A stretch of 36,132 nucleotides of DNA from Syntrophobacterales bacterium (GTDB lineage: Bacteria > Desulfobacterota > Syntrophobacteria > Syntrophobacterales > Thermodesulforhabdaceae), in NCBI GenBank assembly GCA_026992355.1, contig JALXAE010000210.1:11870-48001 (forward strand), given 5' to 3'. Below the pieces are notes generated by a model, which was not told the origin of the DNA, searched no databases, and worked only from the letters and a program-made list of their open reading frames with translations. The position numbers were made by a program, and so were the translations under genes. Within the stretch, counting starts at the first letter, position 1, and every line of letters begins with the position of its first letter. Below, in pieces: positions 1-36,132 of this stretch.

Positions 1-10
1 TGGTGTTGGG

Positions 11-72
11 AAGGGCCTAAAGTTTTAGGAAAGTTTTTCTGGGATTTTGTTGCTTGTCGGCCCTTTTGTTTT
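11..72 (+). terminator. Possible rho-independent terminator of a gene upstream of the window
   Basis: AAGGGCC (11-17) pairs with GGCCCTT (59-65), followed by T-rich TTGTTTTTAT. The loop is long (about 41 nt) and contains a second small inverted repeat, CCTAAAGTTTTAGG. Confidence 0.25.
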
Positions 73-140
73 TATAAGGTTTTGCCAGGAACTGTTCCGC
101 CTTCCTGTTTGTTTTTTTTTTGCTGCTTTCCAAAATTTTG

Positions 141-171
141 GGGCGAATGCAAGTTTTTCCTGCATTCGCCC
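141..171. terminator. Strong hairpin downstream of the minus-strand membrane protein gene
   Basis: Perfect 11-bp inverted repeat GGGCGAATGCA (141-151) / TGCATTCGCCC (161-171) with a 9-nt loop, just past the stop codon at 197. No clear U-tract on either strand. Confidence 0.45.
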
Positions 172-196
172 TCAAATATCTTAAAATTCAAGGGTT

Positions 197-1483
197 TTAG
201 TGTCCTTCATCGTGAACATAGAAAGGCCACTTATGGAAGAACCATTCATTCCAGAGAAGAGGAATAATCCACCAGAAGTTCCACACGAGGGATTCACCAT
301 GGACAAACCTGTGAGACAGTTCGGTCATGTGGTGATTGCCGAGTCCCCAGTGGCCAAAGTTGAGATAATAGTAAAAAATGTAATTGATAGCTGCAAAGAC
401 CAGGACGCCTACTGTTCTGAACCAGAAGGCTCCCCAGGAATCTTTGTCCTGCATTGGACACATATCGTCAAAGTAATGGTGCCAAATTAGGAATGGAATA
501 AGAGTAAACCCTGCAATTTCCGCTGCATGGTACCAGAGGAAACGAATAAGTTCAGCATCGTTTGGTTTGGCTTCCTTCAGGTGATGTATCGTCTCATGGG
601 GCAACCACGCTGGTGCTATCTTTGTGCATATATAAGCTATTAAGTAACCAAGAATTACTGTGCAAATAAAAGAAATGATGCCTTTCCATGGTTGAGGCAA
701 TGTAATGACACTCCAGGGTTTCATTCGCCACACATTGGGTGTCATAAATAAAACAATGATCATCCATTCCCACCATCCGAACACCCAGTGAACATGGCTT
801 ATTCCCGCGATTTTACCCCACCACGGAAAGTTTAATCCAAAGGAGCTTCCTAAAAGTTTTCCATACACAAGACCCCAGAAGGGAACGATAAGAACTGTGT
901 AAAAGAAAAGGGTTAGAAATGAACACCAACCCAATTCAGCCCAGCCGGCTCTGGGCTGAGGAAGATCGCTGGGTCTTATGGGCCATTTGGCGAAAAGTAT
1001 TGTAACAAAAGGATAGCTGAAAAATCCAATCAAAACGAAGCAAACAACAGCACTTTCGGCAAAATGTTTTTTCTTCATTACTTCCAGAGACAAAGCTTTA
1101 CCATTTGGCAGGACGGCTTTACCCGCTGCAGCCAATGCATTTAGATTGCTCTGGCTGAGGAAATTAAAGCCTAAACCCAATATTCTGTAAAAGACTACAT
1201 GAATAACAAACCAAACCAGAATCAGGTTTACAATGGTTTCCACAATGCCCCTTGCAGGTTGTGGTAAATTATGAAAGGGCCAGTCGCCAAAAAACATGTG
1301 CTGCCACAGTCCAACAAGAATCATCATTGCTAAGTAGAGAACAAATGGATAAGGAAATGCCTTCACTGGTCCCCTTGGGTCACTGAAGATGTACCAAGTA
1401 ATCAATGCGACCACAAAAAAGCAAATAAATGAAATGATTCCTGTTAAGGGTTGTCCCCATCTAGGACGTAGTTGCTCTGCCAT
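197..1483 (-). CDS. Multi-spanning integral membrane protein with internal WP..LPQP..G repeats, function unknown
   Basis: 428-aa ORF with RBS-like GGGGAG upstream of the ATG. Many hydrophobic Trp/Phe-rich segments. Recurrent motifs: DWPFHNLPQPARG, KWPIRPSDLPQPRAG, KPWSVITLPQPWKG, plus degenerate copies at both ends. Confidence 0.85.
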   Translation of the reverse strand: MAEQLRPRWGQPLTGIISFICFFVVALITWYIFSDPRGPVKAFPYPFVLYLAMMILVGLWQHMFFGDWPFHNLPQPARGIVETIVNLILVWFVIHVVFYRILGLGFNFLSQSNLNALAAAGKAVLPNGKALSLEVMKKKHFAESAVVCFVLIGFFSYPFVTILFAKWPIRPSDLPQPRAGWAELGWCSFLTLFFYTVLIVPFWGLVYGKLLGSSFGLNFPWWGKIAGISHVHWVFGWWEWMIIVLFMTPNVWRMKPWSVITLPQPWKGIISFICTVILGYLIAYICTKIAPAWLPHETIHHLKEAKPNDAELIRFLWYHAAEIAGFTLIPFLIWHHYFDDMCPMQDKDSWGAFWFRTVGVLVFAAINYIFYYYLNFGHWGLGNHHMTELSHRFVHGESLVWNFWWIIPLLWNEWFFHKWPFYVHDEGH

Positions 1484-1610
1484 AATTAACTCCCCTTCTT
1501 AGAATTAACTAGTTGAATTGAATAATGAATTCCTCCACGAAACTAAAAATGCAGGTTAGCCCCCTCTTCAATGTGAAACGATATTTTTCCCTAGATTTTC
1601 ACCTCCTTTC

Positions 1611-1848
1611 ATGAGTGGTTTATCAAAATGAACACATCAAAAACCTTAGTGAATTCTAATGCCATAGTTTCTTCTGGAACAATGGTGTGTTTGATTGAAA
1701 CATTGGACTTCTTTCTTTGCGCTAAAATTAGTACTTCGAGGATTTTCTCTCTTTGTCAAAGCCCAGGAGCCTGTAATCTTATGAACTCTACAAAAGCTTA
1801 CAATGCAGCCGCTTTACCATAGGAATAAGGAGCAATTCTCAAAATCAT
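1611..1848 (-). pseudogene. Possible decayed small coding region (weakly universal-stress-protein-like)
   Basis: One minus-strand frame reads MILRIAPYSYGKAAAL*AFVEFIRLQAPGL*QREKILEVLILAQRKKSNVSIKHTIVPEETMALEFTKVFDVFILINHS* with two in-frame stops (1798-1800 and 1756-1758). Confidence 0.25.
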
Positions 1849-1998
1849 CGTGAACCCTCAAAGGAAGAATATCAACGGAAGCATTCAACTTATTACTGAA
1901 GAGGTAAAGTTTGAGTCAAGGAAAAAATGATTACCATCATAAAATTTAAGAATGGCTAAACCATGTAAAACATTGTTAAAATTAACAAACTTTCATTT

Positions 1999-2937
1999 TT
2001 ATTTGTGAGAAAAGAGAAACCATTCAGCGGTTTCTTTTATCCCATCTTTAAAGCTGGTCCAGTTGTTGAAGTACTTGGATATTTTTGCGTTGTCTAAAAT
2101 ACTAACCTCGAGATCTCCTGGTCTAGGACCTTGGAAATCGATATTAGGTTTTTTGTCAAGAGCTTCACTAATAAGTTGCAATACCTGGAGCGTGGATGTA
2201 CCTTTTCCGGTGGATACATTGTAAGTCCCGGTGAATTTTTTACGAATGGCCATGCTGTGAACAAGTTCTACATCTTTGACAAAAACATAATCCCTTATAC
2301 ATCCATTGTCTCCTTTTTTCTGTCGTGCGTACAAAATAACAGGAAGATCTTTTATTAATCTTTCACAGAAGATAGCTACAACTCCTGCTTCCCCATATGG
2401 ATCTTGTTTAGGACCATAAACATTGGCGTATCGAAGAGTTGTATAAGATAGTCCATAAGATTTATTGTATATTTCCAGATACATTTCTGCAGTAGCTTTA
2501 GCTGCGGCGTAAGGACTCTGCGGCTTGGGTGTCCAGTCTTCAGAGGCCTTAGAGGTTTCAGGGACCTCTCCATAGATGGCTCCACCGGTTGATGCAAAGA
2601 CTAAATGTTCAACGCCGAAATTTGCACACGCATCGAGTATGTTCAATGTGCCAATGATATTTATCACAGCATCTGTTTGGGGGTGTTGTACCGAGACACT
2701 AACAGAGGCTTGAGCAGCGTGGTGCGAAACATGAGTTGGTTTCCAGTTTTCAAATATCTTAAATATTTTTTCTCTATCCCTAATGTCTGCTTCAAAAATT
2801 TCCGCTTCTCTTTGAATGTTTTTTCTTTTTCCCGAGCTGAAATTGTCAACAACAGCTACTTCATTTCCTCTGTCGATTTCTGCATCAACGATATGACTTC
2901 CGATAAAACCTGCTCCACCGGTAACTAAAAGCCTCAT
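1999..2937 (-). CDS. NAD-dependent epimerase/dehydratase (UDP-glucose 4-epimerase-like, extended SDR)
   Basis: N-terminal Rossmann motif VTGGAGFIGSHI; SPYAAAKATAE (YxxxK) catalytic region; RYANVYGP motif. Confidence 0.9.
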   Translation of the reverse strand: MRLLVTGGAGFIGSHIVDAEIDRGNEVAVVDNFSSGKRKNIQREAEIFEADIRDREKIFKIFENWKPTHVSHHAAQASVSVSVQHPQTDAVINIIGTLNILDACANFGVEHLVFASTGGAIYGEVPETSKASEDWTPKPQSPYAAAKATAEMYLEIYNKSYGLSYTTLRYANVYGPKQDPYGEAGVVAIFCERLIKDLPVILYARQKKGDNGCIRDYVFVKDVELVHSMAIRKKFTGTYNVSTGKGTSTLQVLQLISEALDKKPNIDFQGPRPGDLEVSILDNAKISKYFNNWTSFKDGIKETAEWFLFSHK

Positions 2938-2971
2938 TGTAGCTCCTTCTCCTTATCCACAAAGGGTTGAA

Positions 2972-3014
2972 CAAACAAAATTTGTTTGACACCAGCCAAC
3001 CATACGTTTATTGA
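2972..3014 (+). promoter_or_regulatory. Candidate promoter/operator for the acyl-CoA mutase operon
   Basis: Perfect palindrome CAAACAAA-A-TTTGTTTG (2972-2988) overlaps a consensus -35 TTGACA (2986-2991). A 17-bp spacer leads to TATTGA (3009-3014). Confidence 0.35.
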
Positions 3015-3191
3015 TTGCTTTCGATTGTTACCTGAATACAGGAAGTTTTTCAATGGATCAAAGAGCAGTCAGAATTTTATGCCTTCCTGAGAAGTAGTGG
3101 ATATACTATAATGCTTGCAAAGAGTTTACAAGATATCGGGCGGAAGCCAATAGATGTAAGTCAATATGATTAGGTGAGGAGGGAACTGCTA

Positions 3192-4889
3192 ATGGGTAAC
3201 AAAATCTTTTCTGAATCTGCTATCGAGCGGATCGAACAGGAATACAAGGAATGGCTTAAGGATTATGAGAAGGCATTACAAAAACTTCCAGAGAGATTAG
3301 AGAGATTTTCTACCGTTTCTGACATGGAGGTAAAACCTCTCTACACCCCGCTGGATATCAAAAACAAGGATTATCTGGAAGAAATAGGCTTTCCCGGTAG
3401 GTATCCATTTACTCGAGGGGTCCAAACTACCATGTACAGAGCGCGGCTCTGGACGATGAGGATGTTCGCGGGGCTCGGTACAGCAGAACAAACCAATGAG
3501 CGCTTTCACTATTTGATTAATCATGGTGAGACCGGTTTGAGCACGGCATTCGATTTCCCCACATTAATGGGTTATGATACTGATTCTCCTCTGGCAAGGG
3601 GCGAGTGTGGTAGATGTGGGGTTGCCATTGATACCATAGAGGATATGCAAAGGCTTTTTGCGGGAATTAATCTTGAAGAAGTAACCACATCTATGACCAT
3701 TAATCCTCCTGCGTCAGTTATTTGGGCAATGTATATTGCGAACGCTGAAAACGAAGGCTATGATCGCAAGAAATTGGGTGGAACCATTCAAAATGATTGT
3801 TTGAAAGAATTTATCGCTCAGAAAACTCTAATGCTTCCACCAGAACCAAGTCTGCGTCTTGTTGTGGATACTGTTGAGTTTGGTACCAGGGAGGTTCCTC
3901 GCTGGAACACAATAAGTATTAGTGGTTACCATATAAGGGAAGCTGGTGCCACAGCTGTCCAGGAACTTGCTTTCACAATATATGATGGAATTACCTATGT
4001 GGAAGAATGTATCAAACGTGGCCTCAATGTAGATGATTTTGCTGGTAGATTATCTTTCTTTTGGAATTCCCATATAGATTTCTTTGAAGAAATAGCCAAG
4101 ATGAGAGCTGCCAGAAGAATGTGGGCTCGTATAATGAAAGAAAGGTTCAAGGCCCAGAAACCTAGATCCATGTTGTGCCGTTTCCATGTTCAAACAGCTG
4201 GATGTTCTCTTACAGCCCAGGAGCCCTATAATAACATTATCAGGACTACAACCGAGGCATTAGCTGCAATCCTGGGTGGTTGCCAGTCTTTGCACACCAA
4301 TTCTCTGGATGAAGTATATATGATTCCAAGCGAATTTGCCGTGAGAATTGCCTTGAGAACCCAACAAATACTTGCTGATGAAGTTGGAGTGGCAAATGTT
4401 ATTGATCCACTTGCTGGTTCTTATTTTGTTGAAGCTCTGACTGACCGTATGGAAGAAGAGGCTCTTGAATACATCAGGAAACTCGATGAAATGGGCGGAA
4501 TGGTTGCAGCCATCGAAAAGAATTATCCACAGATGGAGATTGCCGACAGCGCATACAGGTTTCAGCAACAGGTGGAAAGCGGAGAAAAAGTTATAATAGG
4601 AATAAACAAGTTTCCCTCCGAGATTCCACCTCTTGAGGTAATTCATATAGATCCTGAAATTGAGCGGCTTCAGATTGAGCGGTTGCATCAATTTAAGGAA
4701 CGCCGAGACAAAGTAAAATTGCAGAAAGCTCTTGATGAACTGAGAAAGCGATGTGAAGGGCCTCCTTGTTGGGAGAATAATGTTATGCCGGCACTGATTG
4801 AGGCAGTCAAAGCGGGAGCTACTGAACAGGAATGCTGTGACGTTTATCGAGAAGTTTTTGGAACTTATACAGATCCTGCATCTTTTTAA
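3192..4889 (+). CDS. Adenosylcobalamin-dependent acyl-CoA mutase large (catalytic) subunit, methylmalonyl/isobutyryl-CoA mutase family
   Basis: ORF track starts at GTG 3174, but GGAGGGA followed by ATG at 3192 is the better start. Family motifs: YPFTRGVQTTMYRARLWTMRMFAG, GLSTAFDFPTLMGYDTDSP, GTIQNDCLKEF, SISGYHIREAGA, RLSFFWNSHIDFFEEIAKMRAARRMWA, SLHTNSLDE. Confidence 0.95.
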   Translation: MGNKIFSESAIERIEQEYKEWLKDYEKALQKLPERLERFSTVSDMEVKPLYTPLDIKNKDYLEEIGFPGRYPFTRGVQTTMYRARLWTMRMFAGLGTAEQTNERFHYLINHGETGLSTAFDFPTLMGYDTDSPLARGECGRCGVAIDTIEDMQRLFAGINLEEVTTSMTINPPASVIWAMYIANAENEGYDRKKLGGTIQNDCLKEFIAQKTLMLPPEPSLRLVVDTVEFGTREVPRWNTISISGYHIREAGATAVQELAFTIYDGITYVEECIKRGLNVDDFAGRLSFFWNSHIDFFEEIAKMRAARRMWARIMKERFKAQKPRSMLCRFHVQTAGCSLTAQEPYNNIIRTTTEALAAILGGCQSLHTNSLDEVYMIPSEFAVRIALRTQQILADEVGVANVIDPLAGSYFVEALTDRMEEEALEYIRKLDEMGGMVAAIEKNYPQMEIADSAYRFQQQVESGEKVIIGINKFPSEIPPLEVIHIDPEIERLQIERLHQFKERRDKVKLQKALDELRKRCEGPPCWENNVMPALIEAVKAGATEQECCDVYREVFGTYTDPASF

Positions 4890-4916
4890 GTATTTCGATA
4901 AGAGGAGGGAGACTTA

Positions 4917-5336
4917 ATGAGCCAGGAAAGAAGATTAAGGATATTGGTAGCAAAACCGGGTTTGGATGGACATGATCGTGGAGCACGGGTTATAGCTCGG
5001 GCCCTCCGCGATGCTGGATTTGAAGTTATTTATACCGGCTGTCACCAAACCCCTGAACAGATCGTTCAGACTGCTATACAAGAAGATGTGGATTTGATTG
5101 GGTTGAGTATTTTGTCTGGAGCTCATAATTATTCTTTTCCGCGAATTATGGAGCTCCTGAAAGAAAACGGGGCTGACGATATAACTGTCATAGGGGGAGG
5201 AATTTTTCCCCTGGAAGATATTCCCAGACTTAAGGAGATAGGCATCAAAGAGATATTTACTCCAGGCAGCAAGCTGGAAGATATTGTGAAATGGATTCGT
5301 GAAAATGTGAAACCAAGAAAAATGGATGCGGCTTAA
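4917..5336 (+). CDS. Acyl-CoA mutase cobalamin-binding (C-terminal type) subunit
   Basis: [34 protein letters not shown] contains the DxHxxG B12-binding motif; also GLSILSGAH and GGGIFP. Confidence 0.95.
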
Positions 5337-5350
5337 ACAGGAAAGAAGGT

Positions 5351-6337
5351 GTGCTGATGAGTGTTGTTGAACAGGTTCTAAAAGGTGATGTGCGAGCTGT
5401 TGCACGACTTTTAAGAGATATTGATGACCAAGTGCCATCTACACGGAGTATTCTTCAGCAATTATATCCCCATACTGGGAATGCTTATGTAATTGGTATC
5501 ACAGGCCCCCCTGGTGCGGGAAAGTCGACTTTAGTTGATCAGATGACAGCTTATTATCGGAAGCAAGGAAAGACAGTGGCTATCCTTGCAGTAGATCCTA
5601 CCAGTCCCTTCAGCGGTGGGGCCATCCTGGGTGACAGAATAAGAATGCAACGCCATTTCCTCGATAAGGATGTTTTTATAAGGAGTCTTGCTACCAGAGG
5701 GCACTTTGGCGGAATAACTAAGTCTACTCATGACATGATTACTGTTCTGGATGCGATGGGCAAAGATATTATCATGATTGAAACTGTTGGTGTTGGTCAG
5801 GGAGAGGTAGAAATCGCTGAATGTGCTCATACCACTCTGGTTGTTACCGTTCCTGGACTGGGGGATGATATTCAGGCCATAAAAGCCGGTATAATGGAAA
5901 TAGGTAACATTTTCGTAGTAAACAAAGCTGATAGAGAAGGTGCAAAGAAAACCGTTCAGGAACTCAGAAATCTTCTTGAGATGGGTAAGAAATTCCGGAT
6001 GGAAACGGGAGCGGGGAAAAATGGTTGGGATCCACCGGTAGTTGAAACTCAAGCTCACAAGGGGATTGGCGTTGATACATTGTGTGGAGAAATAGAAAAA
6101 CACAGGGAATATTTGACTGCTCAGGCTCCGGAGGAATTGGAACAAATCATGCTGAAGCGGGCACTTCATCAATTTTCTGCAACACTTAAAGATGAGCTAT
6201 TTAAGGAAGTAATTAAGCGCATGGAAGGAAAGGGGCTTAAACTTGAGGATGTTGCTAAGAAGATTATGGCTAAAGAGATAGATCCTTATTCCCTGTCAAG
6301 AACTCTTATTAAGGAAGAATTCAAAGAAGACGCTTGA
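5351..6337 (+). CDS. meaB: MeaB/ArgK-type G-protein chaperone of B12-dependent mutase
   Basis: Walker A GITGPPGAGKSTLVD; AVDPTSPFSGGAILGDRIRM; IETVGVGQGEVEI; NKADREGA. Lies in the mutase operon. Confidence 0.93.
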   Translation: MLMSVVEQVLKGDVRAVARLLRDIDDQVPSTRSILQQLYPHTGNAYVIGITGPPGAGKSTLVDQMTAYYRKQGKTVAILAVDPTSPFSGGAILGDRIRMQRHFLDKDVFIRSLATRGHFGGITKSTHDMITVLDAMGKDIIMIETVGVGQGEVEIAECAHTTLVVTVPGLGDDIQAIKAGIMEIGNIFVVNKADREGAKKTVQELRNLLEMGKKFRMETGAGKNGWDPPVVETQAHKGIGVDTLCGEIEKHREYLTAQAPEELEQIMLKRALHQFSATLKDELFKEVIKRMEGKGLKLEDVAKKIMAKEIDPYSLSRTLIKEEFKEDA

Positions 6338-6343
6338 TGTTTC

Positions 6344-6375
6344 AGTAAGGACTGTTCTTCCGAGCAGTCCTTACT
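6344..6375. terminator. Hairpin between convergent genes (probable bidirectional terminator)
   Basis: AGTAAGGACTG (6344-6354) / CAGTCCTTACT (6365-6375): perfect 11-bp stem with a 10-nt loop, between the meaB stop and the minus-strand J-domain gene stop. Confidence 0.65.
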
Positions 6376-6384
6376 TATGAAAAA

Positions 6385-7422
6385 TTATCGGTGAAATGTT
6401 TTATACTTTAGGATTGTTTTGTAGGCATCTGTAAGTTCGATAAAAACCTCATGATTGCCACCAGCATCTGGATGTAATTCTTTGGCTTTTTTTCTATATA
6501 TTTTATGAATTTCTTTTATAGAAACATTGTTTAGTTTTTCTTTCTGAATTCCAAGTAGGGTGCAAGCTTTAGAAATTGGGACATTCTTTTGGTATTTCAT
6601 GCGTCTGTAAGCGTGTTGTTCCTGAGCGCCAAATATACGTTTTATGAATTCGTCCCAGGTGCCTGCTTGCCCAAATTCATAATCGAAGAAAAACACTACA
6701 TATTTTCTAAGATAAGGGTGCAAAGAGGCGGGATCGTGGTCGGGCACACCTCTAAAAAAATTGGGGTCTTTGTTTAATTTACATATAGCGTCCAGAAATG
6801 CATTGTCCACCTTTTCTGGATCAAGTGCAATAGGATGATTTCTTAAAATGCTAGCAGAAAAATACCTTTGAAGGTTAAAAGCCGTATAAACGTAGGACCT
6901 TATTTCTCTTGGTCTTAATTGATTTTCCATTCTTTCTATAATGGTTTCTCTTTCATCTCGGCTTTTTTCCAGCAGAATATTTAAAAACTTCCACGCTCTG
7001 GTATCAAGATTTCCTATGTCTATCCTACCGCATCTTAGAAAGTGGAGTCTTCTTTTGTCGAAAGGATGGATGTCCTTTTGATACTCAAACAATTCTTCGT
7101 CTGAGCATTTTTTCCATTTGTTGGGCTTTGTAGCAGGTTTATTGTGGCTGAAGATGTCGATTATTCTCTGGATATCCGGTCTCAGGAAGGGAAAAAAAAT
7201 TTTTTCGAGGTCTTCACTGGTATAGGCTACTCCTAACTTTTCAAGACTGTCTTCCACATATTCGTCGAAATAAAACCCGTTACCTCCAACATAATGGATG
7301 TATTTTGTTGGATCAGAACCTAAGTTTACCAAGTCCCGGTATGTCCAACAGTTCCCGCTCCAGAAAGACTCTCTTATAACATACGAATAATGTTTACCTT
7401 TACAAATTCTTTTTAGATACAT
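6385..7422 (-). CDS. Protein with C-terminal J-domain and uncharacterised N-terminal region
   Basis: C-terminus NVSIKEIHKIYRKKAKELHPDAGGNHEVFIELTDAYKTILKYK carries the HPD motif of J-domains. The preceding ~280 aa are not recognised. Confidence 0.85.
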   Translation of the reverse strand: MYLKRICKGKHYSYVIRESFWSGNCWTYRDLVNLGSDPTKYIHYVGGNGFYFDEYVEDSLEKLGVAYTSEDLEKIFFPFLRPDIQRIIDIFSHNKPATKPNKWKKCSDEELFEYQKDIHPFDKRRLHFLRCGRIDIGNLDTRAWKFLNILLEKSRDERETIIERMENQLRPREIRSYVYTAFNLQRYFSASILRNHPIALDPEKVDNAFLDAICKLNKDPNFFRGVPDHDPASLHPYLRKYVVFFFDYEFGQAGTWDEFIKRIFGAQEQHAYRRMKYQKNVPISKACTLLGIQKEKLNNVSIKEIHKIYRKKAKELHPDAGGNHEVFIELTDAYKTILKYKTFHR

Positions 7423-7527
7423 GAAAAAAACCTTTATTTTTATATTTGTAGTTTCGATAGATTCTATGCTTCAAAGTAGACGCGGTCAATAAATTTAATA
7501 GATGATAGCGGAACACACCATAGATGA

Positions 7528-8535
7528 ATGAAGGAATGGGAAATTGCAATGGCTGCTATGGTTAACTCTGAGAACGGAAAAAACAGATTATTGTTAATGG
7601 CATTTGTCATTTTGGGCCATGTGACCGTTATAACGATAAAATTCATTGCATATCGGCAAACAGGTTCAACAGCAATTTTTTCTGATGTTCTGGAAGGAGT
7701 TATTAATCTTGTTGCTGCTTTATTTGCATTTATTAGTCTTTGGCTGGCTTCCAAACCTCCAGATGCTTCTCATCCCTATGGACATGGGAAAATAGAATTT
7801 TTTTCAATTGGCTTTGAGGGCGCTCTTATAATTTTGGCTTCAGTAGTTATTATGTGGAAAAGTACCCAGAGTTATTTACACCATTCTCCTGTTCACAATT
7901 TAGAAACAGGCCTATGGGTTCTAGTTGTTAGTTTATTTATTCATGTGATTATGGTTGTGTTGCTGTTCAGATGGGGGAGGAAAACCGGTTCGTCGGTACT
8001 TACTGCTGAAGGACATCATATATTATCCGATGTTCTTACGACAGTTGCCGTCATTGGTGGATTGTTGATGATTAGTTTGACAGGATTAGAGTGGTTAGAT
8101 GTGATTATTGCACTGGGTATTGGCTGTTTTATTCTGATTACTGGATTCAGGCTGGTTCGTGAATCCTTTGCAGGGTTAATGGATTCGTCCGATAGGAGAA
8201 TTATAAACAGGATTTCGGAGGTTCTAAATAAGCACAGAAAGGCGAAATGGATAGATGTTCATAAGGTAAGAGCAAGGTGTGTAGGAAGTTTGGTTTTTGT
8301 AGATTTGCACATTATTCTTCCTCGGAATTTACAACTGTGGGAAGCTCACGAGGAAGCTCGGGAAATTGAGAGGCTTATTCAAGAAGAGTTTACAGAGCCA
8401 GTTGAAGTTTTAATTCATATAGACCCATGTTGCGGAAGTGATTGTGAAACATGTAATTTTCATGCCTGCTCGTTGCGGGAGGAACCACAAAAAGCGTCTT
8501 TAGTCTGGAACACAGAGAAAATATCCTGTCATTAA
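7528..8535 (+). CDS. Cation diffusion facilitator family transporter with Cys-rich C-terminus
   Basis: Multiple TM segments; SDVLEGVINL; DASHPYGHGKIEFFS; ILSDVLTT; GLMDSSD; C-terminal cytoplasmic domain ending HIDPCCGSDCETCNFHACS. An alternative start is ATG 7549. Confidence 0.9.
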   Translation: MKEWEIAMAAMVNSENGKNRLLLMAFVILGHVTVITIKFIAYRQTGSTAIFSDVLEGVINLVAALFAFISLWLASKPPDASHPYGHGKIEFFSIGFEGALIILASVVIMWKSTQSYLHHSPVHNLETGLWVLVVSLFIHVIMVVLLFRWGRKTGSSVLTAEGHHILSDVLTTVAVIGGLLMISLTGLEWLDVIIALGIGCFILITGFRLVRESFAGLMDSSDRRIINRISEVLNKHRKAKWIDVHKVRARCVGSLVFVDLHIILPRNLQLWEAHEEAREIERLIQEEFTEPVEVLIHIDPCCGSDCETCNFHACSLREEPQKASLVWNTEKISCH

Positions 8536-8541
8536 GTTCCC

Positions 8542-8937
8542 TTATTTTTTACTATTAACTCTTTCCATAAACTTACTTCTATTTACAATGAATCTCTCAT
8601 GAATTCCCTCACCTATTTTTTCCTTTTCATCAAAGGCAGTTATTTTAAATGTAAGTTTTTTTCCATCAATTTTTTCCAGTACAGCTTCCGCTTTTACTGC
8701 CATTTTTTCAGGTGTTGCTGCTAAATGTCGAACTTCGATAAAGGTTCCCACGGATGTCTGATCATCGGGGAGAAATTTGCTAACGCAGGCAACGGCGGCT
8801 TCCTCCATTATAGCTATCATGGCAGGGGTAGCAAAAACATGGACATCACCGCTTTTCATTTCTGCAGCGGTTTTGTCCCTTGTTACCTTCCCGGTTGCGG
8901 TTCCTTTAATGCCAGGCTCTAGCTTATGCTCTCCCAT
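8542..8937 (-). CDS. Hotdog-fold thioesterase, FlK (fluoroacetyl-CoA thioesterase)-like
   Basis: VFATPAMIAIMEEAA...TSVGTFIEVRHLAATP matches the FlK-type active-site pattern (Thr, Glu, His). Confidence 0.85.
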   Translation of the reverse strand: MGEHKLEPGIKGTATGKVTRDKTAAEMKSGDVHVFATPAMIAIMEEAAVACVSKFLPDDQTSVGTFIEVRHLAATPEKMAVKAEAVLEKIDGKKLTFKITAFDEKEKIGEGIHERFIVNRSKFMERVNSKK

Positions 8938-9078
8938 TTCATATTCTCCCTTTGGGTTTTTTAATTTAATATTTCTGATCAGGCAAAAAAAGAAAAAATT
9001 AGTTGTAAGGTATTTTTAAGTATCAATTTTTTCATTTCATTTCACCTTTTTTTTACGTAAATACATAGGAAAATTGCT

Positions 9079-9212
9079 CTAAGGCCGCTCTTATATGTTG
9101 AAGAATGTTAGAGATTGTTTCACAATGTCACGTAGGTTGGCGGTCTTAGGCTTTGGGTGTTGAATTTGTCCCTGAGGATTTTGTAACAGTAAACTGGTTT
9201 GCGAACCAGTTT
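9079..9212 (+). promoter_or_regulatory. Candidate structured 5' leader upstream of the panE-like gene
   Basis: CUAAGGCCGC (9079-9088) pairs with GCGGUCUUAG (9140-9149): 10 bp with one G-U. An inner AUUGU-UUC-ACAAU hairpin follows the same arm. A second hairpin, AAACTGGTT-TGCG-AACCAGTTT (9191-9212), sits just upstream of the RBS. Confidence 0.3.
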
Positions 9213-9233
9213 TGCCAGAAGGGGGAGTTTAAA

Positions 9234-10187
9234 ATGAAAATTGGAGTAATGGGCACAGGAGGTGTTGGAGGTTATTTCGGTGCGTTACTTGCCAAAGCAG
9301 GGCAGGATATTCATTTTGTAGCCAGGGGGAAGCATTTGCAGGTTATAGAAGAAGAGGGTTTGAGAATTATCTCTAATGGTAAAACCTTCACCGTGAACAT
9401 ACACGCAACATCTGAACCTCACGAAATCGGCCCAGTGGATCTTTTGCTTTTCTGTGTTAAGTCTTATGATACAGAGTCAGCAGCCAGGTTGATAGAACCC
9501 ATGATTGAAGAAAGCACTATTATTTTGACTATTCAGAATGGAATAGACAACATAGAAAAATTGGCAAAATATTATGAGCTAACCCAGCTTATGGCAGGAA
9601 CAACATTTATTGAATCCATGATTACCTCTCCCGGTGTGATTGTTCATAAGGGGCCGCCTGGACGAATAATTTTTGGTGAGTTAGACGGCTACATTTCTGA
9701 CAGGGGGAAAGAAATAGAAAAAATTTTTCTAGATGCAGGAATAGATGTTAAGTTTACAGATAGGATTCAACAAGTTCTGTGGGAAAAGTTTTTGTTTATT
9801 TGTGGTGTTCATGGGGTGGGTACTGTTTCTAGGTCTTCTATTGGTCAGGTTTTGGCTTGTCCCGAAACCAGAGAGCTTCTCATTGGTATTATGAGAGAAG
9901 TTGAAGCTGTTGCCAGGAAGCGGGGAGTTGATTTGCCCGATGATATAGTTGATAGATCCATGCAGCTAGCTGAATCCTATGATAGAAGATTTCGTCCATC
10001 CATGTTGCGAGACCTTGAATGGAAACGTCCCATTGAAATAGAAGCCCTCAATGGTTTGGTTGTTAAATTAGGAAAGGAACTCGGTGTTAGTACGCCTCTA
10101 AATTTTGCCATATACGCGGCTTTGAAGCTGGAACATCAAAAAATTATCGATCCCTACTGGGCTTCAGTTGTTGAAAAGAGTGGATAG
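9234..10187 (+). CDS. panE: 2-dehydropantoate 2-reductase (ketopantoate reductase) family
   Basis: GVMGTGGVGGYFGALLAKAGQDIHFVARG; CVKSYDTE; IQNGIDN; KFLFICGVHG. GGGGGAG RBS before ATG 9234; the ORF-track start at 9153 is probably an over-extension. Confidence 0.88.
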   Translation: MKIGVMGTGGVGGYFGALLAKAGQDIHFVARGKHLQVIEEEGLRIISNGKTFTVNIHATSEPHEIGPVDLLLFCVKSYDTESAARLIEPMIEESTIILTIQNGIDNIEKLAKYYELTQLMAGTTFIESMITSPGVIVHKGPPGRIIFGELDGYISDRGKEIEKIFLDAGIDVKFTDRIQQVLWEKFLFICGVHGVGTVSRSSIGQVLACPETRELLIGIMREVEAVARKRGVDLPDDIVDRSMQLAESYDRRFRPSMLRDLEWKRPIEIEALNGLVVKLGKELGVSTPLNFAIYAALKLEHQKIIDPYWASVVEKSG

Positions 10188-10249
10188 GAAACATATTTTT
10201 AAAATGGGTTAATCAAGAAATCCATTGTGAGCTTCCGGGTTGTGAGAGT

Positions 10250-10825
10250 ATGAAGGATTACTATAAGATATTAAATGTGCCTCACAATGCTAATGACGAA
10301 ACCATTCATGATGCATATAGAAGAGCTGCAAAAAAATATCATCCTGATGTTGCAGAAACGGGTAATCATGAAAGATTTCTTGAGGTGCGGGAAGCTTATG
10401 AGGTTTTGAGCGATCCTGAAAAACGCAGAAAATATGATCTTGCAAGGAGCAGGGATTATTATAATCGGTGGAGAAATCGGCAATATGGCAGAGTAAGACA
10501 GCCGGATGATGTTAGGGTTGTGAGGGCGGAGCTTATACTGAGCCCATCGGAGGCCTATCGTGGAGGTGTTTTCACAGTAGATGTACCTGTTTTCATTAAA
10601 TGCCCGATTTGTCGGGGTGACTGGTGGTTAAGTTGGCAATGCATAAATTGTTCAGGGCGGGGATTTTTGGCTAAAAGCATGCCTGTAGATGTTAATGTTC
10701 CTCCCAGAGTTATACCCGGCATGATAATATTCCAGAAATTTGAGGATATTACAGGGCAGGAATTTCGATTGGAATTGGTTTGCAAAATCAGACGCCCTTC
10801 AAGGTCAGTTTGGACCTATTGGTAA
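10250..10825 (+). CDS. Short DnaJ-like protein with N-terminal J-domain and reduced zinc-binding region
   Basis: MKDYYKILNVPHNANDETIHDAYRRAAKKYHPD J-domain with HPD. Only two Cys pairs (CPIC, CINC) followed by DnaJ-like SGRGF. Confidence 0.88.
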   Translation: MKDYYKILNVPHNANDETIHDAYRRAAKKYHPDVAETGNHERFLEVREAYEVLSDPEKRRKYDLARSRDYYNRWRNRQYGRVRQPDDVRVVRAELILSPSEAYRGGVFTVDVPVFIKCPICRGDWWLSWQCINCSGRGFLAKSMPVDVNVPPRVIPGMIIFQKFEDITGQEFRLELVCKIRRPSRSVWTYW

Positions 10826-10854
10826 TAGGAGGTATGAGGAATAGGGGTTGAAAT

Positions 10855-11931
10855 ATGTACATTGTTATTATGGCTGGTGGGTCAGGCACGCGGTTTTGGC
10901 CTTTAAGTCGAGAGAGGCGTCCAAAGCAGTTTCTGGACATTATTGGCTGTAGACCTATGTTGCTTCAGACCTACGAGAGGATTCGTTCGGTGGTGGATGA
11001 TTCTTGTGTTTATATTGTCGTAGGTAAAATCCATGAAGAGGAAACAAGGAATTTATTTTTGGATCGTTCCGTCAACATTGTAGTTGAGCCTCAGGGAAAA
11101 AATACTGCTCCCTGTATAGGTCTTGCCGCTCTTTTAATTGATTTTCAAGGGGGAGGCGGTGATCCGATAGCTATTCTTCCTGCCGATCATTATGTGGCTA
11201 AGGAGGATATTTTTAGAAAGGATTTGGAAAAGGCTCTGAAGATTGCTTCCTCTGAGGATTGCATTGTTACCTTGGGTATTATTCCGACAAGACCCGAGAC
11301 AGGGTATGGGTATATTGAACGATTTCCAGGTGAGGTTGATAACGGTGTTTTTAAAGTCAAGTCTTTTGTGGAAAAACCTGATTTTGATTTAGCCTGTGAG
11401 TATTTGAAATCCGGTAACTATTTCTGGAATGCCGGTATTTTTGTTGCGAAGCCATCAGTATTGCTGCATGAGTTTGCCGAATTTATGCCCCACTTCTATG
11501 ATGGGTTGATTGAATTGAAGCAATACATTGGAGAAGATTCCTTTGAAGACAAGCTTGCCGATCTCTACAGCAGAACCGAAAATATATCTTTTGATTATGC
11601 CATAATGGAAAAAACATCCACGCCGGTTTATGTTATTGCTTCTGATTGTGGATGGAGTGATGTTGGTTCATGGTTTAGTTTGTATGAACTTCGTGTTGGA
11701 AAAGAAGGAGATGCTGACAAAAACCTGATTGATGGTGAAGGAGCTTTTTTTGATTCTAAAAGGTGTTTTGTGCTGTCTAGAACTGGTAGATGGGTAAGCC
11801 TTTTAGGGCTTGAAGATGTATTGGTTGTTGACACCAATGATGCAGTTTTAGTTGCTGATCTTGGGAAACATCAGCAAGTCCGGGTGATTACGGAATATTT
11901 AAAAAAACATGGCCCGAAAGAGCTTCTGTAG
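10855..11931 (+). CDS. manC: Mannose-1-phosphate guanylyltransferase
   Basis: MAGGSGTRFWPLSRERRPKQFL; VEPQGKNTAPCIGLAAL; PADHYV; FVEKPD; WNAGIF; DCGWSDVGSW. Confidence 0.93.
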   Translation: MYIVIMAGGSGTRFWPLSRERRPKQFLDIIGCRPMLLQTYERIRSVVDDSCVYIVVGKIHEEETRNLFLDRSVNIVVEPQGKNTAPCIGLAALLIDFQGGGGDPIAILPADHYVAKEDIFRKDLEKALKIASSEDCIVTLGIIPTRPETGYGYIERFPGEVDNGVFKVKSFVEKPDFDLACEYLKSGNYFWNAGIFVAKPSVLLHEFAEFMPHFYDGLIELKQYIGEDSFEDKLADLYSRTENISFDYAIMEKTSTPVYVIASDCGWSDVGSWFSLYELRVGKEGDADKNLIDGEGAFFDSKRCFVLSRTGRWVSLLGLEDVLVVDTNDAVLVADLGKHQQVRVITEYLKKHGPKELL

Positions 11932-12468
11932 ATGGAATGGAGATATTGTCCTCATTGTGGATCCAATCTTAAGTCGCAATATGTTGCACATAAGAAGCGA
12001 CTTATGTGTCCTTCGTGCGATAAGGTTTTTTATAAGAATCCCATTGTTGGAGTAGCTGTGATACTGATTGAGGGTAAGGATATTTTACTGGTAAAGCGTA
12101 AAAATTCTTACACGGGTAAGTGGTGTATTCCGTGTGGTTATGTTGAATGGGATGAGGATATCAGGAGTGCGGCTGTTAGAGAATTTAAAGAAGAAACTGG
12201 AATTGATGTGGAAATTGGTCCAGTTTTTGCCGTGCATTCAAATTTCCATGATCCAGAGAATCAAACTGTAGGGATTTGGTTTTTGGGTAAAAGGCTAGGT
12301 GGGACAATACAGGCGGGATCTGATGCTGAAGAAGCAACCTTTTTCCCTTTGGATTCTCTTCCCGAAGACATGGCTTTCCCTACGGACAGGTTAGTATGTG
12401 AAAAATTGAAAAAGGTTGTTCAGGATACTGGCTTTTTCAAATGCATTGATTTGTTGACAAAAATTTAG
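11932..12468 (+). CDS. Nudix hydrolase with N-terminal zinc ribbon
   Basis: CPHCGSN...[12 protein letters not shown] ribbon, then Nudix box [23 protein letters not shown]. The ATG directly abuts the manC stop codon. Confidence 0.9.
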
Positions 12469-12508
12469 AAAAACTTTTTCTAACCACTTTAACCAAGGGT
12501 GGCTGTCT

Positions 12509-13600
12509 ATGGAAACATGGCTTGTAACTGGTGGAGCCGGGTTTATAGGGGCTAATTTTGTACATTATATGCGAAGCAACTTTCCTCATGTTCGCGTTAT
12601 TAATTTGGATAAGTTGACCTACGCTGGACATCTGGAATCTATCCAAAAATTTCTGGATGATCCCATGCACATTTTTGTTAAAGGCGACATTGGTAACATG
12701 GAACTAGTAAGCTATTTGCTGAGAACTTTTGAAGTTACCAAGATAATAAACTTTGCCGCTGAGTCTCATGTTGATAGGAGCATAGAAGGACCTGCTCTTT
12801 TTGTGCAAACAAATGTTGTTGGTACTTTTAATTTGCTTGAAACTTCACGCCAGTATTGGAACGCACTTCCCGATGATATGAAAAAGCAATTTTTATTTTT
12901 GCATGTATCTACGGATGAAGTTTATGGGTCATTGGGGCAAACAGGCTATTTTACGGAAACAACTAAATATGCTCCGAACAGCCCTTATTCGGCTTCAAAG
13001 GCTGCATCGGACCACTTTGTTCGATCTTATTATAAAACCTATGGATTTCCGACGATTATAACAAATTGTTCCAACAATTACGGTCCTTACCAGTATCCGG
13101 AAAAGCTTATACCTCTTATGATTTTAAATGCAATTGAAGGACTTGAGCTTCCTGTATATGGCGATGGGCTGAATGTAAGAGACTGGTTATATGTTCAGGA
13201 CCACTGTGAAGCATTGTGCGTGGTTGCACAAAATGGTAAGGTTGGCGAACAGTATAACATAGGTGGAGAAAGTGAAAAGACGAATTTAGAAGTCGTTGAA
13301 ATGATATGCTCTCTTATTGAGGAGGTTGTGCCGTTAACAAACAATGAGTTCATAAAAAGGAAAGGTTTGAGCATAAAAAAGTATTCCGATTTGATCCGTT
13401 TTGTTCCTGACAGACCCGGCCATGACAAGCGTTATGCCATGGATATATCGAAAATTAGAAATGAACTAGGATGGAGTCCTAAAGAAACTTTTGAATCTGG
13501 TTTAAGGAAGACAGTGAACTGGTATATTGAAAATATGGATTGGTGTAATAAGGTTACTGAAGGTCTATACGACAGACGAAGGCTTGGACTTTTATCTTGA
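12509..13600 (+). CDS. rfbB: dTDP-glucose 4,6-dehydratase
   Basis: VTGGAGFIGANFVHY; AAESHVDRSI; HVSTDEVYGSLG; SPYSASKAASDHFVR; NCSNNYGPYQYPEKLIPLMI; PDRPGHDKRYAMD. Confidence 0.94.
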   Translation: METWLVTGGAGFIGANFVHYMRSNFPHVRVINLDKLTYAGHLESIQKFLDDPMHIFVKGDIGNMELVSYLLRTFEVTKIINFAAESHVDRSIEGPALFVQTNVVGTFNLLETSRQYWNALPDDMKKQFLFLHVSTDEVYGSLGQTGYFTETTKYAPNSPYSASKAASDHFVRSYYKTYGFPTIITNCSNNYGPYQYPEKLIPLMILNAIEGLELPVYGDGLNVRDWLYVQDHCEALCVVAQNGKVGEQYNIGGESEKTNLEVVEMICSLIEEVVPLTNNEFIKRKGLSIKKYSDLIRFVPDRPGHDKRYAMDISKIRNELGWSPKETFESGLRKTVNWYIENMDWCNKVTEGLYDRRRLGLLS

Positions 13601-13634
13601 TAAAATCTTAACTTAAGCGAGGTGAAGGATTGCT

Positions 13635-14714
13635 GTGAGGGCTTTGATCCTTTCTGGAGGTGCGGGAACCCGTCTTAGACCTTTTACGTATACTGGAGCG
13701 AAGCAGCTAGTTCCCGTAGCCAATAAACCGATACTTTTTTATGTTATTGAAAACATTGTGGCTGCTGGGATTAGCGAAATTGGCATTGTAATTGCCCCTG
13801 AGACGGGAGATGAGGTTAAAAGCAGGGTAGGGGATGGAAGCAGGTGGAATGTAAATATTGAGTATTTTCTTCAAGAAAAACCCCTCGGTTTGGCTCACGC
13901 CGTAATGGTAGCCAGAGATTACCTGATAGATGGTCCTTTTCTCATGTATCTCGGCGATAATTTGATTGGTTCCAGGATTACCAAGGAGGTTGAAGACTTC
14001 AAAGATAACCAGGAACTGTCGGCTTCCATATTCTTGAAACCTGTATCTAATCCTAGAGCCTTTGGTGTTGCCGTAACAGATGAAAGTGGAAGGGTTATCG
14101 ATTTGATAGAAAAGCCCGAAAAGCCACCTTCCAATCTTGCCCTTGTTGGCATATATCTTTTCAGGCCGATGATTTTCGAAGCCATTTCCAATATTAAGCC
14201 TTCCAGACGGGGGGAGCTGGAGATAACGGATGCTATATCATGGTTAATAAAGAATGGTTATAAGGTACAAAGTCATGTTGTAGAGTCATGGTGGCTTGAT
14301 ACTGGTAAAAAAGATGATTTGTTGCTCGCTAATGACATCGTTATGGACGAATGGTTACAAACAGATATACGAGGTTCAGTTGACTCTGGGAGCAGAATAA
14401 CGGGAAGGGTAGTAGTTGGAGAGAATGCAAAAATTGAAGAATCTATTGTGAGAGGTCCTGCGGTGATTGGCGAAGGAGCTCACCTTTTTAAAGCTATTAT
14501 CGGGCCTTTTACGGCTATTGGAGCAGGTGTGAGGATTGAACGGTCTACAGTTGAGCACTGTGTTATCATGGAAGATTGCGTCATTCAGGATGTGCCAAGG
14601 TTGGAACATTCTGTTTTGGGTAGAAGGGTTTATGTAAGGCCAGCTCCGAGAAACCAGGAGTCGTTGTGTCTTATGGTGGGTGACGATTGTGTGGTGGAAA
14701 TTGGTAGAAAATAA
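13635..14714 (+). CDS. Glucose-1-phosphate thymidylyltransferase, long form with C-terminal beta-helix
   Basis: GTG start. LILSGGAGTRLRPFTYTGAKQLVPVANKPIL; YLGDNLI; LIEKPEKP; WWLDTGKKDDLL; C-terminal hexapeptide-like repeats. Confidence 0.9.
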   Translation: MRALILSGGAGTRLRPFTYTGAKQLVPVANKPILFYVIENIVAAGISEIGIVIAPETGDEVKSRVGDGSRWNVNIEYFLQEKPLGLAHAVMVARDYLIDGPFLMYLGDNLIGSRITKEVEDFKDNQELSASIFLKPVSNPRAFGVAVTDESGRVIDLIEKPEKPPSNLALVGIYLFRPMIFEAISNIKPSRRGELEITDAISWLIKNGYKVQSHVVESWWLDTGKKDDLLLANDIVMDEWLQTDIRGSVDSGSRITGRVVVGENAKIEESIVRGPAVIGEGAHLFKAIIGPFTAIGAGVRIERSTVEHCVIMEDCVIQDVPRLEHSVLGRRVYVRPAPRNQESLCLMVGDDCVVEIGRK

Positions 14715-14745
14715 GGACTTAGTTCAAAATTTTGGAGGGTTGTAA

Positions 14746-14943
14746 ATGTTTGGCGAATTTCTGGTTGTAGCTTTGAAAAGAAGTGTTTCTAGTATGCTTC
14801 CCTGGGATATTCCCTGGTATGATCCCAGTCATGCTGTATTCTTTACGGCCTTGTATTCTGTTCTCACAGTGTTAGGGCTGGGTGTTCTGTGGGCATTGGT
14901 GGTTACCATTATGAGGCTGAGAAAGAACGGCGGAGAACATTAG
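14746..14943 (+). CDS. Small single-pass membrane protein, function unknown
   Basis: TTGGAGGG RBS then ATG. 65 aa with one clear TM segment (VLTVLGLGVLWALVVTIM) and a basic C-terminus. Lies within the nucleotide-sugar gene run. Confidence 0.7.
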   Translation: MFGEFLVVALKRSVSSMLPWDIPWYDPSHAVFFTALYSVLTVLGLGVLWALVVTIMRLRKNGGEH

Positions 14944-15008
14944 TTTGCAACCAATTTTTCAATATGAAAGCTTTTGTTTATCCATTCTGGTGTTGAAGGA
15001 GGTGGCGT

Positions 15009-16376
15009 ATGGATCCTAAGGTATTTCGGGAGTACGATATTCGTGGTATCGTGGGTGAACAGATTCTTGATGATGATGTGGTTCTTCTGGGAAAGGCTTA
15101 TGGAACTTACATGTTCAATCAGGGGAAGAGTAAAATCGTTGTTGGTCGTGATTGTCGTTTAAGTTCCGATAGGTTTAGAGATCTACTTATGGAAGGGCTT
15201 TTGTCTTCGGGAATGGACGTTGTAGATCTGGGAATTTGCCCTACGCCAGTTTTTTATTTTGCCATTCGCCACCTTAACAGAGAAGGCGGTGTAATGATTA
15301 CCGCCAGTCACAATCCTCCTGAATATAATGGTTTTAAAATATGTAATGGCTTCGATACCATTTCAGGACCAGAGATTCAGAAGTTGCGCAAAATTATGGA
15401 GGAAGGGAATTTTTGTTCAGGTGATGGAAGGGAGTCTTCCTATGATGTGATAACACCTTACACCGAATTCATTCTTGGTAATATAAAAATGTCCCGTAAA
15501 CTTAGGGTTGGACTTGATGCTGGAAATGCAACTGGAGGGCCGATAGCTTTACCCCTATTACAAAAGCTTGGTTGTGAAGTTTATCCCCTTTACTGTGAAA
15601 TGGATGGAACCTTCCCTAATCATGAACCTGATCCGACTGTTCTGGATAATCTGAGGGATTTGATCGAGCTGGTTAAAAAGGAAAAACTTGATGTGGGGAT
15701 AGCGTACGATGGGGATTGTGACCGCTTGGGTGTAGTGGATCATAACGGAGAAATCGTATATGGCGACAAATTAATGATTATATTTGCCCGGGAAATTTTG
15801 AGCAGAAAACCTGGAGCCGTTTTTATTTCTGAGGTGAAGTGTTCAAAAACCCTTTACGATGATATTGAAAAACATGGCGGCCGAGCGATCATGTGGAAAA
15901 CGGGGCATTCTCTCATAAAGGCTAAAATGAAAGAGGTAAATGCTGATCTCGCTGGTGAAATGAGTGGACACATGTTTTTCAAGGATAGGTATTTCGGCTT
16001 TGATGATGGAATTTATGCGTCATGCAGGTTGCTGGAAATACTTTCGAATACCGGCAAGACAATACCGGAACTTCTGGAGGGGGTGCCGAAAACCTACACA
16101 ACGCCAGAAATTCGTGTTGATTGTCCTGATGAAATAAAGTTCGACGTTGTTGAAAAGGCTAAAGAAATTTTTAAGAAGAAGGGATTGGATATAATTGATG
16201 TAGATGGTGCTAGAATAGTGTTCCCTGATGGTTGGGGTCTTGTTCGAGCTTCCAATACCCAACCGGTTCTGGTTTTGAGATACGAAGCAGATACGCCTGA
16301 ACGATTGGAAGAAATCAGATCAATTGTGGAAGAGACCATAGAAGAGGCCAAAAAACAATTGAGTTCAGGTAAATAG
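15009..16376 (+). CDS. Phosphomannomutase/phosphoglucomutase
   Basis: FREYDIRGIVGEQ; TASHNPPEYNGFK; DGDCDRLGVVD; GEMSGHMFF; RASNTQPVLVLRYEA. Confidence 0.94.
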   Translation: MDPKVFREYDIRGIVGEQILDDDVVLLGKAYGTYMFNQGKSKIVVGRDCRLSSDRFRDLLMEGLLSSGMDVVDLGICPTPVFYFAIRHLNREGGVMITASHNPPEYNGFKICNGFDTISGPEIQKLRKIMEEGNFCSGDGRESSYDVITPYTEFILGNIKMSRKLRVGLDAGNATGGPIALPLLQKLGCEVYPLYCEMDGTFPNHEPDPTVLDNLRDLIELVKKEKLDVGIAYDGDCDRLGVVDHNGEIVYGDKLMIIFAREILSRKPGAVFISEVKCSKTLYDDIEKHGGRAIMWKTGHSLIKAKMKEVNADLAGEMSGHMFFKDRYFGFDDGIYASCRLLEILSNTGKTIPELLEGVPKTYTTPEIRVDCPDEIKFDVVEKAKEIFKKKGLDIIDVDGARIVFPDGWGLVRASNTQPVLVLRYEADTPERLEEIRSIVEETIEEAKKQLSSGK

Positions 16377-16474
16377 TCCGTTGTTTAAAACATGGAGTTA
16401 TTGGGTATCGTAATTTTGGGATTAATGTTTTTGCCTTTGGGATGTAGTTATTAAGGTAGTATGCCCTTTGATGG

Positions 16475-16563
16475 CTGGATGAAAAGATAGTGTGCAGGAA
16501 CAAGATTTATTCTTGATAGGGTACATTCCTCATTGTCGGTTTGCCTGCCCGTGTTTCATCCAG
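16475..16563 (+). ncRNA. Candidate structured RNA element upstream of the PAN-like gene
   Basis: Nested complementarity: CTGGATGAAA (16475-16484)/TTTCATCCAG (16554-16563); GCAGG (16494-16498)/CCTGC (16544-16548); CAAGA (16501-16505)/TCTTG (16511-16515). Confidence 0.3.
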
Positions 16564-16641
16564 TAAATTCGGTTATTTATGTGCATTTGCTTTTAGATCA
16601 TGGAGCATATATTTTGTGAATTAAAAAACTGGAGGTCTGGT

Positions 16642-17463
16642 ATGTTACGGAAAATAGTTGTTGCAATCTTCATCGTTGGATTTTTCGTGTGTTTGCCGGA
16701 AGCGAGTGCGGATGTATTAGGCCATGATATCTATGGTAGGGAAGTGATACTCCATGATGATGGTACTTGGGAATATACGAATAAATCGCTAGATAGCGAA
16801 TGTCGAAAGTATGCTGAGCGCGCAGTTGCCCAGAACCGTACCAATTTAAAGCTACACTGTGGATATACTGGTCCTCGGTGGCACAGTAACTTCAATACTC
16901 ATTACCAGTGGTGTATGCAGGCTAGCCCACAGGCAAGGCTTCATGAAACCAGGGCGCGATCTGAACAACTCGCCGCTTGTTCGCGCAATGTAAATAGCAA
17001 TAAAAGCCGTGAATGTCGAGAGTACGCTAATCGTGCGGTTGCCCAAAACCGTACTAATTTAAAGCTGCATTGTGGGTATACTGGTCCTCGGTGGCACAGT
17101 GACTTCAATACTCATTACCAGTGGTGTATGCAGGCTAGTGCACAGCAAAGGCAGTATGAGACTCGGATGCGATCTGAGCAACTTGCTGCTTGTTCAAACA
17201 AGGGAGGGCCTCCGCAGCGCACTACCACTTATGAAATGAATATTGACCGCATGGGAATGGACTATAAAAATTTTGATTTGCCCGTGGCCGATTATAGATT
17301 ATGTGCAAGAGCCTGCCTAGACGAGGCGAAGTGTAAGGCCTGGACATACGTAAAGCCCAACACAATTCAAGGTCCAAAACCACGTTGTTGGCTCAAATAT
17401 TCTGTTCCATCCAAAGTGAAAAGATCCTGTTGTATATCTGGTGTAATCAAAATTCGTAGGTAG
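16642..17463 (+). CDS. Secreted protein: signal peptide, two ~71-aa Cys-containing repeats, C-terminal PAN/Apple-like domain
   Basis: [23 protein letters not shown] signal peptide with GGAG RBS upstream of ATG 16642. Duplicated module [40 protein letters not shown]...[10 protein letters not shown]-terminal [21 protein letters not shown]...CWLK is PAN/Apple-like. Confidence 0.85.
16795..17206 (+). repeat. Tandem in-frame duplication, 213-bp period
   Basis: Units begin at 16795 and 17008. TACTGGTCCTCGGTGGCACAGT[A/G]ACTTCAATACTCATTACCAGTGGTGTATGCAGGCTAG is nearly identical in both copies. Confidence 0.95.
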
Positions 17464-17516
17464 ATAAATGGCTAAAATATTATTTTAGGCTTCTGTATAT
17501 TGGGGCTTCGTTTTTA

Positions 17517-17557
17517 ATCGTCTTCTAGCTGCAGAGAAGTTTGTTGTTGAAGACGAT
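17517..17557. other. Inverted repeat of unknown role downstream of the PAN-like gene
   Basis: ATCGTCTTC (17517-17525) / GAAGACGAT (17549-17557), 9-bp arms with a 23-nt spacer. No U-tract. Confidence 0.4.
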
Positions 17558-17827
17558 CTAAAATTGATGAAAGTGTACTGGGCAAAATTTTAATGCCTAT
17601 AGGTGATATGGCTTTTGCTAACAGTTGAGGAGCGTCTTTAGCCTGTGTGTGATAAACATTTTGAGTTCCTATCAGGAGAGTGTGTAAATTCTTGATTAAG
17701 TCAGTATTTGATTTTATCCTTTAGAAAGTTGTCCTTTATTGAATACTCATATATTCCAATCTATCGCATTTTTAATTTTTTGTGTTAAAATCTGGCCTTG
17801 CAAAATTATGTTGTTTGGAACCTATAA

Positions 17828-20498
<2,671 letters not shown>

Positions 20499-20520
20499 TG
20501 CAATAGATTGGGGAGATAAC

Positions 20521-22170
20521 ATGGAATTTCAATTTGATTTTTTAGTTATAGGTAGTGGTATAGCTGGGTTGTCTTTTGCCTTAAAGGCTTCTAGCGTGGG
20601 AACGGTGGCAATTGTTACCAAGAAAGACAAGTTGGAAACTTCCACTAACTATGCTCAAGGTGGAATAGCTTCTGCCATTGGAAAGGATGATTCTTTTGAA
20701 AATCACATAAACGATACCCTTGCTGCTGGTGATGGGCTTTGCAAGAAAGAAATCGTGGAAATGGTTGTGAGATCTGCTCCTGAAAGATTACTGGAACTTG
20801 TTGAATGGGGGGTGGAATTTAACAGGCGTGGTGATGGACCTCTGGATTTTGATTTAGGTAGAGAAGGGGGGCATAGTAAAAACAGGATAGTTCACGCTAA
20901 AGACATGACAGGACGAGCTATTGAATCTGCTTTGATTAGTGCTGCCGAGAAAAATCCTAGAATTCGCATATTTGAAAATCACTTTGCTTTAGATTTATTG
21001 ATAGAGTATGAGGGTACCAAAGTAGGAAGCTATGTCACAAGTCAAAAAAAAGTGTGTAAGGGTGCCTTGATTTTTGAGAAGGAAACGGCTGAAGTTCATT
21101 CATTTTTTGCACATGCAACTGTACTTTGTACAGGTGGAGCAGGAAAGGTTTATCTTTATACCAGCAATCCTGATGTTGCCACAGGTGACGGTCTTGCAAT
21201 GGCTTTTAGAGCTGGAGCAAAGTTAGCGAATCTGGAGTTTGTTCAGTTTCATCCGACTTGTTTGTTCCATCCAAAAGCAAAGAATTTTCTTATTTCAGAG
21301 GCTGTGAGGGGTGAAGGTGGCAAGTTGGTTGATAGCAAAGGACGTCCGTTCATGCACAAGTATCACCCTTTAGGAGATCTTGCCTGTAGAGATGTTGTGG
21401 CCAGGGCAATAGATACGGAAATGAAGAATTCAGGAGATGATTGTGTTTTTCTTGATATTACTCACAAAAGCAGGTCTTTTTTGCAGGAGCGTTTTCCTCA
21501 TATTTATGAAAAATGTTTGTCTTTAGGTATAGACATGGCAAAGGATCCAATCCCTGTTGTTCCTGCCGCTCACTATATGTGTGGAGGAATTTTAACTGAC
21601 AAATGGGCCAGATCTTCTATTGATAATTTGTATGCCATAGGTGAATGTGCATGTACTGGTCTTCATGGTGCTAATAGACTTGCTAGCAATTCGCTTCTTG
21701 AAGCTGTTGTATTTTCTCATCAAGCTTATTTAGATGTGAAAAGAAACATTGAATCTTGGCGTAAAGATAGTTTCCCGGAGGTTCCTTTGTCTGCTACACC
21801 TTATTATAGAAGTTCGACACAAAAAGAGCAGAGTGAAATGGTGTTTATTGCTCATAACTGGGATGTTATAAGAAAAATAATGTGGAATTATGTTGGAATA
21901 GTAAGGCGCGATAAGCGGCTGTCCCTTGCCAAAAATCATCTTGTTCAAATCAGACAGGAAATAAACGAGCACATGCCTAATATTCCTCTGAATACTGATG
22001 CCATGGAATTAAAGAACCTTGCCATAGTGGCAGATCTTATTATCAGATGTGCCATAGCGAGAAAAGAAAGCCGAGGTTTACACTATAATGTTGATCATCC
22101 TAAAAGGGATGACGAACATTGGAAGCATAATACAATATTGTCCTTGGATAATGAATGGGAGTTTAAGTGA
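20521..22170 (+). CDS. nadB: L-aspartate oxidase
   Basis: FDFLVIGSGIAGLSFALKAS; STNYAQGGIASAI; EGGHSKNRIVHAKDMTG; VQFHPTC; PAAHYMCGGI; GECACTGLHGANRLASNSLLEAVV. ATG 20521 follows GGGGAG. Confidence 0.95.
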   Translation: MEFQFDFLVIGSGIAGLSFALKASSVGTVAIVTKKDKLETSTNYAQGGIASAIGKDDSFENHINDTLAAGDGLCKKEIVEMVVRSAPERLLELVEWGVEFNRRGDGPLDFDLGREGGHSKNRIVHAKDMTGRAIESALISAAEKNPRIRIFENHFALDLLIEYEGTKVGSYVTSQKKVCKGALIFEKETAEVHSFFAHATVLCTGGAGKVYLYTSNPDVATGDGLAMAFRAGAKLANLEFVQFHPTCLFHPKAKNFLISEAVRGEGGKLVDSKGRPFMHKYHPLGDLACRDVVARAIDTEMKNSGDDCVFLDITHKSRSFLQERFPHIYEKCLSLGIDMAKDPIPVVPAAHYMCGGILTDKWARSSIDNLYAIGECACTGLHGANRLASNSLLEAVVFSHQAYLDVKRNIESWRKDSFPEVPLSATPYYRSSTQKEQSEMVFIAHNWDVIRKIMWNYVGIVRRDKRLSLAKNHLVQIRQEINEHMPNIPLNTDAMELKNLAIVADLIIRCAIARKESRGLHYNVDHPKRDDEHWKHNTILSLDNEWEFK

Positions 22171-22946
22171 TCTTTTCTGGCTGGAAAAGGTTTATTGTTG
22201 TTTTAGCTGGAGTATTTTTCTTCCTTTTTGTGAATGCTCTAATTTGCGTTTTTATTTATAATCAATTGTTACATTCTCCGTTTTGGGCCATACGAAATAT
22301 TTATATCAACGGAAACAAGGTTCTTAGTGATAAACAAATATTAGATGCAGCTCAAATACCCAAAGGTACAGTCATCTGGGCTTTTAAATTGGCAGATATT
22401 CAAGAAAGATTAGAAAAATTGGCATGGGTGGAAAGGGCTAGAATAAGATGGAATTTTCCTGACAGTTTATATATTGAAATATTTGAAAAAATCCCTTTTA
22501 TAGTGGTATGTTCAGAAGATGAATGCTATTATGTTGACAAATATGGGGTTTTATTTGAACGATGTGGTAGCTGTGGATATTCTCGCTTTAAATTGATAGT
22601 TGAAAATATAAAATCTGTTACAGAAAATGCTGCTTCTGTAGTCATTTTGCGTAGTGGTTTTAAAGATGATATCGTGAAGCTGTTGAAAGCCGTGGCTGAG
22701 ATTGACGGTATATATGCTACGAAATCCACCAGAAAAATAGAATATAACAGGAAAGAGGGGTTTTCGATTCATATTGATTCATTCAGGGTCATTTTGGGTG
22801 AAAATGATTTTGACTTGAAGTTGCGTTTGCTTACAAAAATTTCTGAAATTCTTGAAAAATTGAAAAAAATAGTTGACTTTGACACTATAGATTTGAGGTA
22901 TAGACATTACGTGTTGGTTAAACAAGGTTTTTCCGGGAAGGAATAG
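22167..22946 (+). CDS. ftsQ: Cell division protein FtsQ/DivIB (POTRA domain)
   Basis: N-terminal TM; POTRA-like FWAIRNIYINGNKVLSDKQILDAAQI...WVERARIRWNFPDSLYIEIFEKIPF. Position directly before ftsA. GTG start. Confidence 0.88.
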   Translation: MIFSGWKRFIVVLAGVFFFLFVNALICVFIYNQLLHSPFWAIRNIYINGNKVLSDKQILDAAQIPKGTVIWAFKLADIQERLEKLAWVERARIRWNFPDSLYIEIFEKIPFIVVCSEDECYYVDKYGVLFERCGSCGYSRFKLIVENIKSVTENAASVVILRSGFKDDIVKLLKAVAEIDGIYATKSTRKIEYNRKEGFSIHIDSFRVILGENDFDLKLRLLTKISEILEKLKKIVDFDTIDLRYRHYVLVKQGFSGKE

Positions 22947-22948
22947 TA

Positions 22949-24193
22949 ATGGCTAAAAGCCAGGATATAATTGTTGGGTTGGATCTGGGAACCACTAAAG
23001 TTTGTGCTATTGTTGGCGAAGTAACTTCCGAAGGAGTGAATGTCATTGGGGTAGGTTCTGCTCCATCTCTTGGAGTTAGGGGAGGGGTGGTTGTAAACAT
23101 TGATAAAACCGTGCAGGCTATCAGAAGAGCAATAGAAGACGCCCAATTTATGGCCGGGTGCGAAATAGAAAGTGTTCACGTCGGAGTTGCTGGTACTCAT
23201 GTAAAAAGCGAGAATAGCACAGGTGTTGTTGCCATCAAGAATCAGGAAGTTACGGAAGTTGATATAGAAAGAGTTATGGATGCTGCCCAGGCTGTTGCTC
23301 TGCCTCATGACAGGGAAATTTTACATGTTATTCCTCAGGAATTTATAGTAGACGACCAGAGAGGAATTTTTGATCCTCTTGGTATGAGTGGTGTACGTCT
23401 GGAAGTTAAGGTACATATTATAACTGCTGCTTCGACTGCTATCAGGAATATTCAAAAGTGTTGTGAAAAAGCGGGTTTATTTGTTGAGAGCTTTTCTCTT
23501 GAGTCCCTTGCTTCTAGTAAAGCGGTGTTATATCCGGATGAGCGGCAACTGGGTGTAGCTGTAATAGACATGGGAGGGGGTACCACAGATATAGCTATTT
23601 ATCATAGAGGTTCTGTCAGATACACTGCTGTTATTGGATTGGGAGGTAACAATATTACTAACGATATTTCTGTAGGGCTGAGAACTTCACTGGAAGAAGC
23701 TGAAAAGATTAAGAAATCTTATGGAAATGCCCTGGCTGATGCAATTGACAGAAATCAGGATATTAAGATCACTTCCGTAGGGGGTCACAAACCTAGAATA
23801 GTTGATCCTTATGTACTGGGGCAAATAATTGAGGCTCGAGTTGATGAGATTTTAACGATTGCTGAATGGGAACTTAACAGGTCTGGTTACGGGGACTACT
23901 TGCACGCGGGTGTAGTTTTAACTGGTGGTGTTGCCTTGCTTCCCGGTATAAAGGAATTGGCTGAAATGGTCTTTGATTTGCCTGTGAGGATAGGAATTCC
24001 TTATACTTTTGGTGGCTTGAAGGATGCTATTCGAAATCCCATGTTTTCTACTGCTGCTGGTCTTATCCTTGCCGGTGTAGATGAGGAAAGCGGGGATTTA
24101 GGGTTGAGAGGATGGAGGAGTAATGAATCTGGTTTGTTTAGTTGGTTTAGTAGCGCCTGGAAGAAAATAAAGGAGTGGCTCGGAGAATTCTAA
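22949..24193 (+). CDS. ftsA: Cell division protein FtsA
   Basis: IIVGLDLGTTKVCAIVGE; VIDMGGGTTDIAIY; TGGVALLPGI; C-terminal amphipathic tail SSAWKKIKEWLGEF. Confidence 0.96.
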   Translation: MAKSQDIIVGLDLGTTKVCAIVGEVTSEGVNVIGVGSAPSLGVRGGVVVNIDKTVQAIRRAIEDAQFMAGCEIESVHVGVAGTHVKSENSTGVVAIKNQEVTEVDIERVMDAAQAVALPHDREILHVIPQEFIVDDQRGIFDPLGMSGVRLEVKVHIITAASTAIRNIQKCCEKAGLFVESFSLESLASSKAVLYPDERQLGVAVIDMGGGTTDIAIYHRGSVRYTAVIGLGGNNITNDISVGLRTSLEEAEKIKKSYGNALADAIDRNQDIKITSVGGHKPRIVDPYVLGQIIEARVDEILTIAEWELNRSGYGDYLHAGVVLTGGVALLPGIKELAEMVFDLPVRIGIPYTFGGLKDAIRNPMFSTAAGLILAGVDEESGDLGLRGWRSNESGLFSWFSSAWKKIKEWLGEF

Positions 24194-24229
24194 AAGCGCA
24201 AATCAAAAAAGAAAGTAAGGAGCGTTCTA

Positions 24230-25546
24230 ATGGAAAATAAAAAGGTAAGCAAATCGAAATATCTCGATAGAGCTTACGAAGATTATTCTGGGGAAGACTT
24301 TTTTGATGAAGATTTTGTGGAACCTCAGGCAAAAATAAAGGTTTTAGGTATTGGCGGTGCAGGAAATAATGCAATAAACAATATGATCGAGTCTGGTTTG
24401 GACGGAGTGGAATTTATAGCTGCAAATACTGATTTTCAGGCCCTTAGAAGATGCATAGCTCCGATCAGAATTCAGCTTGGTAAGGCAACAACCAGGGGTT
24501 TAGGTGCCGGAGGAAATCCAGAGTTGGGGGCTAAGGCCACGGAGGAGGATGTTGATAGGATAAAGGAGATTGTGGACGGTAGTGATATGGTGTTTATTAC
24601 CGCTGGGTTAGGTGGTGGTACTGGAACAGGCGGTGCTCCGATTGTTGCTCGCATCTGTAAGGAACTTGGGGCTTTAACTGTTGCAGTTGTAACCAAACCT
24701 TTCTCCTTTGAAGGACGCATAAGAATGCGCAATGCTGAGGAAGGTTTGTCGAGACTTGAAGAAGTTGTTGACACCATAATCACCATACCTAACGATAGGT
24801 TAACAACTTTGTCTGATAAGCGAGCTACTTTTCTGGAAATGTTAAAGAAGGCAGATGACGTACTCTATTATGCGGTTAAGGGTATTTCTGATCTTATTGT
24901 GAATCCGGGGTACATCAATCTTGATTTTGCAGATGTTAGGTCTGTTATGAGTGAGATGGGATTGGCACTTATGGGTACAGGTATTGGACGAGGCGAAAAC
25001 AGGGCTTCTGATGCTGCTCATCAGGCGATTTCAAGCCCGTTATTAGAGGACGTGTCTATACATGGTGCAAAAGCCATATTGGTCAATGTTACCGCCGGTC
25101 CTGATCTTACTATGCATGAATTCGAGGAGGTATCTACAATTATTAGCAGCGAAGTTGATGATGATGCAAATATATATCTTGGGATGGCTATAGACAATAG
25201 TATAGGCGAGGAATTGAGAGTCACAGTGATTGCCACGGGGATTGGGTCGACTACCAGAAATAAAAAAGAAATTAAGCGTGATTCTCAGAATGTAGTTAGA
25301 GTCCGTCCTCGGCACATTCATGGACCTGAAGAAAATAGAATCCCGGAGCCTGACTATGATTACTTAGAAATACCCACTATAGAAAGACAGCCTTCGGCTA
25401 GGGTTCGACGAAGAGCCAAGGAAGAAGATGTTGATAGTGCAGGGGAACAGCAAAGAAAGCGTTCAATCTTCAAGAAGATTAGGAGAGCTATTACTGAGGA
25501 AGAGGATCTGAGTATTCCGACTTTTATCAGGCGGCAGGTGGATTGA
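24230..25546 (+). CDS. ftsZ: Cell division protein FtsZ
   Basis: IKVLGIGGAGNNAINNMI; AGLGGGTGTGGAPIVA tubulin signature; NADDVL-type T-loops; C-terminal SIPTFIRRQVD. Confidence 0.97.
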   Translation: MENKKVSKSKYLDRAYEDYSGEDFFDEDFVEPQAKIKVLGIGGAGNNAINNMIESGLDGVEFIAANTDFQALRRCIAPIRIQLGKATTRGLGAGGNPELGAKATEEDVDRIKEIVDGSDMVFITAGLGGGTGTGGAPIVARICKELGALTVAVVTKPFSFEGRIRMRNAEEGLSRLEEVVDTIITIPNDRLTTLSDKRATFLEMLKKADDVLYYAVKGISDLIVNPGYINLDFADVRSVMSEMGLALMGTGIGRGENRASDAAHQAISSPLLEDVSIHGAKAILVNVTAGPDLTMHEFEEVSTIISSEVDDDANIYLGMAIDNSIGEELRVTVIATGIGSTTRNKKEIKRDSQNVVRVRPRHIHGPEENRIPEPDYDYLEIPTIERQPSARVRRRAKEEDVDSAGEQQRKRSIFKKIRRAITEEEDLSIPTFIRRQVD

Positions 25547-25574
25547 GTGTTGCTTGTGAAATGGAGCTGTCCAG

Positions 25575-28500
25575 TTGCTGAATGAAAGCGATCTGGTACC
25601 ATATTCCTGTTCGGAACTCCCTACAGGACCTTTTCTGGTTTTTGCACCTCATCCTGACGATGAAACATTTGGGATGGGGGGAACTATTGCAGCCGCGACA
25701 GATGCAGGAATTGAGGTAAATGTAGCTTTCGTAACGGATGGTTCATGCTGTGGGGATCCTGCTATACGGAGAAAAGAAGCGGAAGCTGCGTGTAACCTGC
25801 TGGGAGTAAAAGAGGTTTATTTCTTCCCCATAAAAGATAGAAAAGTATTAGAAGAACGTGAATGTCTTGAGGAGAAACTTAAAGAGATCTTTTCTAAAAC
25901 CTTAGTGCGCACCATTTTTCTTCCTTCCATTTTTGAATTTCATCCTGATCACAGGTCCACAGCCTTAATTGTTTGGGAATATTTGAAAAGGAGTAACTGG
26001 AAGGGAGACGTCTGGTTTTATGAAATTAGCAGACACGGCGAAGTTAATAAATTAATTTGTATAGACGGTTACATAGATAGAAAAATTTCGGCCATACGAC
26101 TATATAAAAGCCAGTTATCTGAAAGAAATTATGAAGACATCATTCTGGCCCTTAATAAATCCAGGACATTTACTTTAGAAGGAGTTAATTACGTTGAGGG
26201 CTTCTTTCGCCTTTCGTTGTCGGATTCTTTGAGCAAGTATATTGGAACGCAAAGTTTATATCTGGCGGGTGTTAGAGAAATGGGATTGGACGAGGTCTTT
26301 GAGAAACCGTTGGTTTCTGTAATTGTGAGAACTAAAGATAGACCGAAACTTCTTAAAAGAACTCTCAAAAGTATAGCAAATCAAACTTACAGGCATCTGG
26401 AGGTTGTAGTTGTAAATGATGGTGGAGTTGAATTGTCTGTTGATGAGTTGCAGTCTATCCTTGGCAGTATAGAACTGAAATACATTTTTCTGAAAAATGG
26501 CGCCGGTAGAGCAGGGTCTGCAAACGAAGGGATCCGAGCAGCGACGGGCAAGTATGTTGCTTTTCTTGACGACGACGATGAGTATTACCCTGAACATATA
26601 GATGTTTTGGTTCATTGCTTGGAAGGTTTGGATTTTAAAGGTGCCTACACAAATTGCAGAATGGTCCGTAAAGAATTCGATCCTAAAATCAAATCGTGGT
26701 CGGATGACAAAGAATTGCTGGTTTTTGGACAGCCTTTTAGCTATGAATTCCTGCTTTTTGAAAATTATATTCCTTTGATTTCAATTATGTTTGAGAGGAC
26801 AGCATTATTAGAGACGGGCGGCTTCGATGAGAATCTGGAGAAGTTTGAGGACTGGGATTTACTAATAAGATTTTGTTCTAAATATCCCCTTTATCACATA
26901 AATACCATTACCTGTAAGTACAATTCATGGTCGGAATCTATGCAGATCCTGGGAGGACCTGATAGAAAATCTGAAGATGCTTATCTAAGGGTGTTGTCCA
27001 AGCATTTTTTCAGGTTAAATCCTCAAATTGTTGCCAAATGGCAATTTGAGACTCGATACCTTATGGAAGGTAGGTATAAAAATATATTTGAGCCTGCAGC
27101 TAAGAGGCTATTAGAAGTTGAGAAAAAACGGGTAATGCTCGAAAAGAAGGTTTCTGAGTATGAATTTCAAATTGAGGATTTAAAAAGAAAGCTGGGCAGT
27201 TACAAAAATAAGAATGAACAGCAAGCGGCTATTATTAAGACATTACAGCAACAAATTAGTATTTTTGAAAGAGAGGTTCAAAATCTTAGCCTCGAGCTGG
27301 GAGCCATTTACAATAGCGTTTCGTGGAAACTGATTAATAAGTTGCGTAAGTTTGCTTTGTGGCTTATTCCTCCAGATACGCGAAGAAGAAGGCTTTTTGA
27401 ATTTCTAGTAAAGAAACCCGAAAGCGCCACTGCTCCGAATGTAACATCTACATCCTCTATTCGGAATAGTATTCAAGTGAATGCCACAAAACCTAAGTCT
27501 TTCGACCCGGATAACTTTTCTGTTTGTTTTGTTGTTAATCATTTGGATGCTGGGCAACGCTATCGCGGTTATAACATGTCGGAGTATCTGAAATATGGGG
27601 GCGTGGAAAGCCAGGTAATACAAGATACAGAAGTAGCGGACAGCTTAACAAAGATTTTTGATTATGATGTTATAGTACTTTATAGATTATTTTATTCTGA
27701 CTATCTGGCAGAGCTGGTGAAAGAATTAAAGCGACATGGAAAAGTGGTTGTGTACGATATAGATGACTATATTTTTGACGATAGTGCTCTACCCTATCTC
27801 AATGTCCGAGGTGTTTCCAAAGATGAGCTTAGGAGAGTAATAAATAATCATAGAAGAGCTATGGATTTGTGTGATTACTGTATTGTATCAACAGATGCTT
27901 TATCGCGTATATTGTCGGGTATAAACAAAAAAGCATTTGTATTAAGAAATGGTCTATCAGATGAACTGATAAAAATATCAAAAGATGCATTGAAAAACAA
28001 GTTACCGGATACTGATATAATTAAAATTGGTTATTTTAGCGGTACCGCAACTCACGATAGGGACTTTTTGGAAGCTTCCGATGCCTTAATATATGTATTA
28101 GAAAATTGTAGGAATGTTAAACTTATTGTGGGGGGACATCTTAAACTGGATAAGCGGTTTGATGTATTTATCGATAATGGGAAGGTAGAGTTCTTACCTT
28201 ATGTCCACTGGAGATACTTACCATATAATTTAGTGAAAGCTCATATCAATCTTGTTCCTCTAGAGCAAAATATATTTAATGACGCAAAGAGTGAATTAAA
28301 ATATTTTGAGTCGGCAATATTGCAGATTCCAACAATTGCTACCCCAGTAGAGTCGTATAAATATGCGATAAGACATGGAATTAATGGATTTCTCGCTAGT
28401 AGCACAGAGGAGTGGATTGAGTGTTTGGAGAAACTGATTAAAGATAGAACTTTGCTGAAGGAGATGGGAGCAAATTGTTACGATCATGCAATTAGCAATT

Positions 28501-28601
28501 ACTCACCTCGAGCAATGTCGAAAAAAACGGTAAGTGTTTACAAAGAAATAATTGAATTACACTTATCTTCACTTGACAGTACCAATCTTAAGATAGCTTA
28601 A
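25575..28601 (+). CDS. Multidomain PIG-L deacetylase / GT2 glycosyltransferase / GT1-GT4-like C-terminal domain
   Basis: TTG start with GGAG RBS. PIG-L APHPDDETFGMGG and FHPDHRS; GT2 VSVIVRTKDRPKLLKRTLKSIANQTYRHLEVVVVNDGG and FLDDDDEYYPEH; coiled coil ~500-580; C-terminal GT-B-like region (VYDIDDYIFDD, IGYFSGTATHDRDF, LVPLEQNIFNDAKSELKYFESAILQIPTIATP). Confidence 0.88.
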   Translation: MLNESDLVPYSCSELPTGPFLVFAPHPDDETFGMGGTIAAATDAGIEVNVAFVTDGSCCGDPAIRRKEAEAACNLLGVKEVYFFPIKDRKVLEERECLEEKLKEIFSKTLVRTIFLPSIFEFHPDHRSTALIVWEYLKRSNWKGDVWFYEISRHGEVNKLICIDGYIDRKISAIRLYKSQLSERNYEDIILALNKSRTFTLEGVNYVEGFFRLSLSDSLSKYIGTQSLYLAGVREMGLDEVFEKPLVSVIVRTKDRPKLLKRTLKSIANQTYRHLEVVVVNDGGVELSVDELQSILGSIELKYIFLKNGAGRAGSANEGIRAATGKYVAFLDDDDEYYPEHIDVLVHCLEGLDFKGAYTNCRMVRKEFDPKIKSWSDDKELLVFGQPFSYEFLLFENYIPLISIMFERTALLETGGFDENLEKFEDWDLLIRFCSKYPLYHINTITCKYNSWSESMQILGGPDRKSEDAYLRVLSKHFFRLNPQIVAKWQFETRYLMEGRYKNIFEPAAKRLLEVEKKRVMLEKKVSEYEFQIEDLKRKLGSYKNKNEQQAAIIKTLQQQISIFEREVQNLSLELGAIYNSVSWKLINKLRKFALWLIPPDTRRRRLFEFLVKKPESATAPNVTSTSSIRNSIQVNATKPKSFDPDNFSVCFVVNHLDAGQRYRGYNMSEYLKYGGVESQVIQDTEVADSLTKIFDYDVIVLYRLFYSDYLAELVKELKRHGKVVVYDIDDYIFDDSALPYLNVRGVSKDELRRVINNHRRAMDLCDYCIVSTDALSRILSGINKKAFVLRNGLSDELIKISKDALKNKLPDTDIIKIGYFSGTATHDRDFLEASDALIYVLENCRNVKLIVGGHLKLDKRFDVFIDNGKVEFLPYVHWRYLPYNLVKAHINLVPLEQNIFNDAKSELKYFESAILQIPTIATPVESYKYAIRHGINGFLASSTEEWIECLEKLIKDRTLLKEMGANCYDHAISNYSPRAMSKKTVSVYKEIIELHLSSLDSTNLKIA

Positions 28602-28623
28602 TTCCGATGGGGTATACCAGGCA

Positions 28624-30054
28624 ATGAAAGTTATGTTTGTTTCACATGGACTGCCTCCTAAAGAATTGGGTGGAGGCGAGATATATACGTTTACCCTGGC
28701 GAAAGCTCTCTTAAAACTAGGAATAGAGGTTGTAGTTTTTTCTCGCACTGTAGATCATAAGAAGAGAGATTATTCAATCTTAAAGGAAAATATAGAGGGG
28801 TTGACTGTTTATCGCATTGTTAATAACTACAATGACATATATTCCTTTTTTGATTTATTTATTAACAGACATATTGCAACAAAATTTAATGAACTTCTTA
28901 AATATGAGCAACCTGATATTGTGCATTATCAGCATCTTTTAGGGTTATCAGGTGATCTGCCTCAGGTATCAAAATTGTTAGGCATATCTTCTGTATTAAC
29001 GCTGCATGATTACTGGTATATTTGTCCTAGAGTGAATTGTTTGACTCCTGATAACAAAATATGCTCAGGGCCTTCTTATGGTTATAATTGTGTAGCGTGT
29101 TATTGTAATAACCCTAATCCACAAATTTCAATTTCCAACTCGTCCTTTTTAGGAAGGCTTGTATTAAACAGGCAAATACGATCTGCAGCTAGGAGGTTTC
29201 TGCCTCAGCCTGTAAAAGATTTCATAAAACGATATCTTTTTAATACAAGTCCTCAGCCTTCTAATGCTGAAAATGCAGCAGAGCAGACTTCAGGTACTTC
29301 CCCTTTTGTTGTGTTACCGCATCAGATATCTGAATATTTCTTCAGGTACTTTTTTCTTCAAAATCAACTTTCCTTATGTGCTTACATTTTGGCTCCATCG
29401 AAATATATTAAAAGTAAATATGAAACTAATGGAATTGACAATATAATTTATATCCCCTTAGGTATTGAGCTACTTCCGAAGAAACCAAAATCTGTAGAAA
29501 AAAGAGGTAAAATTGTTATAGGCTATGTTGGTAATATTTCTCAGACTAAAGGCTTTTCTGTTTTAATAAGAGAACTTACAAAACTGAAAGATTATGATAA
29601 TTTCGTAGTTTTTGTTCATGGTCAAGTGTATGATAAGGAATATTTTAGGCAGGTTATGGATAGTGTACCTGATAATTTAAGAGACAGGATAAAATTTAGG
29701 GGGCGATTTGAAAGAGATATTGGGGTATTAAAGAATATATATCATAATATGGATGTTCTTATTTTTCCTTCAGTGTGTGAAGAAAATGCGCCTTTAGTGG
29801 TTAGAGAAGCTCTCTCTTGCGGAGTACCTGTAGTGGGGAGTTTCTTAGGAGGAGTGCCTGAAGTCGTTGCTGACGGAAAGAATGGTTTTCTGTTTGATCC
29901 TTTTATCCAGGGGGCACTGGCAGACAAGCTAAAGCTTGTACTGGAAGATAAGGATGTATTAGACCGGCTTCAGGAGGGGGCACAAAATACAGAGATATTT
30001 AGCATAGATGATCATGCCAGCGAAATTTTGAATGTTTACAGACAGATTTCTTAA
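28624..30054 (+). CDS. Glycosyltransferase family 4 (GT-B)
   Basis: MKVMFVSHGLPPKELGGGEIYTFTLAKAL; IGYVGNISQTKGFSVLI; DVLIFPSVCEENAPLVVREALSCGVPVVGSFLGGVPEVVADGKNGFLF. Confidence 0.92.
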   Translation: MKVMFVSHGLPPKELGGGEIYTFTLAKALLKLGIEVVVFSRTVDHKKRDYSILKENIEGLTVYRIVNNYNDIYSFFDLFINRHIATKFNELLKYEQPDIVHYQHLLGLSGDLPQVSKLLGISSVLTLHDYWYICPRVNCLTPDNKICSGPSYGYNCVACYCNNPNPQISISNSSFLGRLVLNRQIRSAARRFLPQPVKDFIKRYLFNTSPQPSNAENAAEQTSGTSPFVVLPHQISEYFFRYFFLQNQLSLCAYILAPSKYIKSKYETNGIDNIIYIPLGIELLPKKPKSVEKRGKIVIGYVGNISQTKGFSVLIRELTKLKDYDNFVVFVHGQVYDKEYFRQVMDSVPDNLRDRIKFRGRFERDIGVLKNIYHNMDVLIFPSVCEENAPLVVREALSCGVPVVGSFLGGVPEVVADGKNGFLFDPFIQGALADKLKLVLEDKDVLDRLQEGAQNTEIFSIDDHASEILNVYRQIS

Positions 30055-30207
30055 AAACCTATTGTTTACACTAGATTTTCTTTACTTTCTGAGTTTTGAG
30101 GCTAATGCTGAAAATCAGTTTTCCTAAAGCCCTGCTCGAGTTAGGATAAGAACCTCTTTTCTGATTTACGGATTCTAAAAAAGTTAAATTTATTGTGGGA
30201 GGTTAAA

Positions 30208-30429
30208 ATGGAAAAGCTCTTCTTGTTCAAGCCTTTTCCCTTTGATGTTGGACAAAAAATCAGGATAACCGATGGTCCTAGGCGAGGCGATTGGGAAGTC
30301 ATTGATGTTTCTAAGCATAAGGTTACTTTAAAGTGCCCTGTTACTGGTGCCCAGATTGTTGCAGACAGGTTCTGTTTTTTTCTGGAGGAACTGGAAGAGT
30401 TTGAATGGCCGGAGAAGCACAAAACTTAA
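30208..30429 (+). CDS. Small conserved-looking protein, possible SH3-like beta-barrel, function unknown
   Basis: GGGAGG RBS before ATG 30208; VGQKIRITDGPRRGDWEVIDVSKHKVTLKCPVTGAQIVADRFCFFLEE. Confidence 0.7.
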   Translation: MEKLFLFKPFPFDVGQKIRITDGPRRGDWEVIDVSKHKVTLKCPVTGAQIVADRFCFFLEELEEFEWPEKHKT

Positions 30430-30430
30430 A

Positions 30431-31480
30431 TTATTTTTTGTCTCGGCTGTCTCCGCCCGTAATGGAATTTCTGCCAACAAAGATAAAATAAAATATATCT
30501 GACATTAGGCTGCCTATTGTTTCAATGGCTTTTCGAAAAGGCGTATTTCTTACGTAAGCCCATCGGTGAGCCTCACTTTTTATGGGTTTCTGGAGATTAG
30601 TTATGATCGGGAACTCACCTTTCAGAATGTTTCCATCATGTACCCTAAACCATGCTTCACCTCCAGGAATAACGTCCGTGGCATAATCGAGAATTACTTG
30701 TCCATTATCGAAGATTTTACTGGTTACTCTGCGTCCTACGGAAGTGGTACCGATTGTAGCATCTGAGATGGCTTCTATTGAATTCCATGCACCGAAAACT
30801 AAATCTTCCGCTGCGTGGTTTATACTTCCCCCTACTCCTTCAATTGCGTCACTAAAAATAGCCCTGTAAAAGGACTTGAAAAAATGTTTTATACGGCCTG
30901 ACAAGATTTTTGGTGGTTTTTGATTGCCAGGTGTGTAAAGCCCGAATGTAAGTCCGCTTACGATGTTTTTAAAAAATGAAGCTATGGACTGCAGCAATCC
31001 CCTTTTTCTTCCTGTTTGGATTTTTCCGTTGCTGTCTATGTATTTAAAAGGTGCACCAATTGTAAGATCCAGAAAGAAATTTCTAATGTTTTTAATAGCG
31101 TCGGAAATATCTTTTTTTATTGCAGATTGCCAATTATTTGACACATTTTTAGCCTGTCCATCGGGTTCTTCCAGGTCGTATTGATCTCCCCCAGGGTTGC
31201 TCAGGAGTTGATCTTGAACATACATTTTTATCTGATCGGACATGCTAAGCTTGTACGTTTCAATTGCTTTATTTTTACTGACCAGTTTTTCTTTTCCGAT
31301 ATTAACATTAGTAGCCGCTGTTTGAACGTTCAATTGATAACCTTGTTCGTTTACATTGGAGATTTGCGAGTTACCAAGGTGTTTGTCAAATTCGCCTGAA
31401 TAGTAGCTGTCTTTTGGGCTATGAAATTTATTTACTGCAAAAACTTCAAAAGGAATTTTCTTTATTCCGCTGGTTTTCAT
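30431..31480 (-). CDS. Uncharacterised protein
   Basis: ORF-track start is 31516, but GGAGGAA directly precedes ATG at 31480 (MKTSGIKKIPFEVFA), giving 349 aa. No recognised domain; Gly/Ser-rich amphipathic central part. Confidence 0.75.
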   Translation of the reverse strand: MKTSGIKKIPFEVFAVNKFHSPKDSYYSGEFDKHLGNSQISNVNEQGYQLNVQTAATNVNIGKEKLVSKNKAIETYKLSMSDQIKMYVQDQLLSNPGGDQYDLEEPDGQAKNVSNNWQSAIKKDISDAIKNIRNFFLDLTIGAPFKYIDSNGKIQTGRKRGLLQSIASFFKNIVSGLTFGLYTPGNQKPPKILSGRIKHFFKSFYRAIFSDAIEGVGGSINHAAEDLVFGAWNSIEAISDATIGTTSVGRRVTSKIFDNGQVILDYATDVIPGGEAWFRVHDGNILKGEFPIITNLQKPIKSEAHRWAYVRNTPFRKAIETIGSLMSDIFYFIFVGRNSITGGDSRDKK

Positions 31481-31525
31481 TGCTTCCTCCGGAAATGAGA
31501 TAATAGCAATACCCATGCCTGTTTT

Positions 31526-33061
31526 TTAGGAATGTGAAGACTTAAGCAAATCTGTAACTTTTTTCACCGGTTGAAAGGTTTCCGAGGGAACCTCTATAAA
31601 AATGGTAATCCAGTGAGCCATGGACCCGTTCCAAAGACCCGGATGTTCCAATACCTTAATGGGTTTTCCTTTATAGTGTTTTTCGGTGATAATTACACTG
31701 TTCGGATCTTTAAATTTTTCCAAATCAAAGGGCTGACCGTTTGCATCTCTAAGTGAGCAGACAATGTCCACGGGGTTAAAATGGGTGCTGGTCTCCCAGA
31801 TCAGCCTCTGAGTTTTATCTAATAGGTTGACCTGGGCTTTTTCCACTATTTGTTTTGACTCAGCCTTTTTATCTATGATCCAAAAGGGTCCTCCCCCTGG
31901 CTCCCCAGCGTTAGGTACCATGCCACACACTCTTATAGGTCTGTTTAATGTCGAATAAAGATATTTCTTTTTTTCATCTTCCATCAAATAGGAATAGGTT
32001 TCAGACAAGGGGATATTCCATTCGATGCAAAATTTTTCCGCCTCCATGAGAAAGTTTTTATCTCCGTTGTGAAACTGCCTTACTAACCTGTGAACATTTT
32101 GTTCCACCGTGATTAACAAGCCTCCCAGAATCTTTTTCCATCTGACCACCAGAGGTTTTAGACGGTCTGAAACTACGTTGTCTATGTTCTTGATAAATAC
32201 AATATCACCTGCGAATTCATTCAGATTCTTCAAAAGAGAGCCGTGCCCTCCTGGCCTAAAAAGCAACCGACCCTTTTCATCTCGAAAGGGCACGTTATTC
32301 ATGTCAACGGCAATAGTGTGAGTTGACGAGCTTTGGACCGAAAAGGTTATGTCCAGGGTTAAATGATCGTATTTTTGCTTCAAACGCTTGAGCTCCTCGC
32401 TAAAAAGGCTTAAGAATTCCTCACCTACAGTGAAATGGAGCCTGCAAACGTCTTGTTCATCTCTTAGGTATTCAATGGCTTCGACTATATGTTCTTCAAA
32501 GGCAGTTCGAATTTCATTTTCGTATTTGTGAAAAGGAATGAGAGCTTTAGGCAGAGTTCCAAAATTTAAGTCGTGAAGAATTATTTGTGCCAATTTTTGT
32601 AAAGGTCCCTTTGATAAATACTCCTCGATATTTACTCCACTTTTTTTGCAATATTCATTGATGAGGTCGAAAAAGGCAAAGTCTTGTATGTTTTCAAAGA
32701 AAACAATAGTGTCCTTAAGACTATTGTTCTCTTCTCTTAACTTAAGATCTTCCAATGTAATGGGTTTTCTGATCTCCAGTATCTTCCATAAACACTGGAA
32801 CATTCTAGTTGCGGCCCCGGAGGCAGGTACAAATTTGGACATGCGCCCCTTTCTTAATTCTTTTTCATAAATAGAAATGTATTGTTCCTGTAAGTTTTCG
32901 GGAATTACTTCTATTCCATCACCTAGTTTACAGGGTCTGTTGAGATGGACGTACCGGTTGCCTTTTTTGAAAAACTCTATGTATCTAAAAATTAATTCAC
33001 TTGTTATTCCGAGTTCAGTAATTTGTTTCAAGTCCTCTTCTGTTAATGTAAATTGCCCCAT
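31526..33061 (-). CDS. DUF4301 family protein
   Basis: FVPASGAATRMFQCLWKIL; RPGGHGSLLKNLNE; CGMVPNAGEPGGGPFWI. Sugar-nucleotidyltransferase-like motifs in a protein of unknown function. Confidence 0.8.
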   Translation of the reverse strand: MGQFTLTEEDLKQITELGITSELIFRYIEFFKKGNRYVHLNRPCKLGDGIEVIPENLQEQYISIYEKELRKGRMSKFVPASGAATRMFQCLWKILEIRKPITLEDLKLREENNSLKDTIVFFENIQDFAFFDLINEYCKKSGVNIEEYLSKGPLQKLAQIILHDLNFGTLPKALIPFHKYENEIRTAFEEHIVEAIEYLRDEQDVCRLHFTVGEEFLSLFSEELKRLKQKYDHLTLDITFSVQSSSTHTIAVDMNNVPFRDEKGRLLFRPGGHGSLLKNLNEFAGDIVFIKNIDNVVSDRLKPLVVRWKKILGGLLITVEQNVHRLVRQFHNGDKNFLMEAEKFCIEWNIPLSETYSYLMEDEKKKYLYSTLNRPIRVCGMVPNAGEPGGGPFWIIDKKAESKQIVEKAQVNLLDKTQRLIWETSTHFNPVDIVCSLRDANGQPFDLEKFKDPNSVIITEKHYKGKPIKVLEHPGLWNGSMAHWITIFIEVPSETFQPVKKVTDLLKSSHS

Positions 33062-33170
33062 TGTGGCCTCCGTAATTATATTGGCTGTGGATGCATGAGG
33101 TCATTATTGTAGTTAAGTTTTTAAGAGTTTTTAGTCAAAGAGTGCTATGGAACTTTAACATGCCAAGTTT

Positions 33171-34457
33171 TCAAAAGCGCCTTATTGTGGTAATGCTTTT
33201 GTATTTCCTTTTTCGTCTGTTTCTTCGAACTAGCATTAACAATACAAGCAAAACGGTTATTCCTGAAGCCGTTAAGACCAAGAAGCTGCGCGGGTGAAAA
33301 TCTCCTAATTTGGTGGAAAGCTTTCTTTTAATGGTTTGGTAAAAACAACGGTACCAAGAAGCTTTGTCTATATTTTTCTTTATTATGAGAGGGATTGTCT
33401 GAATTAGTTTGTTATTGGCATATACCTTCATGTAACCAACAACGGTGTTTTTCCTGACCGGTGCGACTATTTCTGGCGGGATTTCCAATTTGCGCGAAAC
33501 GCTTTGAACAGTTTTTCTGGATAAAACAACCGGTTTTACCAATTTGGGATAAAGTTTTACTTCACTAATAGAGCTTTTCCAAACTTTAACCGAAGTAACA
33601 GGTTTGTTTGGGTCTAATGGATTTACAATAGTGTAGTTTCTGAAGCCGTAATTCAGTAGTTTGTAGGTTTCATTCAGACGAAGAGATGGGGTTTTGGCTC
33701 CCATAACAACAGCGATTAGTCGCATACCGTTTCTTTTTGCCGTAGCAACAAGGTGATAGCCACCTCGGGAAACAAAACCTGTTTTTAATCCGTCAATGGT
33801 GGGGTCCCTTAGAAGTAATTTGTTTCTGTTAAATTGCTTTATGCCATTGTACGTAAATTCTACTGTAGAATGGTATTTCAGTGCCTGTGGAAATCTTTTA
33901 ATATAGATTGAAGCAAGTTTAGCTATGTCCTCGACTGTTGTATATTGATCTGGATCGTCCAATCCATGAGGGTTAACAAAATGAGTATTTTTTAGTCCGA
34001 GAGTTTTTGCTTTTTCATTCATCATTGCGACAAATGCTTCTACACTGCCAGCTACGTGTTCTGCTACTGCAACACAGGCGTCGTTTCCTGAAGCAACGGC
34101 TATCCCTTTTATAAGTTTTTGCAATGGTACTTTTGTGCCCACTTCTACGAACATTTTCGATCCACCAGTCTTCCAAGCTCTTTTGGATATCCAAACTTTA
34201 TCATTCAGATGAATGCTCCCATTTTCAATAGCCTCGAAAGTTATAAATAAGGTCATAATTTTTGTTAAAGACGCTGGAGGTATCCTTAAACTGGGGTTGA
34301 ATGAATAAAGGACGGTTTGAGTTGACGGTTCTATGAGTTCTGCTGCTCGAGCCTTTATGACGATACCTGGCATTTGGTTGATGGCAGCATAAGCGCTTTT
34401 CACGGTTAGCAGGGTTATACAAATTGAAATAACAAAAATAGTCCTATTTGCTCTCAT
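33171..34457 (-). CDS. D-alanyl-D-alanine carboxypeptidase (penicillin-binding protein 5/6 family)
   Basis: Signal peptide; SLTKIM (SxxK); SGNDA (SxN); DGLKTGF (KTG); C-terminal TM anchor. Confidence 0.94.
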   Translation of the reverse strand: MRANRTIFVISICITLLTVKSAYAAINQMPGIVIKARAAELIEPSTQTVLYSFNPSLRIPPASLTKIMTLFITFEAIENGSIHLNDKVWISKRAWKTGGSKMFVEVGTKVPLQKLIKGIAVASGNDACVAVAEHVAGSVEAFVAMMNEKAKTLGLKNTHFVNPHGLDDPDQYTTVEDIAKLASIYIKRFPQALKYHSTVEFTYNGIKQFNRNKLLLRDPTIDGLKTGFVSRGGYHLVATAKRNGMRLIAVVMGAKTPSLRLNETYKLLNYGFRNYTIVNPLDPNKPVTSVKVWKSSISEVKLYPKLVKPVVLSRKTVQSVSRKLEIPPEIVAPVRKNTVVGYMKVYANNKLIQTIPLIIKKNIDKASWYRCFYQTIKRKLSTKLGDFHPRSFLVLTASGITVLLVLLMLVRRNRRKRKYKSITTIRRF

Positions 34458-35391
34458 GAATTCTGTGCTCCATAATAGTCTTTAATCGTGTTACGCTTTC
34501 CTGCACCTGGTATAACTCAGTGCCTGCTTTGAGTTCAATAATGTAAGGAACTGAATCTAAAACTGGTAATAATTCATGGAATTTGATTTCACCCTCACCA
34601 ATTGGAAGATGGTCATCGATTCCCTGAACATCATGGACATGAAATCCTGCCAATTGCTCCCGAAATCGCTTTAAATATTCTCCCTTCTGTACTATACCAA
34701 GCGATACATTTACAAAGTCGTGCCCTACATCATGCCAGTATTTTAAGGGAGCGCCATCGAACTCTTTGAATAAAACTTCAAAATCCTGAAGTTGAGGCAA
34801 TTCATGGTAGGAATAGCGATTTTCTGCTGCTATAGTAACCTGATACTTGATTGCACAATTAAGGAGTCTATCAAGGCTCTTTAAAAGGGCATCCAAATAT
34901 TTGGGGTGTAGCCTGTCTCGTTCTGAAATTTTGCGCTTCCAAAATAATGATTTTTTGTTTTCGTTTGTTCTTTCATCGTAGATAAAAGATTTTATTGTTT
35001 TCCATTCTGGATCCATTTCAATTTTTCCGCAATGAATGACTACAACAGCTCCATCAAGGTCGTTTGCATATTCCACAGTTTTTAAACTCCATTTCAATGC
35101 CAATTCCCGCTCATGGATGTCGGGGCTCGCCAAATTGAATACGTCACCGCTTGCTCGTAAAAAGGGAATGTCATCCGGTACTGGTACGAAGTTATGAAGA
35201 CTGAAAACCTTTAGTTTAAGCTTTTTTAGGAACTTTATTGATGTATTGAAAGCCTCTGGGGATATTCTGTAATTTATTTCAATGCCATCTATTTCGAAGT
35301 CTTCGAGATACGACACTATTTCTTTTCCAGGTCTTTCTTTATCTCCTAACCATGATGTCGATAAACCAACTAAAAGTCTATTTCCTGCCAT
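34444..35391 (-). CDS. Sugar phosphate isomerase/epimerase-like TIM-barrel protein (xylose isomerase-like, AP endonuclease 2 superfamily)
   Basis: FSLHNFVPVP; VVIHCGKIE; AAENRYSYHELPQ; YWHDVGHDFVN; GFHVHDVQGIDDHLPIGEGEIKF. Confidence 0.85.
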   Translation of the reverse strand: MAGNRLLVGLSTSWLGDKERPGKEIVSYLEDFEIDGIEINYRISPEAFNTSIKFLKKLKLKVFSLHNFVPVPDDIPFLRASGDVFNLASPDIHERELALKWSLKTVEYANDLDGAVVVIHCGKIEMDPEWKTIKSFIYDERTNENKKSLFWKRKISERDRLHPKYLDALLKSLDRLLNCAIKYQVTIAAENRYSYHELPQLQDFEVLFKEFDGAPLKYWHDVGHDFVNVSLGIVQKGEYLKRFREQLAGFHVHDVQGIDDHLPIGEGEIKFHELLPVLDSVPYIIELKAGTELYQVQESVTRLKTIMEHRIHESK

Positions 35392-35408
35392 AAAAGTTCG
35401 TTGCCTTT

Positions 35409-36005
35409 CTACACTTCCAGGAATTCGAATATTGCTTCTAGCAGTTCAGTCCTCCCGATTTTTTTCGTTGCAGAAAAAAGGAATAATTCCTCGGGCGCGG
35501 TTCCAAGCATTCTGGACGCTTCCACTTTTGCTTTGCTCTGCTGGTTTTTGGAAAGTTTGTCAGCTTTTGTAAGAACAGTAATAACTGGTATATGGTGCAG
35601 AATTAGCCAATTTCTTAGCTGAAGGTCCTCCGGGGTTGGGAGATGCCTACAGTCAATAATATGAACAACTGCTTTAAGTGTGTTTCTGTTTTTTAGATAT
35701 CCTTCAACCAACGGGCGCCATCTGGCTTGTACGGACTTGGGAACCTTGGCATAACCATATCCTGGAAGGTCAACAAAATAGAGTGATTTATTGATAAGGA
35801 AAAAATTGATGCTTTGAGTTCTTCCGGGGGTGCTGCTAGTTCTGACCAGCTTTTTTCTTTGTACCAGACAATTTATAAGGGATGATTTTCCTACGTTCGA
35901 CCTGCCGGCAAAGGCTATTTCCGGTAGCACTGGTTCAGGCAGTTGGTTGAGGTGAAACACGGAACACTCAAAAGCTGAAGATTTTATCTTAATATCCCTT
36001 TTCAT
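35409..36005 (-). CDS. engB: Ribosome biogenesis GTP-binding protein EngB/YsxC
   Basis: EIAFAGRSNVGKSSLINCLVQRKKLVRTSSTPGRTQSINFFLI; FVDLPGYGYAKV; TKADKL; FSATKKIG. ATG 36005 preferred over the track start at 36080. Confidence 0.94.
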   Translation of the reverse strand: MKRDIKIKSSAFECSVFHLNQLPEPVLPEIAFAGRSNVGKSSLINCLVQRKKLVRTSSTPGRTQSINFFLINKSLYFVDLPGYGYAKVPKSVQARWRPLVEGYLKNRNTLKAVVHIIDCRHLPTPEDLQLRNWLILHHIPVITVLTKADKLSKNQQSKAKVEASRMLGTAPEELFLFSATKKIGRTELLEAIFEFLEV

Positions 36006-36132
36006 CTCGTTCGCGAATGAAGATACTCTTCTATCCTTTGCAAACCTCTCTCGATTAAATCCAGTGAATTTGCATAGCAAAACCTTAGAAATCCTTCACC
36101 GTTACTTCCAAAGTCTATTCCTGGCGTTACTC
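36002..36132 (-). CDS. 3' end of a PLP-dependent class I/II aminotransferase (truncated by window edge)
   Basis: Reverse complement of 36130-36002 reads VTPGIDFGSNGEGFLRFCYANSLDLIERGLQRIEEYLHSRTR*, a typical C-terminus (PG..FG..GEGFLR..YA). Stop TGA overlaps the engB ATG. Confidence 0.8.
   Translation of the reverse strand, partial: VTPGIDFGSNGEGFLRFCYANSLDLIERGLQRIEEYLHSRTR

Follow-up and report, generated by a model that had tools for sequence, protein, structure and literature searches.

Two described groups of transporters come closest to the protein considered here. AtoE-type proteins (PF02667) comprise about ten or more helices, are presumed to take up short-chain acids and have CoA-transferase genes as neighbours. 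The SatP/YaaH acetate transporters (PF01184) are likewise membrane proteins for the transport of small acids, with about 200 aa and six helices. Both recall the product of a gene at positions 197-1483 of the window, by which we mean the whole stretch of DNA analysed (36,132 nucleotides, G000:C210:11870-48001, from a draft genome of 3.2 Mb). However, neither the PF02667 nor the PF01184 profile is matched by this protein or by any of 42 relatives. The source genome carries no AtoE gene and one SatP-type gene, which is located away from the 197-1483 gene. Owing to this SatP-type gene the 197-1483 protein is not the sole candidate for acid transport. AtoE and the 197-1483 family coexist in several genomes, and a mutual exclusion of the two across genomes was not found. 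The one pointer to an AtoE-like role, i.e. short-chain fatty-acid transport, would be gene linkage.

Searches of Pfam, NCBIfam and PDB sequences with the protein returned no relative at a usable score and, in Pfam and PDB, no match to heme-bearing cytochromes or oxidases. Foldseek runs on two structural models gave nothing usable either, in agreement with the original prediction, which assigned the protein to no named family. Abhydrolase_9_N (PF15420) was rejected as a candidate. It reaches 21.4 bits against a gathering cut-off of 27, covers only part of the profile and is not followed by a hydrolase domain; weak matches of the same kind occur in 6/42 relatives.

The gene and its adjacent elements

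An intact ORF with an ATG start codon spans exactly 197-1483 and is present as a single copy in the genome. The features of the gene and of a linked mutase set are compiled in Table 1. The hairpin in the gap 3' of the gene may represent a transcript terminator or attenuator. Two other loci (L063 and L065) have smaller hairpins in the equivalent place, there with T-rich tails. Rfam families were not found around the gene, and a scan for promoter and terminator consensus sequences gave no matches in excess of shuffles.

Downstream of the gene the source genome encodes two class III CoA-transferases on the same strand. A scaffold gap of ten Ns (L107:11860-11869) abuts the CoA-transferase start codon on its upstream side, and the window starts straight after it. 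An equivalent CoA-transferase pair follows the gene in L028 and L044, where the gap contains no Ns.

Table 1. Features of the 197-1483 gene, its product and the linked mutase set (window coordinates; residues refer to the 428 aa product).
Feature	Position	Strand	Basis or details
Membrane protein, 428 aa, ten predicted transmembrane helices	197-1483	-	ORF, conservation, AlphaFold model
Plausible ribosome-binding stretch, purine-rich, AAGAAGGGGAG / AAGAAGGGGAGTTAATT, just 5' of ATG	1484-1500	-	sequence
Hairpin, 13 base pairs, in the gap 3' of the gene	141-171	-	fold -32.8 kcal/mol, z -6.1
Module 1, residues 5-69	1277-1471	-	QPLTG; helices 13-33, 47-64; end W68-P69
Module 2, residues 72-168	980-1270	-	QPARG; helices 77-105, 141-163; end W167-P168
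Module 3, residues 173-257	713-967	-	QPRAG; helices 178-211, 232-250; end K255-P256-W257
Module 4, residues 261-344	452-703	-	QPWKG; helices 266-292, 307-341
Module 5, residues 345-421	221-451	-	degenerate linker KDSWG; helices 350-373, 398-415; end H417-K418-W419-P420-F421
Helix-8 polar motif R314, H319-x-x-E322, H335-H336-x-x-D339-D340	464-544	-	conservation, family B comparison
B12-dependent mutase large subunit, Phe/Gln substrate site, isobutyryl-CoA-mutase-like	3174-4889	+	residue comparison
Mutase B12-binding small subunit	4917-5336	+	ORF, order beside large subunit
MeaB/ArgK-like GTPase chaperone of the mutase	5351-6337	+	ORF, conserved order

Five two-helix modules

The protein is built from five two-helix units, the ends of which are set by W-P and Q-P-x-x-G. 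Exact QPxxG copies stand at residues 11, 75, 176 and 264; a count of four was never reached in 200,000 shuffles of the protein (mean 0.036, maximum three). The motifs quoted in the original prediction were all found. Its N-terminal copy, described there as degenerate, is in fact an exact QPLTG, while the copy near the C-terminus is indeed degenerate in unit 5 (about residues 347-351).

Profiles of the units were compared with each other and with 25 column shuffles, whereby hydrophobic and polar columns were shuffled separately. All 25 shuffles were exceeded by U1-U2, U1-U4, U2-U3, U2-U4, U3-U4 and U2-U5, hence by 5/6 pairs among units 1-4; U1-U3, U1-U5, U3-U5 and U4-U5 did not surpass all of them. 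The likeness resides mostly in the linker and the first helix of a unit. The boundaries of modules 1-4 rest on conservation, the AlphaFold model and this comparison. Those of module 5 rest on its position and the model, with weak sequence support from module 2 only. Unit 5 is thus counted as a module mainly by its position and predicted structure. Module 2 additionally contains a loop of variable length.

AlphaFold, provided with the 42 relatives, predicts ten long helices (pLDDT 84.8, pTM 0.85). The proposed series of five tandem modules is borne out by model, motif count and unit profiles, least so for unit 5. Odd helices in the model begin directly after QP, in module 5 after DS. A second model, of a divergent relative in L095, repeats the ten-helix plan (pTM 0.81).

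In both models strands of at least three residues are limited to residues 5-7 and a single one close to the C-terminal end. As these are the sole ones, the termini would have to pair, and such pairing would join up the five modules as a ring. A ring of this kind is probable, as read from the secondary-structure output. The side with the termini and the WP/QP linkers carries 11.9 Lys/Arg per 100 residues, versus 5.5 on the opposite side. Based on this about twofold difference both termini and the linkers should face the cytoplasm. A soluble catalytic domain is not present.

Foldseek against the PDB yielded no match at E ≤ 0.001 for either model, cytochrome and oxidase folds included, and the TM-scores of the listed matches are at most about 0.3. 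Viral structures gave no match. Apparently the predicted fold is absent from solved structures. It would follow a simple building rule, namely five two-helix repeats that are opened by QPxxG and closed by WP.

Conserved polar residues

Across the 42 relatives 118/428 residues are invariant, and the WP and QP linkers account for many of these (Q11, P12, G15, Q176, P177, G180, Q264, P265 and G268 as well as W68, P69, W167, P168, W419 and P420). Many polar invariant residues are located in the membrane part, beyond the linkers. E239 (in helix 232-250 of module 3), H319 and E322 sit inside predicted helices and could bind a carboxylate or couple protons. H319 and E322 of the helix-8 polar motif are also common to the sister family B (see below). 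From sequence comparison, this motif is a candidate substrate, ion or metal site.

A richness of His and Trp in the C-terminal third had been pointed out before, and H319, H335, H336 and H417 as well as many Trp are indeed invariant, as is H62 closer to the N-terminus. The suggestion that these residues are heme or metal ligands fared differently. The invariant His are there, but no invariant Cys exists across the 42 relatives, no recurrent redox partner was seen among the best 25 of 60 unclassified neighbour families, and genes of acid activation are found instead. These observations neither support nor refute the ligand idea.

Genes of acid activation often adjoin the family

The neighbourhood was surveyed in the 64 loci where sufficient flanking sequence was available to the left and right of the gene. 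An acid-activating enzyme is encoded within 600 bp of the gene in 36/64 loci, and an activating or beta-oxidation gene in 45/64. Farther out activating enzymes are not found at all, neither in 105 flanks at 3.5-5 kb nor in 96 flanks at 5-6.5 kb. The activating neighbours belong to three mutually unrelated families, most commonly AMP-forming ligases (21 loci), followed by class III (8) and class I CoA-transferases (7). Since the three families are unrelated, the free acid is their common denominator. Many loci show gaps of operon-like length, and at two loci the genes overlap by 4 bp. Acyl-CoA dehydrogenase genes adjoin in some loci. Electron-transfer flavoprotein and iron-sulfur oxidoreductase genes are not recurrent among the best 25 of 60 unclassified neighbour families.

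The linked mutase

The best PDB match of the mutase large subunit is 2-hydroxyisobutyryl-CoA mutase. Tyr and Arg of human methylmalonyl-CoA mutase are aligned to Phe and Gln in the window mutase. We take this Phe/Gln pair to mark isobutyryl-CoA mutase; a literature search for the respective residue numbers found nothing. The pair is present in 13 loci, i.e. in the window mutase and 12 other linked mutases. A methylmalonyl-CoA (propionate) pathway was rejected for the linked mutase, which has Phe/Gln and not Tyr/Arg, and the source genome possesses a separate mutase with Tyr/Arg (contig C301). At least in the source lineage the linked mutase therefore points to butyrate/isobutyrate rather than propionate. 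By default the set at 3174-6337 would be named methylmalonyl-CoA mutase.

Across genomes, a Phe/Gln-type mutase occurs in 18/19 carriers of the family versus 21/41 non-carriers (Fisher p 0.001). Within the same family and order the association is not significant (p 0.26). Co-occurrence is thus confounded by ancestry and was rejected as evidence. One publication reports isobutyryl-CoA-mutase-type clusters in a syntroph, with its genes placed near a sulfate-reducer-associated group (PMC5017805).

Distribution and sister families

Relatives of the 197-1483 protein (family A) are encoded at 79 loci in GTDB species genomes with 61-92% identity. The carriers are nearly all named as sulfate reducers or syntrophs of the former Deltaproteobacteria, including Desulfacinum, Desulfocicer, Desulfobulbus, Desulfoprunum, Syntrophaceae and Syntrophobacteraceae. 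The spread is patchy. Matches were obtained in 22/60 close relatives and in 25/395 genomes of the phylum, both counts including some genomes with sister-family proteins only. The scan of the genome collection detects close relatives, and the whole-genome searches cover the own phylum. Plasmid homologues were not found.

Family B (unnamed, about 470 aa; L151-L156, L160) is homologous by profile search with E down to 7e-18. It shares DPRG, WP, QPxxG and the helix-8 H-x-x-E but differs by an additional C-terminal helical stretch, and it matches no Pfam family. Its genes precede two others, one for a metallo-beta-lactamase-fold protein exported by Tat and one for a protein in which a long N-terminal part lies ahead of a CobW domain. 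These trios are conserved (L152:2299-6900, L153:3413-7904, L156:4333-8770). Judged by eye from the sequence, ExbB/ExbD-like genes come next in some loci.

Family C (unnamed, about 365 aa; L158, L175, L176, L177) has the five-module plan as well, with ten hydrophobic peaks, W-P ends, four exact QPxxG (three in L176) and an HPAFVG. The plan appears clearer in these sequences than in family A. Several family C genes have phenylphosphate-synthase-like subunits with PPDK_N and PEP-utilizer domains encoded on one or both sides (L158:7187-8275, L175:7616-8725, L177:7021-8172) or are located near UbiD-type carboxylases. Family C thereby adjoins an activation step like family A, but in phenylphosphate synthase, that is phenol-activation, operons. 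The sequence link between C and A is weak (E about 1e-4), which makes common descent likely but not proven. WP and QPxxG-type linkers together with five two-helix units are the hallmark of the proposed superfamily A+B+C, and the 197-1483 protein shows them; unit 5 of family A is degenerate.

A putative permease for short-chain acids

We give about even chances to the 197-1483 protein being a cytoplasmic-membrane permease for short-chain monocarboxylic acids, e.g. butyrate or isobutyrate. It would act as a carrier, probably ion-coupled, or as a facilitator, and pass the free acid on to the CoA-activating enzyme of its own operon, of whatever type. Acyl-CoA formed in this way would then enter B12-dependent isomerisation and beta-oxidation. 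This reading is the most likely one because entry of a free short-chain acid is common to the three activating chemistries, beta-oxidation and isomerisation. Transport, substrate, ring and coupling ion are what we infer; architecture, topology, conservation and linkage come from sequence or prediction. The reading is favoured by the close and operon-like linkage to activation and beta-oxidation, the isobutyryl-CoA-mutase-like neighbour, ten helices with positive-inside linkers and invariant charged residues but no catalytic domain, the similar placement of family C and the missing AtoE of the source genome. Several observations weigh against it. Other acid transporters are available, namely the SatP-type protein in the source genome and AtoE in several carriers. 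The conservation, with many invariant Trp, His and Asp, exceeds that of most carriers, and the neighbours of family B are of another kind. In the source genome the join to the CoA-transferase is interrupted by the ten Ns and the hairpin. Moreover, short-chain acids in their protonated form can cross membranes without a carrier.

The same linkage would also suit an exchanger or exporter, which might move acetate or another product acid out and the substrate acid in. CoA-transferases indeed yield a second free acid that needs removal, but AMP-forming ligases, the commonest activating neighbours, give off no second carboxylic acid, and we regard this role as rather improbable. Less probable again is a role as membrane anchor or scaffold, in which the protein would bring the activating enzyme to the membrane, so that diffusing acids are trapped by vectorial acylation, and would carry nothing itself. 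The tight linkage to several kinds of activating enzyme and the conserved cytoplasmic linkers, which could bind partners, speak for such a scaffold. However, one surface would need to bind three unrelated enzyme families, and the polar invariant residues are not confined to the linkers. Somewhat better placed than either, though still unlikely, is a redox role in the membrane, with electrons moving from acyl-CoA dehydrogenases towards the quinone pool via heme or metal on the invariant His. Those five His and the dehydrogenase genes at some loci fit this role. Against it stand activating enzymes as the closer and commoner partners, the lack of recurrent electron-transfer genes among the best 25 of 60 unclassified neighbour families, the absence of invariant Cys and the missing cytochrome or oxidase fold match.

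The permease candidate is a member of a strongly conserved, uncharacterised family whose fold is apparently new and whose job is probably of a known kind. More tentatively, and in our view doubtful, families A and C could form a new transporter or channel class, in which a single chain forms a pseudo-fivefold ring of five two-helix modules round a central path, delivering short fatty acids (A) or phenolics (C) to activating enzymes in anaerobes. Anaerobic carbon turnover has butyrate, isobutyrate and related acids among its major intermediates, and the uptake of these acids in sulfate reducers and syntrophs is poorly assigned. In the consulted passages of papers on these bacteria the pathways are described, and no carrier of this kind is named. 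A very conserved protein marking fatty-acid operons is a direct, testable candidate for this uptake.

Other genes of the window

Farther along, the window encodes a 1008-aa protein (25575-28601) that combines a PIG-L deacetylase-type domain with a family 2 and a group 1 glycosyltransferase. A full-length DUF4301 protein is located at 31526-33061.
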